In this document: positions 1-64,000 of the stretch, piece after piece
Layout: each line of letters opens with the position of its first letter
Position numbering within the stretch: position 1 is the stretch's first letter
NCBI RefSeq assembly: GCF_030651915.1
Contig: NZ_JAUSBV010000005.1
Span: forward strand, 806,001-870,000
Direction of reading: 5' to 3'
Length of the DNA stretch: 64,000 bases
DNA from: Parvibaculum sp.
GTDB taxonomy: Bacteria; Pseudomonadota; Alphaproteobacteria; Parvibaculales; Parvibaculaceae
Translations under genes and position numbers: made by a program
Notes under the pieces: model-generated
Databases searched by the model: none
The model's input: only the letters and a program-made list of their open reading frames with translations
What the model was told of the DNA's origin: nothing

Positions 1-738
1 GGCGATCGCATAGGTGCCGGCCTCGATGCGGTCGGCGATGACACGGTGCGTGGCGCCATGCAGTTTTTCGACACCTTCGATGCGAAGCGTCGAGCTGCCG
101 ATGCCCTCGATCTTCGCGCCCATGGCGACGAGACATTTTGCAACATCGCCTATTTCCGGTTCGCGGGCGGCGTTTTCGAGCACGGTCACGCCGTCGGCCA
201 GCGTTGCCGCCATCATCAATGTGTGGGTGGCGCCGACGGAGACGATGGGCGAGCGGATGACGGCGCCCTTGAGGCCGCCCGGCGCCTTGGCCAGCACATA
301 GCCTTCGACGAGGTCGATCTCGGCGCCCATCTTCTGGAGGCCCTTGATATAGAGATCGACCGGGCGCGCGCCGATGGCGCAGCCGCCCGGCAGCGAGACC
401 TTGGCCTCGTGGCAGCGGGCGAGCAGCGGGCCCAGAACCCAGAAGCTGGCGCGAATCTGCGAGACGATTTCATAAGGCGCGGTGGTGGAGGCGATGTCGG
501 CGACGCGGATCGTCATCACGTCGGCATCGGCACCCTCATCGACCGAGACCTCGCCACCCAGCGCGCCGAGAAGTTTGGTCAGCGTGCGCACATCGGCGAG
601 GCGCGGCATGTTGGACAGCCGCAGCGGCTCGTCCGTCAAGAGCGCCGCCGTCATCAGCGGCAGAGCGGCGTTCTTGGCGCCGCTGACCGGGATTGCGCCC
701 TTGAGACGGCGGCCGCCGCGAATGTGAATGGTGTCCAT
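1..738 (-). CDS. murA: UDP-N-acetylglucosamine 1-carboxyvinyltransferase, N-terminal part
   Basis: Cytoplasmic enzyme of the first committed step of peptidoglycan synthesis, moving enolpyruvate from PEP to UDP-GlcNAc. Only the first 246 codons are in the window and the frame is open to the left edge, so the C-terminal part of a roughly 420-residue enzyme is missing. The protein starts MDTIHIRGG. It carries the substrate-binding [10 protein letters not shown] segment near residues 20-30 and the catalytic-loop motif [13 protein letters not shown] with its cysteine near residue 117, the residue attacked by fosfomycin in this family. The cysteine form is the usual sensitive type. Transcribed leftward, with a 121-base gap to the upstream basic protein. 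Confidence 0.95.
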
Positions 739-859
739 GGAATAAGCGTCCGATCCGGTTTCCGCGCGTTATAGAGGAAAGGGGCCCCGGGTGTCACGCA
801 AGGGGCGTCCCACCGCCTTGTCAGGGATCAATCGGGCCGTTTTCGGACGATTTCGCGGC

Positions 860-1399
860 TTATTTCGACTTTTTGGACTTGGCCTTCGCCTTGGCCGCGG
901 GCTTGCCCTTGGGCTCGACCTTGCTCTTTGCCGCCGGCTTGGTCTTGGCGGCGGGTTTGGCCGCGCTCTTGCCCTTGGCCGCGGGTTTTGCCGCCGCTTT
1001 CGGCGCGGATTTCGGGGCAGCCTTGGCTGCGGCTTTGGGCGCCGGTTTGGGTTCGACCTTGGGCGCAGCCTTGGCTGTGGCTTTGGGCGCCGACTTGGGT
1101 TCGACCTTGGGTGCCGGCATTGGCGCGGCTTTGGCGGCGGGCTGGGGCGCCGGTTTTGCGGCGGGTTCGGCGGCGATGCTCGCGGCGACGGGCTTCGGCG
1201 CTTCGGCGGCCTGAGACGCCGGCGCCTCGGCGGCACCGGGGTTGCGGGCCTTGGTCTGCGCCTTGCGCTTGCGCAGGTTCTCGCGCAAGGCCTCGGCCAG
1301 GCGGGCCTGACGGGCACGGGCTTCCTGCGTCTGCGAGGCGCGGTCGGTTCCCTTGCCGCCGGGCTCACGCGGATTGAACTGGCTCGGGGTCTTTTTCAT
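860..1399 (-). CDS. Ala/Lys/Pro-rich basic protein with histone-H1-like tail
   Basis: A 179-residue protein of unknown function. Residues 1-55 are charged and probably helical, with a segment reading LAEALRENLRKRKAQTK that resembles short conserved alphaproteobacterial proteins. The remainder is low-complexity Ala, Lys and Pro with an imperfect 16-residue repeat (units beginning APKVEPK and APKSAPK). The repeat shows at DNA level as near-identical copies starting near 1031 and 1079. The tail looks like bacterial histone-H1-like or AlgP-type DNA-binding tails, so nucleoid binding is possible but inferred. The ATG at 1399 (MKKTPSQFNPRE) is preferred over an in-frame start at 1576, whose extra residues look non-coding. 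Confidence 0.7.
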   Translation of the reverse strand: MKKTPSQFNPREPGGKGTDRASQTQEARARQARLAEALRENLRKRKAQTKARNPGAAEAPASQAAEAPKPVAASIAAEPAAKPAPQPAAKAAPMPAPKVEPKSAPKATAKAAPKVEPKPAPKAAAKAAPKSAPKAAAKPAAKGKSAAKPAAKTKPAAKSKVEPKGKPAAKAKAKSKKSK

Positions 1400-1647
1400 G
1401 GGGGGCGCTTTCAGTTGCAGGAATGGGTGCGGACAAGCCTGCCCGCCGCATTGATTTTGGGCGCGGGGCCGGGGTCCGTCAACACAGGCGGCGTCCGGAA
1501 CCCAGGGCGGGTGCGGGCGGCTTGCATGCGGTGGGACCCTGTGGCACTTTCCGCGCGTTTTCGGGCGGCCCCTCATCCCTCTTTTACCATTCGGGGCGAG
1601 ACTTCAGGCCGGTTCTTGCGCCGCGCGGCGCGCCCTGAACCCCGGAC

Positions 1648-1722
<75 letters not shown>

Positions 1723-1794
1723 TCTCCCCAGCCGCAAGCCACCCATATCGCCGCAACGCCTGCTGCATCCGGCCGTCCATCGGGGTCCGGAAAG

Positions 1795-1815
1795 CCGCGG
1801 AAACGCGCGGTTTTT
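1795..1815 (+). terminator. Candidate terminator after tRNA-Thr
   Basis: Inverted repeat CCGCG (1795-1799) and CGCGG (1806-1810) around a 6-base loop is followed directly by TTTTT. It lies 73 bases after the tRNA and before the Tad genes. The stem is short, so this is a moderate call. Confidence 0.5.
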
Positions 1816-1932
1816 CGGTCAAATTGCGATGGCCCATCACAGACTCCCTTAACAAGCTGGTCATAAATTCAAGGCATGGGCGGCGATGCCCATCATGTTC
1901 ATGGCGACCCATGCCGGAGGAACCAAAAAGAA

Positions 1933-3222
1933 ATGCGGCCATCCGAAGCCAATGCCTCAAAAAGCCCGCACCGGATTGTCCGGTGTCTCGGCACGCTGGC
2001 GCGCGATTCTCGCGGCGCGTCGGTCATTGCTTTCGCGCTTGCGCTGCCGGTCATGATCGGGCTCAGCGGGCTCAGTATCGACGCGGCGAGCTGGTACAAT
2101 GGCAAGCGCCAGCTTCAGTCCGCGACCGACTACGCGGCGCTTGCCGGCGCCGTCGACAGGAGCGCGAGCGGCGGCGGCGCGATCTCCGCGCATGTCAGCG
2201 CGGTTCTCGCCCGCAACGGCGTCGATGTCAGCGCGCTCGATCAACTGACCGTCAACACACCCCCGGCGACGGGCGCCCATGCGGGCGATCCCGATGCAGT
2301 TGAGGTCATCGCCACCGAGCGCGTCTCGATCATCTTTTCGGGTATCTTCATCCAGGACGCACCGATCGTTCGGACGCGGGCGGTCGCGACCATTACCGGC
2401 GCGGGGCTGAGCTGCGTCCTTGCGCTCAACGCATCGGTGTCGAATGCCGTCTCTTTCGGCGGCGCCTCGATCGCGAATCTGTCGGGCTGCGGCATCGCCT
2501 CGAACTCGTCGCATAACCGCTCGATCGCAACGACCGGCGCGGCGAATATCAACGCGACCTCGGTCTATTCGGCAGGTGGCGTCTTCGGCAATGGCTTCTC
2601 GACGACGACGGGCATCAAGACCGACCAGGAACCCCTTGCCGATCCCTATGGCGACATCGAGGTCCCCGCCTTCAGCGGCTGCGCGCAAAACAACCTGGCG
2701 ATCTCCGGCACGGCGAAGCTCAATCCGGGCGTCTATTGCGGTGGCATCGCCTTCAATTCCGGATCCAATGTCTGGCTCAATCCGGGCGTCTACATCATGG
2801 ACCGCGGCAGTTTCGACGCGACATCGAACTCGACGATACGCGGAAATGACGTGACGATCATCTTCACCAGCAGCACAGGCACCAACTACGGCACGTTCGC
2901 CGGCCATGGCGGTGCGACTCTGGAGCTTTCCGCGCCGTCGGACGGCTCCTTTGCGGGCGTTCTGATGTTCGGCGACCGCAACGTGCCGGCCTCTGTCGGG
3001 GTATCGATCAACGGCAACCAGCATTCGCGCTTTCACGGGGCGCTCTATTTTCCGAGCCAGCCAATCAACTACAGCGGCAACTTCACCTTTCCCGGCGGCT
3101 GCATCCAGCTTATCGCCAACACCGTCACCTTCGCCGGCAGCTCAAGCATTACCGTTCCCTCGCGCTGCACGGATGACTCACTGAGGACGATCGGCACACT
3201 TTCGGCCGTACTCGTCGAATGA
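1933..3222 (+). CDS. TadG-like pilus-assembly/secreted protein
   Basis: A 429-residue protein with the N-terminal signature of TadE/TadG-like Flp pilus proteins. A charged start is followed by a single hydrophobic segment (about residues 29-52, GASVIAFALALPVMIGLSGL) and the typical WYNGKRQLQSATDYAALAGA stretch. The long C-terminal part is Gly/Ser/Asn-rich with NPGVY-type repeats and is predicted to lie outside the membrane. The ATG at 1933 has GGAGGAA about 11 bases upstream; an in-frame ATG at 1876 lacks such a site. It overlaps the next gene by four bases (ATGA), so all three Tad genes are probably co-transcribed. No TadA, TadB, TadC or prepilin peptidase genes are in the window. Confidence 0.8.
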   Translation: MRPSEANASKSPHRIVRCLGTLARDSRGASVIAFALALPVMIGLSGLSIDAASWYNGKRQLQSATDYAALAGAVDRSASGGGAISAHVSAVLARNGVDVSALDQLTVNTPPATGAHAGDPDAVEVIATERVSIIFSGIFIQDAPIVRTRAVATITGAGLSCVLALNASVSNAVSFGGASIANLSGCGIASNSSHNRSIATTGAANINATSVYSAGGVFGNGFSTTTGIKTDQEPLADPYGDIEVPAFSGCAQNNLAISGTAKLNPGVYCGGIAFNSGSNVWLNPGVYIMDRGSFDATSNSTIRGNDVTIIFTSSTGTNYGTFAGHGGATLELSAPSDGSFAGVLMFGDRNVPASVGVSINGNQHSRFHGALYFPSQPINYSGNFTFPGGCIQLIANTVTFAGSSSITVPSRCTDDSLRTIGTLSAVLVE

Positions 3223-3704
3223 CGCAAAGCATGGAACAGATCAAGAAATCACACCACGAACGCCGCAACGCCCAGCGCTTCGTGTCGGACGACGCCGGCG
3301 TTTCGGCGCTCGAGTTCGCGCTGATCCTGCCTATCATGATGGTGATGGTCCTCGGCCTTGCGGAAACGGCCCTTTACATCGATGCGCGGGCGAAAGTCGC
3401 CACCGGCGTCGATGCGGCGCTACGTCATACGATGTTCGACCGGGCTGATGTCGACGGCATCACCAACACGGCGTTGGCGGCGGGCGGATTCGACGCGGAT
3501 ACCGCGACGGTCACCGTGACGAGCTTCACCGAATGCAGCGACGGCACGGCTGTTTCCGACGAGACGCCCTGCGAAGCGCCCCTGCACCGCCGCACCTATG
3601 TTTCGGTCCGGGTCGAGAAGGTGCACACGACGCTCTTTCCCGTTACGGGGATCAGCGACGAGCCAATCGTCATCAGCCGGACGGGGGTTGCACAACTGCC
3701 ATGA
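3219..3704 (+). CDS. TadE-like pseudopilin
   Basis: A 161-residue protein with a TadE-like N-terminus. A short cytoplasmic lead is followed by GVSALEFALILPIMM and one membrane segment (about residues 29-50), then a small periplasmic domain. The glutamate inside SALEFALILP matches the processing/recognition glutamate of type IV pilin-like proteins. It starts inside the stop of the TadG-like gene and its own stop overlaps the next start by four bases, indicating translational coupling. A second in-frame ATG at 3231 is possible. Likely a minor pseudopilin of a Flp/Tad pilus whose machinery lies elsewhere. Confidence 0.8.
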   Translation: MTQSMEQIKKSHHERRNAQRFVSDDAGVSALEFALILPIMMVMVLGLAETALYIDARAKVATGVDAALRHTMFDRADVDGITNTALAAGGFDADTATVTVTSFTECSDGTAVSDETPCEAPLHRRTYVSVRVEKVHTTLFPVTGISDEPIVISRTGVAQLP

Positions 3705-4132
3705 AACGCGATGCCGCCTATTCCTGCTTTCGCCGCTTTCTCGCCGCCCGCGCGGGCACGTCGGCGGTCGAGTTCGCCATCATCGCCCTGCCGCTGATGG
3801 TCGCGATCATCGGCACGATCGAAACAGGACGCGCCTTGTGGACGTGGAGCCTCATCAGCCATGAAACGGACAATGCCGTGCGCCGCGTCATCATCGCCAA
3901 TACGGCCACCGCCGGCGCCGTCGAGAGCGATATCCGGACGGCGCTCTCGCGCCTAAAGCAGGATGACCTTGCCGTGAATGTCGCGGTCACCGCGGCGAGC
4001 GCGGGCGCACCGGGTTCGCTCAGCGTGACCGTGGTCTTTTCGTTCCGGACAGCGCTTTCCTTCGTCTGGCCGACGCCGATACCGATCTCGCAGAGCGTGC
4101 AATATCCAATCGTCAATTCGACGGCGGGATGA
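3701..4132 (+). CDS. TadE-like pseudopilin (second copy)
   Basis: A 143-residue protein of the same architecture as its neighbour: GTSAVEFAIIALPLMVAIIG near residues 19-38 followed by a small extracytoplasmic domain. The ATG at 3701 overlaps the upstream stop (ATGA). The longer open frame to 3533 lies inside the preceding gene and is rejected. It completes a TadG-TadE-TadE triplet. The three pseudopilin-like genes without an ATPase or secretin suggest a satellite locus of a Tad system. Confidence 0.8.
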   Translation: MKRDAAYSCFRRFLAARAGTSAVEFAIIALPLMVAIIGTIETGRALWTWSLISHETDNAVRRVIIANTATAGAVESDIRTALSRLKQDDLAVNVAVTAASAGAPGSLSVTVVFSFRTALSFVWPTPIPISQSVQYPIVNSTAG

Positions 4133-4243
4133 GCTGACGCCGGCGAAGATCGTTCAAATTCGAGCTATTCGATTAGGCTGGCGTTGATAGATGACTGAGA
4201 GGTTTGGGGTGTTGCGTTTCATCCTCACAGCCCGGTGCCGGTC

Positions 4244-4843
4244 ATGCGTTCCAACGACCTACGCGGGCAGGCTATGCCTGCCAAACCTCTTTCATTCGGC
4301 GCCCATCAAGCCCGCCGAAAGGCAGCGGCCCGCAGCGTGCGACGTGCCGCGCCGGTGGCAGAGGCCTTTTGCAAGGTCCGCCGGCATATCCGCTTCATGC
4401 TGCTGTTTTGCGGCGCCGTTTTTGCGGTGGGATCGTATCTTCAAGAGCCCGCCGCCGTGCACCGGCCAGCCGACCTCCGCGTTCCAGCCGGCTTCAGCGC
4501 ACCCGCCGACAGCTTCCGCTCCTCGGTGCCCGCGATTGACGTTTATGACGGCGACACCATACGCATCGGTTCGGAACGAATCCGCCTTCTGGGCTTCGAT
4601 ACGCCGGAACTCGGCCACAATTCCCGATGCGCCCGCGAGGCTCACGACGCCATTCGCGCGCGCGACTATCTCGAGGCAGAGATTGCGAGGGGCCGGGACA
4701 TTCGCATCGAGCGCAGCGGAACCGACCGTTATGGCCGGACGCTGGCGCAGCTCTATATCGACGGGACCGATGTGTCCGACACGATGATCGGCCGAGGTCT
4801 TGGCCGCAGCTATTCGGGCGGGCGGCGCGACGGCTGGTGCTGA
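4244..4843 (+). CDS. Membrane-anchored thermonuclease-family (SNase-like) protein
   Basis: A 199-residue protein: a basic N-terminus, one hydrophobic segment (about residues 49-64, MLLFCGAVFAVG), then a staphylococcal-nuclease-like domain over the C-terminal 110 residues. Family residues are visible: the calcium-binding aspartate in VYDGDTIRIG, the arginine and acidic pair in RIRLLGFDTPELG, and the catalytic arginine in DRYGRTLAQLY. The product is probably an extracytoplasmic, membrane-tethered Ca-dependent nuclease. The start is uncertain: GTG 4235, ATG 4244 and ATG 4274 are all in frame, the last with GGGCAGG close upstream. It converges on the hydrolase gene with a 15-base gap. Confidence 0.8.
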   Translation: MRSNDLRGQAMPAKPLSFGAHQARRKAAARSVRRAAPVAEAFCKVRRHIRFMLLFCGAVFAVGSYLQEPAAVHRPADLRVPAGFSAPADSFRSSVPAIDVYDGDTIRIGSERIRLLGFDTPELGHNSRCAREAHDAIRARDYLEAEIARGRDIRIERSGTDRYGRTLAQLYIDGTDVSDTMIGRGLGRSYSGGRRDGWC

Positions 4844-4858
4844 TCGGCAAGCCGCAGG

Positions 4859-6013
4859 CTACGCCAGACTCTCATAGATCGCCTCGATCAGGGCGCGGTT
4901 GCGCGGGTTCTGCCAGCGCGGGCCCATGTCGTTGGTGACATAGGCGAAGGCGACGCGGGCCTGCGGATCGCAGAAGCCCAATGAGCCGCCGGCACCGAAA
5001 TGGCCGAAGGCGACATCGTTGGGGCCGAGGCGGCGTTCGGCCTGGGGCAGTTGAAAGCCAAGCGCGAAACGCGACTCGCGATCGAGGATGCGGTCGCGGC
5101 CGAAGGATTGTTCGGTGGTCGCTTCGGTCAACATGGCGGGCGAGAGGATTTCGACGCCGTCGATGGCGCCGCCATTGGCGAGCGCCGCATAGATGCGGGC
5201 GATGCCGCGCGCCGTGCCGTGGCCGTTGGTGGAGGGGATTTCGGCGGTGCGCCATTCGCTACTGTTGACCCAGCCGGCGCCCGAAATGCCGGGCGGGTTC
5301 CAGTAGGTGTTCCACTTCATCAACGCATCGTCGTCGAGCGAGGTTTCGGGACGCGGGATCTCGACGGACGGCCAGAGGAACTCGGCGCAGCGCGAATGCT
5401 CCGTCTGCGGAAGGCCGATATGGATGTCGGCGCCGAGCGGGCCCGCCACTTCGTCGCGCAGGATCTGGCCGAGGGTCCGGCCGCCGGCGCGGCGCACCAG
5501 CTCGCCCGCGAGATAGCCGAACGTGTTGACGTGATAGCCATGGGCGGTGCCGGGCTCCCACCAGGGCGTTTGCGCGGCCAGTGCCGCCGTCATGCGCGGC
5601 CAGTCGAACATGGCGCCATCGGGCAGCGGTTCGCGGATCGCGGGCAGGCCTGCCTGATGAGCGAGGATGTGGCGCAGCGTGATGCGCTCCTTGCCGGCAG
5701 CGGCGAATTCCGGCCAATGCGTCGCGGCCGGCGCATCGAGATCGAGAAGTCCGCGCTCGACGAGACGCAGCGCGACCAGCGACGTGAAGGCCTTGCCGAC
5801 GGAGAAGAAGTTGACCAACGTGTCGCGCGCCCAGGGATTTTGCCGCGCGGCGTCGCGCCAGCCGCCCCAGAGATCGGCGACGAGGCGGCCCTCGACCATC
5901 AGCGCGACGGCCCCGCCCGGCTCGCTGCGTTCGCGGAAATTGCCGATGAAGGCTTCGCGGACTGGCGCAAAACGCGGGTCGCAAGTGCCGCCGATGGGGA
6001 TTTCGTCCTTCAC
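4859..6013 (-). CDS. Serine hydrolase of the beta-lactamase/EstB family
   Basis: A 384-residue class C beta-lactamase-like esterase. The nucleophile motif S-x-x-K is seen in FFSVGKAFTS, a tyrosine motif in GYHVNTFGYLAGEL, and a C-terminal FGHFGAGGSLGF takes the place of the KTG box. Members hydrolyse esters or beta-lactam-like substrates; the substrate cannot be told from sequence. The start is taken as GTG at 6013 because it overlaps the stop of the YhhN-family gene (GTGA). The open frame extends upstream to 6169, but that extension lies inside the yhhN frame and looks like a shadow. Translationally coupled to the membrane protein upstream. Confidence 0.85.
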   Translation of the reverse strand: MKDEIPIGGTCDPRFAPVREAFIGNFRERSEPGGAVALMVEGRLVADLWGGWRDAARQNPWARDTLVNFFSVGKAFTSLVALRLVERGLLDLDAPAATHWPEFAAAGKERITLRHILAHQAGLPAIREPLPDGAMFDWPRMTAALAAQTPWWEPGTAHGYHVNTFGYLAGELVRRAGGRTLGQILRDEVAGPLGADIHIGLPQTEHSRCAEFLWPSVEIPRPETSLDDDALMKWNTYWNPPGISGAGWVNSSEWRTAEIPSTNGHGTARGIARIYAALANGGAIDGVEILSPAMLTEATTEQSFGRDRILDRESRFALGFQLPQAERRLGPNDVAFGHFGAGGSLGFCDPQARVAFAYVTNDMGPRWQNPRNRALIEAIYESLA

Positions 6014-6696
6014 CGCAGCAAGGCCAGCAGACTCAGGCCCATCAGCGCCTGCCCCGCATAATAGGTCGTCCAGACGATGAGACCGCGAAAAGGGATCGGA
6101 CGGCCGAACTTGTCGGCGGCGATGACGCCGTCCGATATGACGAAGAGAACGGCGCCGAGGCCGAGCCATGGTTGCGCGGCCGGAATGGCGAGCGCGGCCA
6201 GCGCCATGAACAGGATCGTCACCAGATAAACGGCGACAGGGAGTTGGCTCGACCCGAGATTTGGCCGCAGCCAGAAATAGAGCGCGAGCGCACCTGCCGC
6301 GGTCAGCAGCGAGGCGGCACCTGCGACAAGGCCTTCGGGGCGGCTTGCCAGCGGCAGAATGATCGCCAGATAAAAGAGGTGCGTGGCGAGGAAGGCGAGA
6401 AGACCGCGCTGGAAATTGCGCGGATTGTCCTTCATCGCCAGGAAAAGATCACCGGCGCTCGACAGCAGAAAGGCCAGCGCCAGAAGGGCCAGCGGCAGCG
6501 CTATCGCACCGGGCAACGCCAGGAGCGGCAGCGGCACCCAAAGGCCGATGGCGGCCGTCTTGAGGCCGGTGCGCAGGGTCGAGGGCGGGCGGCTCTCGAT
6601 CAGGAGGTAGCCGAGCGCGGCTGCCAGCGACAGCAGAACAAGGAGAAGGCGTAGCCCGTCAAGCCCGTCGCCCCGCATCAATGCCGCTTCGAACAT
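6010..6696 (-). CDS. YhhN-family membrane protein (lysoplasmalogenase-like)
   Basis: A 228-residue integral membrane protein with about eight hydrophobic helices. The family includes TMEM86/lysoplasmalogenase, which cleaves the vinyl ether of lysoplasmalogens. Conserved family features visible are SSAGDLFLAM near residue 95 and FVISDGVIAADKFG near residue 190, each with a membrane aspartate. The ATG at 6696 (MFEAALMRG) has GGGGGGA just upstream; a longer frame to 6789 overlaps the divergent methyltransferase gene. The stop overlaps the hydrolase start by four bases, so the two probably form an operon, which could link lipid cleavage and ester hydrolysis (inference). Confidence 0.8.
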   Translation of the reverse strand: MFEAALMRGDGLDGLRLLLVLLSLAAALGYLLIESRPPSTLRTGLKTAAIGLWVPLPLLALPGAIALPLALLALAFLLSSAGDLFLAMKDNPRNFQRGLLAFLATHLFYLAIILPLASRPEGLVAGAASLLTAAGALALYFWLRPNLGSSQLPVAVYLVTILFMALAALAIPAAQPWLGLGAVLFVISDGVIAADKFGRPIPFRGLIVWTTYYAGQALMGLSLLALLR

Positions 6697-6791
6697 TTGT
6701 CCCCCCGTCCCGGTTCTTATCCGCCTATGATCGGCGCCTGTTTTGTTTGCCCATGATCGGCGACCGGCGCACATCTTCACAAGGACCAAAT

Positions 6792-7562
6792 ATGACCGGC
6801 GGCAGCCTGCGCCTTATCGAGAGCCCGCAAAACCCGCGGGTGAAGCTCTGGACGGCGCTCAGCGAGACGCGCGGCATCAAGAAGCATGGCGCCTTTCTGC
6901 TAGCCGGGCGCAAGACCGTTCCCGAAGCGCTGAAGCGGCACGCGGCGCAATTCAGCGCCGTGCTGGCGTCGCGCGAGGCCGACATCGCGGCGCTGAAACC
7001 GCCGGCGGGGCTCGAATGTTTCGTGCTCTCGAGGGCGCTGTTCGAAACACTCGACAGCAATGGCACCGGCTTTCCGCTGCTGGTCGGACGGGTGCCGGAC
7101 ATGCCGGCGGCCGATTTGACGCGGGTGCCGAAAGGGCTCGAACTTGTGTGTGCGCTAGGCGATCCGGCCAATCTCGGCGCCGTGTTGCGCAGCGCAGCGG
7201 CCTTCGGCGCCCGGCGCATCGTCCTGATGGAAGCGGCCGCTCACCCTTTCCACCCCAAGGCGCTCCGAGCGGCGGCCAATGCGCAATTCGAGCTGCAGTT
7301 CCTCAAGGGGCCCGGCTGGCCGGCGCTCAACACGGCCCGGGGACCGCTGGCTGCACTCGATGGCGAGGGCGAGGACATCGGCGCCTTTCACTGGCCGCGC
7401 GACATCCGGCTGGTGCTGGGCGAGGAGGGGCTCGGCCTGCCGGCGGGCCTGAAGGCCCGGCGGCTCGCCATTCCGACCACGGGGGCGGTCGAATCGCTCA
7501 ATGCGACGGTCGCGGCGAGCCTCGCGATGCAGGCGCATTTCGGGGCGATGCGAAAAGAGTGA
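6792..7562 (+). CDS. TrmH/SpoU-family RNA 2'-O-methyltransferase
   Basis: A 256-residue enzyme using S-adenosylmethionine to methylate a ribose in tRNA or rRNA. An N-terminal substrate-binding region (SPQNPRVKLW, FLLAGRKTVPEAL) leads to the SPOUT knot. Motif 1 is NLGAVLRSAAAFGARRIVL, motif 2 LVLGEEGLGLP, and motif 3 IPTTGAVESLNATVAASLAM with its Ser-Leu-Asn core. ATG at 6792 follows AAGGACC; the longer frame to 6681 overlaps the divergent yhhN. Which RNA is modified cannot be read from the sequence. Confidence 0.9.
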   Translation: MTGGSLRLIESPQNPRVKLWTALSETRGIKKHGAFLLAGRKTVPEALKRHAAQFSAVLASREADIAALKPPAGLECFVLSRALFETLDSNGTGFPLLVGRVPDMPAADLTRVPKGLELVCALGDPANLGAVLRSAAAFGARRIVLMEAAAHPFHPKALRAAANAQFELQFLKGPGWPALNTARGPLAALDGEGEDIGAFHWPRDIRLVLGEEGLGLPAGLKARRLAIPTTGAVESLNATVAASLAMQAHFGAMRKE

Positions 7563-7591
7563 TCCGGTCAGGCGCGAGGGCCGTAACAAAA

Positions 7592-7678
7592 GGGTGAGAG
7601 CCGGAACCGAACCGGCGTGACACCCTCGAAAGGCCCCTCGGTCGTGAAATTGCCCGTTCTCAGAGTTGCGGCTCTCAC
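7592..7678. promoter_or_regulatory. Nested inverted repeats over the start of the DUF6134-type gene
   Basis: GCCGG (7600-7604) and CCGGC (7612-7616) form a 5-bp stem with a 7-base loop. An outer pair GGGTG (7592-7596) and CACCC (7621-7625) extends it. An alternative pairing joins GTGAGAGCCG (7594-7603) to CGGCTCTCAC (7669-7678). The structure contains the GTG at 7617 and could hide the ribosome site of the next gene. The minus strand resembles a tRNA T-arm and acceptor half, but it lacks the conserved T-loop adenine and a CCA. Confidence 0.35.
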
Positions 7679-8351
7679 ATTGCTGTTGCTTGCCCCCGGC
7701 CTCGGCGCGGGCGCGACGCCGCCGGTATCTTCCCCCGAGCCGGCGGGCGCCCCTGCGTTCGCGTTCCGCGTCGAGCGCGGGGGGACGCCCATCGGCACAC
7801 ACCAAATTTCATTTTCGCAGGCCGGCGATGCGCTGCAGGTCGATATCGAGATCCAACTCGCCGTCACGTTCGGGCCGATTACCCTTTTCCGATACGAGCA
7901 CCGTAACCGCGAAGTCTGGCGCGACGGCAGGCTCGTTGCGCTTGATACCGAGACGAATGACGACGGCCAGACCTATACCGTCAGCGCCCGTGCAAGCGAT
8001 GCGGGGCTCGAAGTAACCAGCTCGGCCAATGGCACATTCGTGGCGCCTGCCGATATCATTTCAACCAGCTACTGGAACCCGGCAACGGTGACGCAGACGC
8101 AGCTTCTCGACACGCAGCGCGGGCGTATCGTCGAGGTTGCGGTGACGCCGCGCGCGACGCGCGAGGTTACGGTCGATGGCGCGGCAGTGGCGGCGCGGGA
8201 ATATGAAATGACCGGCGATCTGAAACTCCGCCTGCTCTATTCGCTGAAGAACGAATGGCTCAACGTCGCCTTCATGGCACGGGGCACGGAAGTCGACTAC
8301 ACGATCGAGCGGCTCGACCGGCCGCTGGTGCAAGAGGTGGCTTCGCGATGA
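7617..8351 (+). CDS. Secreted DUF6134-type protein
   Basis: A 244-residue protein with a signal peptide (VLRVAALTLLLLAPGLGAGA) and then an all-beta domain like DUF6134 proteins (for example FRVERGGTPIGTHQISF and LWRDG-type repeats such as EVWRDGRLVALDTETNDDG). Function is unknown; members are periplasmic or outer-membrane-associated. The start may be GTG 7617 or GTG 7644; both give a plausible signal peptide, and the first lies in a hairpin. It overlaps the downstream SDR by four bases (ATGA), so the two are coupled. Confidence 0.7.
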   Translation: MTPSKGPSVVKLPVLRVAALTLLLLAPGLGAGATPPVSSPEPAGAPAFAFRVERGGTPIGTHQISFSQAGDALQVDIEIQLAVTFGPITLFRYEHRNREVWRDGRLVALDTETNDDGQTYTVSARASDAGLEVTSSANGTFVAPADIISTSYWNPATVTQTQLLDTQRGRIVEVAVTPRATREVTVDGAAVAAREYEMTGDLKLRLLYSLKNEWLNVAFMARGTEVDYTIERLDRPLVQEVASR

Positions 8352-9145
8352 CGCAGGAGATCAAGGAGGTCGTCTGGATCACCGGCGCCAGTTCCGGCAT
8401 CGGGCGAGCGCTGGCGCTGCGCATGGCGAAAGCCGGCTATCGCGTGGCGGCGACGGCGCGGCGACAAGGCGAACTCGAAGCGCTGGCGCGCGAGGCCGAC
8501 GGACATGTGACGCCGGTTGCCGCCGACACGACCGACGCGGCAAGCCTCCAAGCAGCCGTGACACGGATCGAGGAGACGCTGGGGCCCATTGGCATCGCGG
8601 TTTTCTGCGCCGGCACCTACCAGGCGCTGATGGGCGCCGAGCTGACGGCGGCGAAAGCGCGGCCGCTGTTCGAACTCAACTTCATGGGCACAGTCAATTC
8701 ACTCGAAGCGGTTCTGCCGGGCATGCTTCGGCGCGGCAAGGGACGGATCGCGATGGTGGCGTCGCTCGCCGGATATTTCGGGTTGCCAACATCGGCCGTT
8801 TACGGCGCGAGCAAGGCAGCACTGATCAACATGGCCGAAGCCTTGCGGCCCGACCTCGCGCGCAGCGGCATCGCGGTGCAGATCGTCAATCCGGGCTTCG
8901 TCAAAACACCGCTGACCGACAAGAACGAATTTCCGATGCCGTTCCTGATGGACCCTGCGGACGCGGCGGAAGCCTTTTACCGGGGCCTGCACTCCGACCG
9001 TTTCGAAATTACCTTTCCGCGCCGCTTCTCGCTGTTCTTGCGGGTGCTGCAGATGCTGCCCTACCGGCTTTCGCTGGCGCTGACGCGGCTGACCGTACCG
9101 AAAGAGAAACCGGACAGCGCGACGCGGGTCAGCCGGGTCGCCTGA
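8348..9145 (+). CDS. Short-chain dehydrogenase/reductase
   Basis: A 265-residue classical SDR. It has the nucleotide-binding TGASSGIGRAL near residue 14, a serine in the VASLAGYFG strand, and the catalytic YGASKAALI with Tyr and Lys. The C-terminal tail is longer and basic/hydrophobic (FPRRFSLFLRVLQMLPYRLSLALTRL), suggesting peripheral membrane contact. The substrate is unknown. Translation is coupled to the DUF6134-type gene. The last 17 bases overlap the end of the convergent photolyase gene. Confidence 0.88.
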   Translation: MTQEIKEVVWITGASSGIGRALALRMAKAGYRVAATARRQGELEALAREADGHVTPVAADTTDAASLQAAVTRIEETLGPIGIAVFCAGTYQALMGAELTAAKARPLFELNFMGTVNSLEAVLPGMLRRGKGRIAMVASLAGYFGLPTSAVYGASKAALINMAEALRPDLARSGIAVQIVNPGFVKTPLTDKNEFPMPFLMDPADAAEAFYRGLHSDRFEITFPRRFSLFLRVLQMLPYRLSLALTRLTVPKEKPDSATRVSRVA

Positions 9146-10574
9146 TCGCCGCATAGGCCGCGAGCGCGCGGGCACGGGCCTTTGCGTGATCGACCATCGG
9201 ACGGGCATAGTTGCCGCCGAGCGCGACACCCGCCTTCGTCAATGCTTCGGGCGGCGCGGCCCATGGCTTATGAATGTAACGTGCATCGAGGCCCGCGAGT
9301 TCCGGCAGATGGGCGCGGACATAGGCGCCGTCCGTATCGAACTTTTCGCCCTGCAGCACCGGATTGAAAATGCGGAAGTAGGGCGCGGCATCGGCGCCCG
9401 AGCCCGCCACCCATTGCCAGCTCGCGCGATTGACCGCGAGGTCGGCATCAACCAGCGTGTCCTCGAACCATTCGGCGCCGCGCCGCCAGTCGATCAGCAG
9501 ATGCTTGACGAGGAACGAGGCGGCGATCATGCGCACGCGGTTGTGCATGAAGCCAGTCTTCCAGAGTTCGCGCATGCCGGCATCGACAATCGGGTAACCG
9601 GTCTCGCCTCGGGTCCAGCGGCGGAAAGCGGCGTCGTCGATCTCCCAAGGGAAGGCGTCGAATTCCGACTTCCAGTTTTCGGTGACAACCTGCGGCCAGT
9701 GAAACATCAAATGATAGGCGAAGTCGCGCCAGCCAAGCTCGCGCAGGAAGGCGGCGACACCTGACCCGGCCTCCGGATGTGCGATAGCGGCGGCTTCGGC
9801 GGCCGACCATACCTGGCGCGGCGAAATTTCGCCCCAGTGCAGATGCGGCGAGAGGCGCGAGGTGGCGTCGATGGCCGGCATGTTGCGCGCCTCGCCGTAG
9901 GAGCGGATCGCATTGTCGAGAAATCCGGCCAGTCGTTTCGCCGCCTGTTTCTCGCCGGGCGCCCATGCGTCGTGAAGGCCCGCCGCCCAGTCGGGCCGCG
10001 TGGGCCGCAGGTTCCAGCTGTCAAGATTTTCGGAGGGAAGGCCGACAAGACCCGTGAGGCGCGTCGGCGCAGGCAGCGGCGCGGGCATTTGAGCGCGGGA
10101 CAACGCACGCCAGAAAGGCGTGAAGACCTTGAAGGGCGTGTCCGCCCCGGTGCGAACTTCCCAAGGTTCCGCGAGCAACGTGGCGGCGAAACTCTGCACC
10201 TCGAAAGCATCGGCGGCGAGCGCCGCTTTCAACGCCTTGTCGCGGGCGATGGCGGCGGGTTCGTAGAGCCGGTTCCAGTAAACGGCGCCGGCGCCCGCCT
10301 CGCGCGCGATCTTGGGGATCAGGCGCGCCGGATCGCCGTGGCGCAGGACGAGCGGGGCGCCGAGACGGGCGAGATTGGCCGACAATGCCACGAGGCTGCC
10401 GTGGAGCCACCAGGCAGAGGCACCGCCGAGCGGCTCCGCCGGGTCGAGGATGAAGACCGGCACAACCAAGCCGCCCCGTGCGATCGCGGCAGCCAAGGCC
10501 GGATTGTCGGCCAGCCGCAGGTCGCGGCGAAACCAGACAAGGATCGGAGCGGCTTTAGATGTGGGACGGGACAT
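9129..10574 (-). CDS. phr: Deoxyribodipyrimidine photo-lyase
   Basis: A 481-residue FAD photolyase repairing cyclobutane pyrimidine dimers with blue light. The N-terminal antenna domain begins ILVWFRRDLRLADNPAL. The C-terminal FAD domain includes LSPHLHWGEISPRQVW, TGYPIVDAGMRELW and WQWVAGSGADAAPYFRIFNP, the typical photolyase signatures. The tryptophan-rich core argues for an active repair enzyme over a regulatory cryptochrome. ATG 10574 (MSRPTSKAAP) is preferred over 10598. Divergent from the diiron protein gene by about 175 bases. Confidence 0.93.
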   Translation of the reverse strand: MSRPTSKAAPILVWFRRDLRLADNPALAAAIARGGLVVPVFILDPAEPLGGASAWWLHGSLVALSANLARLGAPLVLRHGDPARLIPKIAREAGAGAVYWNRLYEPAAIARDKALKAALAADAFEVQSFAATLLAEPWEVRTGADTPFKVFTPFWRALSRAQMPAPLPAPTRLTGLVGLPSENLDSWNLRPTRPDWAAGLHDAWAPGEKQAAKRLAGFLDNAIRSYGEARNMPAIDATSRLSPHLHWGEISPRQVWSAAEAAAIAHPEAGSGVAAFLRELGWRDFAYHLMFHWPQVVTENWKSEFDAFPWEIDDAAFRRWTRGETGYPIVDAGMRELWKTGFMHNRVRMIAASFLVKHLLIDWRRGAEWFEDTLVDADLAVNRASWQWVAGSGADAAPYFRIFNPVLQGEKFDTDGAYVRAHLPELAGLDARYIHKPWAAPPEALTKAGVALGGNYARPMVDHAKARARALAAYAAIRRPG

Positions 10575-10749
10575 GGAGCGGCGCCAAAAGAGGAACAATT
10601 ACATGTAGATACGAAGGCCATTCCCTTGCGGATCAGCAGCGGCGGATGGTCCATCTGGATCATTCCCCATTTGTGCCTATTTACGGTATTGTCTGTAACG
10701 AACCGGCCTTTCGGGAGGAAGCCGGCGGCACCTTGAGGAGGCCCGCGCC

Positions 10750-11874
10750 ATGACGACACGCGTTTCGACCGACATCACCAAGGACAGCGCCTATAACGCC
10801 GTCGCCCCCGACGATTTTCCGGCGATGATGGAAGTCGAGCGTTACGGCCAGCGCTCCACCGCCTTCGACAAGATCATCTCGGCAACGCACGACCATTTCT
10901 GGGATCCGCTCGACACGAAATATATCGACTTCTCGGCACCTTTCGACATGAAGACGCAGACTGTCGTGCCGATGGAATTCGTGCTCGAATTGCAGACGCC
11001 AATTGCCGACCGACTTTCCGACGAACAGAAGATCGCGCTGTCGAATGAAAGCGCGCGCTGGATGCTGTCATCGATCCTGCATGGCGAGGCCGGCGCGCTG
11101 GCGCTGTCGGCGAGCCTCTGCCACATCTTGAAAGATCCGGGCGCACAGGAATATGCCGCCAACCAGGCGCGCGAAGAGGCGCGACATGTGACCGGCTTCT
11201 CGAAATATATCGAAGCGCGCTGGGGCAAGCCGCTGCCGGTGGGCCCGACGCTCGGCAATCTCCTGACCCAGATGGTCAATGCGCCTGAGGTCTACAAGAA
11301 GGTCGTCGGCATGCAGATGCTGGTCGAAGGGCTCGCGATGGGCGCCTTCGCCTCGCTTTATTCCTATTCCAACGATCCGGTGCTGCGCCACCTCTGCCAG
11401 CTGGTGATGACCGACGAGGCGTTCCATCACAAGTTCGGGAAAATCTGGGCCGACCGTACGGTGCCGCACCTGACCGAGCAGGAGCGCAATACGATCGAGG
11501 ACTGGGCGGCGGAATGTTTCCAGACGCTTCTGTTCAACCTCGCCAACCCGGAACAGAAGAAAGTGATCTATGCGCAGTTCGACCTCGACTGGGAGGAAGT
11601 GCTGCACGAGGTCGTCAAGAGCCGCACCGACGACAAGCGGCGTAAAGCGATGTCGAACCAGACCAATATCTTCCGGGTGCTGATCAAGACGCTGCTAAAG
11701 GCCGGCATCATCACCGACCGTACCAAGGCCTTCTACGCGACCTATGTCGACATGGACGAGCTGCGGCGCGAGGGCGACGAAATGGTCGGCGATGCGATTG
11801 CCGAGGACGGCATCGAATATCTGAAGCGGATCAACTTTTCCGGTGGCGGGCGCGCGGCGAACGCAGCGGAGTAG
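10750..11874 (+). CDS. Ferritin-fold diiron oxygenase-like protein
   Basis: A 374-residue helical protein with a complete four-helix diiron ligand set. There is a glutamate in HGEAGA near residue 113, EEARH near 142-146 (ExxH), a glutamate in MLVEGLA near 192, and DEAFHH near 220-225 (ExxHH). The family contains AurF-like and other ferritin-like oxygenases; the exact reaction is unknown. A Shine-Dalgarno TGAGGAGG lies 6-12 bases before the ATG. TTAC (10681-10684) and GTAA (10695-10698) form a weak dyad upstream. It converges on the B12 ABC operon with adjacent stops. Confidence 0.75.
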   Translation: MTTRVSTDITKDSAYNAVAPDDFPAMMEVERYGQRSTAFDKIISATHDHFWDPLDTKYIDFSAPFDMKTQTVVPMEFVLELQTPIADRLSDEQKIALSNESARWMLSSILHGEAGALALSASLCHILKDPGAQEYAANQAREEARHVTGFSKYIEARWGKPLPVGPTLGNLLTQMVNAPEVYKKVVGMQMLVEGLAMGAFASLYSYSNDPVLRHLCQLVMTDEAFHHKFGKIWADRTVPHLTEQERNTIEDWAAECFQTLLFNLANPEQKKVIYAQFDLDWEEVLHEVVKSRTDDKRRKAMSNQTNIFRVLIKTLLKAGIITDRTKAFYATYVDMDELRREGDEMVGDAIAEDGIEYLKRINFSGGGRAANAAE

Positions 11875-12642
11875 TCAGTCGGTGCGGGCGACGGGGAGCA
11901 CGAAGCGCTCACCCTCGCCGCCGACGATGGCGCGGATGCGGTAGACTTCTTCGAGATTGGCGGGCGTCAGGACTTCATCCGGACGCCCGTCGGCTTTCAC
12001 AATCCCTTTGTCGAGCAGCACCAGCCGGTCGCAATAGCGCGCGGCGAGCGAGAGGTCGTGCAGGACGGCGATCACCGTGCGGCCTTCGTTTGCATAGGCA
12101 CGCAGTACTTCCATGATGCCGAGTTGATGGTAGGGATCGAGCGAGGCGACCGGCTCGTCGACCAGCAGCAGCGGCGCCTCGACGGCCAGCGCACGGGCCA
12201 GCAGCACGCGGGCGCGCTCGCCGCCCGACAGCGTCAGCACATCGCGGCCACGGAAATTTTCAACATCGGCGAGATGCATGGCGCGGGCGATGGCGGCCTC
12301 ATCCGCGGGCGCGGGCTGGCGGAATGGTGCCAGATGCGGCAGGCGGCCGAGCGCAACGAGGCGCGACACCTCAAGCGGCCAATGACTTCCGGCGCCCTGC
12401 GCCAGATAGGCAATAGCGCGAGCGCGGGCGCGCGGCTCCATCGCGGCAACCGCCTGCCCGTCGAGCTCGATCAGTCCGTCATGCGGAATCAGTGCCGCGA
12501 CGGCGCGCACCAACGTCGTCTTGCCAGCGCCGTTGGGACCGATCAGGCCGATGAAGGCGCTATCGCGCGCCGCAAGCGAGACATCGCGGATGACGCGGGT
12601 GCCGCCGAGCGATGCGTGGACGTGAGTGAGCGAAAGATGCAT
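11875..12642 (-). CDS. btuD: Cobalamin/iron-siderophore ABC transporter ATP-binding protein
   Basis: A 255-residue ABC ATPase of the FecE/BtuD type that drives uptake through the adjacent FecCD permease. Visible motifs are Walker A GPNGAGKTTL near residue 36, the signature LSGGERARVLLARAL, Walker B LLLVDEPVASLD, and the switch histidine in VIAVLHDL. It is the last gene of the riboswitch-led operon and overlaps the permease stop. Its role in vitamin B12 uptake is inferred from the cobalamin riboswitch. The start is the second of two adjacent Met codons. Confidence 0.9.
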   Translation of the reverse strand: MHLSLTHVHASLGGTRVIRDVSLAARDSAFIGLIGPNGAGKTTLVRAVAALIPHDGLIELDGQAVAAMEPRARARAIAYLAQGAGSHWPLEVSRLVALGRLPHLAPFRQPAPADEAAIARAMHLADVENFRGRDVLTLSGGERARVLLARALAVEAPLLLVDEPVASLDPYHQLGIMEVLRAYANEGRTVIAVLHDLSLAARYCDRLVLLDKGIVKADGRPDEVLTPANLEEVYRIRAIVGGEGERFVLPVARTD

Positions 12643-13643
12643 CACGGGTGCTCCCTTCGCGTTTTCAGGATCAACCAGAGAAAGAACGGGGCGCCAATGA
12701 GCGCAGTGACGACGCCCAGCTTCGGCTCCGGCCCGCCTGTCGGCAGGCGCACCAGCAGGTCGGCGGCGAGAACCAGTGCCGCACCGGCAAGCGCACTCGG
12801 CAACAACAATGAGGCAGGGCGGGGACCGACCAGCGAACGCATCAGATGCGGCACGACGAGGCCGACGAAGCCGATGACGCCGGTGACGGAAACGGCGGCG
12901 CCGACCGCAAGCCCGGTGCCGGCGATCGCGCGCAGCGTGACCGAGCGGCGCGAGAAGCCGAGCGTCGATGCCGTGTCCTCACCCAGCGACAGCGCGTCGA
13001 GTGCGCGGGCGGTGGAGAGGACGAGCAGCCAGCCGACGAACATGAAGGGCAGCACAAACCAGACCTGAGCCATGCTGCGGTCGGTCAGCGAACCCAGCAT
13101 CCAGAAGACGATTTCGAGCGCCGCATAGGGGCTGGGCGAGAGATTGAGTGCCAGCGACGTCAAGGCGCCGCAGAAGGCGGAGATCGCGACGCCGGCAAGG
13201 ATGATGGTGACGATGGACGGGTTGCGTCCGGCCAGCAGGTAAAGCGTCGCCAGCGCCGCCAGCGCCCCGGCAATGCCACCGAGCGGCACCAGCATGGCCG
13301 AGCCAACAGCCATGCCAAAATAGAAGACCAGCACCGCGCCGAGCGCCGCGCCGCTCGATGCGCCGATCAAGCCGGGTTCGGCCAGCGGGTTGCGCAGCAG
13401 GCCCTGCAGCCCGGCGCCTGTGAGGCCGAGCGTCGCGCCGACCAGCAGGCCGAGCAGCGCGCGCGGCAGGCGCACTTCGGTCAGCACCAGCCAGGCAAGT
13501 TCGCGGTCGATTTCCACCATGGTGCGGAATTTATCCGTCAGGAGTTCGCCGCCGCGGCCGACATAGATGGAGGCAGCGAGCAGCGCGAGTGTGAGCGCCA
13601 TGAGGGTGAGGTTGACGAGCCAGGCGTTGAGGGGGCGGATCAT
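12642..13643 (-). CDS. btuC: Cobalamin-type ABC transporter permease (FecCD family)
   Basis: A 333-residue inner-membrane permease with about ten hydrophobic helices and FecCD hallmarks: RLPRALLGLLVGATLGLTGAGLQGLLRNPLAEPGLIG near residues 60-95 and GVIGFVGLVVPHLMR in the C-terminal half. It forms the channel for BtuF-delivered substrate. ATG 13643 overlaps the BtuF stop (ATGA), so translation is coupled; an in-frame ATG at 13658 lies inside btuF. B12 specificity is inferred from the riboswitch. Confidence 0.92.
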   Translation of the reverse strand: MIRPLNAWLVNLTLMALTLALLAASIYVGRGGELLTDKFRTMVEIDRELAWLVLTEVRLPRALLGLLVGATLGLTGAGLQGLLRNPLAEPGLIGASSGAALGAVLVFYFGMAVGSAMLVPLGGIAGALAALATLYLLAGRNPSIVTIILAGVAISAFCGALTSLALNLSPSPYAALEIVFWMLGSLTDRSMAQVWFVLPFMFVGWLLVLSTARALDALSLGEDTASTLGFSRRSVTLRAIAGTGLAVGAAVSVTGVIGFVGLVVPHLMRSLVGPRPASLLLPSALAGAALVLAADLLVRLPTGGPEPKLGVVTALIGAPFFLWLILKTRREHP

Positions 13644-14512
13644 TTGGCGCGCTCCCACGCCAGCATCTCGTCATGCATTGCAGCCAGGCGGGCGGCGATG
13701 GCGGTGACATAGCGGGTGCTGCAGTTCCAGTCACGCGCCGGAAGATCGACTTCATGGGCGTAGCGGGTGCGGTAGAGGCGGAGCGCGGGGTGCTGCAGCA
13801 GGGCGCTTGCCTGCGAGGGCTGGCCCGGGCGGTAGATGCCGATGGCGACGAGTTCCGGCCGCATCGCAATCACCTCCTCGATGCCCGGATAGACAAGGCC
13901 GAAAGGATTTTCATTGTCGATCACGTTGCGGAAGCCGGTATGCGCGACGATGTGGCCAAGGATGCTGTCGGGTGTCACGGCGCCGCCGAGATCCTGGTAG
14001 AGAATGGCGGTGGGGGCGCGCAGGCCGTCGCGGCGCGCGGCGTCCATCTCGGCATCAAAACGGGCGATCAGCGCCCTGCCCTCCGCCTCGCGGCCAAGAG
14101 CGGATGCCACCGTTTCGATGTTGGCGCGGATGTCGGCGAAGCTGCGGGCGTCATTGACCGTGACGACGGGAACACCGATGCGGCGCAGCAGGTCGAGCGT
14201 GAAGGGCGAGGTATAGCGATGCGCCAGCACGAGGTCGGGCGCGAAGGGCAGAATGTCCTCGATGCGGCCGTCATTGGGCGGCACATCCTGAAGGAGATGC
14301 GCGACGGCGGAATCGTGCGGGTCGCGGCCAAGGCGGAAGACCGACTTCAGGGTGCCGGGCGCGGCAAGGTCGGCGGCCAGGATGTCGGAACAGAGATTGA
14401 TCGAGACGATGCGCTGGGGGATGTATGACGGCCCTTCACTGGCGCGTGCAGTGAGGCCCGTCAGCAGACAGGACAGCAGCATCGTCAGTCCGAAAGTTCG
14501 CCACATTGCCAC
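13640..14512 (-). CDS. btuF: Cobalamin ABC transporter substrate-binding protein (BtuF-like)
   Basis: A 290-residue periplasmic binding protein. A signal peptide (residues 1-24, FGLTMLLSCLLTGLTARA) precedes a class III binding fold with IPQRIVSINLCSDILAADL, VPPNDGRIEDILPFAPDLVLA and a second lobe containing IEEVIAMRPELVAIG. It would capture corrinoid and deliver it to the BtuC/BtuD pair. It is the first gene after the cobalamin riboswitch, about 80 bases downstream, so high B12 should shut off expression. No TonB-dependent BtuB is in the window. Confidence 0.9.
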   Translation of the reverse strand: MAMWRTFGLTMLLSCLLTGLTARASEGPSYIPQRIVSINLCSDILAADLAAPGTLKSVFRLGRDPHDSAVAHLLQDVPPNDGRIEDILPFAPDLVLAHRYTSPFTLDLLRRIGVPVVTVNDARSFADIRANIETVASALGREAEGRALIARFDAEMDAARRDGLRAPTAILYQDLGGAVTPDSILGHIVAHTGFRNVIDNENPFGLVYPGIEEVIAMRPELVAIGIYRPGQPSQASALLQHPALRLYRTRYAHEVDLPARDWNCSTRYVTAIAARLAAMHDEMLAWERAK

Positions 14513-14591
14513 GCTCCGCCGTATCCCGAAGATATCGCCGCGCGCGGAATCCCGCTCCCTCCCGGCACACCCCGGCCCGGAGACGGACGAC

Positions 14592-14770
14592 AGCCGAGGC
14601 AGGTTTCCTGGCTTGCGGGTCTTCGCCCTCCCCTGCCTTCCCGGACATATCCAGTGGCGCTTGAGAAGAGAGCTCGCCGCCTACAGTTGCGGGGGCAGCC
14701 GCCTTGACATCGCAAGGATGTACGGGCGTTCCCTTTCAACCCCGGCATTGCTGCCGGGGCACCTTCGGCG
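14592..14770 (-). promoter_or_regulatory. Cobalamin (adenosylcobalamin-type) riboswitch
   Basis: On the minus strand the conserved cobalamin elements appear in order: GGTGCC at the 5' end, GGTTGAAAGGGAA (14728-14740), GCGGCTGCCCCCGCAACTGTA around 14685-14705, GCCACTG near 14655, GGGAAGGC, and the B12 box AGCCAGGAAACCTGCC (14598-14613). It sits in the leader of btuF and is expected to repress the operon when cobalamin is plentiful. Confidence 0.95.
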
Positions 14771-14787
14771 GAGCGGAGTGTAGACGC

Positions 14788-15861
14788 TCAAGGGCTGCAC
14801 GAAAAGAGCGGCGCATGGTCGATCCGCGGCAAGACAAGACGCGCAAAGAGATCGCATTCCGCCAAATGGGGATAACCAGAGAAGATGAAGGCATCAAGAC
14901 CAAGGGCCCGATAGGTCTCGATCTTCTTCAGCACCTGGTCGGGATCTCCAACGATGGCGGCACCGCAGCCCGAACGGGCACGGCCAATGCCGGTCCAGAG
15001 GTTGTCCTCGACAAAACCTTCGTCATCGGCCTCGTCGCGCATTTCGGCCTGGCGACGGACGCCGAAAGAGGATGCGTCGAGGGACTTCTTCCGGATTTCC
15101 TCACCTTTGCTGTCGTCGAGCCTAGACATCAGACGACGGGCCGCCGCGCGGGCCTCAGCCTCCGTTTCACGAACGATGACGTGAACACGATAGCCGAAAC
15201 GCAATTTTCGATGGTAGGTGGCAGCGCGAGCGCGCATATCGTCAAGCACCACACGAATATTCTCGATGCGATCCGGCCACATCAAAAAGACATCCGCTGC
15301 GCGAGCAGCGACATCGCGTGCGTCGTCCGAGAGTCCCCCGAAATAGAAGGGCGGTGCGCTAGCACGTTGTTGCGCTATGCGAGGTGCTTCCAATTCCAGA
15401 TTGTAGAACTCACCCTTGTGAACAAGCGGGCGCCCGGCGAGCAGCGTCCGCAAGATATTCATCACTTCGAGCGTGCGCGCGTAGCGTGGGGCACTGGCGA
15501 GCGTCTCTCCAGGCAGGTCAGAGGAAATGATGTTGATGGTGAGGCGGCCCCGCAGCATATGGTCGAGCGTGGCAAGCTGGCGCGCCAGTTGGGGCGGCCA
15601 CATCTCGCCACAGCGCACGGCGACGAGGAGCTGCATATGTTTCAGGAGCGGCGCAAGGGCGCCTGCAATGGCAATGCTGTCAATGCCGAGCGCATAGCCG
15701 GACGGCAGAAGGACGTTGTCGAATCCGCCCTTCTCCGCCGCCAAGACGATGTCGTGGCAATGAGAAAAAGAACTTTGCAATGCAGGATCCGGTACGCCCA
15801 TGAATTCATAGTCGTCATCGCAAAGCGCGGAGAACCAGGAAATTTCGGCGGGCTGAATCAT
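14788..15861 (-). CDS. Luciferase-like FMN-dependent monooxygenase (SsuD type)
   Basis: A 357-residue TIM-barrel flavin monooxygenase resembling alkanesulfonate monooxygenases, which use reduced FMN and oxygen to desulfonate alkyl sulfonates. Family segments include SHCHDIVLAAEKGGFDNVLLPSG-type helices (shown in parts), VAVRCGEMWPPQLARQLATLD, and GRLTINIISSDLPGE. ATG 15861 overlaps the aldo/keto reductase stop (ATGA); a much longer frame to 16188 lies within the reductase gene and is rejected. No flavin reductase or sulfonate transporter is adjacent, so the substrate is uncertain. Confidence 0.85.
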   Translation of the reverse strand: MIQPAEISWFSALCDDDYEFMGVPDPALQSSFSHCHDIVLAAEKGGFDNVLLPSGYALGIDSIAIAGALAPLLKHMQLLVAVRCGEMWPPQLARQLATLDHMLRGRLTINIISSDLPGETLASAPRYARTLEVMNILRTLLAGRPLVHKGEFYNLELEAPRIAQQRASAPPFYFGGLSDDARDVAARAADVFLMWPDRIENIRVVLDDMRARAATYHRKLRFGYRVHVIVRETEAEARAAARRLMSRLDDSKGEEIRKKSLDASSFGVRRQAEMRDEADDEGFVEDNLWTGIGRARSGCGAAIVGDPDQVLKKIETYRALGLDAFIFSGYPHLAECDLFARLVLPRIDHAPLFSCSP

Positions 15862-16805
15862 GGCAGGCGCGTGCCCATCGAGGTTTGCAGAATGTCGTAC
15901 CAGTCGGCGCGAGAGAGTTTCACACGCAACGCATCGCCGGCGCGCGTGATGCGGTCCGGCGTCTGCGTGCCGACGATGGGGACGATGCGCGCCGGATGCG
16001 CCAGCACAAAGGCGAGTGCCACCGCTTCGCGCGAGACGCCCTCGCGCTCCGCCAGCTCGTCGAGTTTCGCGATGAGATTGCCGATACGGGCGCCGTCGGG
16101 TCCTTTCGCGGCCTCTGCCGGGCAAAGGCCCAAACGGCCACCGGCCAACGGGGACCAAGCCAGTACGCCGATGTCCCGCTCCATGCACTGGTCGAGCGTA
16201 CCGTCAAAAAGGGGTGCCGTCGCCCAAGCCGAAAATTCCGGCTGCTGGGTCGCGATCGGGAAATCAAGGTGAGCCTGCAGAGCCGCGACCTGCGCCGGCG
16301 TATGATTGGACACGCCGACATGGCCGATCTTGCCCTCGGCACGCAGCGCGGTAAGCGTCTCGGCCACCATCGCAGGATGCGCCAGCAGATCGGGCCGGTG
16401 AATCTGGTAGAGCTCCACGTGCTCGACCTTCATGCGCGCCAGCGAGGCCTCGCAGGCCGAACGCAGATAGGCTGCGCTCGAATCGTATGGAACACCCGGA
16501 TCGATGCCGCCCTTGGTGGCGAGGACGAAGCGGTCGCGGAGCGCAGGCGCCTCCTGCAGCACCTCACCCAGCAAGGCCTCGGCAGCGCCGAAGGGGCTGG
16601 ATTTGCCAAAGCCATAGATGTCGGCCGTATCAAAAAGTGTGATCCCGGCGTCCAGTGCCGCCTCGACGCGGGTGCGCGCCGTCTTTACATCGACACCGGC
16701 AAAACGCCACATGCCCCAAGCAATCGGATATACATGCAGGCCGCTCTTGCCGAGGGGGCGCGGCTCGGGCGAAATGGGCAGCAGATTCATGGCATGAGCG
16801 GGCAT
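15858..16805 (-). CDS. Aldo/keto reductase
   Basis: A 315-residue NADPH-dependent TIM-barrel oxidoreductase. The catalytic tetrad can be located: Asp and Tyr in TLFDTADIYGFG, Lys in VLATKGG, His in LYQIHRPD. The C-terminal cofactor region carries PIVGTQTPDRI. Start at 16805 or 16790; neither has a clear ribosome site. It is the first gene of a two-gene unit with the flavin monooxygenase, suggesting that the aldehyde made by that enzyme may be reduced here (inference). Divergent from the Gfo/Idh gene. Confidence 0.88.
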   Translation of the reverse strand: MPAHAMNLLPISPEPRPLGKSGLHVYPIAWGMWRFAGVDVKTARTRVEAALDAGITLFDTADIYGFGKSSPFGAAEALLGEVLQEAPALRDRFVLATKGGIDPGVPYDSSAAYLRSACEASLARMKVEHVELYQIHRPDLLAHPAMVAETLTALRAEGKIGHVGVSNHTPAQVAALQAHLDFPIATQQPEFSAWATAPLFDGTLDQCMERDIGVLAWSPLAGGRLGLCPAEAAKGPDGARIGNLIAKLDELAEREGVSREAVALAFVLAHPARIVPIVGTQTPDRITRAGDALRVKLSRADWYDILQTSMGTRLP

Positions 16806-16879
16806 GGGCGGGAACGCGGTGATGAACGGACAAGGGCCAGTCTAGACGTTCATCCGGCCAAGGGATACGGGAGAGACAT

Positions 16880-17947
16880 GTGAGTGAAACGATCCGCTAC
16901 GGGATCATCGGGTCCGGCATGATGGGGATCGAGCACATCATGAACATCAATATCATCCCCGGCGCCCGCGTCGTAGCGATCGCCGACCCGCATCAGGGCT
17001 CGCGCGACTGGGGCCGCGCGACGGCCGAGGGCGAGATCGCGGTCCATGAAGATTATCGCGAAATGCTGGATTCAGACGCGCTCGATGCCGTGATCGTGGC
17101 AACACCCAACTACACCCATGCGGCGGTGCTGGACGACATATTCGAGACCTCTCTGCATGTGCTTTGCGAGAAGCCGCTTTGCACGACCCTGGAAGATGCG
17201 CAGAAGGCCGCTGCACGCGCAAAAAAGCACAAAGGCGTCTTCTGGGTGGGCATGGAATATCGCTACATGCCGCCCGTGATGCGCTTCGTCGAGGAAGTGC
17301 ATGGCGGACGGGCCGGCCGCCTCCGGATGTTCGCCATCCGCGAGCACCGATTTCCCTTTCTCCGAAAAGTCGGCGACTGGAATCGCTTCAGCCGCAATAC
17401 AGGCGGTACGCTGGTCGAAAAGAGCTGTCACTATTTCGACATGATGCGATATGTGGTGCAGTCAGAGCCGGTACGCATCTATGCCAGCGGCGGTCAGAAC
17501 GTGAACCATCTCGACGAGCGTTATGACGGAAAAACGCCCGACATTCTGGACAACGCATATGTGATCGTCGATTTTGCCAACGGCGTCCGCGCCATGCACG
17601 ATCTGTGCATGTTTGCCGAGGGATCGCGCAATCAGGAAGAGATGTCGGCCGTCGGCGACGCAGGGAAGATCGAATGCCTGATCCCGGAGAGCAATCTCGT
17701 CTTCGGTACGCGGAAACCGAAGAAGGTGGAGGTGGAGCATGTAGCCGTGCGGGAAGAGCTGCTGAAGGCCGGCCATCACCATGGCGCCTCCTACTATCAG
17801 CATCTGGCATTCCAGCATACGATCCGCGAGGACGGACCGGCACAAGTGACCGCAGATGATGGATTGAAGGCCGTGGCGATGGGCCTTGCGGCGCATCAGT
17901 CGATCGACGAGGGGCGGCCAGTGCACATGAGCGAATTCGGATTATAA
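16880..17947 (+). CDS. Gfo/Idh/MocA-family oxidoreductase
   Basis: A 355-residue NAD(P)-dependent oxidoreductase. The N-terminal Rossmann fold starts IRYGIIGSGMMGIEHI, and the family motif CEKPL lies in HVLCEKPLCTT near residue 97. The C-terminal substrate domain includes GGTLVEKSCHYFDMMRY with the usual Lys/His. Sugar or cyclitol derivatives are typical substrates, but specificity is not evident. The start is GTG at 16880 after GGGAGAGAC. It leads a two-gene unit with the GST, 28 bases downstream. Confidence 0.88.
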   Translation: MSETIRYGIIGSGMMGIEHIMNINIIPGARVVAIADPHQGSRDWGRATAEGEIAVHEDYREMLDSDALDAVIVATPNYTHAAVLDDIFETSLHVLCEKPLCTTLEDAQKAAARAKKHKGVFWVGMEYRYMPPVMRFVEEVHGGRAGRLRMFAIREHRFPFLRKVGDWNRFSRNTGGTLVEKSCHYFDMMRYVVQSEPVRIYASGGQNVNHLDERYDGKTPDILDNAYVIVDFANGVRAMHDLCMFAEGSRNQEEMSAVGDAGKIECLIPESNLVFGTRKPKKVEVEHVAVREELLKAGHHHGASYYQHLAFQHTIREDGPAQVTADDGLKAVAMGLAAHQSIDEGRPVHMSEFGL

Positions 17948-17975
17948 AAACAAACGGACGACAGGGAACCGACAT

Positions 17976-18617
17976 ATGCTGACGCTTTATCATTGCAACG
18001 GCGCGCGCTCGATGCGCTCGCTCTGGCTGCTTTGCGAAATGGGTATCGAATTCGAGTTGAAGGAACTTCCTTTCAGCATGGAGGGTTTGCGGACGCCGGA
18101 ATATCTGGCGATCTCGCCCTTGGGGCGCGTGCCCTGCCTTGTCGATGACGGCGTATCCGTTTTCGAGTCGGGCGCCATCGCGCAATATCTCGGCGAACAT
18201 TACGACCCGGAAGGCAAACTGCACCGGGCGCCGGGGACGCCTGAGCGCACCGAATGGCTGATCTGGCTTCACTACGCGGAAACGATGGCGGTGCATGGTG
18301 CGAGCCTTGTGCAGCAGAAGGTTTTCATTGCCAAGGAAGAGCGCTCGCCAGTGGTACAGAAGCTTGAATCGCGGCGGCTCGAAAAGGCGCTCGAGGTTGT
18401 CGACAAGCATCTCGCCGGCCGTGACTATCTGCTCAAAAGCGGCTTCAGCGCCGTCGACACCAATGTCGGCTACAGCGTGCATCTGGCGAAGGGCTTTGTG
18501 CCGCTCGATCCGTTCCCGAATGTCGTTGCTTATTACGAACGGATTTCGACGCGACCGGCATTCAAAAGGGCAGCGGCCAGCGTGCCGCTTACGGAGCAGG
18601 CGCCGAAATCGGCGTGA
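17976..18617 (+). CDS. Glutathione S-transferase
   Basis: A 213-residue cytosolic GST. The N-terminal thioredoxin-like domain runs from LTLYHCNGARSMRS, with a serine in the glutathione-activating position, to the glutathione-binding VFESGAIAQYLGEHY. The C-terminal helical domain ends near residue 200 with SAVDTNVGYSVHLAKGF, the usual N-capping motif region. Likely conjugates or isomerises small electrophiles. The last 29 bases overlap the end of the convergent GH17-like gene. Confidence 0.9.
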   Translation: MLTLYHCNGARSMRSLWLLCEMGIEFELKELPFSMEGLRTPEYLAISPLGRVPCLVDDGVSVFESGAIAQYLGEHYDPEGKLHRAPGTPERTEWLIWLHYAETMAVHGASLVQQKVFIAKEERSPVVQKLESRRLEKALEVVDKHLAGRDYLLKSGFSAVDTNVGYSVHLAKGFVPLDPFPNVVAYYERISTRPAFKRAAASVPLTEQAPKSA

Positions 18618-19578
18618 GGTCGTCCATCACACGCTTGGGCGCGCGCGTCTCGGTGAAGAGGCCCCAATGTGCTTCTTCAGGATGCTCGCCCGGCACCGGG
18701 TTGAAGTCGTAAACGCGCCAAGGCGCGTCGAAAGCGGAAAAGAAGGCGAAGGCGCGGGCGCGCGATGGCGGCAGCACCTTTTGAAGCTCCCCGTAAAAGG
18801 CCGCCTGCTTCGCCTCGTCGAAGCCCTTTTCGGCGGGGCCGGTCGGAACGCCGGTCTCCTTCACGAGTATGGGACCGCAAAAAGCCTCGTCAGCGAGGCG
18901 TCTGCTGACCTGGACAACAAAATCCGCCCAATTGAAGGGCGGCGCTTCTGAAAACCACGGCTCGAAAACGGGGTGGATGTTCACCGCCATGAAGTCGAGC
19001 CCGGCGAGAAGCGGCCGCGCCGCCGGCGTCAGAAATTCAGCGAAGGGCTCGGTGACGGAGAGCGGCAATCCGGGCGCGCGGGTGCGGACATGCGCGACGG
19101 CGGATTCGAGGGCGGCCCAATCGCCGCGCTGACCGAAGACGACTTCATTGCCGAGCGAGAGGCCGACAACGATTTCGGGATGCGTCTCCCAAGCGGCCAG
19201 TGAGGCGGCGAGCTCCGTCTCGTCCGAAGGATCCCACACACCGACGATGACGGCACGAAAGCCCAGCTCCGCGGCGATAGCCGGCACCTTCTCAGCACCG
19301 CTATGCGCGCCATAGGTGATCAATCCGTCGAACCAGGGGCGCAGGGCGGCCAGGTCGGCGCGGATGCTCTCCTCGCCGGCGGCGACGGGATTGCCGTCCC
19401 AGACCTTCAGCGCGGTCGGCTGATAGGCGACGAAGCGGCCTTCGGCCATGGCGTCCTGAAGCCGTGTGAGCGTGGGTGCGGCTTCGTCGCGCTGGGCGCA
19501 GCCGGGAGCCGCCTGCGCGGGTAGCCCCGCGACAAGGGGAAAAGCAATGGCAAGCAGAAGGACAATCCGGGCACGCAT
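18589..19578 (-). CDS. Secreted GH17-like glycoside hydrolase
   Basis: A 329-residue protein with a signal peptide (RIVLLLAIAFPLVAGLPAQA) and a TIM-barrel resembling family 17 beta-1,3-glucanase-like proteins. The acid/base glutamate is in GLSLGNEVVFG and the probable nucleophile in ILVKETGVPTGP. WGLFTETRAPK near the C-terminus matches the family's end segment. It may act on beta-1,3 or cyclic beta-glucans in the periplasm. ATG 19578 (MRARIVLLL) is chosen over 19614, which falls in the terminator region. No glucan synthase is adjacent. Confidence 0.75.
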   Translation of the reverse strand: MRARIVLLLAIAFPLVAGLPAQAAPGCAQRDEAAPTLTRLQDAMAEGRFVAYQPTALKVWDGNPVAAGEESIRADLAALRPWFDGLITYGAHSGAEKVPAIAAELGFRAVIVGVWDPSDETELAASLAAWETHPEIVVGLSLGNEVVFGQRGDWAALESAVAHVRTRAPGLPLSVTEPFAEFLTPAARPLLAGLDFMAVNIHPVFEPWFSEAPPFNWADFVVQVSRRLADEAFCGPILVKETGVPTGPAEKGFDEAKQAAFYGELQKVLPPSRARAFAFFSAFDAPWRVYDFNPVPGEHPEEAHWGLFTETRAPKRVMDDLTPISAPAP

Positions 19579-19613
19579 ATACCCAAGGATAGTGCGGCTG
19601 CAAAACGAAAACA

Positions 19614-19644
19614 CCCCACACGCGGGAATTTCCCGTGCGTGGGG
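19614..19644 (-). terminator. Rho-independent terminator of the HU gene
   Basis: A 13-position stem, 19614-19626 with 19632-19644, has a 5-base loop, one A-C mismatch and one wobble pair. On the minus strand it is followed by TGTTTTCGTTTT; on the plus strand TTTTT also follows, so it may work in both directions. It separates the HU gene from the GH17-like gene. Confidence 0.85.
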
Positions 19645-19676
19645 CGCTTTTTCGCTACTCTATGAAGCAGAGAGCC

Positions 19677-20012
19677 TTAGACGGCTTCCTTGAGGTCCTT
19701 CGCGACGCGGAAGGCGACCTTCTTGGAGGCTTTGATCTTGATGGCTTCGCCGGTCGCCGGGTTGCGGCCCATGCGGGCAGCGCGCTTGCGAACCTGAAGA
19801 ATGCCGAGGCCCGTGAGGCGGACCTTGTTGCCCTTTTTCAGGTTCTTGACCGTCAGTTCAACGAAGTCGCTGAACAGTTCGGTCGCGGCCTTCTTGGACA
19901 TGCTGTGCTTCTCGGCCAGTTCGGCGATCAGCTTCGACATCGGAACGGTTGGCGCAGTCGGCGCCTTCTTGGCGGCGGCAGGAGCCTTCTTGGCAGCGGG
20001 TTTAGTGGCCAT
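19677..20012 (-). CDS. HU-family DNA-binding protein with basic N-terminal tail
   Basis: A 111-residue nucleoid protein. Residues 1-24 are an Ala/Lys/Pro tail (KPAAKKAPAAAKKAPTAP), followed by a normal HU/IHF domain. That domain includes SKLIAELAEKHSMSKKAATEL, GLGILQVRKRAARMGRNPATGEAI and VAFRVAKDLKEAV. The GRNPATGE loop is the beta-arm that enters the DNA minor groove. The ribosome site GAGGGA precedes the ATG, and a sigma70-like promoter and a terminator frame the gene, so it appears monocistronic. Confidence 0.93.
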   Translation of the reverse strand: MATKPAAKKAPAAAKKAPTAPTVPMSKLIAELAEKHSMSKKAATELFSDFVELTVKNLKKGNKVRLTGLGILQVRKRAARMGRNPATGEAIKIKASKKVAFRVAKDLKEAV

Positions 20013-20043
20013 AATTTAAATTCCCTCGGATAAGTTCGGGACG

Positions 20044-20072
20044 ATATTCACTGAGTCGCGCGATTCGTCCAA
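20044..20072 (-). promoter_or_regulatory. Candidate sigma70 promoter of the HU gene
   Basis: On the minus strand TTGGAC (20067-20072) and GAATAT (20044-20049) are separated by 17 bases, close to the alphaproteobacterial housekeeping consensus. It lies about 32 bases before the HU start. Confidence 0.55.
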
Positions 20073-20155
20073 GCAATAAGTGCATATTTGACGGGCATCG
20101 GAGCGAAAAACTGTTGATAACACGGGCTCGGATGCGCGCCTGTCCGAAAAAACCC

Positions 20156-21115
20156 TTATTCGAAGGCCTCATCCCATGTGCCGCGCGTCGATGCCTTGGA
20201 ATATTCGGTGGCGCGGTTTTCGAAGAAGTTGGTGTGTTCGATGCCGTTCAGCATCTCGTCCATCCAGGGCAGCGGGTTCTTGTCCGTGCGGTACATCGGC
20301 TGCAGGTTGAGCTGCACCAGGCGGCGGTCGGCAATGTAGCGGATATATTGCTTCACTTCTTCCGCATTGAGGCCCTCGACACCGCCCATTTCGAAGGCGA
20401 GATCGATGAACGCATCTTCGTGATGGATGATGGTTTCACAAGCCTTGTAGATGTCGCGACGCAGTTCCTCGGTCCAGATTTCCGGATTCTCGTCAATAAA
20501 CGTGCGGAAGAGCTTGACGATCGAATTCGTATGCAGCGACTCGTCGCGCGCCGACCATGTGATGATCTGGCCCATGCCCTTCATCTTGTTGAAGCGCGGG
20601 AAGTTCATCAGGATGGCGAAGGATGCGAAGAGCTGGACGCCCTCGGTGAACGCGCCGAATACGGCGAGCGTCTTGGCGATGTCCGCCTTCGAGCCCATGC
20701 CCCATTCGCGCATGTAGTCGAACTTGTCCTTCATTTCCTTGTATTTCATGAAGGCTTCGTATTCGGCTTCCGGAATGCCGATCGTGTCGAGCAGATGGCT
20801 GTAGGCGGAAATATGGACCGTCTCCATGTTGGAGAAGGCACTGAGCATCATGGCCACTTCGGTTGGTTTGAAGACGCCCGAATAATGCTTCATGTAGCAA
20901 TTGTTGACTTCAACGTCGGCCTGCACGAAGAAGCGGAAAATCTGGGTCAGCAGATTGCGCTCGCCGGGCGTCAGCTTCTTCGCCCAGTCCTTGACGTCGT
21001 CAGCCAGCGGCACTTCCTCGGGCAGCCAATGGATGCGCTGCTGCGTCAGCCAGGCGTCGTAGGCCCATGGGTAGCGGAAGGGCTTGTAGACGAGACGTTC
21101 TTCGAGGAGGGACAT
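20156..21115 (-). CDS. nrdB: Class I ribonucleotide reductase small subunit
   Basis: A 319-residue R2 subunit that houses the diiron-tyrosyl radical used to start ribonucleotide reduction. Metal-ligand motifs include ADVEVNN, METVHISAY near residues 96-104 (Glu, His and the radical Tyr four residues after the His), and TIIHHEDAFIDLA. The C-terminus STRGTWDEAFE is the expected R1-docking tail. ATG 21115 (MSLLEERLVY) is chosen over 21175. It follows nrdA by 72 bases and is probably co-transcribed with it. Confidence 0.93.
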   Translation of the reverse strand: MSLLEERLVYKPFRYPWAYDAWLTQQRIHWLPEEVPLADDVKDWAKKLTPGERNLLTQIFRFFVQADVEVNNCYMKHYSGVFKPTEVAMMLSAFSNMETVHISAYSHLLDTIGIPEAEYEAFMKYKEMKDKFDYMREWGMGSKADIAKTLAVFGAFTEGVQLFASFAILMNFPRFNKMKGMGQIITWSARDESLHTNSIVKLFRTFIDENPEIWTEELRRDIYKACETIIHHEDAFIDLAFEMGGVEGLNAEEVKQYIRYIADRRLVQLNLQPMYRTDKNPLPWMDEMLNGIEHTNFFENRATEYSKASTRGTWDEAFE

Positions 21116-21187
21116 GGTGGTTCTCGTTGCCGAATGGGTTAGAGACACGAATGGCCCGGTTTGACACCGGGCCATGCTGTTAACGCG

Positions 21188-23173
21188 TTACTGACAGGCG
21201 AGGCATTCTTCGTAGTCGTTGGACTGCGCTTCGGCCGCCACCTGATCGAGCGTCAGCACGTCGAGCTTCTTTGCCGGCACCAGCGAAACGACTTCGGCCT
21301 TTTCGGCGCGCTGGATCGAAAGCGAGCGACAGTAATAGAGGCTCTTCACGCCCTGCTTCCAGGCCAGGATATGGAGCTTGTTGAGGTCGCGCTTGTGGAC
21401 GTCGGCGGCCAGGAAGAGGTTGACCGATTGCGCCTGGTCGATCAGCGGCGCGCGGTCGCCCGCATGTTCGACGACCCAGCGCTGGTCGAGTTCGAAGGCG
21501 GTTTTGAAGACGTCCTTCTCTTCGTCCGTCAGAAAATCGAGATGCTGCACCGATCCGCCATTCGTCACGATGGACGACCAGGTGTCGTCGTCGTTGCGGC
21601 CCTTCTGCTCCAGCAGTTTCGTCAGATGCCGGTTGCGGACGTTGAAGGAGCCCGACAGCGTCTTGTGCGTGAAGGAATTGGCCGCGATCGGCTCAATGCC
21701 CGGCGAGGTGCCGCCGGTGATAATCGAGATCGAGGCCGTCGGTGCGATCGCCGTCTTGTTGGAGAAGCGCTCGTTGAAGCCGTATTCGGCGGCGTCCGGG
21801 CAGGCACCGCGTTCATCAGCGAGCTTTTTCGAGGCGGCGTCGACGCCTTCCTTGATACGGGTGAACATGCGCTTGTTCCAGACCTTCGCCATGACGCCCT
21901 CAAAGGGGACCATGTTGGCCTGCAGATAGGAGTGGAAGCCCATGACGCCGAGGCCGACCGAACGTTCGCGCATGGCGGCGTATTTGGCGCGGGCCATTTC
22001 GCCGGGGGCGCGGTCGATGAAATCCTGCAGTACATTGTCGAGGAAGCGCATCACGTCCTCGACGATCGTCGGGTGGTCCTGCCATTCGTTGTAGGTTTCG
22101 AGATTGAGCGAGGAGAGGCAGCAGACGGCCGTGCGCTGTTCGCCATGCTGGTCGATGCCGGTCGGCAGCGTGATCTCGGCGCAGAGGTTCGAGGTTTTGA
22201 CCTCGAGGCCGGCGAGCTTGTGGTGCTCGGGGCGCGCGTTGTTCACGGTGTCCTTGTAGATGATGTAGGGCTCGCCGGTTTCGATGCGTGAGGTCAGCAG
22301 GCGGATCCAGAGCGAACGGGCAGAGACGGCTTTCTGGACCGTCTTGTCCTTGGGGCTGCGCAAATCCCATTCCTCGTCGGCCTCGACGGCGCGCATGAAG
22401 GCGTCGGATACCAGCACACCGTGATGCAAGTTCAATGCCTTGCGGTTCGGGTCGCCGCCGGTCGGGCGGCGCATTTCCATGAATTCCTCGATCTCGGGAT
22501 GATCGATCGGCAGATAGACGGCCGCCGAGCCGCGGCGCAGCGAGCCCTGGCTGATGGCGAGCGTCAGCGAATCCATGACGCGGATGAAGGGGATGATGCC
22601 CGAGGTCTTGCCATTGCCGCCGACCGTTTCGCCGATCGAGCGCAGATTGCCCCAATAAGAGCCGATGCCGCCGCCCTTGGCCGCCAGCCAGACATTCTCG
22701 TTCCAGAGACCGACAATGCCGTCGAGACTGTCGGAGGCCTCGTTGAGGAAGCAGGAGATCGGCAGGCCGCGCTGGGTGCCGCCATTCGACAGCACCGGCG
22801 TCGCCGGCATGAACCAAAGGCGCGAAATATAATCGTAGAGGCGCTGCGCATGGGCCGTATCGCCCTTGTCGGCATAGAAGGAGGCGACGCGGGCGAACAT
22901 GTCCTGATAGGACTCGCCCGGCATCAGGTAACGGTCGCGCAGGGTCGCTTTGCCGAATTCGGTCAGCAGCGCGTCGCGCGCGTGATCGACCTTCACCCGG
23001 GGGCGGCCATCCAACTGGACGGCCTGATATTGCTCGCCGAAAACCATTTCCGGTTCGGCCTGGATGCGCGAACCGGCGCGTACACGGCGCACCTGCGCAT
23101 CACCCGTAATCATTGCCGACAGGCCGGCCTCGACCTCACTCATATCCACCGCTTTCGACGTGTCGTTCAGCAT
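21188..23173 (-). CDS. nrdA: Class I ribonucleotide reductase large subunit
   Basis: A 661-residue R1 subunit reducing nucleoside diphosphates. Active-site residues are the cysteine in LPISCFLNEAS near 138, Asn-Cys-Glu in KTSNLCAEITLP near 329, the partner cysteine in AVCCLSSLNL, the radical-transfer tyrosines in VKSLYYCRS near 611, and the C-terminal shuttle pair in EECLACQ. No N-terminal ATP-cone is recognisable, which fits the short length. The ATG at 23173 follows GGGGGA; the longer frame to 23296 is not supported. Confidence 0.94.
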   Translation of the reverse strand: MLNDTSKAVDMSEVEAGLSAMITGDAQVRRVRAGSRIQAEPEMVFGEQYQAVQLDGRPRVKVDHARDALLTEFGKATLRDRYLMPGESYQDMFARVASFYADKGDTAHAQRLYDYISRLWFMPATPVLSNGGTQRGLPISCFLNEASDSLDGIVGLWNENVWLAAKGGGIGSYWGNLRSIGETVGGNGKTSGIIPFIRVMDSLTLAISQGSLRRGSAAVYLPIDHPEIEEFMEMRRPTGGDPNRKALNLHHGVLVSDAFMRAVEADEEWDLRSPKDKTVQKAVSARSLWIRLLTSRIETGEPYIIYKDTVNNARPEHHKLAGLEVKTSNLCAEITLPTGIDQHGEQRTAVCCLSSLNLETYNEWQDHPTIVEDVMRFLDNVLQDFIDRAPGEMARAKYAAMRERSVGLGVMGFHSYLQANMVPFEGVMAKVWNKRMFTRIKEGVDAASKKLADERGACPDAAEYGFNERFSNKTAIAPTASISIITGGTSPGIEPIAANSFTHKTLSGSFNVRNRHLTKLLEQKGRNDDDTWSSIVTNGGSVQHLDFLTDEEKDVFKTAFELDQRWVVEHAGDRAPLIDQAQSVNLFLAADVHKRDLNKLHILAWKQGVKSLYYCRSLSIQRAEKAEVVSLVPAKKLDVLTLDQVAAEAQSNDYEECLACQ

Positions 23174-23501
23174 TTTGGTCCCCCGATTTGCCCTTATCGG
23201 CCGCACCCGAAAAGGCACAAAGTCACCGCGCCGGCGGCTGGATAAACCATCGCCGTCTCCCTGCCCCATACAGCGGGCAGAACTCAAAAGGTTCATGATT
23301 GCGCCGCCGCCTCGGTTCGATCCCCTATTGGGCGGAGCGCGTCCAGATATAGTAGCTCGCCTTGCCGCGAGGTCAATCAGTAGTATGAGCTACGCAGCAA
23401 AAAAATGGTAAACGGCGCCGGGCCGGGGTGGCGGCCGGGGAAATTTCCGTTGCATATTCAACAGGTTGATTCCGCCCTTCGCTATCCGAGGACAGGACCC
23501 C
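23174..23501. other. Divergent intergenic region nrdA / pip
   Basis: A 328-base gap between the nrdA and proline iminopeptidase starts. It should hold the nrdA promoter and the candidate NrdR box. It also contains an AT-rich stretch at 23396-23410. No credible small gene was found; the short frames here are rich in Arg and Pro and typical of non-coding GC-rich DNA. Confidence 0.5.
23343..23353 (-). promoter_or_regulatory. Possible NrdR box upstream of nrdA
   Basis: The minus strand reads ACTATATCTGG, matching most of one half of the NrdR consensus (acaCwATATaTwG). It is about 170 bases before the nrdA start. A second clear box at the usual spacing was not found, so this is a weak call. Confidence 0.3.
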
Positions 23502-24485
23502 ATGCCCGACGCGACACCCGAAGCGATGAGCCGCCGGACGCTCTATCCCGAGATTGAACCCTACCGGACGGGGACGCTGAAAGTGTCCGATTTGCACAGC
23601 ATCTATTTCGAGGAGTGCGGCAACCCGAAGGGCAAACCCGTCGTCATCGTGCATGGGGGGCCCGGCGGCGGCACCAACCCGACGATGCGGCGCACGCACA
23701 ATCCGGATGCCTATCGAATCATTCTGTTCGACCAGCGCGGCTGCGGGAAGTCGACGCCGCACGCCGAGCTCGCCGAGAACACGACGTGGGATCTCGTCGC
23801 CGACATGGAGCGCCTGCGCGAACATCTCGGCATCGAGCGCTGGCAGCTCTGTGGCGGCTCCTGGGGCTCAACGCTGGCGCTCGCCTATGCCGAAACGCAT
23901 CCGGCCCGTGTGACCGAAATCATCCTGCGTGGCATCTTCACGCTCCGGCCTCGCGAGCTCCACTGGTTCTACCAGGAAGGCACGGATGCGCTCTTCCCCG
24001 ACGCCTGGGAGGAATTCGTCGCGCCGATCCCTGCGGCCGAGCGCGGCGACCTGATGGCCGCCTATTACAAGCGACTGACCGGCGACAACGAGGCCGAGAA
24101 GCTCGCCTGCGCGCGGGCATGGAGCATCTGGGAGGGGACGACATTGTCGCTCCATTCCGACCCCGAGCGCGTCAAACGCTTCGCCGACGGGCACTTCGCC
24201 CTCGCCTTCGCGCGGATCGAATGCCACTACTTCATGAACAAGGGCTTTTTCGAGCCGCAGGACCAGTTGATCCGCGACGCCGGCCGGCTTGCCGGCATCC
24301 CCGGCGTCATCGCGCAGGGGCGCTACGACGTGGTGACGCCGATGTTCACGGCCTGGGAGCTCTCGAAGGCCTGGCCGGGCGTCGAACTCAACATCGTGGC
24401 CGATGCCGGCCACACGGCGACCGAGCCCGGCATTGTCGATGTGATGGTGAGAGCGAGCGACCGGTTTGCGGCGGCAAAGGGTTGA
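23502..24485 (+). CDS. pip: Proline iminopeptidase
   Basis: A 327-residue alpha/beta-hydrolase that removes N-terminal proline from peptides in the cytoplasm. The oxyanion motif VHGGPGGG is near residue 50, DQRGCGKSTPH follows, the nucleophile is in LCGGSWGSTLAL, the acid in QGRYDVVTP, and the histidine in ADAGHTATEP. The length is normal. ATG 23502 (MPDATPEAMSRR) follows AGGAC. The GATase gene starts 11 bases after the stop, so they may form an operon. Confidence 0.92.
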   Translation: MPDATPEAMSRRTLYPEIEPYRTGTLKVSDLHSIYFEECGNPKGKPVVIVHGGPGGGTNPTMRRTHNPDAYRIILFDQRGCGKSTPHAELAENTTWDLVADMERLREHLGIERWQLCGGSWGSTLALAYAETHPARVTEIILRGIFTLRPRELHWFYQEGTDALFPDAWEEFVAPIPAAERGDLMAAYYKRLTGDNEAEKLACARAWSIWEGTTLSLHSDPERVKRFADGHFALAFARIECHYFMNKGFFEPQDQLIRDAGRLAGIPGVIAQGRYDVVTPMFTAWELSKAWPGVELNIVADAGHTATEPGIVDVMVRASDRFAAAKG

Positions 24486-24495
24486 TTGCGACCAG

Positions 24496-25236
24496 ATGCA
24501 TATTCTCTATCTCGTCAACGCGCTCGATTCCGGGCCCGGTGTTCTGCTGGATGAGGCAGCGCGGGCGGGGGCTGAAGCGACGCTGATCCATGCACCCGAA
24601 GCGCGGAACCTGACGACCGGCGAGGCCTGCGACGTCCCGGCGACGGCAGACGGGTTCGACGGACTCGTGGTGCTTGGCGGCGTCATGGGCGTCTATGAGT
24701 CGGACCGCCATCCCTTCATTGAGGAGAGCGCGCAGCTCGTCCGGCGCTTTCACGCGGAAGGCAAGCCCGTGATGGGCGTCTGCCTCGGCTCGCAGATCGT
24801 GGCGAGCGCATTCGGTGCACCGGTCTACCGGATGCGCGACAGGCTCGATACGCATGAGGAATGGGGATTCCTGCCTCAGACATGGGAAGCGGCGGCTGCC
24901 GAAGATCCCCTGCTGCGGGAGGCACCGCAGGGCCTTTCGATCATGCATTGGCACGGCGACACGTTCGACCTGCCTGACGGCGCGGTAAGGCTCGCGACGC
25001 GCCAAAACTGCCCCAATCAGGCCTACCGGATCGGCACGCGCATTTATGGCTTCCAGTTCCATCTCGAAACGACGCGCGACATCCTCGAGGGCTGGACCAG
25101 CCTGCGCGCCGTCGCGCTTGGCCGCCCGCGCGCCGAGATCGCCGCGATTGCCGAACCGCAGATCGCATCGCATCTCGGCGCTCAGGAAGACTTCGCACGG
25201 GCCGTCATGCGACGCTGGATGGCCCTGACCGGCTGA
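24496..25236 (+). CDS. Class I glutamine amidotransferase-like protein
   Basis: A 246-residue stand-alone GATase1 domain. The nucleophile elbow GVCLGSQIVASA near residue 96 contains the catalytic cysteine, and FQFHLETTRD near residue 185 provides His and Glu. An upstream GLVVLGGVMGVYESDRHPF forms the oxyanion strand. Such proteins resemble GuaA-type domains or gamma-glutamyl hydrolases acting on small molecules. No synthetase partner is adjacent, so the substrate is unknown. It closely follows pip. Confidence 0.85.
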   Translation: MHILYLVNALDSGPGVLLDEAARAGAEATLIHAPEARNLTTGEACDVPATADGFDGLVVLGGVMGVYESDRHPFIEESAQLVRRFHAEGKPVMGVCLGSQIVASAFGAPVYRMRDRLDTHEEWGFLPQTWEAAAAEDPLLREAPQGLSIMHWHGDTFDLPDGAVRLATRQNCPNQAYRIGTRIYGFQFHLETTRDILEGWTSLRAVALGRPRAEIAAIAEPQIASHLGAQEDFARAVMRRWMALTG

Positions 25237-25239
25237 GAA

Positions 25240-26010
25240 TCAGAAATTCACACGGCGCGAAATCGCGCCGTCGACCACGAGATTGGTACCGGTGGTGAAG
25301 GACGAGGCCGGGCTCGCGAGGAAGACGGTCGCGTTGGCAATGTCCTGCGGCGTCGCCATGCGGCCGGTCGGATTGCGTTCCATCGCCTGCTTGAAGGTGT
25401 CGGGCATGTGCTGCTCGATCATGTCCCAGACGCCGCCCTTGAAATAGACCGTGCCGGGCGAGATCGTGTTGACGCGCACATGCGCGCCCGCATGTTGGCG
25501 GGCGAGCCCCTTGGCGTGATGGATCTGCGCCGCCTTCAATGCGCCGTAGGAATTGGCGCCGTCGCTTTCGGCCGCCGAGATCGAAGAGATGAACGTTGCC
25601 GAAGCGTCGCCCGACTTCTTCGCCGCTTCGGCGAGGAACGGCAGCGCTGCCTCGAAGGCGTTGACAGCACCAAGCACGTCGATCTCGAAACAGGCCCGCC
25701 ACGACTTCTCGTCATTGCCGTTCTGAAGCGCACTTGCATTGGCAACCAGAATGTCGAGACCGCCCAACGCCTTCGCCGTGTCGGCGATCCACTCTTTCAG
25801 CGCCGCACCATCCGCGATATCGGCCGTGCCGCCCAGCGCCTTGACACCCGACTCCGAAAGAGCGGCAACCGCTTCCTTCACCTGATCGGCATTGCGGGCG
25901 CATATGGCAACATCGCAGCCTTCCGCCGCCAGCGTTTCAGCGATGGCGCGGCCGATGCCGCGCGTGCCGCCGGTGACGATTGCCTTCTTGCCTTTCAGAC
26001 CGAGATCCAT
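25240..26010 (-). CDS. Short-chain dehydrogenase/reductase (FabG-like)
   Basis: A 256-residue classical SDR: TGGTRGIGRAIAET near residue 14, the ANAS segment in LDILVANASAL, an active-site serine in FISSISAAES, and Tyr/Lys in SYGALKAAQIHHAKGLA. The C-terminus VVDGAISRRVNF is typical. Likely NAD(P)H-dependent oxidation or reduction of a hydroxy/oxo-acyl or alcohol substrate. It converges on the GATase gene with a 3-base gap. It resembles the SDR at 42466-43254 in its central motif (TVYFKGGVWD versus NILFEGGVWD). Confidence 0.9.
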   Translation of the reverse strand: MDLGLKGKKAIVTGGTRGIGRAIAETLAAEGCDVAICARNADQVKEAVAALSESGVKALGGTADIADGAALKEWIADTAKALGGLDILVANASALQNGNDEKSWRACFEIDVLGAVNAFEAALPFLAEAAKKSGDASATFISSISAAESDGANSYGALKAAQIHHAKGLARQHAGAHVRVNTISPGTVYFKGGVWDMIEQHMPDTFKQAMERNPTGRMATPQDIANATVFLASPASSFTTGTNLVVDGAISRRVNF

Positions 26011-26091
26011 GACCTGCTTCTCCCTGTGATTTCATTGCAGATGGCTTCTTGCCGGGCACTCTAGCGGGCTCGGCTCGACCGACCAAGCGCG

Positions 26092-27915
26092 TCAGGAACG
26101 GCTGCCATCCGCAATAAACTGCTCACGGAGAAAGCGCAGCGTATCGGCAAGCCGCGCGCGCAGCGTCGTCAGCGTGGTCTCCAGCGGCGGCGGATCGAGA
26201 TCAAGACCGACCTGATGTACAACGCCCTCGCTCACCTGCATGGCCACCAGTTCGACACCGCCGACCCGGGCGCGGGCACCCTCCTTGATGTCCTTGCCGA
26301 GGCGGGAGCGCATGAATTCTTCCAGCGTCAGCGGCCGCTCCTCGGGCTCGAACGCCAGACCATAGATATCGGCGACCGATGCGGCACCGGCGCTCGCCTC
26401 CAGCACGAAGTCGACCATGCCGGCATCCTTTGCCTTTGCGCGGGATTTGCGGACACCGAACAGGCGATCGAGCGTCGCCACCGCATCGGCGGTCGTCAGC
26501 ATCATCACGACATCGCCGGGCCTGACACCCTCATTGAGCCCTTCGGTGCGGACGACCCCATCGCGCATCACCGAAATGACGGTGGTGCCGGCCGGCAGGG
26601 GCAATCGCGTCATCTGGCGGAGCGCCAGAATGCTCATCGGATCGACCGTATAGGCAACGACGCTCTTGCCCTTGCCTGCCGGCAGGTCCAGTTCGACGCG
26701 GCGGCGCGGTGCGGCGCGCGGCGGCAGCTCGACCTCGGCCAGGCGGGCAGCCCAGGACACCGTCCAGCCCTGCAGAATCAGCGAAGCGAGCACGATCACA
26801 TAGACCACGCTGAACATCGTGTGGGCACCCTCGACACCCGAAAGAATCGGAATGGTGCCGAGGAAGATCGGCACGGCACCGCGCAAACCGACCCAGGAGA
26901 CAAAGGCCGTCTCGCGCGCCGCGAAGCGATAGGGCAGGAGACACAGGACAACCGCGACCGGGCGGGCGACAGCAATCAATACCAGTGCCACACCAAGCGC
27001 CGGCAGGAGCACCGGCAGAAGCGCCGAGGGCGTGACCAGCAGGCCCATCATCAGGAACATACCGATCTGGGCCAGCCAGGCCATACCGTCGGAGAAGCGC
27101 GCAATCTCGCTGGTTGCCCGGTGCGGATTGTTGCCGAGGGTGAAGCCAACCAGATAAACCGCCAGAAAGCCGCTGGCCCCCGCACTCTGCGTCAACGCGA
27201 AAACCAATAGCGCCAGCGCGCCGGCAAGGATCGGATAGAGCCCCGCCGAGAGTTCCAGCCGGTTGACCGCGCGCAGCACGAAAGCGCCGCCCAGAAGGCC
27301 GAATATGATGCCGCCCGCCATCTGCCAGAGGAAATCCCAGAAGAAGTCGACAGCCGAATCCCAGCTGGCGATGGCCTGACCGTCGACAATAATCGTGACC
27401 AGCGCCAGAGTCAGAAAGATCGCCATCGGATCGTTGACGCCCGACTCGACTTCGAGTGTGGCGGCAACACGCGATTTCAGGCGCAAGCCCCGCAGATGCA
27501 GCAGGAAGAACACTGCGGCCGCGTCGGTCGACCCGACAATGGCGCCGAGCAACATCGCCTCGGCCCAACCGAGCCCGAACAGGAACTTCGCCGCAAGACC
27601 GGTGATCGCCGCCGTCAGCACGACGCCAACGGTCGCCAGCAGCACGGCAGGGCCGAAGGCCCGGGTCAGGGCCTCCCGGCTCGTTCGCAATCCGCCATCA
27701 AACAGAATCAGCGCCAGTGCAAAGGAGCCGACCAGATAGGCGACCGAAAAGTCGTGAAAAATGATGCCGCCCGGGCCGTCTTCGCCCGCCAGCATACCGA
27801 AGGCCAGGAAGACCAGCAGCAAGGGGGCCCCGATCCGCGAGGACAGGACGCCCGCAAAGATCGAAAAGGTGATCAGCGCTGCGGAAACCAGAATGATCTG
27901 GTTGGCGAAATCCAT
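26092..27915 (-). CDS. CPA1-family potassium/proton antiporter (NhaP2/CvrA-like)
   Basis: A 607-residue inner-membrane antiporter. About twelve helices occupy residues 1-390 and include LFDGGLRTS, GSTDAAAVFFLL and EVESGVNDPMAIFL, with the acidic residues used in cation exchange. A cytoplasmic part after residue 400 looks like a TrkA-C/RCK-C regulatory domain (VISVMRDGVVRTEGLNEGVRPGDVVMML). A further C-terminal domain fits the NhaP2 architecture. It probably exports K+ in exchange for H+. It has its own promoter region divergent from the acyl-CoA dehydrogenase operon. Confidence 0.88.
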   Translation of the reverse strand: MDFANQIILVSAALITFSIFAGVLSSRIGAPLLLVFLAFGMLAGEDGPGGIIFHDFSVAYLVGSFALALILFDGGLRTSREALTRAFGPAVLLATVGVVLTAAITGLAAKFLFGLGWAEAMLLGAIVGSTDAAAVFFLLHLRGLRLKSRVAATLEVESGVNDPMAIFLTLALVTIIVDGQAIASWDSAVDFFWDFLWQMAGGIIFGLLGGAFVLRAVNRLELSAGLYPILAGALALLVFALTQSAGASGFLAVYLVGFTLGNNPHRATSEIARFSDGMAWLAQIGMFLMMGLLVTPSALLPVLLPALGVALVLIAVARPVAVVLCLLPYRFAARETAFVSWVGLRGAVPIFLGTIPILSGVEGAHTMFSVVYVIVLASLILQGWTVSWAARLAEVELPPRAAPRRRVELDLPAGKGKSVVAYTVDPMSILALRQMTRLPLPAGTTVISVMRDGVVRTEGLNEGVRPGDVVMMLTTADAVATLDRLFGVRKSRAKAKDAGMVDFVLEASAGAASVADIYGLAFEPEERPLTLEEFMRSRLGKDIKEGARARVGGVELVAMQVSEGVVHQVGLDLDPPPLETTLTTLRARLADTLRFLREQFIADGSRS

Positions 27916-28104
27916 CGGCGGAACAACCTGGCCCCGGCCCTTTGCCGCTGTCGGGCCCGAGATGCTTCGCTCAAGGTTCCCCTACGTCAGACAATCGCCC
28001 GGAAAAATGTGATGACGGGTTCGTGCTCGGCTATAGTGTAAAACAAATAACAAACGGACCGCTGACAAAAAAGGGCGGGGAACCGACTAAAATAGGAGGA
28101 TGGG

Positions 28105-29316
28105 ATGGATCTCGCCATGCGGGCTGAAGATGTCGCGTTTCGCGACGAAGTCAGGGCCTTTCTCGCCGAGAACCTGACCGACGATCTGAAGGCCCATGCA
28201 CGGCTAACGCCCGGCATTCTGGCCGACCAGGATCTGCGCGTCGAATGGCTGAAGCGGCTCCACAAGCGCGGCTGGGCCGCACCCGCCTGGCCCAAGCAAT
28301 ATGGCGGCGCGGGCTGGAACGTGATGCAGCGCTTCATCTGGTCATCGGAATGTGCGGCGGCAGGCGCGCCTGTGAGTTCCAACATGGGACTCTCGATGGT
28401 GGGTCCGACGCTGATGGGGCACGGCACGGATGAGCAGAAGGCCCATTACCTGCCGCGCATCCTCAATGGCGAGGACTGGTGGTGCCAGGGCTATTCGGAG
28501 CCTGGCTCGGGTTCGGACCTCGCGAGCCTGCAATGCCGCGCGGATTCAGACGGCGACGACTACATCGTCAACGGCACCAAGCTCTGGACGACGGGCGCGC
28601 ATCAGTCGAACAAGATGTTCTGTCTCGTGCGGACCGATCCCAACGCCGCGAAGAAGCAGGAAGGTATTTCCTTCATTCTGATCGACGACTTCCATGCCAA
28701 GGGCATCAAGGTCGATCCGATCATCACGCTGGCGGGCGACCATGAAGTGAACCAGGTTTTCTTCGACGATGTGCGCGTGCCGAAGAAAAACCGTGTCGGC
28801 GCAGAGAACAACGGCTGGACGGTGGCAAAGTACCTGCTGGAATTCGAACGCGGCGGCGCGGCGCATGGCGCCAATCTGCGCAATGCGCTCAACAAGCTGC
28901 GCGTGGTGGCGGGCACCGAGCATAGTGGCGACGGCTCGAAACTGATCGACGACCCGGCCTTCCGTCGCAAGCTCGACGAAACCGAAGTCGAAGTGACGGC
29001 AGTGGAATTCACCGAGCACCGCATCATGTCGCAACTGTCCAACGGACAGAATCCGGGTGCCGCCGCCTCCATCATCAAGCTGCGCGGTGCCGACACCAAC
29101 CAGAAGATCACCGAGCTCGGCGTGGAGGCGATTGCCTATTACGTGCAGCCGGATGTGATCGAGGCCCGCACCTGGGGCGCGAACGTACCGCCAGTGGGAC
29201 CTGACCATACGCTGATGGTGATGCCGAAATATCTGAACACGCGGGCGCAAACGATTTTCGGCGGCTCGAACGAGGTTCAGCGCAACATCATGGCGAAGGC
29301 GGTGCTGGGGCTTTGA
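28105..29316 (+). CDS. Acyl-CoA dehydrogenase
   Basis: A 403-residue FAD flavoenzyme oxidising an acyl-CoA to the 2-enoyl-CoA. The N-terminal helical domain leads to YSEPGSGSDLASLQCRA near residue 132 (FAD and substrate contact), a middle beta domain, and the C-terminal IFGGSNEVQRNIMAK. The MCAD-type catalytic glutamate position is Gly. A glutamate in LLEFERGGA near residue 248 matches the isovaleryl-CoA-dehydrogenase-type base. A strong TAGGAGG lies five bases before the ATG. It leads a three-gene operon with an MpaB protein and a second dehydrogenase. Confidence 0.92.
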   Translation: MDLAMRAEDVAFRDEVRAFLAENLTDDLKAHARLTPGILADQDLRVEWLKRLHKRGWAAPAWPKQYGGAGWNVMQRFIWSSECAAAGAPVSSNMGLSMVGPTLMGHGTDEQKAHYLPRILNGEDWWCQGYSEPGSGSDLASLQCRADSDGDDYIVNGTKLWTTGAHQSNKMFCLVRTDPNAAKKQEGISFILIDDFHAKGIKVDPIITLAGDHEVNQVFFDDVRVPKKNRVGAENNGWTVAKYLLEFERGGAAHGANLRNALNKLRVVAGTEHSGDGSKLIDDPAFRRKLDETEVEVTAVEFTEHRIMSQLSNGQNPGAAASIIKLRGADTNQKITELGVEAIAYYVQPDVIEARTWGANVPPVGPDHTLMVMPKYLNTRAQTIFGGSNEVQRNIMAKAVLGL

Positions 29317-29349
29317 GCCCAATTGTACCGGCGGTACACGGAGACACCG

Positions 29350-30258
29350 ATGCCACTTGAGAGCGAGGCGATCGTGAAGCGCAGCGACGCCGACGCGAAA
29401 CCGCGCGACTACAGCAGCCCCATACCGCATCTCGACTTCGCGAAACCCGAGGGCGATCCGGGCCTGCTCGGGCCGGGCTCGATGGGCTGGAAGGTGAGCG
29501 CCAATCCGATCGTGAGCGCGGTTGGCGGCATTGCGGCCGTGATCCTCGAACTGGCCGAGAAACATGTGCGCGCAGGCGTGTGGGATCACTCGACCTTCAA
29601 GGTCGATCCGATCCGCCGCATGGAGCGCACCGGCATGGCGGCGGCAGCCGTGACCTATGGGCCGGCCAAGATGGCGCAGCAGACATTCGACCGCGTGACG
29701 CGGATGCATCAGCGCGTGACGGGGACGACGCATGACGGCGACAACTACCGCGCGATGGACCCGAAGCTTCTGACATGGGTGCATGTGACGGCAGCCTGGG
29801 GCTTTCTCAATGCCTACAAGCGCTACGCCAATCCGAATCTCTCACGCGAGGACGAAGACCGCTACTACCGCGAGGGCGAAATCATCGGCAAGGGCTTCGG
29901 CGCGGAATGGGTGCCGACATCCGCCGCCGAGATGGATGTCTATATGACGGAGATGACACCAAAGCTCTATGCGAACGATACGGTGCAGGAGTTCCTCGAA
30001 CTGGTGCGCAATGCGACGCCGCTCGGGCAAGCGGGCAAGCCGATCCAGCGCCTCATTACGCAGGCGGCAATCGACCTGCTGCCGAAGCATCTGCAGGAAC
30101 AATGCGGCGTTGCGGTTTCCGCAGCGGCAAGGCCGATGGTGCGGCCCGCTGTACGCGCACTCGCGAATACCGGTGGTTTCGCGATGCGATTTGCGAGTAC
30201 ATCGCCGTCGCATCAGGCTTGCCGCCGCATGGGAGTGTCGACAGACTGTCTGCGCTGA
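29350..30258 (+). CDS. MpaB-family (DUF2236) oxygenase-like protein
   Basis: A 302-residue protein of the MpaB/latex-clearing-protein-like family. Visible parts are PGSMGWKVSANPI, HSTFKVDPIRRMERTGMAA, and the family core THDGDNYRAMDPKLLTWVHV near residue 140, whose histidines may bind haem or metal. In fungi MpaB acts in oxidative chain cleavage; here the substrate is unknown. It lies between two acyl-CoA dehydrogenases with gaps of 33 and 25 bases, which suggests oxygenation and dehydrogenation of the same acyl or terpenoid substrate (inference). ATG 29350 is preferred over 29323. Confidence 0.8.
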   Translation: MPLESEAIVKRSDADAKPRDYSSPIPHLDFAKPEGDPGLLGPGSMGWKVSANPIVSAVGGIAAVILELAEKHVRAGVWDHSTFKVDPIRRMERTGMAAAAVTYGPAKMAQQTFDRVTRMHQRVTGTTHDGDNYRAMDPKLLTWVHVTAAWGFLNAYKRYANPNLSREDEDRYYREGEIIGKGFGAEWVPTSAAEMDVYMTEMTPKLYANDTVQEFLELVRNATPLGQAGKPIQRLITQAAIDLLPKHLQEQCGVAVSAAARPMVRPAVRALANTGGFAMRFASTSPSHQACRRMGVSTDCLR

Positions 30259-30283
30259 CACCGACACGGAAAGCAGAAGAAAA

Positions 30284-31486
30284 ATGAATCTCGATCTGAC
30301 GCCGGCCGATGCCGCCTTTCGCGACGACGTGCGCGCCTTTCTCGACGAGAGCCTGACGCCGGAACTGCGCGAAGCGGGGAGCCTCACGACTTCGGTCTTC
30401 ACCGACAAGGAGTGGAATCTCGCCTGGCAGAAAATTCTCTACAAGAAAGGCTGGGTGGCGCCGAGCTGGCCGGTCGAATATGGCGGCACCGGCTGGAGCG
30501 AGATGCAGAAATATATCTGGACCTCGGAATGCACACGCGCCGGCACGCCGGGCCTGTCGCCGATGGGGCTCCGCATGTGCGGGCCGATGCTGATGAAATT
30601 CGGCACCCCCGAGCAGAAAGCATTCTACCTGCCGCGCATTCTTTCCGGTGACGACTACTGGTGCCAGGGCTATTCGGAACCGGGCTCGGGCTCCGATCTC
30701 GCCTCGCTGCAACTGAAAGCGGTCAGCGACGGCGAGGACTATGTGCTGAACGGCACCAAGATATGGACCACGCATGCGCATTTCGCCAATCGCATGTTCT
30801 GTCTCGTGCGCACCGATGCGAGCGGCAAACCGCAGCAAGGCATCACCTTTCTGCTGCTCGATATGGACACGCCCGGCATCAAGGTCGAGCCGATCATCAC
30901 GCTGGCCGGCGAGCATGAGGTCAACCAGGTATTCTTCGACGATGTGCGCGTGCCGAAGAAGAACATCGTCGGCGAAGAGAACCAGGGCTGGACTGTCGCC
31001 AAATATCTGCTCGAATTCGAACGGGGCGGCGCCTTCGCAGCTTCACTCGAAGTCGGCATCGAGAAAATCCGTGAGGTGGCGGCGCGCGAGCGGTCTGGCG
31101 ATGGCAAGCGGCTGATCGACGACGCAACATTCGCGCGCAAGATCGCCGAGGCCGAAATCGAGGTGAAGGCGATGGAGATGACCGAGCATCGCGTGATGGC
31201 GGAACTGGCCGGCGGCAAGAACCCCGGCCCCGCGTCGTCGATGCTGAAAACGCGCGGCACCGAAATGCGCCAGCGCCTCGATGAGATCGCCGTCGAGACT
31301 ATCGCCTATTATGCCGGCGTCGAGCAGCGCGATGCACGCGCACCGGGATCGAATGTCGAGCCCGTGGGCCCGGCCAACGGCATGGTCTTCATGCCGACCT
31401 ATCTCAACAACCGCGCGGCTTCGATCTATGGCGGCTCGAACGAGGTTCAGCGCGGCATCATGGCGAAGCTGGTGCTGGGGCTCTAG
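30284..31486 (+). CDS. Acyl-CoA dehydrogenase
   Basis: A 400-residue enzyme clearly paralogous to the one at 28105. It shares WCQGYSEPGSGSDLASLQ, the FDDVRVPKKN motif, a glutamate in LLEFERGGAF, and IYGGSNEVQRGIMAKLVLGL. Both copies keep the putative base and FAD contacts, so they could be separate homotetramers or a heteromer as in some steroid-degradation operons. The ATG at 30284 starts MNLDLTPADAAF; the open frame back to 29969 lies inside the MpaB gene. It is the last gene of the operon. Confidence 0.92.
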   Translation: MNLDLTPADAAFRDDVRAFLDESLTPELREAGSLTTSVFTDKEWNLAWQKILYKKGWVAPSWPVEYGGTGWSEMQKYIWTSECTRAGTPGLSPMGLRMCGPMLMKFGTPEQKAFYLPRILSGDDYWCQGYSEPGSGSDLASLQLKAVSDGEDYVLNGTKIWTTHAHFANRMFCLVRTDASGKPQQGITFLLLDMDTPGIKVEPIITLAGEHEVNQVFFDDVRVPKKNIVGEENQGWTVAKYLLEFERGGAFAASLEVGIEKIREVAARERSGDGKRLIDDATFARKIAEAEIEVKAMEMTEHRVMAELAGGKNPGPASSMLKTRGTEMRQRLDEIAVETIAYYAGVEQRDARAPGSNVEPVGPANGMVFMPTYLNNRAASIYGGSNEVQRGIMAKLVLGL

Positions 31487-31507
31487 AGACGCGCGAGGCC
31501 GCTGCGT

Positions 31508-31816
31508 CTAGGCCTTGAGCCTGGCCATGATGACCGGCAGTCGAAAGACGATCCAGGCGGCGGTGATGACATTGCCGAAAAGAACAATGGCGGCGCCCCA
31601 CAACACGCCGTTCCTTCGTTCCGGTTCAAGCAGGACAACAAGCCCTGCCACCAGCACGAAGCCGAGATAGAGATCGGCCAGCGTTACCGCGCCCCATGGT
31701 TCCGCCAACATCAACGCCAGGACAGGCACGACGGAGCCGCCCGCGACAAATCCCCAGACGATGGATCCCGCGAAAGCGAGGCCGAGAACGGCCGACAGGA
31801 TGCGCATGGCGATCAT
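31508..31816 (-). CDS. Small integral membrane protein
   Basis: A 102-residue protein with three or four hydrophobic segments (LSAVLGLAFAGSIVWGFVAG, VVPVLALMLAEPW, LADLYLGFVLVAGLVVLLEP, VLWGAAIVLFGNVITAAWIVF). It resembles short DUF1475-type membrane proteins; no function is known. The start may be ATG 31816 or 31807. It directly follows the MaoC hydratase gene with no gap and is likely in the same transcript. Confidence 0.6.
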   Translation of the reverse strand: MIAMRILSAVLGLAFAGSIVWGFVAGGSVVPVLALMLAEPWGAVTLADLYLGFVLVAGLVVLLEPERRNGVLWGAAIVLFGNVITAAWIVFRLPVIMARLKA

Positions 31817-32269
31817 CTAGGTATCTCCTTTCAAGGCGCGGGCAATCAGCAGCGTTGTCGTCTGGGTGAAAACCGTCTCGCCCGACTGGTTCATCAGGAT
31901 GTGCCGGTTCTTGACGACACCACGATCCGGCTTCGATGACGAAGGTTTCGTCTCGATGCACTCAATGACAAGGCGGAGCGTGTCGCCGAGTTTTGCAGCC
32001 TTATGAAACCGCACCTCATCATAGCCGAGCGCGCCGATTACCGCCGTCTCTTCCGGCAGTCTTGCGGCGAGGAAGAGCACGACCGCCTGAATATGCGTGC
32101 CGCAAGCCGTCAACGTGCCATAGACGGATTTCGCGGCGGCGGCTTCGTCGACATGGAAGGGTTGCGGGTCCCACTTCGTCGCGAAGGAGACGATCTCGCC
32201 CTTCGTCATCTCGTAGGTTGCCGGAATATCGTGACGTTCGCCGACAACAAAATCGTCGAAGTAGCGCAT
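31817..32269 (-). CDS. MaoC-like (R)-enoyl-CoA hydratase
   Basis: A 150-residue single-hotdog protein. The (R)-hydratase motif is present as KWDPQPFHVDEAAAAKS near residues 32-48, with the catalytic Asp and His. Substrates are probably 2-enoyl-CoA or beta-methyl enoyl-CoA esters. The gene lies between a terminator (32290-32313) and the small membrane protein, downstream of a thiolase on the same strand. Confidence 0.87.
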   Translation of the reverse strand: MRYFDDFVVGERHDIPATYEMTKGEIVSFATKWDPQPFHVDEAAAAKSVYGTLTACGTHIQAVVLFLAARLPEETAVIGALGYDEVRFHKAAKLGDTLRLVIECIETKPSSSKPDRGVVKNRHILMNQSGETVFTQTTTLLIARALKGDT

Positions 32270-32289
32270 CTATCTTCTCCAAAGCAAAA

Positions 32290-32313
32290 GGCCCGCACGT
32301 TTCCGCGCGGGCC
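32290..32313 (-). terminator. Terminator after thiolase gene
   Basis: GGCCCGC (32290-32296) pairs with GCGGGCC (32307-32313) across a 10-base loop. On the minus strand TTTTGCTTTGG follows. It lies 24 bases after the thiolase stop and before the MaoC gene. Confidence 0.75.
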
Positions 32314-32336
32314 CAAAGCATACGCCGCGAAGACGC

Positions 32337-33557
32337 TTACGCGAACTCGAACAGACCCGCAGCGCCCATGCCGCCACCGATGCACATGGTGACGACGCCG
32401 TATTTGACGTTCTGGCCGGCCTGCTTGCGGCGGCGGCCTTCGAGCAGGATGTGGCCGGTGCAGCGCGCGCCGGTCATGCCGAAGGGATGACCGATGGCGA
32501 TGGAGCCACCATTGACGTTGTACTTTTCGGGGTCGATGCCAAGGCGATCGCGGCTGTAGAGGCACTGGCTGGCAAAGGCTTCATTGAGCTCCCAGAGGTC
32601 GATGTCGTCGACCTTGAGGCCGTGACGCTCCAGGAGGCGCGGCACCGCGAAGACCGGGCCGATGCCCATTTCATCGGGCTCGCAGCCGGCGACCGCGAAG
32701 CCGCGGAAGACGCCGAGAATGTCGGAGCCGTTCTTTTCGGCTTCCTTGCGCTCCATCAGCACGACGGCGGCAGCGCCGTCGGAAAGCTGCGAGGCGTTGC
32801 CGGCGGTGACGTATTTGCCTTCCTTCACCTTCTGGCCGTTCTTGAAAACGGGCTTCAGCGAGGAGAGGCCTTCAAGCGTCGTCTCGGGGCGGTTGCACTC
32901 GTCCTTGTCGACCGTGTAGTCGACGACCGATTCCTCGCCCGTCTCCTTGTTGACGACCTTCATCTTGGTCTGCATCGGGACGATCTCGTCCTTGAAGAGG
33001 CCGCCCTGCTGCGCAGCGGCGATGCGCTGCTGGCTGCGGAACGAATACTCGTCCTGATATTCGCGCGAGACGTTGTAGCGCTCGGCAACGAGCTCGGCGG
33101 TCTCAATCATCGCCATCCAGAGCTCTGGTTTTTCCTGCATCAGCTTTTCTTCGGTCAGGCGGTTGTAGTTCTGGCCGCCCATCTGCACGAGCGAGATCGA
33201 CTCGACGCCCGCGCCGACCATGACCGGCACGCCTTCATTGACGATGCGGCCCGCGGCCATCGCGATCGTCTGCAGGCCCGAGGAGCAGAAGCGGTTGACG
33301 GTCGTACCCGAGGTGGTGACGGGGCAGCCGGCCCAGATCGCCGCGAGGCGGCCGACATTCATGCCGGTCGCGCCTTCCGGGGCGCCGCAGCCCATGATGA
33401 CGTCTTCGACGGCGGCCGGGTCGATCTTCGCGCGCTCGATCGCGTGCTTGATCGCGTGGCCGGCCATCGCCGCGCCATGGGTGTTGTTGAAACCGCCGCG
33501 GCCGGCCTTGGCGAGGCCGGTGCGGGCGGTGGACACGATGACTGCTTCTCTGGACAT
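32337..33557 (-). CDS. Acetyl-CoA acyltransferase (thiolase)
   Basis: A 406-residue thiolase cleaving or forming 3-oxoacyl-CoA. The nucleophilic cysteine is in [17 protein letters not shown] near residue 90, the histidine in [12 protein letters not shown] near 358, and the second cysteine in [17 protein letters not shown] near 390. The insertion with [17 protein letters not shown] is acceptable for degradative thiolases. It likely completes beta-oxidation together with the neighbouring dehydrogenases and MaoC hydratase. Has its own terminator. Confidence 0.93.
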
Positions 33558-33906
33558 GGACGGTCTCCCGAGTGGGTTGAATAGGCTTTACTGAATGCCC
33601 GGTTGCGTTATTGCGGCCGGCCCGGCGGTTGCTTCGCCTTTTTTGGGGGCGGTTCCGGCGCTTTGAGGCGCACCATAAACGCCTTGCTGGACCCTTCAAA
33701 GCGGAATCTCGGGCCGATTCCGTAGCGTTTGTGAGGCTTTCCTGTCGGATTTTGAACAGGCGCACGGTGTGGCGTCTGCCTCATTCCCGCCTTTAAATTT
33801 CCCCGTAACCGCCTCTTGAGCACCCGCATCGGGTCACATTCGTGGGCCATGTTGTTCGCATCGGAACGGGCCGTCTTCTCGGCCCCACGCGGAAGGGGAC
33901 GCGACA
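33558..33906. other. Intergenic region thiolase / OmpA-like protein
   Basis: A 349-base divergent gap. A minus-strand frame (33608-33907) could encode a basic Arg/Pro-rich peptide, but it has no supporting motif or clear ribosome site and is not called. The sequence GGGCCG(6 bases)CGGCCC near 33868-33885 is a short inverted repeat just before the OmpA-like gene. Confidence 0.4.
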
Positions 33907-34398
33907 ATGAAACGGATGCTGATCGTCACTGCCCTCGGTTTCACCACCGCCATTGGCGCGGCGCTTGCCGCGAAGACGGCGGTTGCCGCCGATCCGCTGC
34001 CGATGCCGCGCCCTGCGACCGAAGATGTTGTGTCCGGCGCCGCGCTCGATATTGAGAGCCGCATGATCCTTGTCAGCGCCATCGACCCCGCCGCGTCGCG
34101 CACGTCCGGCTATGGCATCGACGATGCCAAGCACGTCACCTTCCCGGTCTATTTTGCCGATGGCCGGACCGCGCCCGGCGCCGAGGCACAGAAGGTGCTG
34201 CGCGCACTGGCCGAAGAAATCACCTATCGCGGCCTGACCAACATCACCGTCATGCCGTCACCAGCCGCCATGGCTGCCGACTATGAAACACAGGTTGCGG
34301 CCGAGCGCCGCGCCGCCGCCGTCGCCGCAACGCTGATGGAGAACGGCGTGCCCGAGCGCTGGATCGCCGTTCAGCCCGGCCTTGCATCCGACGTCTAA
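33907..34398 (+). CDS. Secreted protein with OmpA-like domain
   Basis: A 163-residue protein. A signal peptide (MLIVTALGFTTAIGAALAA) precedes a small domain resembling the peptidoglycan-binding OmpA C-terminal fold: VYFADGRTAPGAEAQKVLRALAEEI, a beta strand, then AAERRAAAVAATLMENGVPERWI, which fits the usual 'aeRRAxaVxxyL' helix. Probably periplasmic. The family match is partial, so the call is tentative. Confidence 0.6.
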   Translation: MKRMLIVTALGFTTAIGAALAAKTAVAADPLPMPRPATEDVVSGAALDIESRMILVSAIDPAASRTSGYGIDDAKHVTFPVYFADGRTAPGAEAQKVLRALAEEITYRGLTNITVMPSPAAMAADYETQVAAERRAAAVAATLMENGVPERWIAVQPGLASDV

Positions 34399-34626
34399 CG
34401 AAGTTCCTCCGCGGCGGTTTGCTCCTCACAAGCCACCGCACCCTCGAAAGGTCCGGCGGCGCCCTTCCCTCACCCCACCCCCACCGGGGGGCGGCGCCGG
34501 GCCCTTCACCCCTCCCCTCGAACATTTGCGGCGACTCCCCGAACAGGCGAGCCGCCGTTCTTGTTTCCGCGCGCCCGAGCGTCTAGATAATGCGCCATTG
34601 GCATCCCTCACCTTCCGGTCGTTTTC
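34399..34626. repeat. GC-rich intergenic region with repeated GGCGGCGCC units
   Basis: Two GGCGGCGCC blocks (34455-34463 and 34490-34498) are each followed within a few bases by a CCCTTC/CCCTCAC-type tract, over a run rich in CCCC. It resembles short interspersed GC-rich elements of alphaproteobacteria. No gene is seen. Confidence 0.35.
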
Positions 34627-35028
34627 ATGAACCCTTCCCCCGTCGACACAAGCGGCTTCGGCGCCTATGCCGGACCCGTGCTGCGCGCCGCAGACGGCGG
34701 TGCCTTCCTGTTCGAGATCGAGGAGCACCATCTCAACGGAGCCGAGCGCCTGCATGGCGGGATGATGATGGCGCTGGCCTCAATCGTGCTCGGACAGGTG
34801 GCAAACGAGACCGCGCGCGCCAAGTCACCCGACGCGCAGGTCAAACCGCTGTCGCTCAATTGCGACTTTGTCAGCGCGGGCGAAAAGGGCGACAAGGTCG
34901 AAGGACGCGCCGATGTTACGCGGGCGACGCGGACCGTGCTTTTCATTTCAGGGGAACTGCGCGTCGGGACCCGCATCCTGATGACGGCAACCGGCGTCTA
35001 CGCGATCAAGGAACAGGACGCGGCGTGA
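34627..35028 (+). CDS. PaaI-like acyl-CoA thioesterase
   Basis: A 133-residue hotdog-fold protein with the PaaI/ACOT13-like motif NGAERLHGGMMMALASIVLG, where the HGG turn and following acidic or polar residues hold the active site. Likely hydrolyses a short or aromatic acyl-CoA. Its stop overlaps the GTG of the next thioesterase (GTGA), so the two hotdog proteins are translationally coupled and could form one hetero-oligomer. Confidence 0.83.
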   Translation: MNPSPVDTSGFGAYAGPVLRAADGGAFLFEIEEHHLNGAERLHGGMMMALASIVLGQVANETARAKSPDAQVKPLSLNCDFVSAGEKGDKVEGRADVTRATRTVLFISGELRVGTRILMTATGVYAIKEQDAA

Positions 35029-35459
35029 GCGAACCTCTGGCCTCACCCGTGAGCGTGGCGCCGCCTGAAGGCTGGAGCGTTTCGGCGCTGCACGATCCAT
35101 TCGAGGCTTATGTCGGACCCCTGTTCGAACGGACCGAAGCGGACGGTTCGCGCATATTTTCTTTCATCGCCGACGCGCGTCATGTCGATGAAACGGGCGC
35201 CGTGCATGAAGGCATGCTGATGACCTTTGCCGATGCGTTTCTCGGCGGAGCGGCCAATCGCGCGGCCCAGGGCGACTGCGTGACTCTGAGCATGCAGGCG
35301 AGTTTTCTCGCCGACGCGCATGTGGGCGACATCATCGAATGCCGGACGCAGATCGACCGCATCACGCGCACCATCGTTTTCGTGTCCGGCCGTTTTTCGG
35401 TGCACGACGCCGACGTGATGACGGCGACCAGTCTCTGGAAAGTGCTCGGCGCACGCTGA
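35025..35459 (+). CDS. PaaI-like thioesterase (second subunit or paralogue)
   Basis: A 144-residue hotdog protein. It carries ETGAVHEGMLMTFADAFLGG, the equivalent of the HGG motif with Gly changed to Glu (HEG), and a strand CVTLSMQASFLADAHVGD. The GTG start at 35025 overlaps the upstream stop. The tandem coupled arrangement suggests a heteromeric thioesterase. The substrate is unknown. Confidence 0.78.
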   Translation: MSEPLASPVSVAPPEGWSVSALHDPFEAYVGPLFERTEADGSRIFSFIADARHVDETGAVHEGMLMTFADAFLGGAANRAAQGDCVTLSMQASFLADAHVGDIIECRTQIDRITRTIVFVSGRFSVHDADVMTATSLWKVLGAR

Positions 35460-35529
35460 GGCCGGTTTCGGCTGGATTTCAGACCGCCGTCGCCGCAGGA
35501 TATTCTCCCGGCGGATCACGGGGGATGCC

Positions 35530-36750
35530 ATGACAAAAGACTTTCGCATTCTGTCGCTTGATGGCGGCGGTACCTGGGCTGCGATCCAGGTGAAGGCCCT
35601 GATTGAAATGTACGGGCCGGACAGGCGTGGACACGACGTCCTCAAGCAATTCGATCTCGTTGCCGGCAATTCGGGCGGCAGCATTGTGCTTGCCGGCCTC
35701 GCCATCGACATGCGGCTCCGCGACATCGACGCGCTGTTTGCCGATGCCGGCCAGCGCGGGAAGATCTTTGCAAAGCGGGATTTCACGTTGCGCCCCGGCG
35801 GCAAAGGCGGACGCAACAGCGGCCCGATCGTCGACCAGAGCGGCTTTCCGCGTTACAGCACGACCGGCAAGCACAACGGGCTCGCCGAATTGATGGGCGC
35901 CGACGGCCAGAAGACGCTGGCCGAGATCGCCATGAATGTTCAGCAGCGGAACGGGCGGCGCACCGACTTCCTTGTCGTCAGCTTCGACTATGACCGTGAG
36001 CGGGCGCACTTCTTTCGTTCGATGCCCGATCCGGCTCACACAATCGGATCGCCGTCGATCGCTTCACTTTGCGACGCGGTTCACGCCTCTTCGACGGCGC
36101 CGATCCTCTATTTCGACAAGCCTGCCGAGGTTGACGGGCGGCGTCTCTGGGATGGCGCCATTACCGGTTACAACAATCCCGTTCTGGCGGCGGTCGCCGA
36201 TACGCTCGCGACCCACAGACCGGCCGACGACATTGCGGTGCTTTCGATCGGCACCGGCACTGTTCGCCTTGCCGAAAGCGACAGCGGCCTGGCCGGTGAG
36301 AAAACGTTGATGCAGAAGCGCGATCCGCAGTCGCTGCTCAACGATGTCAAGAAGATGGCGCGCAGCGTGCTGGCCGAACCGCCGTCCTCGGCGAGCTACA
36401 TCGCACATACACTGCTGGGCGGGCGCATGCCGGCATCGGGTGCGGTGATCGATGGACCGGTCGTTCGCCTCAATCCGATGGTTCAGCCGCAACTCAACAA
36501 GAACGGGACCGGATGGAAGCTGCCCGAGGGGCTGAGTGGTGCCGAATTCGCGGCGCTCGTTCGTCTCGATATGGATGCGGTCAAACAGCGCGAATACGAG
36601 CTCATCGCGGCGTTGGCCAAAGCCTGGATCGCCGACGGGGTCGTCAATCAGGCCCTGCGCTGCAACCCGCTGACGCTGGAGCCGTTGATCGGGAACGACA
36701 CTTTCAGCGGCGCCTGCGACGCCTGGAAGGCGCTGGCCCCCATGCGCTGA
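35530..36750 (+). CDS. Patatin-like phospholipase
   Basis: A 406-residue patatin-family lipid acyl hydrolase. The oxyanion loop LSLDGGGTWAAIQ is near residue 8, the nucleophile elbow AGNSGGSIVLAGL near residue 46 (GxSxG), and the catalytic aspartate sits in RLWDGAITGYN near residue 198, the DGA/G motif. It probably cleaves phospholipid or neutral lipid ester bonds. It is similar in size to nucleotide-activated patatins, but no cyclase or sensor gene is adjacent, so a housekeeping role is preferred. Confidence 0.85.
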   Translation: MTKDFRILSLDGGGTWAAIQVKALIEMYGPDRRGHDVLKQFDLVAGNSGGSIVLAGLAIDMRLRDIDALFADAGQRGKIFAKRDFTLRPGGKGGRNSGPIVDQSGFPRYSTTGKHNGLAELMGADGQKTLAEIAMNVQQRNGRRTDFLVVSFDYDRERAHFFRSMPDPAHTIGSPSIASLCDAVHASSTAPILYFDKPAEVDGRRLWDGAITGYNNPVLAAVADTLATHRPADDIAVLSIGTGTVRLAESDSGLAGEKTLMQKRDPQSLLNDVKKMARSVLAEPPSSASYIAHTLLGGRMPASGAVIDGPVVRLNPMVQPQLNKNGTGWKLPEGLSGAEFAALVRLDMDAVKQREYELIAALAKAWIADGVVNQALRCNPLTLEPLIGNDTFSGACDAWKALAPMR

Positions 36751-36835
36751 GCCCGCTTTGCGGCTGGACAATGCGTCCGCGAGAGGCTTTGCTGGAGTTA
36801 ACAGAACCACAAAAAACTCAAGGGAGGAGCCAGAA

Positions 36836-37690
36836 ATGGCGATCAACTACGACGTGCTGATGGGGCTGAAGACTTCGGGTCAGGAGTTCAGCTATGGCGA
36901 CCGCGAGACGATGCTTTATGCGCTTGGCGTCGGTTTCGGGCGCGACCCGATGGACGAGAAGGAACTTGCCTTCGTCTACGAGAAGAATCTCAAGACCGTG
37001 CCGACACTTGCGACCGTCATCGCCTGGGGCGCCGGCGCCATCGGCAACAGCGGCATCAATTATGCGATGGTCGTGCACGGCGAACAAAAGCTGAAGCTTT
37101 ACAAGCCCTTGCCGGTCGCAGCTCAGATTGTGACAGACAGCCGCGTCGTCGGTGCCTGGGACAAGGGCGAGGGCAAGGGCGCCATTATTGTCACCGAAAC
37201 CAACATCAACGAGAAGAAAAGCGGCGACAAGCTCTGTACACTGACATCGACCATCTTCGCGCGTGGCGATGGCGGCTTCGGCGGTCCGCGCGAGGGCGCG
37301 CCGCAACCGCACGCCCTGCCCGAGCGCGAACCGGACATGAGCATCGACGCAGAAACCCTTGCAGGACAGGCACTTCTCTATCGCCTGTCGGGCGACCGCA
37401 ACCCGCTGCATTCCGATCCCGAATTCGCCAAGGCGGTCGGATTCCCCAAGCCGATCCTGCATGGGTTGTGCACCTACGGCACCTGCTGCCGCGCGATCAT
37501 CTCGAAAGCGCTGGATTACGATCCGACCAAAATCACCGGTTTCGACGTGCGCTTCTCGGCCCCGGTCTTCCCCGGGGATACGATCACGGTCGATCTCTGG
37601 AAAGACAAGGGAATCATATCGTTCCGGGCGCGCGTTAAGGCGCGGGACGCCGTCGTCATCAACAACGGCAAGTGCAGCGTGAAAGACTGA
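36836..37690 (+). CDS. MaoC-family enoyl-CoA hydratase 2 (double hotdog)
   Basis: A 284-residue protein like the (R)-specific enoyl-CoA hydratase 2 of peroxisomal multifunctional enzymes. The N-terminal hotdog (about residues 1-140) is non-catalytic, and the C-terminal hotdog holds YRLSGDRNPLHSDPEFAKAVG near residues 180-200, with the catalytic Asp and His. It would hydrate long-chain enoyl-CoA to (3R)-hydroxyacyl-CoA. ATG 36836 is preceded by GGGAGGAG. Confidence 0.9.
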   Translation: MAINYDVLMGLKTSGQEFSYGDRETMLYALGVGFGRDPMDEKELAFVYEKNLKTVPTLATVIAWGAGAIGNSGINYAMVVHGEQKLKLYKPLPVAAQIVTDSRVVGAWDKGEGKGAIIVTETNINEKKSGDKLCTLTSTIFARGDGGFGGPREGAPQPHALPEREPDMSIDAETLAGQALLYRLSGDRNPLHSDPEFAKAVGFPKPILHGLCTYGTCCRAIISKALDYDPTKITGFDVRFSAPVFPGDTITVDLWKDKGIISFRARVKARDAVVINNGKCSVKD

Positions 37691-37700
37691 AGACCCCCCT

Positions 37701-37729
37701 CTGTCACGAAACTGTCAAAAAACTGTCAC
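37701..37729 (+). promoter_or_regulatory. Three-repeat Pho box
   Basis: CTGTCAC (37701-37707), CTGTCAA (37712-37718) and CTGTCAC (37723-37729) recur with an exact 11-base period, separated by 4-base A-rich spacers. This matches the PhoB-binding direct repeat CTGTCA(T/C)-N4-CTGTCA with one additional unit. The orientation fits control of the downstream plus-strand gene. No convincing -10 box was found at the expected distance. Confidence 0.65.
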
Positions 37730-37834
37730 AAATCCCGGCGGCGCCACTTGCAGGTGCCACCGGAGGGGCGCATAAAGCCGGTCGCCGGGCGGGGATAACT
37801 CCGTCCGGCGTTTTCGTGAGTGCAGCCAAAAAAG

Positions 37835-39151
37835 ATGTCCCCGCTTTTCGACGGCCCCGCCGACCGGGATACCCTCGCCGATGCCGCCCCGCCAGGGACC
37901 GCGGCAGCGGGGGATTATCCGTCAACGGATGATCCGCTGGCCGAGATGGAACGGCTCATCGCCAGCGGCGCGCGGGAAGCAGCGTTCGCCCATGCCGCGG
38001 CCGAAGCGGCGACATGGACCGCCGGCCGCCGCACGCCCGGCCTCGCGGCGGCGCTTGGCCGCTGCCTGATCGACATGGGAGAGCCGGCGCGGGCCGCCGC
38101 GCTGATCGAGCCGCTGGTGGCCGAGGGAAGCGCCGGCACGGGTGCGCTGACCACGATGGCGCGGGCGCTCGGACTTTGCGGCCGGCACCAGGAAGCCCTG
38201 TCGCTTCTCAATGAGGCGAGCTTTCTCGACGGGCGTTCGACGGAGGTCTTGCTGGCGCTCGGGCTGGCGCGCCTCACCGCCGACGACATTCCGCGCGCCA
38301 TCGGCGATTTCGAACGCGTGCTGCGGCTGGCGACCGGCGAGAGCGATACCGACATCAACGCCCGCGCCGAAGCGCATTTCCGCCTCGGCGAATGCTGGGC
38401 GTCGATGGACGAGGTGGCGCGGGCGGCACGGCATTTCGAGGCCGCGCAGGCGCACGACCCCGCCGACCTGCGCGGCGCGACGATCCGGCTTGCCGAGATA
38501 GCCGCGGCCGGTCCGCCGAAGCGCGCGAGTGCGGCCTATGTGCGGGCCCTGTTCGACGGCTATGCGCCGCGTTACGACACACATATGACGGGGGCGCTTG
38601 CCTACAGGGGGCCTGACATATTGCGCGACGTGGCGACGCGCGCCGGCCTTTCCGCCAGCGAACAATATGCGGGCATCGATCTGGGTTGCGGCACGGGCCT
38701 TTCGGGAGCGGCGTTCCGCGCCTTCTGCGCGACACTGACCGGTGTCGATCTCAGCCCGCGCATGGTGGCGGTGGCCGAAGCGAGCGGGCATTACGACCGC
38801 GTCATCGCCGGCGACCTGCTTGCCTTTCTGGCTGCCGAGACCGAAAGCAGCTGCACACTCGCCATTGCCTGCGACACGCTGATCTATCTCGGCGATCTCG
38901 CGGCGCTTTTTTCCGGGCTTGCCCGCGTGCTGGCGCGCGGGGGATGGTTCGTTTTCTCGACCGAGAAATCGGACGCGGCGGAAGGCGGCTACGCGATCGG
39001 GCCGACGCGGCGCTTCCGGCATACCGCGGCCTATCTGCAAGACATGGCCGCGGCACATGGTTTCGAGATCGGGGCAATTGAAACGGCGATTCTGAGAACC
39101 GAGAAACGCGTCGCTGTCGAAAGTTTCGTCGGGGTGGCAAGAAGACGCTGA
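37835..39151 (+). CDS. TPR-repeat SAM-dependent methyltransferase
   Basis: A 438-residue protein. Residues 20-230 are Ala-rich helices with TPR-like spacing (ARALGLCGRHQEALSLLNEA, LARLTADDIPRAIGDFERVL, FRLGECWASMDEVARAARHF). A class I methyltransferase domain follows, with motif I IDLGCGTGLSGAAF near residue 285 and LAIACDTLIYLGDL near 345. The preceding ALFDGYAPRYDTHM is common in TPR-methyltransferases related to ubiquinone-type enzymes. The substrate is unknown. ATG 37835 or GTG 37820 are alternative starts. The upstream Pho box suggests phosphate control. Confidence 0.8.
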   Translation: MSPLFDGPADRDTLADAAPPGTAAAGDYPSTDDPLAEMERLIASGAREAAFAHAAAEAATWTAGRRTPGLAAALGRCLIDMGEPARAAALIEPLVAEGSAGTGALTTMARALGLCGRHQEALSLLNEASFLDGRSTEVLLALGLARLTADDIPRAIGDFERVLRLATGESDTDINARAEAHFRLGECWASMDEVARAARHFEAAQAHDPADLRGATIRLAEIAAAGPPKRASAAYVRALFDGYAPRYDTHMTGALAYRGPDILRDVATRAGLSASEQYAGIDLGCGTGLSGAAFRAFCATLTGVDLSPRMVAVAEASGHYDRVIAGDLLAFLAAETESSCTLAIACDTLIYLGDLAALFSGLARVLARGGWFVFSTEKSDAAEGGYAIGPTRRFRHTAAYLQDMAAAHGFEIGAIETAILRTEKRVAVESFVGVARRR

Positions 39152-39232
39152 GCTTCTGCATCCGCGTCTTTCGCTGCGGGGACTTCCGACCTATTGTGGC
39201 GCGTGGAATGCCGGGACAAAACGGGGGAACGA

Positions 39233-39607
39233 ATGCGGCGATTGGCGGCTCTTGTTGTGCTCACCCTAATGGGCGGCGCCGATGCGGCGCGGGCCGAATG
39301 CGGCGGCGTGCTGGCGCTCTGCGCGGAAGACACGCCGATCGAGCGGCCGGGCGCGGCGGCGGAAGATGAATATCAGCGCCTCGACGGCGGCGGCTTCGGC
39401 GGGCGGCCGGAGGCGAGCAAACCGCGGCAATTCACCATCGGCGACACGACCGTGACGCTGGGCGAGACGCCCGACAATGCGCCGGCATGGCAGAACAGCG
39501 CCCCGCCGCCCGGCTCCGGCGATTCCAAGTTCCGGCCCGAGAGCAACGCCCGAAGCGGCAATCTCGATCCCCTCAACCAGGTCTGCGGCGCCGATGGCTG
39601 CCGCTAG
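39233..39607 (+). CDS. Small secreted protein of unknown function
   Basis: A 124-residue protein not recognised. A signal peptide (RRLAALVVLTLMGGADAARA) is followed by an acidic, Gly/Pro-rich mature part with four cysteines (ECGGVLALCAED and QVCGADGC). ATG 39233 is chosen because the upstream part of the longer frame is not signal-like. It overlaps the next gene by 14 bases in another frame, so the two secreted proteins are probably expressed together. Confidence 0.6.
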   Translation: MRRLAALVVLTLMGGADAARAECGGVLALCAEDTPIERPGAAAEDEYQRLDGGGFGGRPEASKPRQFTIGDTTVTLGETPDNAPAWQNSAPPPGSGDSKFRPESNARSGNLDPLNQVCGADGCR

Positions 39608-40391
39608 GAGAGGCGCGGCCCTGCTGGCGGCGGCGTTTTGCGCGGCCTTGACGATTGCCGCCTTGCCAGCGCAAGGCGTGCCGGTGTGGGAGCCGGGCGA
39701 TCCGCTGCCCGATCTCGGCCCTGATCTGGCGCCGGTGCGCGCCGCCCGTGAGGCGCCGACGGATGCCATCATGACGCCGATGCCAGCGCCGGTCCGGCCT
39801 GCCGCGACGACGGCACCAACCAAGGCCGCCGCAGCGCCCGAGGATGCGAGCGATTTTCTCTGCGCCAACGCCCCGGAAGGCACGACGGCCGCCGTCCCAT
39901 CGCCTTTCGATCGCTGGCTGGTCAGGGTCTGCGCGCCGCAGGGTCAGGCGCTGGTGCCGGTGGAGGGACAGGCGTGGGTGGCCTTTGGCTCGGCCGATCC
40001 GGTGTCGATCCTGGCGCTGGTGCCCGGCGCGACACCACCGGGCGGCGCGGAAGCCGATCCGCGCTACGATATTCGCTTCAACGAATTCGCCGGCGTCGAG
40101 GCGACCGGCGCGCGGCGGGCGCGCGCGACCGCGCTGCTGGTGGCGGCAACGCCAAACGGTGCCGGGCCGCCGCCGCATGACGCGGTGTGGCAGCTCGACG
40201 CGCAGAGCAATATCGCGCTGCCGGGCGAGACCGAGGGCGCGCGCTACAATCTCTTTTTCTATGTCGCCAACGGGCGGCCGACGCGCATGATCGCCTGTCT
40301 CGACGCATGCCGGCAGGCGCTGCATCTCGAGGTGCTGTCGGGCGTGGAAGCGGCGGAGGTGCTGGGCCGTAAGGCGGGCAACATAAATTGA
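39594..40391 (+). CDS. Secreted protein of unknown function
   Basis: A 265-residue protein. A signal peptide (GAALLAAAFCAALTIAALPAQG) is followed by a Pro/Ala linker and a domain with strands such as WVAFGSADPVSILALVPG and YNLFFYVANGRPTRMIACLDACRQALHLEVL. Two pairs of cysteines lie in FLCANA/RVCAPQ and ACLDACRQA. No family is recognised. The start lies 14 bases inside the preceding gene. It ends before a palindromic intergenic element. Confidence 0.65.
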   Translation: MAAARRGAALLAAAFCAALTIAALPAQGVPVWEPGDPLPDLGPDLAPVRAAREAPTDAIMTPMPAPVRPAATTAPTKAAAAPEDASDFLCANAPEGTTAAVPSPFDRWLVRVCAPQGQALVPVEGQAWVAFGSADPVSILALVPGATPPGGAEADPRYDIRFNEFAGVEATGARRARATALLVAATPNGAGPPPHDAVWQLDAQSNIALPGETEGARYNLFFYVANGRPTRMIACLDACRQALHLEVLSGVEAAEVLGRKAGNIN

Positions 40392-40430
40392 CATGATTTA
40401 TGCCGATAGTTAGAAGGACCCCCGCCCCGG

Positions 40431-40470
40431 AAAATTCGTGCACGAATTTTTCGACCCGCCCCCAGGGGCG
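40431..40470. repeat. Double palindromic intergenic element
   Basis: AAAATTCGTGCACGAATTTT (40431-40450) is a perfect 20-bp palindrome. It is followed by ACCCGCCCC and GGGGCGGGT around a 2-base centre (40454-40473). The pair lies between a secreted-protein gene and a GST-like gene. It could be a terminator, a protein site or a copy of an interspersed repeat. A run of C residues also precedes it. Confidence 0.6.
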
Positions 40471-40512
40471 GGTGGGCCATGATCGGCAGGCCGCATACAG
40501 GGAAACGTCCGC

Positions 40513-41616
40513 ATGACGCAAGGCTATGAACTTTACGGCGCAGAGGTCAGCTATTTCACCGGCAAGGTGCGCGCCTATCTGCGCTACAAGCGCATTCCCT
40601 TTTCGGAAGTGCTGGCAACGCGCGAGGTCTACCGGGACATCATCATGCCGCGGGTCGGCTGGCCGGTGATCCCGGTGGTGGTGACGCCGGAGGACGATAT
40701 CTGGCAGGACTCATCCGAGATCATCGATCATTTCGAGGCGCGCTTTCCGGAAGGCCCGGTCTATCCGCAAGGTCCGCGGCAAAGGCTCGCCGCCCTTCTG
40801 ATCGAGGCCTGGGCCGACGAGTGGCTGAAAATCCCGGCCATGCATTATCGCTGGACCAAGAATCGCGACTGGGTGATCGGTGAATTCGGCAAGCTGTCGC
40901 GGCCCGATCTCGACGCGGCGGGCCAGCGCGAAATCGGCGAACAGACGGCCAGACCCTTTGCCGGCGCGTTGCCGGCGCTTGGCGCAACGCCGGAGACCGG
41001 CCCGGCGATCGAAAAATCCTATGAGGGCCTGCTCGGCGAGCTCGACGCACATTTCGCCGCCCATGACTATCTTTTCGGCAGCAAGCCCTCGATCGGCGAT
41101 TTCGGACTCTATGGACCCCTCTATGCGCATCAGTATCGCGACCCGGCTTCGGGCGAGTTGATGAAGCGGATTGCGCCCCATGTCGCGCGCTGGGTGGAGC
41201 GGATGTCGAAACCGCCGACGCCCAAGGGCGGCGCCTTTCTCGCCCATGACGAGGTGCCCGCGACGCTGAAGCCGGTGTTCGAACGGATCATGCGCGAATG
41301 GCTGCCGGTGCTGATTGCCACCGCCGCAGCCTTCAACGCGCATGTGGCGGCACGCGACCCGGCCGATGCCGGGAAACCGCTGCCCCGTGCACTCGGCATG
41401 CACGCATTCACGCTGGAAGGCGCGACAGGCCAGCGCGCCATTTTCACCTTCGATCTCTGGATGCTGCAACGGGCGCTCGATTTCCTGCGCTCCCTCGAGG
41501 GCGAGACGCGCGAAAAGGCGGCCCTTGTGCTAAAAGAAGCGGGCGGGGAGCGGCTTGCCGAATTCCCGGCGTTCCCGCGCCTTGCCCGGCGCCATTTTCA
41601 GTTGGTCCTTGAATGA
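40513..41616 (+). CDS. GST-superfamily protein with extended C-terminus
   Basis: A 367-residue protein, larger than a standard GST. The N-terminus is thioredoxin-like: YELYGAEVSYFTGKVRAYLRYKRIPF and a glutathione-site-like IWQDSSEIIDHFEARFP. A GST C-terminal helical domain follows (SKPSIGDFGLYGPLYAHQYRD). The last 120 residues are extra helices. The canonical catalytic Ser/Cys of the first loop is not clear. The EncFtn-like gene follows 110 bases downstream on the same strand. Confidence 0.75.
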   Translation: MTQGYELYGAEVSYFTGKVRAYLRYKRIPFSEVLATREVYRDIIMPRVGWPVIPVVVTPEDDIWQDSSEIIDHFEARFPEGPVYPQGPRQRLAALLIEAWADEWLKIPAMHYRWTKNRDWVIGEFGKLSRPDLDAAGQREIGEQTARPFAGALPALGATPETGPAIEKSYEGLLGELDAHFAAHDYLFGSKPSIGDFGLYGPLYAHQYRDPASGELMKRIAPHVARWVERMSKPPTPKGGAFLAHDEVPATLKPVFERIMREWLPVLIATAAAFNAHVAARDPADAGKPLPRALGMHAFTLEGATGQRAIFTFDLWMLQRALDFLRSLEGETREKAALVLKEAGGERLAEFPAFPRLARRHFQLVLE

Positions 41617-41726
41617 GCGAAGGCGGTTTTTTCTCGCGGTTCTTCCGGCGGCGCCCGACCACCGCCATCATCCCGGAAGCAGCACAGGAAGCACCGCCCG
41701 AATTTTCGAAGCGCAAAGGAGCCCCC

Positions 41727-42008
41727 ATGTCGAGCGAAGGCCTGCACGAAGAAAACCTGTCCGCGGAAGCGCTCAACCTGCACCGCGCCATCGTCTCGCT
41801 GATGGAAGAGCTCGAGGCCGTCGACTGGTACAACCAGCGCGCCGAAGCCTGCAGCGATGCCGACCTCAAGAAGATCCTCGAACATAATCGCGACGAGGAA
41901 ATCGAGCATGCGGTGATGGTGCTCGAATGGCTGCGGCGCAACAACAAGGTGTTCGACAAGGAATTGCGCGAACGGCTGTTCAAGGACGGGACGATCGGGA
42001 AGGACTAG
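41727..42008 (+). CDS. Encapsulated-ferritin-like (EncFtn) protein
   Basis: A 93-residue two-helix protein strongly resembling Rhodospirillum rubrum EncFtn. The core HRAIVSLMEELEAVDWYNQR holds the first ferroxidase glutamates, and HNRDEEIEHAVMVLEWLRRN supplies the ExxH ligands. In the family these form an annular decamer whose ferroxidase sites lie at the dimer interface and which feeds iron into an encapsulin shell. ATG 41727 is chosen because AAAGGAG lies just upstream and the N-terminus matches EncFtn length; an in-frame start at 41613 overlaps the GST stop. There is no encapsulin-targeting C-tail (ends FKDGTIGKD) and no encapsulin gene nearby. Confidence 0.85.
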   Translation: MSSEGLHEENLSAEALNLHRAIVSLMEELEAVDWYNQRAEACSDADLKKILEHNRDEEIEHAVMVLEWLRRNNKVFDKELRERLFKDGTIGKD

Positions 42009-42469
42009 GAAGCATTCGCTTTCTCTGCTTCGTAATCCTCCCGGGACAGGAAGGGCCAGACGTCCATGTCTCCGACGGCCTCGTGTTCTCGCAGTAGCCC
42101 TTCGTCATGACGCCGGCGGCGGCGATACAGAAACCATTCGAGGCCGAGCGTAATCACCACCATCAAAGGATTTGGACGCCCGAGCTTGGAGAACTCCTTC
42201 TTCGGATATCCGTATTCGAGGCCGGACCGCAGGAAGGTCTCGGCGCGCCGGAAGAGCTTACGTCCCTCTTCATCGAGCGCGTATTTCCCGACAAGGCGAT
42301 GATTGTGGAGGTCGCTGTAGTGAGCCCATGCCATCCAGAATATTGCCTCGATCGCCCAATCTTCCCTTGAGCGCGGAAACGCGTCATGGAAATCATCGTT
42401 GGTGATTTCGGCGGCGGCCAACTGGCGCAGCAGCGTTGCGGCCTTGTCGCGCATTTCCCTGTCGATCAC
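42005..42469 (-). CDS. Conserved hypothetical protein
   Basis: A 154-residue protein with no recognised domain. The N-terminus is helical (DREMRDKAATLLRQLAAAEITNDDFHDAFP), and EDWAIEAIFWMAWAHYSDLHNHRL and LMVVITLGLEWFLYRRRRRHDEGLL follow. The last of these is a single amphipathic or membrane-proximal helix. Four bases overlap the SDR upstream (ATGA), so the two are coupled. It converges on the EncFtn-like gene with a 4-base overlap of stops. Confidence 0.65.
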   Translation of the reverse strand: MIDREMRDKAATLLRQLAAAEITNDDFHDAFPRSREDWAIEAIFWMAWAHYSDLHNHRLVGKYALDEEGRKLFRRAETFLRSGLEYGYPKKEFSKLGRPNPLMVVITLGLEWFLYRRRRRHDEGLLREHEAVGDMDVWPFLSREDYEAEKANAS

Positions 42470-43254
42470 CGGACCTGACCGCCGTCGACCACCAGCACTT
42501 CGCCGGTGATGAAGCTTGCACGGGGGCTGGCGAGGAAGGCGGCGGCGTCGGCGATTTCCTCGACGGTACCGAAACGGCGCAGCGCCACTTCGCGCTTGAT
42601 CCAGCGTTCCCAGGCCTCGGGGCGGTCCTTCGTATTCTTGTCCCAGACGCCGCCTTCAAAAAGAATGTTGCCGGGCGCAATCGCGTTGACGCGGATGCCC
42701 TCCTTGCCGACGAAGCGGGCGAGCTGGCGCGTCTGGTGGTTGATCGCGGCCTTGGAGGCCGCATAGGTGAGCGCGGTGCCCATGGCATCGACGCCGGCGA
42801 TGGATGAAATGAAAATCAGGTTGGCGCCTTCGCGCTCGGCCGGGGCCCGTGTCAGGATGCGGCGCAGCGCCTCGCGACCGAGCCAGACCGATCCGAAGAG
42901 GTTCTGCTTCATGTCGGCTTCCCAGTCTTCGTCCGAGACATCGAAACCCAAAGGCGCGCGCGACAGGCCGACATTGGCAATCGCGCAGTGAAGAGGCCCG
43001 AGCTTTGCTTCCGCCGCATCGAGGGCGACCGCGATGTCGGCCGACGCGGTCATGTCGCCGGCAACGGTGAAAAGGTTTTCCGCCTTCGCGCCTTCGGCGA
43101 TCAGCATATCGCGCGCCACATCCAGCGCCTCGACGCCGCGCGCCGCCATCGCAACCTTCGCGCCTTCGGCGGCAAAGGCACGGGCCATGCCGAGACCGAT
43201 GCCGCGGCTCGCGCCGGCGATGAAAACATGCCTGCCCTGAAGTTCGAGATTCAT
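42466..43254 (-). CDS. Short-chain dehydrogenase/reductase
   Basis: A 262-residue classical SDR: AGASRGIGLGMARAF near residue 12, AIANVGLSRA, serine in LIFISSIAGVDA, and catalytic YAASKAAINHQTRQLA. The C-terminal FITGEVLVVDGGQVR is typical of FabG-like oxidoreductases. The substrate is not clear. ATG 43254 (MNLELQGRH) is preferred over 43308, which would overlap the PII-like gene. Coupled with the hypothetical protein downstream. Confidence 0.9.
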   Translation of the reverse strand: MNLELQGRHVFIAGASRGIGLGMARAFAAEGAKVAMAARGVEALDVARDMLIAEGAKAENLFTVAGDMTASADIAVALDAAEAKLGPLHCAIANVGLSRAPLGFDVSDEDWEADMKQNLFGSVWLGREALRRILTRAPAEREGANLIFISSIAGVDAMGTALTYAASKAAINHQTRQLARFVGKEGIRVNAIAPGNILFEGGVWDKNTKDRPEAWERWIKREVALRRFGTVEEIADAAAFLASPRASFITGEVLVVDGGQVR

Positions 43255-43276
43255 CGGTGTCCTCCCCTTGCCCTGT

Positions 43277-43588
43277 TCAGAAACGATCCGACCGCAACAC
43301 CGTGACATCCGACACGGTGACGATGCCGATATGGCGCTTCACCAAAGTGAAGACCGGCTCAAGCACCGCGTCGAGATTTTCCTCCGCCGTGATGACCGTG
43401 ACCGAGACCATGGCGCCGGCCGAAGAGGGCAGGCCTTCGCGGCTCCAGACGCCGTGATGGCCCTTGCCGCCCAGCACCGGCAGCACCGTGTAACCGGTGA
43501 CGTCGAGGCGGTCGAGCAGATCGGTCAGGCGCTTCAGCACCGGCGCCTCCAGCACGATGTCGATGCGTTTCCTGGCATGCAACTCCAT
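43277..43588 (-). CDS. PII-like (SbtB-type) signalling protein
   Basis: A 103-residue protein with a ferredoxin-like PII fold: KRIDIVLEAPVLKRLTDLLDRLDVTGYTVLPVLGGKGHHG, a short loop SREGLPSSAGAMVSVTVI in the T-loop region, and LVKRHIGIVTVSDVTVL. It lies eight bases downstream of sbtA, the position of SbtB in cyanobacteria, where the protein binds adenine nucleotides and gates the transporter. The C-terminal cysteine loop of cyanobacterial SbtB is absent. ATG 43588 is chosen; 43600 overlaps the sbtA stop. Confidence 0.82.
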   Translation of the reverse strand: MELHARKRIDIVLEAPVLKRLTDLLDRLDVTGYTVLPVLGGKGHHGVWSREGLPSSAGAMVSVTVITAEENLDAVLEPVFTLVKRHIGIVTVSDVTVLRSDRF

Positions 43589-43596
43589 GACGGACC

Positions 43597-44577
43597 TCAT
43601 CCGGCAATGCGCTGGGCAAGCGCCGCATAAAGCGGGATACCGAGCGTCAGGTTGAAGGGAAAGGTGACGCCGAGCGAGAGCGTCAGATAGATGGCGGGAT
43701 TGGCCTCGGGCAGCGCCAGGCGCATGGCGGCCGGCACCGCGATATAGGAGGCCGACGCCGCCAGCGTGATCAGCAGCGCCGTGCCGCCGACCGAGAGGCC
43801 GAGCGTGAGTGCCAGCAGGCCCGTCAGCGCCGCCGAGAGCAGCGGGAAATAAATGCCGAAACCGATCAGCGCCGGCGAAAGGCTGCTGCCGCCCTGGCGC
43901 AGGCCGCGGCCGGCGACCAGTCCCATGTCGAGCAGGAAGAGACAGAGGATGCCGCGGAAGGGATCGACGATGAAGGGCGCAATCATGGCCATGCCCTCTG
44001 CCCCCGTGGCCCAGCCGATCAGGAAGGAGCCGACCAGCACCACGACCGAGCCGTTGGTGCCGACCTCGCGCAGCAGCGCCGAGGTGCTTTCGCCGCCGGC
44101 CTCTGCCGGGGCGCCGCGGCGGGCCAGCAGAAGTGCGGCAATGATGGCCGGCGTTTCCATGACCGCGGCGACCGCGATCAGATAGCCTTCATAGGCAAGG
44201 CCAAGGCTTTTCAGCGCCTCGGTGGCGGCAACGAATGTCACGATCGAGATCGAGCCGTAGTGACCGGCAACGGCGGCCGCATCGACGGTGGAGAGCCGCG
44301 TCGTCAGGCGCAGCAGCGCAAAGCCGATGACCGGGATCGAGAAGGACAGCAATATGCCGGCGCCGATGGTCAGCGCCATGCCCGCATCGACGCCGGATTT
44401 CGCCACTTCGGCGCCGCCCTTGAAACCGATGGCCAGCATCAGATAGAGCGCCAACAGCTTGGCTGCCGCTTCGGGCACCGAGAGATCGGAGCGGACCAGC
44501 GCTGCGGCAACGCCCAGCGCGAAGAACAGGACCATCGGCGAGACGATGTTCTGAAGGGCAAGATCGAGAATCGACAA
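43597..44577 (-). CDS. sbtA: SbtA-like sodium-dependent bicarbonate transporter
   Basis: A 326-residue inner-membrane protein with about ten helices in two inverted repeats, like SbtA. Family stretches include LYLMLAIGFKGGAEVAKSG near residue 44, AVAGHYGSISIVTFVAATEAL near 103, LCLFLLDMGLVAGRGL near 215 and GVTFPFNLTLGIPLYAAL at the end. The adjacent PII-like gene supports the call. The role may be uptake of bicarbonate for carboxylations (acetyl-CoA, propionyl-CoA) in lipid metabolism, since no Rubisco gene is in the window. Confidence 0.85.
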   Translation of the reverse strand: MSILDLALQNIVSPMVLFFALGVAAALVRSDLSVPEAAAKLLALYLMLAIGFKGGAEVAKSGVDAGMALTIGAGILLSFSIPVIGFALLRLTTRLSTVDAAAVAGHYGSISIVTFVAATEALKSLGLAYEGYLIAVAAVMETPAIIAALLLARRGAPAEAGGESTSALLREVGTNGSVVVLVGSFLIGWATGAEGMAMIAPFIVDPFRGILCLFLLDMGLVAGRGLRQGGSSLSPALIGFGIYFPLLSAALTGLLALTLGLSVGGTALLITLAASASYIAVPAAMRLALPEANPAIYLTLSLGVTFPFNLTLGIPLYAALAQRIAG

Positions 44578-44679
44578 GAGACGGACTCCACGCAGCTGAT
44601 GGCGCTTCCTTTTACACGAAACCCGCCATCGGCGCAGCGCCCGGCGGACGCAGCGTCAGGCTGGCGGAGCGGGCGCTCC

Positions 44680-44709
44680 CTTGTGGGCGTGCCGGGGGCT
44701 GCCTAGACT
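44680..44709 (+). promoter_or_regulatory. Candidate promoter for the crotonase operon
   Basis: CTTGTG (44680-44685) and TAGACT (44704-44709) are separated by 18 bases, 34 bases before the crotonase start. The match is partial and based on position. Confidence 0.35.
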
Positions 44710-44742
44710 TCGGCCAAGAAGAAATGCCGGGAGGACGGTCAG

Positions 44743-45567
44743 ATGGACTACAGCCAGATCACGGTCGAAAAGCGCGGGGCGATATGCCTGATCACGCTCA
44801 ACCGGCCCGACAAGCTCAATGCCTGGACGCCGCGCATGGCGGAAGAACAGGCACATGCGATCATGGCGGCCAATGACGATCCGGATATCGGCGCCATCGT
44901 GATGACGGGTGCGGGCCGCGGCTTCTGCGCCGGGGCCGACATGGACGCGACCTTCAAGACGCGGCTCGACGGCAAGGACCCCGGCAACGACACGGCCGGC
45001 GGTTCGGGCGGGATGCCGGCCGGCGTCGACTGGATCGAACTGGTGCGCTCCTCGAAGCCGATGGTGGCGGCCGTCAACGGCCCGGCGGTCGGCATCGGCG
45101 TGACGATGATCCTGCCCTTCGACACCATCGTCGCGGCAGAGGAAGCCAAATTCGGCATGGTGTTCGTCAAGGTCGGGATCGTGCCCGAACTCGCCTCGTC
45201 GCATTTCCTGGTCGCGCGGATGGGCTGGGGTCATGCCAATGAGATGATGCTGACGGCGCGGCTTTATCCGGCGGCAGAGGCACGCGAGAAAGGCTTGTGC
45301 GAATATGTGGTGCCGCAGGCCGCACTTCTCGACAAGGCATTCGAGATTGCGAACCTCATGGCCGAGAACCCGTCGCGGCAATTGCGCATGACCAAGGAAC
45401 TGATCACGCAGAATGCCAGCGAGACCGATTTGAAGCTCGCCCAGAAGCGCGAGACCGATGCGCTCAAAATCTGCTGGACGACGCCGGAGCATCACGAAGC
45501 GGTCGACGCGTTTCTCAACAAGCGCAAGCCTGACTTCAAGAAGGCCGCGACGCGGGCCGCCGAATGA
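44743..45567 (+). CDS. Enoyl-CoA hydratase/isomerase, probably isomerase-type
   Basis: A 274-residue crotonase-fold protein. It has an oxyanion-hole pattern GRGFCAGADMDA near residue 64 and NGPAVGIGVTMILPFD. The two classic hydratase glutamates (GGCEL and PEI positions) are not conserved. A glutamate in GIVPELASSHFL sits where delta3,delta2-enoyl-CoA isomerases have their base. It would allow unsaturated acyl chains to enter beta-oxidation. It overlaps the hydrolase gene by four bases (ATGA), so the two are coupled. Confidence 0.85.
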   Translation: MDYSQITVEKRGAICLITLNRPDKLNAWTPRMAEEQAHAIMAANDDPDIGAIVMTGAGRGFCAGADMDATFKTRLDGKDPGNDTAGGSGGMPAGVDWIELVRSSKPMVAAVNGPAVGIGVTMILPFDTIVAAEEAKFGMVFVKVGIVPELASSHFLVARMGWGHANEMMLTARLYPAAEAREKGLCEYVVPQAALLDKAFEIANLMAENPSRQLRMTKELITQNASETDLKLAQKRETDALKICWTTPEHHEAVDAFLNKRKPDFKKAATRAAE

Positions 45568-46736
45568 GCGCGCCTTACGAAGTCGAACGCGTCCCCTTCT
45601 TCCTGCACTGGCAGGAAAAGGCCGCCTTCAAGGAAACCTATGCCGGGGCGCATGACACCGTCGTCGTCGAGGGCCAGCACCTGAAGCCGAAAGGCGTCGA
45701 TTCAAAAACCGTGCTGGTGTTCATGCATCCGACCGGAACGATGAACCTGTTGCCGATGCCGAATGCGCTGGCGGCGGCCGGCATTCCCTGTCTCACCTGC
45801 GGCAGCCGCTATCCGCATAACGACAGCGCGCTGATCATGGAGAAGGTGCTGCTCGATCTCGGGCATTACATTCGTTATGCCAAGGAGAAGCTCGGCTATG
45901 AAAAGGTGATCCTGGCCGGCTGGTCGGGCGGCGGGTCGCTGTCGATGTTCTATCAGTCGCAAGCGGAGAAACCCTGGATCACTGCGACGCCGGCGGGCGA
46001 TGCGGTCGACATCGTCGGGGCGAAGCTGATCCCGGCCGATGCGGTGCTGCAGCTTGCGGCGCATGTCAGCCGCGCCATCACGCTGACCGAATGGCTCGAC
46101 CCGTCGATCCGCAACGAGCAGGACCCGGACGACCGCGATGTCGAGCTCGATCTCTACAATCCGCAGAACCCCAACCAGCCGCCTTACACGGATGCCTTTG
46201 TCGCGCGCTTTCGCGCCGCGCAGATTGCGCGTTCGGAGCGGATCGATGGCTGGGTCAAGGACAAGCTGGCGGCGATGAAACGGGCGGGACGCGCCCATGA
46301 GGAATTCTGTTTCGTGGTGCATGGCACGATGGCCGATCCGCGCTGGATGGATCTGTCGATCGACGCCAATGATCGCAAGGGACCCAACTGGTGTTTCATG
46401 GGCGAACCGAAAATCGTCAACATGATGCCGGCGGGGCTGGCGCGTTATTGCTCGCTGCGGGCGTGGCTGTCGCAATGGTCGTACCGGGAAAGCCGCGCCG
46501 ACGGGCCGAAATGCGCCGGCGACATTTCGGTGCCGGTGCTGGTGGTCGAGAACAGCGCCGACGATGCCTGCACGCCTTCTCATGCGGCGCGCATTTTTGC
46601 CGGCGTCGCGCATGACGACAAGGAATTCCACATCGTCAAGGGCGCGACACATTACTATATAGGGCAGCCCGACAAGATGGCCGAAGCGGTGGCGCTGGTT
46701 GCCGGATGGTTGCGCAAGAAGAAACTGCTGGATTGA
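45564..46736 (+). CDS. Alpha/beta-hydrolase
   Basis: A 390-residue alpha/beta-hydrolase. The nucleophile elbow is in LAGWSGGGSLSMF near residue 118, the aspartate in VENSADDACTPSHA, and the histidine in VKGATHYYIGQ near the C-terminus. The long insert (residues 165-250, DPDDRDVELDLYNPQNPN) is unlike simple esterases. Coupled to the crotonase, so it may hydrolyse an acyl-CoA, ester or lactone of the same pathway. The next alpha/beta-hydrolase starts four bases after its stop. Confidence 0.82.
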   Translation: MSAPYEVERVPFFLHWQEKAAFKETYAGAHDTVVVEGQHLKPKGVDSKTVLVFMHPTGTMNLLPMPNALAAAGIPCLTCGSRYPHNDSALIMEKVLLDLGHYIRYAKEKLGYEKVILAGWSGGGSLSMFYQSQAEKPWITATPAGDAVDIVGAKLIPADAVLQLAAHVSRAITLTEWLDPSIRNEQDPDDRDVELDLYNPQNPNQPPYTDAFVARFRAAQIARSERIDGWVKDKLAAMKRAGRAHEEFCFVVHGTMADPRWMDLSIDANDRKGPNWCFMGEPKIVNMMPAGLARYCSLRAWLSQWSYRESRADGPKCAGDISVPVLVVENSADDACTPSHAARIFAGVAHDDKEFHIVKGATHYYIGQPDKMAEAVALVAGWLRKKKLLD

Positions 46737-46740
46737 GTTG

Positions 46741-47664
46741 ATGAATGTTGTTGCGAAGGCGGCGCCTGTGCGCCGCGAACTGGCGCGGGCGGGTGGCGCG
46801 ATCTCCTTTCTCGAATGGGATGACGGCACGGGCAAAGCGCCGCTGCATTTCGCCCATGCCAATGGGTTCAACGGGGCGACCTACAAGCAACTGCTCGGGC
46901 CGCTGGCCGACCAGTTTCACATCCGCGCCTGGGATGCGCGCGGGCACGGCCACACGACGCTCCCGGCCGACCCGGCCAAACATCGCAACTGGTATGTCTA
47001 TCGCGACGACCTGATTGCGATGGCCGAGGATTTCCACGCGGCGACGGGCCGGAAAGTCATTCTGATGGGGCATTCGATGGGCGGCGCCGCCAGCGTGATG
47101 GCGGCCTCGGAACGGCCCGATCTGGTGCGCGGACTGGTGCTGATCGACCCGGTGATGACGCCGCCGATGTTCCGCTACATGATGGCGCTGTGGCGGCTGA
47201 CGGGGCGCAAGGGCGGGCCGATGTCGCTGGCCGACGGGGCCGAACGGCGGCGCGCCGTGTTCGAGAGTCGCGACACGGCGGTCGAGCGCTATTTCGGCCG
47301 CGGCGCCTTTCGCACCTGGCCGCGTGCATTCCTGGCCGACTATATCGAGGGCGGCACGCGCATCCGCGAAGACGGACAGGCCGAACTGCTTTGCGCGCCC
47401 GAATGGGAAGCTGCGAACTTTCGTGCCCATGGCCACAACATGAATCGCGCGGTGGCGAAGCTCAGCGTGCCCTTCGCGCTTCTTTATGCCGCCGAGGGCT
47501 CGACCTGCCGGGCGCCCTTCCCGACGCTGATGCGCGCGCGCGACCGCAAGGCCCATGTCGCCGAGGTGCCGGGCTCGACGCATTTCCTGCCGATGGAATT
47601 TCCCGACCTCGTCATCGCCGAAGTGCGCGCCTTCGCGGCGCGGCTGGAGCGGGAGGGGCGCTAG
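46741..47664 (+). CDS. Alpha/beta-hydrolase
   Basis: A 307-residue canonical alpha/beta-hydrolase. HFAHANGFNG gives the oxyanion strand, the nucleophile is in LMGHSMGGAASVM near residue 109, the histidine in VPGSTHFLPMEFP near 285, and an acid lies in between. Length and motifs fit epoxide-hydrolase- or lipase-like members. It is the last gene of a three-gene plus-strand run and converges on hicB with a 3-base gap. Confidence 0.87.
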   Translation: MNVVAKAAPVRRELARAGGAISFLEWDDGTGKAPLHFAHANGFNGATYKQLLGPLADQFHIRAWDARGHGHTTLPADPAKHRNWYVYRDDLIAMAEDFHAATGRKVILMGHSMGGAASVMAASERPDLVRGLVLIDPVMTPPMFRYMMALWRLTGRKGGPMSLADGAERRRAVFESRDTAVERYFGRGAFRTWPRAFLADYIEGGTRIREDGQAELLCAPEWEAANFRAHGHNMNRAVAKLSVPFALLYAAEGSTCRAPFPTLMRARDRKAHVAEVPGSTHFLPMEFPDLVIAEVRAFAARLEREGR

Positions 47665-47667
47665 CTC

Positions 47668-48069
47668 TCAGTCGACCAGCACCCGCCGCGCGGCACTTGC
47701 AAGAAAGTTCGAGCGCGTCATGCCGCGGTCTTTCGCGGCCTCGTCGATCGCCTCAAGCAATCCCGGATCGAGCGAGATATTGACGCGCTTCGAGACACCG
47801 CGATCTTCGATCAGCGGTACCAGCGTCAGGAATGCACCCTCGCGATCTTCCGCCAGTTCCGGATCTGCGACGATCTCGTCCAGTTCGCGCGGCGCCGGGA
47901 TCGGCCCGTCATCCTCACGCATGCCGGCGACATGGAAGGCGAGCGCGTTGGCGGCATCGACCAGCGCTTCCGTCAGCGTGTCGCCGGCGGCGATGCAGCC
48001 CGGGAAATCCGGAAAGCTGACGCCATAGCCCGTGTCTTCTTCCTTGTGGACCATCGCAACGTAGCGCAT
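47668..48069 (-). CDS. hicB: HicB-type antitoxin
   Basis: A 133-residue antitoxin. The N-terminal partial RNase-H-like HicB fold is seen in YGVSFPDFPGCIAAGDTLTEAL near residue 14, and a C-terminal ribbon-helix-helix in VNISLDPGLLEAIDEAAKDRG near residue 95. It should neutralise HicA and bind the operator upstream of hicA. It follows hicA by 18 bases on the same strand, giving the hicA-hicB order. Confidence 0.92.
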   Translation of the reverse strand: MRYVAMVHKEEDTGYGVSFPDFPGCIAAGDTLTEALVDAANALAFHVAGMREDDGPIPAPRELDEIVADPELAEDREGAFLTLVPLIEDRGVSKRVNISLDPGLLEAIDEAAKDRGMTRSNFLASAARRVLVD

Positions 48070-48087
48070 TTCATTTCTCCCCGGGGC

Positions 48088-48276
48088 TCAGAGCCAACCG
48101 GCCTGTTTGTAGATCGAGCGGACGGTTCCCGCCGGTATGTCCTTGTTCGGGTGCGGGACCGTCACGCGGCCCTTTTTGACGGGGTGCTTGAACTGATGAT
48201 GGTCGCCGCGCGTCGCCACCAGCTCCCAGCCGTCATCCTTGAGCATCCGGATCAGCTTGCGGCTGTTGCGCTCCAT
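48088..48276 (-). CDS. hicA: HicA-type mRNA interferase toxin
   Basis: A 62-residue dsRBD-like toxin. The family catalytic histidine is in RGDHHQFKHP near residue 26, followed by VTVPHPNKDIPAGTVRSIYKQAGW, the standard C-terminal half. Such toxins cleave mRNA and cause growth arrest when HicB is lost. GGAG precedes the ATG, and a promoter with two operator-like repeats lies upstream. Confidence 0.93.
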   Translation of the reverse strand: MERNSRKLIRMLKDDGWELVATRGDHHQFKHPVKKGRVTVPHPNKDIPAGTVRSIYKQAGWL

Positions 48277-48297
48277 CTTTCCGCTCCGAATTGTGCT

Positions 48298-48326
48298 TAT
48301 ATATACACAACCTCAACCACATTCAA
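48298..48326 (-). promoter_or_regulatory. hicAB promoter
   Basis: On the minus strand TTGAAT (48321-48326) and TATATA (48298-48303) lie 17 bases apart, 22 bases before the hicA start. The -10 box is contained in one copy of the 14-base repeat described next. Confidence 0.7.
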
Positions 48327-48354
48327 GAAATTTTTATGCCTATATATACACAAC
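48298..48354. repeat. Paired 14-bp hicAB operator-like repeats
   Basis: TATATATACACAAC occurs at 48298-48311 and again at 48341-48354, exactly 43 bases apart (about four helical turns). The first copy covers the -10 box of hicA. Together they look like two HicB ribbon-helix-helix sites that could support looping or cooperative repression. Confidence 0.6.
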
Positions 48355-48355
48355 A

Positions 48356-49531
48356 CTATTCAGGCCGATGACCCGGCCCATAGGCCTTCAACAGCCCCGC
48401 GCCGATGCGCTCGTTCATCATCTCCGTACTGCCGTCGGTATAGGCGGCCAGTTTGGCGCAGGCGAGGTGGCGGCCGAGGCCGTGTTCCTCGCGCAGGCCC
48501 GCCGCGCCCATCGTCTGGATGCAGTCGGCGATGCGCGGCAGCGTGACGCGGCCGGCGAATTTTTTCGCATGCGCCGCCGCCATCACGGCGTCGCCGCCCT
48601 TATCGATCAGGCGGCCGGCGGCCAGCGTCAACCCGCGCAGCGCTTCGAGATCGTTGGCGACGTCGCCGAGCGACCAGTTGAGACCCTGATGTTCGGTCAG
48701 CTTCTTGCCGAAGGCCTGGCGCCCCGCGCCATACGCAAGCGCCGTTTCGAGGCTTGCGGCGAGCATGCCGGCGCACATCGCCGCGACATAGACGCGGGCG
48801 CCGTTGACGCCCTTCATCGCAAGTTTGAACGCCTCACCGGGCGGGGCCAGCATGTCGTCCTCGGGGGCGAGGTAATCCTCGAGCGCGAAGCCGCCGGCGC
48901 CGATCGCATGGCCGCCCATCAGCGCATAGGATTCGGCGCGGCGGAAGCCCGGGCGGCGCGCATCGACCAGAAAGCAGGCGATGCCGCGCCAGCCGGCGGA
49001 AGGATCGGTCTGCACATAGGTGATGAAGAGATCGGCGATGGCGGCATTGGTGATCCAGCCCTTCTCGCCGTTGAGACGCCAGCCGGTGGCGGTCTTGACA
49101 GCGCTGGCGCGGATCGCCGAAAAGTCGCTGCCGGCGCCGGGCTCGCTCAGCGCCGTGGCGCCGAAGATTTCGCCTTTCATCAGCGCCGGCACATGCGCCT
49201 CGCGATGGCGCGCCGTCGGCGAGAGCGCCAGTCGCGCGGCGACGTTATGCGTGTTGACCAGCGAAAACGTGAAGGCCATGTCGGCGCGCGACATTTCCTC
49301 GCAAAGCGCCAGCTTGACCATGTAGCGGTGGCCGGGGCCGCCCGCTTGCTTCGGCACTTCGAGCGCGGCGAGGCCGAGCGCGGCGGCCGCGCGCAAGGCC
49401 TCGACGGGTTGGCGGCGGGTGCGTTCCCAGGCCGCCGCGTTGGGTGCGACCGTCTCGCGGGCGAAAGCGGCCGCCTGGTCGAGCAAGGTCGCCTCGTCCG
49501 CCGTCAACTCGTCGCGCAGAAATCCCGCCAT
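48356..49531 (-). CDS. Acyl-CoA dehydrogenase-like protein with atypical active site
   Basis: A 391-residue member of the acyl-CoA dehydrogenase family. FAD/substrate contacts are in ATALSEPGAGSDFSAIRA near residue 125, and the C-terminal signature reads AAYTDGSTEMMNERIG. Where medium-chain enzymes have the catalytic Glu (YEGT) this protein has Asp-Gly-Ser, and the alternative isovaleryl-type position reads VNGARVYVAA with no Glu. Aspartate-base dehydrogenases acting on cyclic acyl-CoAs are known, so the substrate may be unusual (inference). Last gene of the TetR-thioesterase unit. Confidence 0.85.
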   Translation of the reverse strand: MAGFLRDELTADEATLLDQAAAFARETVAPNAAAWERTRRQPVEALRAAAALGLAALEVPKQAGGPGHRYMVKLALCEEMSRADMAFTFSLVNTHNVAARLALSPTARHREAHVPALMKGEIFGATALSEPGAGSDFSAIRASAVKTATGWRLNGEKGWITNAAIADLFITYVQTDPSAGWRGIACFLVDARRPGFRRAESYALMGGHAIGAGGFALEDYLAPEDDMLAPPGEAFKLAMKGVNGARVYVAAMCAGMLAASLETALAYGAGRQAFGKKLTEHQGLNWSLGDVANDLEALRGLTLAAGRLIDKGGDAVMAAAHAKKFAGRVTLPRIADCIQTMGAAGLREEHGLGRHLACAKLAAYTDGSTEMMNERIGAGLLKAYGPGHRPE

Positions 49532-49547
49532 GGCTGCCCTCCCCCGA

Positions 49548-50468
49548 TCAGACGCCGAGACCGTCGATCACCAGCGATTCCAGATTGGTGCGCATTTCGT
49601 CGGGAATGGCAATCGCCTTGCGCGTCGTCAGGTCGAGCGCGACGGCGACCGCTTCGGCGGTGGCGATCGCCTCGCCGGTTTCGAGATCGAAGAGCCAGTG
49701 GCACCAGGTGTAGATTTTCGGACCGACATTCTTGAGACCGCTGCGGAGCGTCAGCACATCGCCCGCGCGCGGATGGCGGCGATAAACGAAGCGGTATTCA
49801 AGCGCGGCACCGCCCACCGTCGGCGTCCTCGAGCGGTCGGCGCCGCTTGTCTGCGCCAGCAGATTGGGAATGCCGTCGGAAACGATGCCCATGAAATGAC
49901 GGATCGTCAGGAAGCCGTGGCTGTCGCATTGCGACGCGTCGATCTCGCCCTGCCAGGTGCGGACCATGCCCATGGCATCGGCCTCGGCAAGCTTCGGCGA
50001 GGGACGCGGCGTGTAGATGTCGAGACCGCGCGGGCTGCCATGCACCGGCAGGTCGACGACGAGCGCTTTTGCCGCCGCCTTGGCCTTTGCCGGCAGCGGC
50101 TTCACCTCGCGACTCTCCCCATCCAGCAACTCGACCTCGGCGATGAAGGTGGCCGCCACCTCGCCCGAAACCGTGTTGACCATCTCCTCATAGACGCGCA
50201 GGCCGAAATCGCGCGGCTCGAGAATGCCGGCGCGGATGAAGAAGGGCGCGCCGGGGCGCTGCTCGCGCAGGAAACGGACATGATGATCGCGGACGAAGAA
50301 GCGCGCCCCGTCGGCACGGGCGAAGCGCGGACCAAGGCCCAGATGCAGCGCCAGCGCGGCAAGCCCCTGCCCCGCCTTGTCGACATAGAACTGCACGTTC
50401 ATGTGGCCCATCTGATCGCTCTCCCAGGTCTGGACGCTGGAGCGGGCCACTTCGATCATCTCACTCAT
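49548..50468 (-). CDS. Double-hotdog acyl-CoA thioesterase, paralogue 1
   Basis: A 306-residue protein of two fused YbgC-like hotdog domains. The N-terminal motif WESDQMGHMNVQFYV near residue 15 has the catalytic-type Asp. The C-terminal domain's equivalent is degenerate (QCDSHGFLTIRHFM), keeping Asp but replacing the His and Asn. A Pro-rich linker joins them. It belongs to a run of three similar genes upstream of the acyl-CoA dehydrogenase, which starts 16 bases after its stop. Likely cytoplasmic acyl-CoA hydrolase. Confidence 0.83.
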   Translation of the reverse strand: MSEMIEVARSSVQTWESDQMGHMNVQFYVDKAGQGLAALALHLGLGPRFARADGARFFVRDHHVRFLREQRPGAPFFIRAGILEPRDFGLRVYEEMVNTVSGEVAATFIAEVELLDGESREVKPLPAKAKAAAKALVVDLPVHGSPRGLDIYTPRPSPKLAEADAMGMVRTWQGEIDASQCDSHGFLTIRHFMGIVSDGIPNLLAQTSGADRSRTPTVGGAALEYRFVYRRHPRAGDVLTLRSGLKNVGPKIYTWCHWLFDLETGEAIATAEAVAVALDLTTRKAIAIPDEMRTNLESLVIDGLGV

Positions 50469-50522
50469 TCGGTTGTTCCACTTTTTCTGTTTCGATTTCG
50501 GGGTGTCGATGGGAAGGGGCGA

Positions 50523-51416
50523 TCAGACGCGCGCCCGCAGCGCTTCGGGCAGCGCCACGGCCTTGCGGCTCGCCCTGTCGAAAAGGAGACCGGCGCCTTC
50601 GGCGGCGCAAGCGGGCTCGCCAGTGTCGCCCGAGAAAAGCCAGTGGCGGTAACGGATCGTCTTGCCTTCGACGCCCAGAATGCCGGTGCGCACGACAATG
50701 GTTTCGCCGGCGCGCAATTCGCGGAAATAAGCGAGGCGCATTTCGACGGTTGCCGTGGCCAGACCGCGGGCGGCCTGTTCGTGGCGGCCAAGGCCGGCAT
50801 GCGCCCACATATGGCCCTGCGCATCGGAAAACCGCGCCATGAAGAAGCGCGCATTCATGTGATTGTTGGTGTCGCATTCCCAGGTGTTGACGACCGAGCG
50901 GTTGGTTTCGACCATGCCGTCGGCATCGGCACGGGCCAGCGAGACGTCGCGCGAGAGCGCTTCGGGCGGCAGCGCGCGCGGCAGCGCTTCGGGCGGCAGA
51001 GCGGTTTTCATCGCCTCGGCGCGGCGGCGCGTTTCGCCGGGCCAGGCCGTCAGGCGGCGCGTCGCCAGATCGAGGCAGCCGGTATCGACGACATAGGTCG
51101 CGGCCAGCCGGTCGTCGAGCACCTCGCGCATTTCCTGATAGATGCGCATCGTCTTGTCGCGCAATTCGACAATACCGGAGCGGATCGTCACCAGATCGCT
51201 GGTGCGCAATTCGCGGTGAAAGCGGATGTGATGTTCGAGCGCGACATAGCCAAGGCCCGATTGCGGCTGGTCGAGTGCGGCCAGCCCCAGCGCGACGCGC
51301 AGATTGTAGGAGCTGTCGGAACTCTTCGAGATGTAGTGCTGGATGTTCATGTGGCCCATCTCGTCGCATTCCTGCATCGAGACATAGCCGCGATAGGTGT
51401 CGATCATGCCGGTCAT
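50523..51416 (-). CDS. Double-hotdog acyl-CoA thioesterase, paralogue 2
   Basis: A 297-residue double-hotdog protein. The N-terminal motif MQECDEMGHMNIQHYI near residue 14 is intact. The C-terminal motif WECDTNNHMNARFFM has Gly replaced by Asn but keeps Asp, His and Asn. The linker holds an ALPPEAL-type repeat. The ATG overlaps the end of paralogue 3 (ATGA), so it is translationally coupled. The domain order is the same in all three paralogues, implying duplication of an already fused gene. Confidence 0.84.
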   Translation of the reverse strand: MTGMIDTYRGYVSMQECDEMGHMNIQHYISKSSDSSYNLRVALGLAALDQPQSGLGYVALEHHIRFHRELRTSDLVTIRSGIVELRDKTMRIYQEMREVLDDRLAATYVVDTGCLDLATRRLTAWPGETRRRAEAMKTALPPEALPRALPPEALSRDVSLARADADGMVETNRSVVNTWECDTNNHMNARFFMARFSDAQGHMWAHAGLGRHEQAARGLATATVEMRLAYFRELRAGETIVVRTGILGVEGKTIRYRHWLFSGDTGEPACAAEGAGLLFDRASRKAVALPEALRARV

Positions 51417-52330
51417 GCGAGCGCCCTGACCTGCGGCGCGAGACGTGCGCGCTCCTCGTCGGTGAAGGCGACGGTCTTTCGCGCATCGAGATCGAGCATC
51501 ACGGCGATCGCCTCGCCGGTCGCGACCGTTTCACCGGTCTCGGCATCGAACATGAAATGGGCGAAGGTCAGCGTCTTGCCGTCGAGGCGGGTCAGCGTAC
51601 TGCGGACGATCAGCATCGCGCCGGACCGGACCTCGCGCAGATAGTTCAGGCGCATTTCGAGCACCACCGTACCCCGGCGCTTTTCCTGCATGTGACGCTT
51701 GTCCATGCCGAGCGCCTGCCAGAGATGGCCGGCACCGTCCGAAAACCGCGCCATGTAGAAGCGTGAGTTCATGTGGCCGAAATCGTCGCACTCCCAGGGC
51801 ATGACGGCGCCGCGATAGATTTCGATGAAGCCGCGCGCTTCCGCCTCCGCAAGTGTCAACGGCGCAATACGCACTTCGCGCGCGACGCTGCGCGGTTCGG
51901 CATGCGGCGGCAGAGGCGCGAGGAAAGGCGCCGCCTTGTCATGCGCTTCGGCGGGCCAGGGGATCAGCCTGCGCTTCTCGAGATCGAAATGGCCACTGAC
52001 GGCGACGATGGTTGCCGCGGTCTCGCCCGAAGCCGAATTGAATAGCTCGTGATAGCTCACCAGCGTTCGCTCGCGCAGCTTCACCGGCCGCGAGCGCATA
52101 TGCATCAGGTCGCCCGCCCGGAGTTCGCGGTGAAAGCGGAAATGCTCTTCCAGCGCCACCATGGCCCGGCCCTCGGCGCGCACTTGCGACGGCGCGAGCC
52201 CCAGCGCATGGCGCAGCCAGAAAGCCGCGTCCGAGGCGCGGGCCACATAGAACTGCACGTTCATATGGCCCACCTCGTCGCACTCCCATGTGTTCACGGT
52301 GCCGCGAAACGTATCGAGAAATTCGGTCAT
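51413..52330 (-). CDS. Double-hotdog acyl-CoA thioesterase, paralogue 3
   Basis: A 305-residue double-hotdog protein with both motifs intact: WECDEVGHMNVQFYV near residue 14 and WECDDFGHMNSRFYM near residue 178. It is therefore the most canonical of the three. ATG 52330 (MTEFLDTFRG) is preferred over the frame's first Met at 52390, whose extra residues are Gly/Pro-rich. Lies 63 bases after the TetR gene on the same strand. Confidence 0.85.
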   Translation of the reverse strand: MTEFLDTFRGTVNTWECDEVGHMNVQFYVARASDAAFWLRHALGLAPSQVRAEGRAMVALEEHFRFHRELRAGDLMHMRSRPVKLRERTLVSYHELFNSASGETAATIVAVSGHFDLEKRRLIPWPAEAHDKAAPFLAPLPPHAEPRSVAREVRIAPLTLAEAEARGFIEIYRGAVMPWECDDFGHMNSRFYMARFSDGAGHLWQALGMDKRHMQEKRRGTVVLEMRLNYLREVRSGAMLIVRSTLTRLDGKTLTFAHFMFDAETGETVATGEAIAVMLDLDARKTVAFTDEERARLAPQVRALA

Positions 52331-52393
52331 GCCTGCTTGGAAGTTCAATGGCGGGTGGCGCAGCATAGGGGGGCCGCCGCCGCTTGTCATGGG

Positions 52394-53002
52394 TCAGCCC
52401 TTCGCGGGAAGTGCCGCCAGCCGGTGCGCCAACAGGTCTTCCGCAGGGAAACCCAGCGCCGCGAGGCGGCCCGTTCCTTCGAGCACCCTGAGCCCGATCA
52501 GGAAGGCGGCGAGGCAGAGGATTTCGCGGTGGGCAGCGGCGCCTTCAAGACCCGTTGCCGCGCGCAAGGGGCCGCCCAGCGTTTCGAGCACCGCGATGAC
52601 GCGGCCGGTGACGGCGCGGCTGAGATCGGGATCAAGCGCTTCGGCCGACATCAGCCGGCCGGCAAGGCGGACATGCGGGGTGTTACCGGCAGTAGCGGCC
52701 AGCGCCTCATACGCCGCGGCGGCCAGCGCGTCGGCGGGCGATGCCGCCTTCTCCGCTGCCTCGCGCATCCGTCTGGCGAGGTGCCCCAGCTCCTCGGCGG
52801 TCAGCGCGATCGCCAATTCGTCGATGCCGGCGAAATAGGAATAGACGGCGCCCGCCACATAGCCCGCTTCGGCGGCGACGGCGCGGATGGTCAGCGCCTC
52901 CGGCCCGCCTTCATCGCAGACGCGGCGCGCGGCGGCGAGGATCGCCTTGCGCTTGTGGTCGCGCAACGCCGTGCGGCGCTTTTCGGCGGCAGGCGCTGCC
53001 AT
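52394..53002 (-). CDS. TetR-family transcriptional regulator
   Basis: A 202-residue repressor. The N-terminal helix-turn-helix reads RKAILAAARRVCDEGGPEALTIRAVAAEAG and GAVYSYFAGIDELAIAL (about residues 18-65). The C-terminal ligand domain is Ala-rich and resembles the TetR_C domains of acyl- or aromatic-responsive regulators. Its start overlaps the upstream crotonase stop by one base (TGATG), so it is produced with the operon it is expected to control through the palindrome at 53925-53943. The ligand may be an acyl-CoA (inference). Confidence 0.88.
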   Translation of the reverse strand: MAAPAAEKRRTALRDHKRKAILAAARRVCDEGGPEALTIRAVAAEAGYVAGAVYSYFAGIDELAIALTAEELGHLARRMREAAEKAASPADALAAAAYEALAATAGNTPHVRLAGRLMSAEALDPDLSRAVTGRVIAVLETLGGPLRAATGLEGAAAHREILCLAAFLIGLRVLEGTGRLAALGFPAEDLLAHRLAALPAKG

Positions 53003-53880
53003 CAGAATTTGTACGTCGAACGGGAGGCGCCTTCGGCGATCGGGCCGCCGCCGTCGCGTTCCTTCACCGCCTGCTGGAAGCCGACCTGTTCGGCGCGCTC
53101 CTTGAACCAGACGCCTTCGGGCGAATGTCGGGTGATGCCATCGAACAGCGTCGCGAACATCTGCGTCGTCTGGAGGCCCATGTTTTCATAGGCCTGATTG
53201 ACCAGCAGCTTCTGCATCATCAGCTGATTGCGCGGCACGCCGGCCATGCGGTTCGCCAGTTCATCGACGCGGGCGTCGAGATCGGCGTCGGGCACGGCCT
53301 CAAGGACGAGGCCCATGGCGGCGGCCTCGGCGCCCGTCACCAGATCGCCGGTGAAGAGCATGCGCTTGGCGCGCTCCGGCCCGAGGCGATAGACCCACAT
53401 GGCGGTGGTCGGGCAACCCCAGACGCGGGCCGGCGGATAGCCGATCTTCGCATCCTCGGCCATCACCACCATGTCGCAGCAAAGCGCAATATCGGAACCG
53501 CCGGCGACCGCGAAGCCGCGCACTTTCGCAATCGTCGGCTTGTGGCAGCGCCAGAGCGACATGAAATCGCGCGTGTTGGCATGCATCATGTTGAAGTCGA
53601 CCATCGGGTCCCAGGGCCGGGTATCGCCCTTTGGCGTGCCCGCGCCCTGATTGCTTGTCGGCCTCTCGGCGAAGTCCTTCAGGTCGTAGCCGGCGCAGAA
53701 GGCGCGGCCGGCACCGGTCAGCACGATCACATGCACGTCGTCATCGTCATTCGCCTGTTCAACGGCGCGGGCCAGCTCGCGCGGCATGCCCGAGGCGATG
53801 GCGTTGAGGCGATCGGGACGATTGAGGGTGATGGTGGCGATGCGGCCCTGCCGCTCATAGAGGATGTGTTCGAAAGACAT
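53002..53880 (-). CDS. Crotonase-fold protein (enoyl-CoA hydratase/isomerase family)
   Basis: A 292-residue crotonase. The oxyanion region GRAFCAGYDLKDFAE near residue 60 and FAVAGGSDIALCCDMV near 126 are normal for the family, but the hydratase glutamates are replaced (GGSDI in place of GGxEL, YPPAR in place of QPEI). The activity may not be simple hydration. First gene of the TetR-regulated unit, about 33 bases after the -10 box of a good promoter. Confidence 0.86.
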   Translation of the reverse strand: MSFEHILYERQGRIATITLNRPDRLNAIASGMPRELARAVEQANDDDDVHVIVLTGAGRAFCAGYDLKDFAERPTSNQGAGTPKGDTRPWDPMVDFNMMHANTRDFMSLWRCHKPTIAKVRGFAVAGGSDIALCCDMVVMAEDAKIGYPPARVWGCPTTAMWVYRLGPERAKRMLFTGDLVTGAEAAAMGLVLEAVPDADLDARVDELANRMAGVPRNQLMMQKLLVNQAYENMGLQTTQMFATLFDGITRHSPEGVWFKERAEQVGFQQAVKERDGGGPIAEGASRSTYKF

Positions 53881-53912
53881 CGGATTCCTCCCGGTTCCGG
53901 TTAATTATTAAA

Positions 53913-53941
53913 CATATATCGTAAAATTGAACATTGTTCAA
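53913..53941 (-). promoter_or_regulatory. Promoter of the TetR-thioesterase operon
   Basis: On the minus strand TTGAAC (53936-53941) and TATATG (53913-53918) are exactly 17 bases apart, in an AT-rich patch 33 bases before the crotonase ATG. This is one of the clearest sigma70-like promoters in the window. Confidence 0.75.
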
Positions 53942-53943
53942 TT
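53925..53943. promoter_or_regulatory. Likely TetR operator palindrome
   Basis: AATTGAACATTGTTCAATT is a perfect inverted repeat of 9-base arms around one base. It covers the -35 box and the spacer of the operon promoter, a position where a TetR dimer would block RNA polymerase. The regulator encoded in the operon is the natural candidate ligand-responsive repressor. Confidence 0.75.
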
Positions 53944-53960
53944 ATTGGATGGTTGGCGAT

Positions 53961-54005
53961 GCGCGGCGGATGCTGCGCCGCGCGTGGACCCCGGCTGATG
54001 CCGGG
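53961..54005. repeat. Two adjacent GC-rich hairpins
   Basis: GCGCGGCG (53961-53968) and CGCCGCGC (53976-53983) form an 8-bp stem with a 7-base loop. CCCGGC (53990-53995) and GCCGGG (54000-54005) form a second 6-bp stem with loop TGAT. They follow the stop of the HSL-type hydrolase on the minus strand and may act as its terminator or be an interspersed repeat. No T-run follows. Confidence 0.45.
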
Positions 54006-54020
54006 ATGTCAGTTCGGGGT

Positions 54021-54986
54021 TTAGGCCGTCGTGACGCGTTTCAGGAAGGCGTCGGCCTGCGCGTTGGCGGCGGCGGCGAGTGCGCCGGGGAAGGCGACGA
54101 AGCCATGAGCGCCGCCCGGATAAATGCCGAGTTCAGCCTCGTTGCCGGCCGCGATCCAGCGCGTATACATGAACAGCGAATCGTCAAGCAGCGCGTCGCG
54201 CGTGCCGACGGTGAAGAGCGCCGGACAGAGGCCTTTCAGATCGGCATAGAGCGGCGAGAGATCGGGGTCGCGCTTGTCCTTGACGCCTTTCAGGAAGGCT
54301 TCCGAAAATTTCTCAATGTCGAGCGTGCGCAGGATCAGGCGCTCGTTGCCGAAAGCGCGCTGGCTCGGCGTCATCGTCATGTCGAAGGCGCCGAAAACCA
54401 GATTGGCGCCCTTGAAGCCGGCATAGCCGTGGCGGTCGCGCATGCGCAAGATGGTGACGGCCGACAGATGCCCGCCGGCGCTTTCGCCGCCGATGGTCAG
54501 CCTGTCGGTGCCGAACTCCTTTTTTGCGTTGGCGACCAGCCAGACGGCCGCAGCCTCGCAATCGTCCGGGCCCGCTGGATAGGGATGTTCGGGCGCCAGG
54601 CGATATTCGACGCTGACGCAGGCGAGACCGACCCTGTCGGCGATACGTTCGAGCAGCGGGTCCTGCTGGTCGGCGGCGCCGAGCGTCCAGCCGCCGCCAT
54701 GGATGTGCAGATAGACGCCTTTCGGATTGTCGGGCGCGATGACGCGCAGCGCGATCTTGCCGCCCTTGCCGTCGATCTCGATCGTGCGGGCGCGGGGCGA
54801 TTTCGGCGCCAGCGGGAACGGACCTTCGCCGCGGGCGCGGGCGTCGCGCACTTCCTGCGCGCCGATGTCCCACCAGTCGGGGGCACCGTCCATCGCCTTG
54901 ATAATGGCGTCGTTGATGGCTTTCGTTTCGGCGGAAATCGCCTCGGCGGTGAAAAGCTTCGGGTCGAATGAATTGCTGCCTGACAT
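54021..54986 (-). CDS. HSL-family alpha/beta-hydrolase (lipase/esterase)
   Basis: A 321-residue hormone-sensitive-lipase-family esterase. The oxyanion motif [12 protein letters not shown] is near residue 93, the nucleophile elbow [13 protein letters not shown] near 165, the aspartate in [13 protein letters not shown] near 265, and the histidine in [11 protein letters not shown] near 295. Probably cytoplasmic; hydrolyses short- or medium-chain esters. It is divergent from the TetR-thioesterase operon and convergent with nothing nearby. Confidence 0.92.
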
Positions 54987-55045
54987 GTGTCCCCTCAGTG
55001 TTCGCGTTTCTTTTGGCGAAGTAGAGCGGATTTCCGGTGGATCGT

Positions 55046-56068
55046 CTATCGGACGCGCCAGGCCCAGGCGGCATCACCGCTGTCCATGCGGGAGGTCACT
55101 TCGAGCTTCAGATGGCGGTTGTGGACCGCGAGCGCGCCTTCCCAAAGGGCGTTCCAGGCGTCGAAGCAGGCAGGCGTGACGCCTTCCCTGCCCTCCATCA
55201 TGCGCCATGTCGAAATCGATACCTCGGCGCCGTCCACATCTGCCTTGTCGCCGCCGGCATCGAGCATGGCGCCGAGATAGCGCGCGAAGGCGGCGGCGTC
55301 GTTTCGCGCGACGCCGATCAATGCGGAGGTCGCATCGTAGCATTGCATGCCGATCAGCCGGCCGGCTTCCCAACCGAGTTTCCGCGCCTCGTCCTCGCCG
55401 AAGAGCGAGACGGCGGCGGGCAGGATCGAGCGGATATATTGCACGGCGTAGTTGCGCTTCGCCTTGACCATGCGCTCTTCGGACCACTCGACATGGGGAA
55501 GTTTCGCAGGGTCGACATCCGGGCCGTTTTCCTCGAAGCGGAAGCGCAGGCGTTCATCCGCCGCCAGCGGGCGCTCCTCCTCGATGAAATAGCCTTCGAG
55601 GCAGGGGTCGATACGGGTGGTGATGTTGGTGCAGACGAAGCCGAGATTGGGATTGCCGAGCGTTACGCCGACCTGCGAATGGAAGGCACGCATGAAGGCG
55701 ATGCTGGTTTCATTCGGTACCGCGCAGATCGCCGCGCCGTCCCAGATCCATCGCGGCGGCAGGTAGCGCACCCAGGCCTTGCGGTCGCTTTCAGGAATGA
55801 ACTCGCATTTCACGCCGCCGACATGGTTTGCCAGATAGATATATTGCGCGCAGGCGACGGCGGGCGGCAGCTTGTCGAGGCCGAGATTTTTGTAGCCCGC
55901 CAGAAATTTCTCGCGGTGCTGCGCCTGAAAGGTACGGAAGTTGAGTTCGGTGCCCGCCGCCTCGCCCTTGAAGACGACGGCGCGCAGGATCAGCCCCGTC
56001 AGGTAACGCTGATGAAGCTCCGCGCTCGCACGCCAAGCGTTGAGTTCTCCTTCGCTGGCCGCTGCCAT
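55046..56068 (-). CDS. Protein of unknown function
   Basis: A 340-residue protein not recognised. It begins [24 protein letters not shown] and contains conserved-looking segments such as [58 protein letters not shown] and [30 protein letters not shown]. The later part vaguely resembles small catalytic domains with a Met/Cys/Tyr-rich helix; no function is assigned. There is no signal peptide. It is downstream of two DJ-1 genes on the same strand, so it may share a pathway with them. Confidence 0.7.
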
Positions 56069-56107
56069 CCCGTCCTCCCTCACTTGTTCGGGGGGAGGAT
56101 AGCGCAA

Positions 56108-56725
56108 TCAGACGGCGGCGCTATAGGGCGGCGCGGGGTCGTACTCCATCAAGCGCTGCGTCAGGCGCGCATGGTCTTGCCCGTGCATCTGGCCGGTGAG
56201 CCAGAGCGCCATGTCGATGCCGGCCGAGACGCCGGCCGCGGTCACGACATTGCCGTCGCGGACATAGCGGATGTTTTCGAGCACTTCCAACGCTTCGCCA
56301 CGCTGGCGGAGCTGCTCGATGAAACCCCAATGGGTGGTAACGCGCTTACCCCGCGCCGGACCGGCCGCACAGAGAAGCAGCGCGCCGGTGCAGACGCTTG
56401 TCACCCATTCGGCGGCGGCATGCTGTGCGATCCAGCCGAGCAGCTTTTCGTTCTCCGCCTCGCGGCGCGTGCCCTGCCCGCCTGGCACCAGCAGCAGATC
56501 GAGTTTCGGTGCATCGGTGATCGACACATGCGCCTCGACGCGCATGCCCTTGGCGCCGGTGACGGGACCGCCCGTCTCCGAAATCAGCAACACGGTGTCG
56601 GGATGCTCGCGACCCTCGAACCCATGGGCCTCGTTCGACATGGTGAAGACCTCATAGGGGCCGACGAAATCGAGTTCCTCGACGCCGTCGAAGATCAAGA
56701 TGCCGATGGTGCGGTTCTTGGACAT
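56108..56725 (-). CDS. DJ-1/PfpI-superfamily protein (isonitrile-hydratase-like)
   Basis: A 205-residue DJ-1/PfpI protein. The nucleophile elbow is VTSVCTGALLLCAAG near residue 110 with the reactive cysteine, followed by GKRVTTHWGFIEQL and VVTAAGVSAGIDMAL. The acid partner glutamate lies in IFDGVEELDFVGPYEVF near residue 15. Similar to isonitrile hydratase InhA and to GlxA N-domains. The substrate is unknown. It lies 12 bases downstream of the second DJ-1 gene. Confidence 0.87.
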   Translation of the reverse strand: MSKNRTIGILIFDGVEELDFVGPYEVFTMSNEAHGFEGREHPDTVLLISETGGPVTGAKGMRVEAHVSITDAPKLDLLLVPGGQGTRREAENEKLLGWIAQHAAAEWVTSVCTGALLLCAAGPARGKRVTTHWGFIEQLRQRGEALEVLENIRYVRDGNVVTAAGVSAGIDMALWLTGQMHGQDHARLTQRLMEYDPAPPYSAAV

Positions 56726-56737
56726 GGCGCGTTCTCC

Positions 56738-57418
56738 TCAGAGGGACGGCTGGGCGAAGCGCGGCGGTATCGAATTCATGCGCTCAAACAGGATCGATTC
56801 TTCGGCGACGCGGATTACCTCGCGGATCGGATCGGGCACCTCGTCGGGCGAGGCGTAGCTGAAGGGCGGATGGGGATAATACTCGATGCCGAGCTGGATG
56901 GTCTTCGCCGTGTCCTCGCCAGCGATGATGCGCGCGAGATAGAGCGCTCCGTCGATGCCGGCCGAGACGCCTGCCGTCGTCACGATCTTGCCATCGCGGC
57001 GATAGCGGTCGGGGACGACATGCGCACCGAAGGAGGCCACCGACTCGCGGGCGTAGTAGTTCGTCGTCACCGTCTTGCCCTTCAGGATGCCGGCGGCCGC
57101 GAGAATTTCCACGCCATTGCAAACACCGAAAGTCCAGCTGGAGGTTTCGTGAAGCCGGCGGACAAAGGCGAGCGTCGCCTCGTTGGTCATTTGCGGCCGT
57201 CCGCCCGGCCCGCCCGGCACATAGAGAATGTCGGTCGCCTCGACTTCCGAATAGTCACGCCATGCAGCCATGCCGCCGGAGCGGAGATCGTCGGCGATGA
57301 TGGTTTTCCGTTCGGCGACGAATTCAACCTCGGCGCCCGGCAGCCAGCCGAGAACGGCATAGCCGCCGACCACGTCGAGCATGGTGAAGCCGTCATAGAG
57401 AAGAATGGAGATGCGCAT
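56738..57418 (-). CDS. DJ-1/PfpI-superfamily protein
   Basis: A 226-residue DJ-1/PfpI protein. The nucleophile cysteine is in WTFGVCNGVEILAAAG near residue 99, with GKTVTTNYYARES and KIVTTAGVSAGIDGAL downstream, the same order as the neighbouring paralogue. The N-terminus ISILLYDGFTMLDVVGG lacks the strict Glu at the DJ-1 acid position (Asp or Met instead). Its start overlaps the end of the GlxA-type regulator by 26 bases, indicating coupling. Confidence 0.86.
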   Translation of the reverse strand: MRISILLYDGFTMLDVVGGYAVLGWLPGAEVEFVAERKTIIADDLRSGGMAAWRDYSEVEATDILYVPGGPGGRPQMTNEATLAFVRRLHETSSWTFGVCNGVEILAAAGILKGKTVTTNYYARESVASFGAHVVPDRYRRDGKIVTTAGVSAGIDGALYLARIIAGEDTAKTIQLGIEYYPHPPFSYASPDEVPDPIREVIRVAEESILFERMNSIPPRFAQPSL

Positions 57419-58469
57419 TGATCGAGGTTCCCTGATTTGAAGGCGCGGGGTCGCGCCGGGCGGTGCGGAAGCGTTCGCGGTAGCGGCCGGGTGTCACACC
57501 CAGATGACGAATGAAGGCGCGGCGCATGCGCTCGGCGGCGCCGAAACCGGCATCGGCCGAAACGGCGTCGAGCGACAAATCGCTGCCGGCAAGGTGGCGG
57601 CAGGCCTCGTCAAGACGCGCGCGCTCGACGAATTGCGCGGGCGTGATACCGGTCTCTTCGGCGAAGCGGCGGGCAAAACTGCGTTCGCTCATGGCGGCGC
57701 GGGCGGCAAGCGCCGGCACCGAGAGATCGGCACGCGGATTTTCGATGACAAAAGCGCAGACGCGCGACAGGCGCGTGTCGGCAACGCGCTGGGCGGCAAG
57801 TTGCGCCGAGAATTGCGACTGGCCGCCGGGACGCATCAGGTACATCACATGATGACGGGCGATCAGCAGCGCCGCGTCGCGGCCGAGATCCTCCTCGATC
57901 AGTGCCAGCGCGAGGTCCATGCCCGCGGTGACGCCGGCCGATGTCCAGAACTTGCCGTCGCGCACATAGATCGCATCTTCTTCCACGGTCACGGCGGGGA
58001 AGCGCTGGCGCATGGCCGGCGCATATGCCCAATGCGTCGTGGCGCGGCGGCCGTCGAGAAGGCCAGCGGCAGCGAGGATGATGGCGCCGGTGCAGATCGA
58101 AACGACACGGGCAACCGGCCCGGCGGCCTTGCGGACAAAGCCGAGGAGCCGCTCGTCCTCCATCGCCGCGCGCGATCCGAGCCCGCCCGTCACCATCAAG
58201 GTGTCGAGTGTCGCGAGATCGGCCAATGTCAGGTCGCTTATCGCCCGGTCGGCATGCAACACCAGGCCGCTCGTCGTCGAGACGGGGCCGGGTTCGACCG
58301 AGACCAGTTCGACCGCATAGGCCGGGCGGCCATCAGGCAGCAGCGCCGTACTCAAAATCTGCAAGGGGCCGGCAATGTCGAGAATCTGGGCGTCGGCGTA
58401 GGCGAGCATCATCACCCGGCGGGGGACCTGGGTGGGATTGCGGGGACTTGATTTGGTGGCGCTGGTCAT
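57393..58469 (-). CDS. GlxA-type AraC-family transcriptional regulator
   Basis: A 358-residue regulator. The N-terminal DJ-1/PfpI domain (residues 18-195) has the elbow VSICTGAIILAAAGLLDG near residue 124, and the C-terminal AraC/XylS domain (residues 230-340) includes two HTH motifs (LSVPALAARAAMSERSFARRF and LSLDAVSADAGFGAAERMRRAF). Members regulate genes for nitrogen compounds such as isonitriles or glycine betaine. As first gene it probably controls the two DJ-1 genes that follow in the same unit. Confidence 0.9.
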   Translation of the reverse strand: MTSATKSSPRNPTQVPRRVMMLAYADAQILDIAGPLQILSTALLPDGRPAYAVELVSVEPGPVSTTSGLVLHADRAISDLTLADLATLDTLMVTGGLGSRAAMEDERLLGFVRKAAGPVARVVSICTGAIILAAAGLLDGRRATTHWAYAPAMRQRFPAVTVEEDAIYVRDGKFWTSAGVTAGMDLALALIEEDLGRDAALLIARHHVMYLMRPGGQSQFSAQLAAQRVADTRLSRVCAFVIENPRADLSVPALAARAAMSERSFARRFAEETGITPAQFVERARLDEACRHLAGSDLSLDAVSADAGFGAAERMRRAFIRHLGVTPGRYRERFRTARRDPAPSNQGTSINAHLHSSL

Positions 58470-58544
58470 GGAGCCAGATTAAGCCCGGTACCTTCTGGCG
58501 GAAATGACAAATGACACGCATTTTCTGCCAAAGCAGCCAAAAGA

Positions 58545-58572
58545 AAGCCCCGTCTCTTTCAAGACGGGGCTT
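58545..58572 (-). terminator. Rho-independent terminator of the fadJ-like gene
   Basis: AAGCCCCGTCT (58545-58555) and AGACGGGGCTT (58562-58572) make an 11-bp perfect stem around a 6-base loop. On the minus strand TCTTTTGG follows. It lies 24 bases after the fadJ-like stop and also shields the divergent GlxA region. Confidence 0.88.
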
Positions 58573-58596
58573 CCGTTTTCGTTCAGAGGGCGGCGA

Positions 58597-60852
58597 TCAG
58601 GCGGCCGCCTTCTCCTTGTTAGGTGCGAAGCGGGTATAGAAGGTGTCGCCCTTTTCAGCCATGTCGCGCAGGAGCTTCGACGGCGTAAAGCGGGGCCCGT
58701 ATTTCTGGGCCAGCTTGTCGCAAGCTTCGACAAACGCCTTCGCGCCAACCATGTCGATCAGCGACAAGGGACCGCCGGCCCAGGGCGCGAAGCCCCAGCC
58801 GAGGATGGCGCCGACATCGGCGTCGCGCACGTCGGTCACCACGCCTTCCTCGAAACAGCGCGCCGCTTCCAGCGCCTGGATGTAGAGGAAGCGGTTTTTC
58901 AACTCCTGCACATCGAGGTCGTCGGGGTCCTGGCTCTTGCCGACGAGATCGGCGAGGCCCGGCCAGAGCTTCTTCTTGCCGTCAGCGGGATAGTCATAAA
59001 AGCCCTTGCCCGCTTTCTTGCCGACGCGGCCGAGCTCGACGACCATCTTTTTCACCAGATCGTCGGCGGGCGAGCCGACATATTTGTCGCCGAGGTCCTT
59101 CTTGGTCTGCTCGCGCACCTTGTAGGCGAGGTCGAGCGAGACTTCGTCGTTCAAGGCCAGCGGCGCCATCGGCATGCCGGTCATGCGGCCGACATTCTCG
59201 ATCATCGCCGGCGGCACACCCTCGCCCAGCATGGCGAGGCCTTCGCCGACATAGGTGCCGAAGCAGCGCGAGGTGTAGAAGCCTCTGGAGTCGTTGACGA
59301 CGATCGGCGTCTTGCGGATCTGCTTCACATAGTCCATCGCCTTGGCGAGCGTTTCGTCGCTGGTCTTCTTGCCCATGATGATTTCGACAAGCTGCATCTT
59401 GTCGACCGGCGAGAAGAAATGGATGCCGATGAAGCTTTCGGGGTTGGCCGCGGCTTCGGCCAGACCCGTGATCGGCAGGGTCGAGGTGTTGGAGCCGTAG
59501 ATGCCGCCTTTGGCCAGCATCGGCTCCGCCTTCTTCGTGACTTCCGCCTTGATGTCGCGGCTTTCGAAAACCGCTTCGATGACGAGATCGGCGCCTTTGA
59601 GGTCGTCGTAGTTCGTCGTCGGCTTGATCAGGCCGAGCAGCTTGTCGGCCTTTTCCTGCGTGGTCTTGCCGCGTTCGAGCGCCTTGGCCAGCAGCCTCTC
59701 GGAATAGGCCTTGCCCTTTTCGGCATTGGCCTGATCGGTGTCGAGAAGCACGACCTCCATGCCGGCCTGCGCCGACACATAAGCGATGCCGGCGCCCATC
59801 ATGCCGGCGCCGAGAATGCCGAGCTTCTTGACCTGAAAGGGGGCGATGCCCGCCGGACGGCGCGCGCCTTTCGCCAGTTCCTGCATCGACAGGAAGAGCG
59901 AACGGATCATCGCCTTGGAGCGCGGGTCCATCAGCAGTTTGGTGAAGTAGCGCGTCTCGATGCGCAGACCCGCCTCGATCGGCACCTGCAGGCCTTCATA
60001 GACGCAGGACATGATGTATTTCTGCGCCGGGAAGTTGCCATGCGTCTGCTTGTGCAGCGTCGCATTGCCGATGGTGAAAACCTGGCCGCCGCCCTTCGAA
60101 TGCGGATCGCCACCGGGCACCTTGTAGCCTTCGCGGTCCCAGGGCTGGATGGCGATGGCGTAGACTTCCGGACCCTTCTTGCCGAGCTTCACTTTCGGCT
60201 GAGCAAGACCTTCCTTCAGCCAGGTCTTGGCGGCCGAAACGAGTTCGCCGGCCGGCACGACCTTGTGAACGATGCCTGCCTTCAAGGCCTTTTGCGGATC
60301 GAGCGAGGTGCCTTGCAGGATCAGCGGCAAGGCTGCCTGCGCACCGATCAGGCGCGGCAGGCGCTGCGTGCCGCCGCCGCCGGGCAGGAGACCGACCTTG
60401 GCTTCGGGCAGACCGATCTGCGTTTTCGGATTGTCGGCGGCGACGCGGTAGTGGCAGGCGAGCGTCACTTCAAGACCGCCGCCCAGCGCTGTGCCGTTGA
60501 TCGCGGCAACCACGGGCTTGCCGCAGGTTTCGAGCGAACGCAGCAGCATGTTGAATTTGAGGTTGCCCTCATACATCGCCTTGACGCGATCTTCCTGCGA
60601 GCCACCGCCGGAACCGCCACCGGCCTGACCGCCCATCATCGAGAGGTCGGCGCCAGCGCAGAAGGCGTCCTTGCCGGAGGTCAGGACGGCGCCCTTGATG
60701 GCGTCGTCGGACATGATCTTTTCGATGATCGATGCCATGTCACCCATCGAGCCTTGCGAAAGCACGTTCATCGAACGGCCGGGCATGTCCCATGTGATGA
60801 GGGCGATGCCGTCGGAATCGATTTCGAGTTTGAAGTTTTCATACGTGGTCAT
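58597..60852 (-). CDS. fadJ: Bifunctional enoyl-CoA hydratase / 3-hydroxyacyl-CoA dehydrogenase (FadJ-like)
   Basis: A 751-residue multifunctional beta-oxidation enzyme. The N-terminal crotonase domain (residues 1-200) has KDAFCAGADLSMMGG and both hydratase glutamates (GGGLEVTLAC, GLPEAKVG). The NAD-binding domain begins KLGILGAGMMGAGIAYVSAQ near residue 343, followed by the catalytic GIHFFSPVDKMQLVEI histidine and the C-terminal 3HCDH domain with GRMTGMPMAPLAL. It precedes its thiolase partner's end by a short gap; the two likely form the trifunctional complex. Gene-symbol use is by similarity; FadB is an equally possible name. Confidence 0.93.
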   Translation of the reverse strand: MTTYENFKLEIDSDGIALITWDMPGRSMNVLSQGSMGDMASIIEKIMSDDAIKGAVLTSGKDAFCAGADLSMMGGQAGGGSGGGSQEDRVKAMYEGNLKFNMLLRSLETCGKPVVAAINGTALGGGLEVTLACHYRVAADNPKTQIGLPEAKVGLLPGGGGTQRLPRLIGAQAALPLILQGTSLDPQKALKAGIVHKVVPAGELVSAAKTWLKEGLAQPKVKLGKKGPEVYAIAIQPWDREGYKVPGGDPHSKGGGQVFTIGNATLHKQTHGNFPAQKYIMSCVYEGLQVPIEAGLRIETRYFTKLLMDPRSKAMIRSLFLSMQELAKGARRPAGIAPFQVKKLGILGAGMMGAGIAYVSAQAGMEVVLLDTDQANAEKGKAYSERLLAKALERGKTTQEKADKLLGLIKPTTNYDDLKGADLVIEAVFESRDIKAEVTKKAEPMLAKGGIYGSNTSTLPITGLAEAAANPESFIGIHFFSPVDKMQLVEIIMGKKTSDETLAKAMDYVKQIRKTPIVVNDSRGFYTSRCFGTYVGEGLAMLGEGVPPAMIENVGRMTGMPMAPLALNDEVSLDLAYKVREQTKKDLGDKYVGSPADDLVKKMVVELGRVGKKAGKGFYDYPADGKKKLWPGLADLVGKSQDPDDLDVQELKNRFLYIQALEAARCFEEGVVTDVRDADVGAILGWGFAPWAGGPLSLIDMVGAKAFVEACDKLAQKYGPRFTPSKLLRDMAEKGDTFYTRFAPNKEKAAA

Positions 60853-60859
60853 TGGGGCC

Positions 60860-62065
60860 TCACACGCGTTCGATGATGGTGGCGGTGCCCATGCCCGCGC
60901 CGACGCAGAGCGTGATGAGCGCGGTGTTGAGATCGCGGCGTTCGAGCTCGTCGAGCACGGTGCCGAGGATCATGCCGCCGGTGGCACCAAGCGGATGGCC
61001 CATGGCGATGGCACCGCCATTGACGTTCATTTTCTCATGCGGGATGTCGAGTGCCTGCATCATGCGCAACACGACGGAGGCGAAGGCTTCGTTCAACTCG
61101 TAGAGATCGATGTCCTCGGGCTTCATGCCGGCCTTGGCCAGCACCTTGCGCGAGACGTCGGCCGGGCCCGTCAACATGATGCAGGGCTCGGAGCCGATCG
61201 AGGCCATGGCGCGAATGCGGGCGCGGGGCTTCAGGCCCATCGCCTTGCCGGTCGGACCGTTGCCGACGAGGACCGCCGAGGCGCCGTCGACGATGCCCGA
61301 CGAATTGCCGGCGTGATGGATGTGGATGATTTCTTCCACTTCCGGATAGCGGTCGAGCGCGACGCCGTCGAAGGCAAATTCACCGAGCGAGGCGAAAGAC
61401 GCGGTGAGCGCCGCCAGCGACTGCATGGTCGCTTCGGGACGCATATGCTCGTCATGATCAAGAATGGTGAGGCCGTTGATGTCCTTCACCGGAATGACCG
61501 ACTTGCTGAAATAACCCTTGTCCCAGGCGTGTTTGGCGCGCTTCTGGCTTTCGACCGCATAAGCGTCGACATCGGCGCGGGAAAAGCCGTATTTCGTGGC
61601 GACGAGATCGGCGCCGATGCCTTGCGGCGTGAAATAGGACTTGAACGCAACGTTAGGGTCGGACGACCACGCACCGCCCGACGCGCCCATGCCGACACGC
61701 GACATCGACTCAACGCCGCCGCCGATCGCCATGTCGGCTTCACCGGACATGACCTTGGCGGCCGCCATGTTGGTCGCTTCGAGGCCGGAGGCGCAGAAGC
61801 GGTTGATCTGTACGCCGGCGGTCGTCTGCGCATAGTCGGCATTCAACACTGCGATGCGGGCGATGTCGCCGCCCTGCTCGCCGACCGGATCGACGCAGCC
61901 GAGCACGACGTCGTCGACCTTCGAGGTGTCGAGGTTGTTGCGGTCGCGGATCGCCCTCAATGTCTGGCTCGAAAGCTCAAGCGCGGTCACTTCGTGGAGC
62001 GCGCCGTCCTTCTTACCCTTGCCGCGCGGCGTGCGCACGGCGTCATAGACGAAACATTCGGTCAT
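60860..62065 (-). CDS. Acetyl-CoA acetyltransferase / 3-ketoacyl-CoA thiolase
   Basis: A 401-residue thiolase. The active cysteine is in [18 protein letters not shown] near residue 92, the histidine in [15 protein letters not shown] near 356, and the second cysteine in [13 protein letters not shown] near 385. It is next to the fadJ-like gene (7-base gap) in the same direction and presumably works as its thiolase partner. ATG 62065 ([10 protein letters not shown]) is the natural start; the frame continues upstream without support. The acyl-CoA dehydrogenase gene lies 58 bases upstream. Confidence 0.93.
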
Positions 62066-62123
62066 TGTGTGTCTCCCTGGGGGAACGGTTCTTGTGTGTT
62101 GCGCGTTGCGGGAGGCCGGCACG

Positions 62124-63281
62124 TCAGAGCGTGCGGGCAACCAGCATTTTCATGATCTCGTTGGTGCCGCCATAGATCTTCTGGATGCGGGCATTCGTGT
62201 AGAGCTTCGCGATCGGATATTCCATCATGTAGCCATAGCCGCCGAAGAACTGCAGACAGGTATCGATGATTTCGTTTTCCTTCTGCGTGGTCCACCACTT
62301 GGCCATGGCGGCGGTCGTTGCGTCGAGCTTGCCGTCGAGAAGTTTGACGGCACAGTCATCGACAAAGACGCGGGCGATGGTCGCCTCGGTCTTGCATTCG
62401 GCGAGTTTGAACTGTGTGTTCTGGAAGTCGAGGATGCGCTGGCCGAAAGCGGTGCGCTCCTTCACGTAGTCGGTCGTGTATTTCAGTGCCATTTCCATCG
62501 CGACGCAGGCATTGACCGCGATGATGAGACGCTCCTGAGGCAACTGCTGCATCAACTGGAAGAAGCCCTTGCCCTCCTCGGTGCCGAGCAGGTTCGAGGT
62601 CGGCACTTTCACTTCATCGAAAAAGAGCTCGGATGTGTCCTGCGCCTTCTGGCCCATCTTCTTGAGGTTGCGACCGCGGCGGAAGCCTTCGGCCTCGTCG
62701 GTCTCGACCATGATCAGCGAGGTGCCCTTGGCGCCGCCGGCCGGATCGGTCTTGGCAACGACGCAGATCAGGTTTGCCTGCTGGCCGTTGGTGATGAAGG
62801 TCTTCTGGCCGTTGACCACATACTGGTTGCCGACCTTTTTCGCCGTCGTCTTGACGCCCTGCAGATCGGAGCCTGTGCCGGGCTCGGTCATGGCGATGGC
62901 GCCGACGATTTCGCCCGAGGCCATTTTCGGCAGCCACTTCTTCTTCTGCTCTTCGGTGCCGTAGGACTGGACATAATGCGCAACGATGCCCGAATGTACC
63001 GAATTGCCGAAACCGGAAATGCCGGCGCGGCCCTGTTCTTCGGCGATGACCATTTCATGCGCGAAGTTGCCGCCACCGCCGCCATATTCCTCCTTGATCG
63101 AGGCGCAGAGGATGCCGGCTTCGCCCGCCTTCAGCCACGCGTCGCGATCGACGCAGCCCTGGTCTTCCCAGCGCTCGACATGCGGCTGGAACTCCCGTTC
63201 GTAGAACTTGGCGACCGCACCCTGGAGGATTTCGAGTTCCTCGTTCAACCACGGCGATTTGTAACCGGCATTCAGACTCAT
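62124..63281 (-). CDS. Acyl-CoA dehydrogenase
   Basis: A 385-residue acyl-CoA dehydrogenase. FAD/substrate contact is in [18 protein letters not shown] near residue 130, and the C-terminal signature is [16 protein letters not shown]. The catalytic base is likely the Glu in [14 protein letters not shown] near residue 250, as in isovaleryl- and long-chain dehydrogenases, since Gly sits at the medium-chain position. It is part of the beta-oxidation block with the thiolase and fadJ-like gene. Confidence 0.93.
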
Positions 63282-63306
63282 TCGTCCAGCTCCCTGTCTT
63301 CGACAC

Positions 63307-64000
63307 TCAAAATTCGTTGGCGGCCATTGCCATCACGGGGTCGGCGCCGTGGCGGATGCGCGCCAGATGCATCGCCGTTTCGGGCACGACATGCTCCATG
63401 TAGAAGCGGCCTGTCTTGATTTTCGTTTCGTACCAGGCCTTGTCGCCCTCACTTTGGGCGGCGAGCTTTTCCAGCGAGACTTTCGCCATCATCGCCCACA
63501 TGAACGCAAGGCCGGTGACGCCGAAGAGATGCATGTAGGGCGTCGAGCCGGCGCCGGCGTGATCCGGGTTCTGCAGCGCGTTTTCCATGAACCACATGGT
63601 CGCTGCTTCGAGATCCTTGCGCGCGGCAGCCAGCGGATCGAGGAACGGCTTCAGATCGGCATTGCTCTTGTTGGCGGCGATGAAATCGTCAACCGCCTTG
63701 AAGAAGGCGAAGACCGCGCGGCCGCCATTCTGCGCCAGCTTGCGGCCGACGAGATCGAGCGCCTGCACGCCGTTGGCGCCTTCATAGATCATGGCGATGC
63801 GGGCATCGCGCACGAACTGGCCCATGCCCCATTCGTCGATATAGCCGTGGCCGCCATAGACCTGCTGCGCATCAACGGCATGGGCAAAGCCGCGATCGGT
63901 GAAATAGCCCTTCAGCACGGGGGTCAGCAGCGACATCATGTCGTCGCCGAATTCGCGCGTCTTTTCATCGTCCGACCTGTGCGAGAGATCGCCATGCAGC
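63307..64000 (-). CDS. Acyl-CoA dehydrogenase, C-terminal part
   Basis: The frame is open to the right edge, so only the last 230 or so residues are in the window. AVDAQQVYGGHGYIDEWGMGQFVRDARI and MIYEGANGVQALDLVGRK are typical of the large, about 600-residue acyl-CoA dehydrogenases (FadE5/DmdC type), with the catalytic Glu in YEGA. The C-terminal extension (LEAATMWFMENALQNPDH and onward) fits that class. It probably leads the beta-oxidation operon and lies 25 bases from the next gene. Confidence 0.88.
   Translation of the reverse strand, partial: LHGDLSHRSDDEKTREFGDDMMSLLTPVLKGYFTDRGFAHAVDAQQVYGGHGYIDEWGMGQFVRDARIAMIYEGANGVQALDLVGRKLAQNGGRAVFAFFKAVDDFIAANKSNADLKPFLDPLAAARKDLEAATMWFMENALQNPDHAGAGSTPYMHLFGVTGLAFMWAMMAKVSLEKLAAQSEGDKAWYETKIKTGRFYMEHVVPETAMHLARIRHGADPVMAMAANEF

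Follow-up and report, generated by a model that had tools for sequence, protein, structure and literature searches.

TetR-family regulators that are encoded beside acyl-CoA genes and repress through a palindrome include PsrA, FadP, LiuQ, KstR, and BetI, and the regulons of LiuQ, PsrA, and FadP average 5–18 genes per genome (PMC5343134). Thioesterases of the YbgC-FadM type belong to family 4HBT_2 (PF13279) and carry a D-x2-G-H-x-N motif. Double-hotdog chains are found in FatA/FatB and bacterial acyl-ACP thioesterases (4gak and 2own) as well as in ACOT7 and ACOT12; the catalytic residues of FatA/FatB sit in the second (C-terminal) half. Among acyl-CoA dehydrogenases, aspartate at the catalytic position is uncommon, with precedent in ACAD10/11 and LvaC (PMC12440821).

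The locus considered here lies in Parvibaculum sp., within a window (the whole stretch of DNA analysed) of 64,000 nt. Its parts are of known kinds, but their combination is new: no description of the combination or of its job was found in the literature searched, in keeping with the first-pass annotation, which had recognised no described pathway. Parvibaculum degrades surfactants and alkanes (PMC3368416), and unusual acyl-CoAs are therefore to be expected there.

Gene organisation

Six minus-strand genes run head to tail in the order ECH, TetR, TE1, TE2, TE3, and ACAD (Table 1); ORF positions, strand, and Pfam assignments all agree with the packed run of named families read initially. Several overlaps of one to four bases had also been described: two junctions do overlap, ECH/TetR by 1 nt and TE1/TE2 by 4 nt (ATGA), but the others are short gaps of 3 nt (TetR-TE1), 54 nt (TE2-TE3), and 16 nt (TE3-ACAD). 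A terminator that would split the run was found at none of its junctions; both minus-strand terminator-like matches fall within coding sequence, and the total count of such sites is below the shuffle mean. The genes are read as an operon because they share one strand, are separated by −4 to 54 nt, and keep their arrangement in relatives.

Table 1. Features of the locus in window coordinates; ORF ends include the stop codon.
Feature	Position	Strand	Basis
ECH, crotonase-fold protein (PRK08272 subfamily)	53002..53880	-	Pfam, NCBIfam
TetR-family regulator	52394..53002	-	PF00440, conserved helix-turn-helix, co-occurrence with operator
TE1, double-hotdog thioesterase	51413..52390	-	Pfam, motif, fold
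TE2, double-hotdog thioesterase	50523..51416	-	Pfam, motif
TE3, double-hotdog thioesterase	49548..50468	-	Pfam, motif
ACAD, acyl-CoA dehydrogenase, Asp366 (TDGST)	48356..49531	-	Pfam, alignment
TetR operator, perfect palindrome AATTGAACA-A-TGTTCAATT, core TTGAAC-N3-GTTCAA	53925..53943	.	Genome-wide uniqueness, conservation
Probable promoter, overlapped by operator	53908..53941	-	15-genome alignment
-35-like TTGAAC, left half-site of operator	53941-53936	-	Probable promoter, then 17-nt spacer
-10-like TATATG	53918-53913	-	Probable promoter
Third half-site GTTTAA (GTTCA in most relatives)	53913-53908	-	Probable promoter region
LipEst, HSL-type carboxylesterase, ~140 nt upstream of ECH	54021..54986	-	Pfam, NCBIfam, neighbourhood comparison
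ECHb, second crotonase, isomerase-like (GIGVT / GIVPE), convergent	44743..45567	+	NCBIfam, conserved neighbour
ABH1, alpha/beta hydrolase	45564..46736	+	Pfam; best conserved neighbour, 77-96%
ABH2, alpha/beta hydrolase, convergent	46699..47664	+	Pfam, conserved neighbour
U353, conserved protein of wider locus	55046..56107	-	Conservation
Two DJ-1/PfpI proteins and DJ-1-AraC (FtrA/GbdR-like) regulator, upstream	56108..58469	-	Conservation

Regulator and operator

The regulator scores 46.8 bits against TetR_N (PF00440; cut-off 24), and its helix-turn-helix is conserved among relatives. It resembles PsrA, FadP, LiuQ, KstR, and BetI in lying beside acyl-CoA genes and in its predicted repression via a palindrome, but falls far under the NCBIfam family cut-offs; assignment as BetI, KstR, FabR, or FadR was rejected at 26–38 bits, against cut-offs of at least 118.

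The operator is the firmest finding on this locus. The palindrome lies 45 nt before the ATG of ECH; it is the sole match within three mismatches in the window (0.05 expected) and the sole site with up to two mismatches in the whole genome. In Parvibaculum, each of the 16 operons read that carry TetR has it upstream (12–14 of 14 positions matching), and none of the 15 TetR-less relatives has it. It is near-unique at zero to three copies per genome and is kept directly before TetR in two genomes that lack ECH (L055 and L063). In four other families (f41, f93, f64, and f8), it precedes ECH-TetR, and in a further one (f121) it precedes TetR as imperfect sites; a whole-genome search of G159, from f121, returned no exact copy. 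A literature search with the operator string gave no usable match. Control of the operon by TetR through this operator is well supported by footprint and co-occurrence, both read from sequence, and TetR is probably an autorepressor of its own operon. Unlike LiuQ, PsrA, and FadP, the window TetR would have a single-target regulon.

Across 15 genomes, the alignment is free of indels from the operator through GATATATGTTCA, beyond which length varies. The operator probably overlaps the promoter, the −35 and −10 elements of which match consensus weakly. The perfect operator of the first-pass annotation is borne out by its uniqueness in the genome and its retention in relatives, the promoter in which it was placed being predicted.

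Three thioesterases

The three chains had been described as paralogous, fused double-hotdog thioesterases, and this description holds: each has two 4HBT_2 domains (PF13279; TE1 142.4, TE2 152.4, and TE3 92.6 bits against 25.5), and their active-site states differ consistently. In most of the genus, the D-x2-G-H-x-N motif occurs in both halves of TE1 and TE2, the second-half motif of TE2 reading NHMN in the window. TE3 has it in the first half only, the second being degenerate in every complete orthologue. The three fall into ancient clades, as diverged paralogues that have been maintained separately; the difference between their catalytic halves fits a putative division of labour, such as the split of substrate classes suggested initially. 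The annotated start of TE1 is doubtful, and Met21 (around 52330) is likely the true one because similarity to the paralogues begins near residue 19.

With the YbgC-FadM type, these proteins share PF13279 in both halves and the D-x2-G-H-x-N motif, but they have two fused domains per chain and occur as three tandem paralogues. The thioesterase model (pLDDT 91.8) is a double hotdog, for which Foldseek returned acyl-ACP thioesterases and ACOT7/12 as the nearest solved folds. FatA/FatB, 4gak, and 2own match best (TM about 0.67–0.70 by query length), yet at 11–18% identity and with no fatty-acid synthesis context here, and the catalytic motif of FatA/FatB lies in the half opposite to the N-terminal one kept by TE3. 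ACOT7 and ACOT12 are likewise double-hotdog chains but rank lower by fold, with 10–12% identity, and belong to another hotdog subfamily. Scores against Pfam Acyl-ACP_TE are mixed, TE1 and TE2 lying above the cut-off (27.0 and 28.3 bits against 23.7) and TE3 below it (19.7), with PF13279 far stronger; all three lie under every NCBIfam equivalog cut-off.

Crotonase and dehydrogenase

ECH matches the PRK08272 subfamily of NCBIfam (452.8 bits, cut-off 257). All of its close orthologues carry GGSDIAL and IGYPPARVWG, with Asp for Glu144 and no equivalent of Glu164. In this alignment, ECH lacks both catalytic glutamates of enoyl-CoA hydratase (EC 4.2.1.17), Glu144 and Glu164 of the rat enzyme.

The dehydrogenase deserves the label atypical that it had been given. 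The TDGS containing Asp366 is present in 21 of 21 orthologues and aligns with the YEGT (catalytic Glu) of solved ACADs; the aspartate is predicted to be the catalytic residue in place of Glu. The window ACAD shares this predicted Asp with ACAD10, ACAD11, and LvaC, but the solved structures closest to it are those of classical Glu enzymes. It consists of ACAD domains only, and no kinase partner was found among the locus genes scanned. In a genome-wide survey of ACAD residues, restricted to loci with a BLAST match, another ACAD (L127; LADGPDEVH) appears to be the genuine ACAD11-type enzyme.

Conservation and wider locus

The complete, contiguous six-gene order occurs in at least four other Parvibaculum genomes (L054, L057, L058, and L062), which disposes of the possibility that the genes are never co-located elsewhere. 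Treatment of the six as a unit is sustained as regards an operator-controlled operon, but the conserved modules are different ones. Many Parvibaculum genomes lack TE1, and in several relatives ACAD is either missing or 300–980 nt off; with both dispensable, the six genes do not look like one obligate pathway. By gene-order comparison, the tightest conserved modules are operator-ECH-TetR-TE and esterase-TE-TE; LipEst directly abuts TE1/TE2 in relatives without ECH-TetR.

Linkage of ECH to a thioesterase recurs in f1, f41, f93, and f123, and the order ECH-TetR-TE in f41 and f93. In f93, the thioesterase part joins three hotdogs in one chain of about 463 aa; in f41, it consists of a single plus a double chain. 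Carboxyltransferase, biotin carboxylase, ACAD, thiolase, and FadJ-like genes lie beside ECH-TetR-TE in f41 and could be bystanders. The f41 arrangement, in which ECH-TetR-TE follows carboxyltransferase-ACAD-biotin carboxylase-ACAD, resembles the Liu/Atu leucine and acyclic-terpene operons, whereas the window locus has no biotin-dependent acyl-CoA carboxylase among the genes scanned at 43.6–58.5 kb. In Phaeobacter, an AMP-ligase and a TRAP transporter lie beside ECH.

The conserved wider locus takes in LipEst, ABH1, ABH2, ECHb, and the DJ-1/AraC genes. U353 has no Pfam or NCBIfam match, and its AlphaFold model has a pLDDT of 50. A PDB sequence search with ABH1 returned nothing, and the settings of its plasmid relatives are disparate (monooxygenase/VOC, sugar ABC genes, and homogentisate dioxygenase) and give no clue to substrate. 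The operon itself contains neither an acyl-CoA ligase nor a clear substrate marker. Betaine/carnitine metabolism, raised by PRK07531 and GbdR matches, was rejected on scores far under the cut-offs.

Proposed function and alternatives

The preferred reading, to which we give an even chance, is of an acyl-CoA processing operon that regulates itself and is induced by a metabolite; its substrate and direction of flux are what we infer from the locus. TetR, encoded by the second gene, would bind TTGAAC-N3-GTTCAA over the −35 and spacer and repress virtually no target but its own operon. It would be released by a small molecule, for which an acyl-CoA or the corresponding free acid is the likeliest candidate. 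Once ECH and ACAD had modified the acyl chain, the thioesterases would hydrolyse the products to free acid and CoA. The operon may in this way drain acyl-CoAs poorly handled by ordinary beta-oxidation, with CoA returned, and the conserved neighbourhood suggests that the acyl groups probably come from esters or lactones cut by LipEst and the alpha/beta hydrolases.

The same enzymes might instead be dedicated to the forward catabolism of a single unusual ester or lactone. After opening of the substrate by the esterase and ABHs and activation of the acid elsewhere, ECH, ECHb, and ACAD would perform a modified beta-oxidation, and each thioesterase would yield a specific end product, with no relief valve. 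The three hydrolases and two crotonases of the conserved wider locus suit such a route, as do the catabolic contexts in f41 and Phaeobacter and the plasmid family of ABH1, the best conserved neighbour, which lies near monooxygenases, VOC proteins, and aromatic-pathway genes. We nonetheless consider it unlikely: no ligase, monooxygenase, or dioxygenase was found among the neighbourhood genes scanned, the hydrolases and thioesterases are on opposite strands, and CoA release by a thioesterase is normally avoided in a forward pathway.

A chance juxtaposition, with recombination having put an autoregulated ECH-TetR cassette before an independent esterase-thioesterase operon, would explain why LipEst-TE1-TE2-TE3 stay adjacent where ECH-TetR is absent and why ECH-TetR has no adjacent thioesterase in f64 and f8. 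It is improbable given that the order ECH-TetR-TE is also found in f41 and f93, that TetR remains with the thioesterases after loss of ECH, and that the junctions span −4 to 54 nt with no terminators. Quite improbable, too, is a biosynthetic role, with FatA/FatB-like acyl-ACP/acyl-CoA thioesterases freeing a fatty acid that goes into a signal or a lipid. The closest solved folds are indeed bacterial and plant acyl-ACP thioesterases, but the sequence match to these is weak (4gak, E = 7e-5), the motif of TE3 is in the first half and that of FatA/FatB in the second, no synthase, ACP, or ketosynthase was found among the genes scanned, and ACAD and the crotonase point to CoA chemistry.

Beyond the preferred reading of a processing operon, we put forward tentatively, as a possibility short of even likelihood, that the combination operator-crotonase-TetR-multi-hotdog thioesterase forms an acyl-CoA quality-control module in its own right, shared widely. 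It would be a stand-alone sensor and valve that detects and releases stalled acyl-CoA, with a thioesterase part of up to three double-hotdog chains in Parvibaculaceae and the triple or single-plus-double forms of f93 and f41, joined in Parvibaculum by an ACAD that lies outside ACAD10/11 and uses an Asp base. If right, the locus would offer a compact, testable sensor of acyl-CoA that acts on a single promoter through a defined palindrome. It would also offer double- and triple-hotdog thioesterases as a natural series, with activity kept in one half and decaying in the other, and an acyl-CoA dehydrogenase that extends the use of an Asp base beyond ACAD10/11. The f41 variant, beside its carboxylase gene set, would be a lead to the substrate.

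Organisation of the proposed operon

The six minus-strand genes that the first-pass annotation proposed as a TetR-regulated operon with three thioesterases and an atypical dehydrogenase were recovered by an ORF check at the same place and on the same strand (48356-53880). Their Pfam families are ECH_1 (the crotonase ECH), TetR_N (the regulator TetR), three proteins each with two 4HBT_2 domains (the double-hotdog thioesterases TE1, TE2, and TE3), and Acyl-CoA_dh (the dehydrogenase ACAD). From ECH to ACAD the junctions measure -1, +3, -4, +54, and +16 nt, and a scan of the window found no terminator-like site within any of them. The annotated start of TE1 is uncertain since similarity to its paralogues begins near residue 19; Met21 is a likely start.

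Features of the locus
Feature	Position	Description
Sbt_1 gene (Na+/bicarbonate transporter superfamily)	43597-44577	kept beside ECHb (second crotonase) in several Parvibaculum loci
HicA/HicB toxin-antitoxin pair	47668-48276	between ACAD and ABH2 (alpha/beta hydrolase); PF07927, PF15919
Operator	53925-53943	
LipEst, HSL-type carboxylesterase	54021-54986	
U353, 353-aa protein	55046-56107	conserved, 71-99% among relatives
Three consecutive DJ-1/PfpI-domain genes	56108-58469	last fused to AraC-type DNA-binding domain; conserved upstream of operon
Single-chain triple-hotdog thioesterase, 463 aa (family f93)	L190:9157-10545	behind ECH-TetR; three 4HBT_2 stretches; also in G240

The natural unit

Thioesterase relatives occur in 37 of the 40 genomes of the family searched, and the window genes were mapped onto about 60 loci. 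The six-gene set is complete and contiguous in L054, L057, L058, and L062, and L056, L060, and L070 match its order up to their contig ends; the proposed unit recurs elsewhere, but the natural one differs. The larger conserved locus reads AraC(DJ-1)-DJ1-DJ1-U353-LipEst-ECH-TetR-[TE1]-TE2-TE3-ACAD, convergent with ABH2-ABH1-ECHb. Where relatives lack ECH-TetR, LipEst directly adjoins TE1 or TE2 (spacing -65 to +74 nt), and LipEst and TE thus pair closely. In L053, L064, L067, L069, and L072, ACAD and TE3 are separated by 300-980 nt, and locus mapping found no clear orthologue at L063, L065, L068, L095, or L097; TE1 is missing in many genomes of the genus, and the L100 operon has TE2 and TE3 only. 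The four complete loci carry about 1.1 kb extra between LipEst and ECH (about 140 nt in the window), probably an inserted gene.

In other families, ECH-TetR-TE occurs in f93 (G240, G331, G408) and f41 (G205, G079; G301 has an ECH-to-TE gap of the right size), ECH-TetR with no TE beside it in f64 and f8, ECH-TE3 in f123, and LipEst-TetR-TE2-TE3 in f121.

Operator and probable promoter

No other site in 3.5 Mb comes within two mismatches of the palindrome TTGAAC-N3-GTTCAA upstream of ECH. In the 250 nt that precede the operon's first gene (the window itself being scored separately), the palindrome scores 12-14 out of 14 in each of the 16 Parvibaculum genomes that carry TetR and 11 or less in 15 family relatives that lack TetR, a contrast inflated by kinship among the genomes; independent cases therefore weigh more. 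The scores of 11 come from a pair of TetR-less relatives (g5), 30 nt before ECH. L055 and L063, which lack ECH, retain the operator, now before TetR. Further afield, f41, f93, and f64 have (A/T)TGAAC-N3-GTTCA(A/T) 34-88 nt upstream of ECH, f8 has a 13/14 site at 132 nt, and f121 has imperfect copies upstream of TetR; ECH loci without an adjacent TetR reach just 6-10 at best. An exact search of ten genomes placed a site at the ECH-TetR promoter in six, with 0-3 sites per genome in total. A different strong palindrome, AAATATAACAGTGTTATATTT, precedes an ECH orthologue that has no TetR match beside it (L200, genome G370).

An ungapped alignment of 15 genomes, spanning the operator through GATATATGTTCA, suggests a promoter with TTGAAC as -35, a 17-nt spacer, and TATATG as -10, plus a third half-site.

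Thioesterases and active sites

In a quick tree, with long branches outside the family, TE1, TE2, and TE3 each fall into an old clade of their own that predates the family, TE2 and TE3 being present also in f121. Across most of the genus, both halves of TE1 and of TE2 carry a CDxx(G/N/D)HMN-type motif. TE3 retains it in its first half, and the His and Asn are gone from the second half of every complete orthologue. Outside the core genus, the second half of TE1 has also decayed (L073, L093-L095). TE1 is confidently predicted as a double hotdog (pLDDT 91.8) with acyl-ACP thioesterases, then ACOT7/12, as nearest folds; in sequence it comes closest, among solved structures, to single-hotdog YbgC/YbaW-type proteins. 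Hotdog domains are packaged differently between families: they lie on a single chain of about 463 aa in f93, and on a 144-aa single-hotdog plus a 305-aa double-hotdog chain in f41.

ACAD has TDGSxE (Asp366) in place of YEGTxE in 21 of 21 orthologues, with no Glu at the alternative IVD/LCAD position in that alignment; both catalytic-Glu positions are described in PMC11153573. A catalytic Asp is reported for ACAD10/11/LvaC (PMC12440821), and at least two further ACADs of the window genome (L122, L127) have Asp at this position, which is thus uncommon, not unique. In ECH, Asp replaces the first hydratase Glu and the second is absent, and the label enoyl-CoA hydratase is therefore probably a misnomer.

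Proposed role

Gene order, the conservation and near-uniqueness of the operator, and the motif states are direct observations. Every part belongs to a known family; no paper on the combination was found in the literature searched, whose coverage leaves out most subscription journals. TetR would bind the operator and repress the operon, on the natural reading by blocking RNA polymerase, and would respond to an acyl-CoA or acid. The remodelling of acyl groups would fall to ECH and ACAD, and the release of CoA to the thioesterases. We put the chance that this is an induced relief-and-processing operon at about even, the main rival being a forward ester pathway. A catabolic setting is favoured because hydrolases neighbour the operon, because f41 has carboxyltransferase-ACAD-biotin carboxylase-ACAD-operator-ECH-TetR-TE-TE facing thiolase and FadJ-like genes, and because the Phaeobacter ECH neighbours an AMP-ligase, a TRAP transporter, and an aldehyde dehydrogenase.

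Neighbouring genes

U353 has no Pfam or NCBIfam match, and its AlphaFold model is unusable (pLDDT 50). Among the loci mapped, HicB occupies the matching place only in L071. Two copies of GTTGTGTATATATA(A/G)GCA, perhaps the hicA promoter/operator, lie upstream of hicA.

Follow-up and report, generated by a model that had tools for sequence, protein, structure and literature searches.

A tandem palindromic operator predicted to mediate autorepression of a TetR-family regulator in a crotonase/thioesterase operon of Parvibaculum

A 19-bp palindrome upstream of a crotonase/thioesterase operon is very likely the operator (O1) of the TetR-family regulator whose gene is the second in the same operon; this regulator is predicted to repress its own synthesis through occupancy of the −35 and −10 elements. 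Since in the related bacteria compared the palindrome is present together with the TetR gene and absent where the gene is absent, it is very probably the switch of the operon's own repressor. The original prediction had recognized here the usual arrangement of TetR self-repression. This reading is supported by the uniqueness of the palindrome core in the genome, by its co-occurrence with the TetR gene and by the recurrence of the site at 17 of 23 distant TetR loci. What the earlier reading did not include is a second, weaker operator (O2), which covers the −10 box, and the occurrence of the system beyond this genome.

Results

Operon, palindrome and promoter

Features of the operon and its promoter region are listed in Table 1; coordinates refer to the window, that is, the whole 64-kb stretch of DNA that was analyzed. 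Adjacent genes of the operon either overlap or lie no more than 54 bases apart, and the acyl-CoA dehydrogenase gene is its probable end. The minus-strand sequence of the promoter region, AATTGAACAATGTTCAATTTTACGATATATGTTTAATAATTAACCGGAACCGGGAGGAATCCG, is followed by the crotonase ATG at 53880. The order of elements on this strand is AATTGAACAATGTTCAATT, TT, ACGATATATGTTTAA, the Shine-Dalgarno-like GGGAGGAA and the ATG.

Table 1. Features of the operon and of its putative regulatory region
Feature	Position	Strand	Evidence and comments
Candidate operator O1, 19-bp palindrome AATTGAACAATGTTCAATT	53925-53943	-	sequence; 0-2 mismatches at 17/17 TetR-bearing Parvibaculum loci
Core of O1 TTGAACAATGTTCAA	53927-53941	-	15 bp, over the −35 element
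Candidate operator O2 (weaker) ACGATATATGTTTAA	53908-53922	-	contains the −10 box; its centre is 19 bp from that of O1
−35-like element TTGAAC	53936-53941	-	sequence; invariant in 17/17 aligned rows; putative promoter
−10-like element TATATG	53913-53918	-	sequence; 17-base spacer; putative promoter
Crotonase / enoyl-CoA hydratase family gene, operon gene 1	53002-53880	-	PF00378 2.3e-46; NF006128 452.8 bits, cut-off 257
TetR-family regulator, proposed repressor, operon gene 2	52394-53002	-	PF00440 2.6e-12; start codon overlaps the crotonase stop codon
Double-hotdog thioesterase-like gene 1 (4HBT_2)	51413-52390	-	PF13279 1.2e-41, two stretches; 3 bases past TetR
Double-hotdog thioesterase-like gene 2 (4HBT_2)	50523-51416	-	PF13279 9.8e-45, two stretches; start overlaps the stop of gene 1
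Double-hotdog thioesterase-like gene 3 (4HBT_2)	49548-50468	-	PF13279 3.1e-26, two stretches; 54 bases past gene 2
Acyl-CoA dehydrogenase gene	48356-49531	-	PF00441 4.3e-26, PF02770, PF02771; 16 bases past thioesterase gene 3

The perfect 19-bp palindrome claimed at the outset, AATTGAACATTGTTCAATT, is present at 53925–53943 as a single exact copy within the window; its perfection consists in two 9-bp arms about one unpaired central base. Given that approximately 1.0 palindrome with 9-bp arms and a one-base centre is expected per 64 kb (30 first-order Markov simulations) and one is observed, the length of O1 by itself does not exceed the chance expectation. Its uniqueness in the genome, its location and its conservation do exceed it. 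A chance palindrome, possible by length alone, was ruled out by conservation and co-occurrence with TetR.

The 17-base distance between TTGAAC and TATATG and the overlap of the palindrome with the −35 box, both parts of the original prediction, were confirmed in the sequence. Each box matches the consensus TTGACA / TATAAT at four of six positions, and judging by the consensus the putative promoter is weak. It was not among the calls made in the window by a generic promoter scan with the threshold of 9 matches out of 12 and T at the last position. In 17 aligned rows, one per TetR-bearing Parvibaculum locus, the first two positions of the −10-like box are invariant and the remaining four are variable.

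Several other elements flank the operon. A HicA/HicB-type toxin–antitoxin pair (PF07927, PF15919; 47668–48276, same strand) lies directly downstream. The upstream region 54021–58469 of the same strand contains a lipase-like gene, a DJ-1/PfpI gene, a gene of an AraC-type regulator with a DJ-1/PfpI domain and a 353-aa gene without a Pfam match. Several of these genes adjoin the thioesterase cluster in other genomes as well, including those that have no TetR gene, and hence may share the pathway of the operon. In the interval that separates O1 from the upstream lipase-like gene, G+C-rich inverted repeats occupy positions 53961–54012, with arms at 53961–53968/53976–53983, followed by GGACCCCGGC..GCCGGG at 53986–54005, which has one copy in the window. 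They are possibly a dispersed repeat or the terminator of the upstream gene.

Co-occurrence and conservation in close relatives

The sample of close relatives comprised 40 genomes of the order, all from one family. Of the 27 genomes of the same genus, 17 have a TetR orthologue (E-value up to 1e-15), as against none of the 13 genomes of other genera; the 17 loci include the one in G029, where the TetR match covers 43 residues at the end of a contig. O1 was identified with at most two mismatches at each of the 17 loci. At the same level of mismatches, it was found in none of the ten genomes that have the thioesterase cluster and no TetR gene, the stretch around the cluster being scanned; eight of these belong to Parvibaculum (G012, G014, G022, G030, G031, G032, G035, G036) and two to another genus (G038, G039). 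G016 and G027, also without TetR, have no thioesterase match at 1e-20 and stand outside the ten. Fisher's test for co-occurrence of the site and the TetR gene yields p = 1.2e-7, a value to be read with the descent of the loci in mind, as related loci do not give independent counts.

Individual genomes separate the regulator from the enzymes. The crotonase gene is absent from G015 and G017 (none at 1e-80, and none in the locus stretch), and O1 there is located directly before TetR, at a distance of 71–92 bases from its tblastn match. G012 has kept the crotonase and two thioesterase genes; its TetR gene is gone, and so is O1, genome-wide. Hence the O1 site tracks the regulator and not the enzymes.

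The clusters of G038 and G039 contain three-mismatch matches to O1, two and one, respectively. The match in G039 and one of the two in G038 fall in the 3' end of the lipase-like CDS preceding the crotonase gene and were dismissed as coding sequence.

When the 17 rows are aligned on O1, nine of 15 core columns are invariant, the central and the last bases being the most variable. Mean pairwise identity was calculated for 13 of the 17 rows (the closely related L003, L010, L014 and L018 were left out). It equals 0.98 and 0.90 for the two halves of O1, 0.27–0.31 for the upstream flank and 0.34 for the leader. The right half, GTTCAA, which lies outside the −35 box, has the identity of 0.91.

At locus L119 (genome G021), the crotonase (1579–2078) and acyl-CoA dehydrogenase (4795–5220) matches are broken into pieces, with TetR, two thioesterase genes and the palindrome left undamaged. 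This reflects either decaying operon ends or poor assembly.

The second operator

A positional weight matrix built from the Parvibaculum O1 sites was used to score the surrounding positions. At all 17 Parvibaculum loci (161 positions each) the second-best score is found exactly at +19. The consensus of this candidate operator O2 across the 17 rows is TTGATATATGTTCAA, with 12 of 15 bases common with O1. The O2 of the window itself is degenerate (matrix score 1.6). The GATA and TTCA columns of O2 are conserved, and the promoter function alone does not explain the site, since the identity is 0.92 for TTCA beyond the −10 box and 0.73 for the −10 hexamer.

The same spacing recurs at 12 of 17 distant loci with the site (see below), where the second-best site within 100 bp is exactly at ±19. 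Some of the distant second sites score below zero (−3.7 at L135 and −6.5, the lowest, at L137). The second-best site is elsewhere at five distant loci (L124, L125, L128, L129, L136); at four of these (L124, L125, L129, L136) the +19 position still ranks second or third. Locus L128 has two strong sites, 492–510 and 571–589, 79 bp apart, before a crotonase–TetR pair.

Distant homologues

When 385 genomes of the class were searched, with at most eight candidates scored per genome, TetR matches at 1e-18 appeared in at least 12 genomes, two of them of the same genus. Because of the limit on scored candidates, the known spread is a lower bound. Two family searches added further loci, giving 23 distant loci in total (L123–L145) with TetR homologues approximately 29–44% identical to the studied protein. 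Two Bacillus loci (31–33% identity over about 90 residues) were left out.

Although trained on Parvibaculum alone, the matrix detects a site at 17 of the 23 distant TetR loci with scores 18.8–31.2; the highest score in the simulation control (20 per locus) is 15.8. The best scores at the six remaining loci (L126, L127, L130, L138, L140, L145) do not exceed 0.4, and neither a crotonase nor a thioesterase was matched at these loci within about 1.5 kb. The crotonase gene lies between the site and TetR, as in the window, at 15 of the 17 site-bearing loci. At L123, the site directly precedes TetR, with a thioesterase gene behind it; at L125, a short locus, the site is present and no partner gene was detected. 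Three genomes of a distant family (G331, G425, G427) each have two TetR copies, one accompanied by the site and the other not; the latter copies make up three of the six site-less loci.

At L126, a related TetR without the site (1480–2070) is situated between relatives of the PfpI and alpha/beta hydrolase genes: the neighbourhood is like the flanks of the Parvibaculum operon, and the operator is different or there is none. Comparison of the recognition helices by eye shows that the two site-less groups differ from the others; the site-bearing group being variable in itself, we give this difference no weight. The long tandem-operator pattern of the distant clade, an overly specific one, had no match in 398 genomes of the phylum.

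Candidate sites elsewhere in the genomes

A genome-wide motif scan had been suggested as a check on the palindrome, and it revealed no abundance of unrelated copies: at up to two mismatches the 15-bp core TTGAACAWTGTTCAA has a single copy in the 3.5-Mb genome, which is the site described here. In the home genome there is thus no further core copy within two mismatches that would point to a wider regulon. The looser 13-bp core TGAACRNYGTTCA with one mismatch occurs 23 times per strand in the genome vs. 6 times for the control, too often for a verdict on single hits, and a few weaker extra targets may exist there.

Among the matches listed for other Parvibaculum genomes there are further core copies. 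They have two mismatches with the sole exception, among the same matches, of a one-mismatch copy in G014, a genome without TetR. A recurring copy, TTCAAAAATGTTCAA, is found in G018, G024 and G027 with identical flanks in all three genomes. It spans the apparent start codon of an open frame of 150 or 229 codons, directly behind GGAGGGG. Considered as a further target, it was rejected as the start of an unrelated gene, given that it spans the start of the open frame and is also present in G027, which lacks TetR. From its sites, the regulator looks like a local, one-promoter one.

The TetR protein

The statement that the only nearby TetR gene sits in the operon holds for the whole window: there is one TetR_N match within it, the operon's TetR, of 41 in the genome. 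The N-terminal TetR_N helix-turn-helix domain is recognized at 46.8 bits (PF00440, cut-off 24). The AlphaFold2 model (28 sequences, pLDDT 90.2) consists of helices only, that is, it has the all-helical TetR fold, and its Foldseek matches are solved TetR proteins, e.g. FadR, KstR and FasR. The first-ranking match is FadR from B. subtilis with stearoyl-CoA (3whc), and KstR with DNA (5fmp) is the ninth. A sequence search of solved structures retrieved 2nx4 and AvaR1 first, followed by FadR and KstR.

The best NCBIfam match by E-value is BetI (1e-9). The protein scores 38.4 bits with the BetI equivalog TIGR03384 (cut-off 201.3), 29.4 bits with that of B. subtilis FadR, NF053878 (cut-off 200), and 29.9 bits with that of KstR, NF033703 (cut-off 280). 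As all three cut-offs are far off, we assign the protein to the TetR family only. The fold and structure matches to FadR and KstR, along with the enzymes of the operon, suggest a ligand of the acyl-CoA type.

Discussion

Proposed mechanism and alternatives

The region contains, as a sequence feature, a palindromic operator in the promoter of the regulator's own operon, with O1 and O2 over the −35 and −10 boxes and tied to the TetR gene. We infer that TetR binds both sites, probably cooperatively, that the effect is repression and that a ligand relieves it. A TetR dimer on O1 would cover the −35 box. The weaker O2, located 19 bp downstream, would bind another dimer, which would mask the −10 box together with the start region. 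With RNA polymerase denied access, expression of the crotonase, of TetR itself and of the three double-hotdog thioesterases, probably along with that of the acyl-CoA dehydrogenase, would be kept low; TetR would thus limit its own synthesis. Release of TetR from the DNA would be brought about by a small ligand, the likeliest candidates being acyl-CoAs and other metabolites of the pathway.

The same sites might serve TetR as an activator or a dual regulator instead of a simple repressor. FasR, a named activator in the NCBIfam list, is among the fold matches, and some proteins of the family do activate transcription. However, a protein bound to O1 and O2 would sit on the −35 and −10 boxes, where it is expected to block polymerase, and a regulator gene inside its own operon is a usual layout of autorepression; we consider activation unlikely. 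It is very improbable that the palindrome is the operator of some other regulator, from the TetR family or another one, that also controls the operon. There are 41 TetR_N matches in the genome and many regulators bind palindromes, but a site of that kind would not be expected to track this particular TetR gene, and O1 is present or absent together with it. Moreover, TetR copies with and without the site coexist in the three distant genomes mentioned above.

Conservation of the promoter alone, the palindrome being a by-product of TTGAAC and chance, is hardly credible. Indeed, the left half of O1 is the −35 box, and about one palindrome with a one-base centre is expected per window. Nevertheless, GTTCAA (0.91) and TTCA (0.92) are nearly invariant outside both boxes, as compared with 0.73 for the −10 hexamer, and the palindrome is missing from the clusters without TetR. 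Repression of the operon by its own TetR through O1 and O2 remains the reading that we prefer. The conserved sites, placed in tandem at 19 bp over the promoter-like boxes, are consistent with it.

Implications

We lean towards regarding the system as an undescribed module of at least six alphaproteobacterial families, in which a TetR-family acyl-CoA sensor would guard a crotonase/double-hotdog thioesterase operon. Its two operators, one strong and one weak and probably cooperative, would cover the −35 and −10 elements at a constant spacing of 19 bp; the operator–regulator pair would move or be lost as a unit, and the enzyme cluster would persist without it. No description of this operator was found in open-licence papers by the core strings or by topic.

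The system offers a ready predicted operator–repressor pair for an acyl-CoA operon present in several alphaproteobacterial families. TetR-type repressors of this kind usually report a metabolite of their pathway. If this one does, the ligand that lifts TetR from O1 should reveal the substrates of the crotonase and the thioesterases. Genomes with and without the regulator provide a natural test of the value of this control.

Comparison with known systems

Autorepression by TetR-family proteins is common, and the conserved sites make the system a well-supported further case of this familiar design, with a conserved tandem-operator refinement. FadR from B. subtilis and KstR from Mycobacterium tuberculosis, acyl-CoA-type TetR repressors, are among the best Foldseek matches; they differ in sequence (about 18–20% identity to the operon's TetR) and in having several targets each, compared with the single strong site here. 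BetI, a choline-binding TetR repressor, also represses its own operon, but the genes of the operon studied here belong to other families. FadP was set aside because it is described as unique to betaproteobacteria among the groups compared (PMC5343134).

PsrA from Pseudomonas aeruginosa and Smlt2053 from Stenotrophomonas maltophilia are TetR-family regulators of fatty-acid metabolism. For Smlt2053, autorepression is reported from qRT-PCR of a deletion mutant and its complementation, and binding from gel shift; the operator of these regulators is G/CAAAC(N2-4)GTTTG/C (PMC10304680). The PsrA-type operator is not found here, the half-sites being TTGAAC and GTTCAA with three bases between them. Compared by the published operator, the systems differ in the operator itself, TTGAACAnTGTTCAA in our case, and in its second copy 19 bp away. 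Moreover, the operon studied here starts with a crotonase gene and holds three double-hotdog thioesterase genes. What they share is a regulator in one operon with enzyme genes, two of them in the published systems, and a palindromic box in its own promoter. PsrA and Smlt2053, autorepressors in fatty-acid operons, are the nearest studied parallel that we found.
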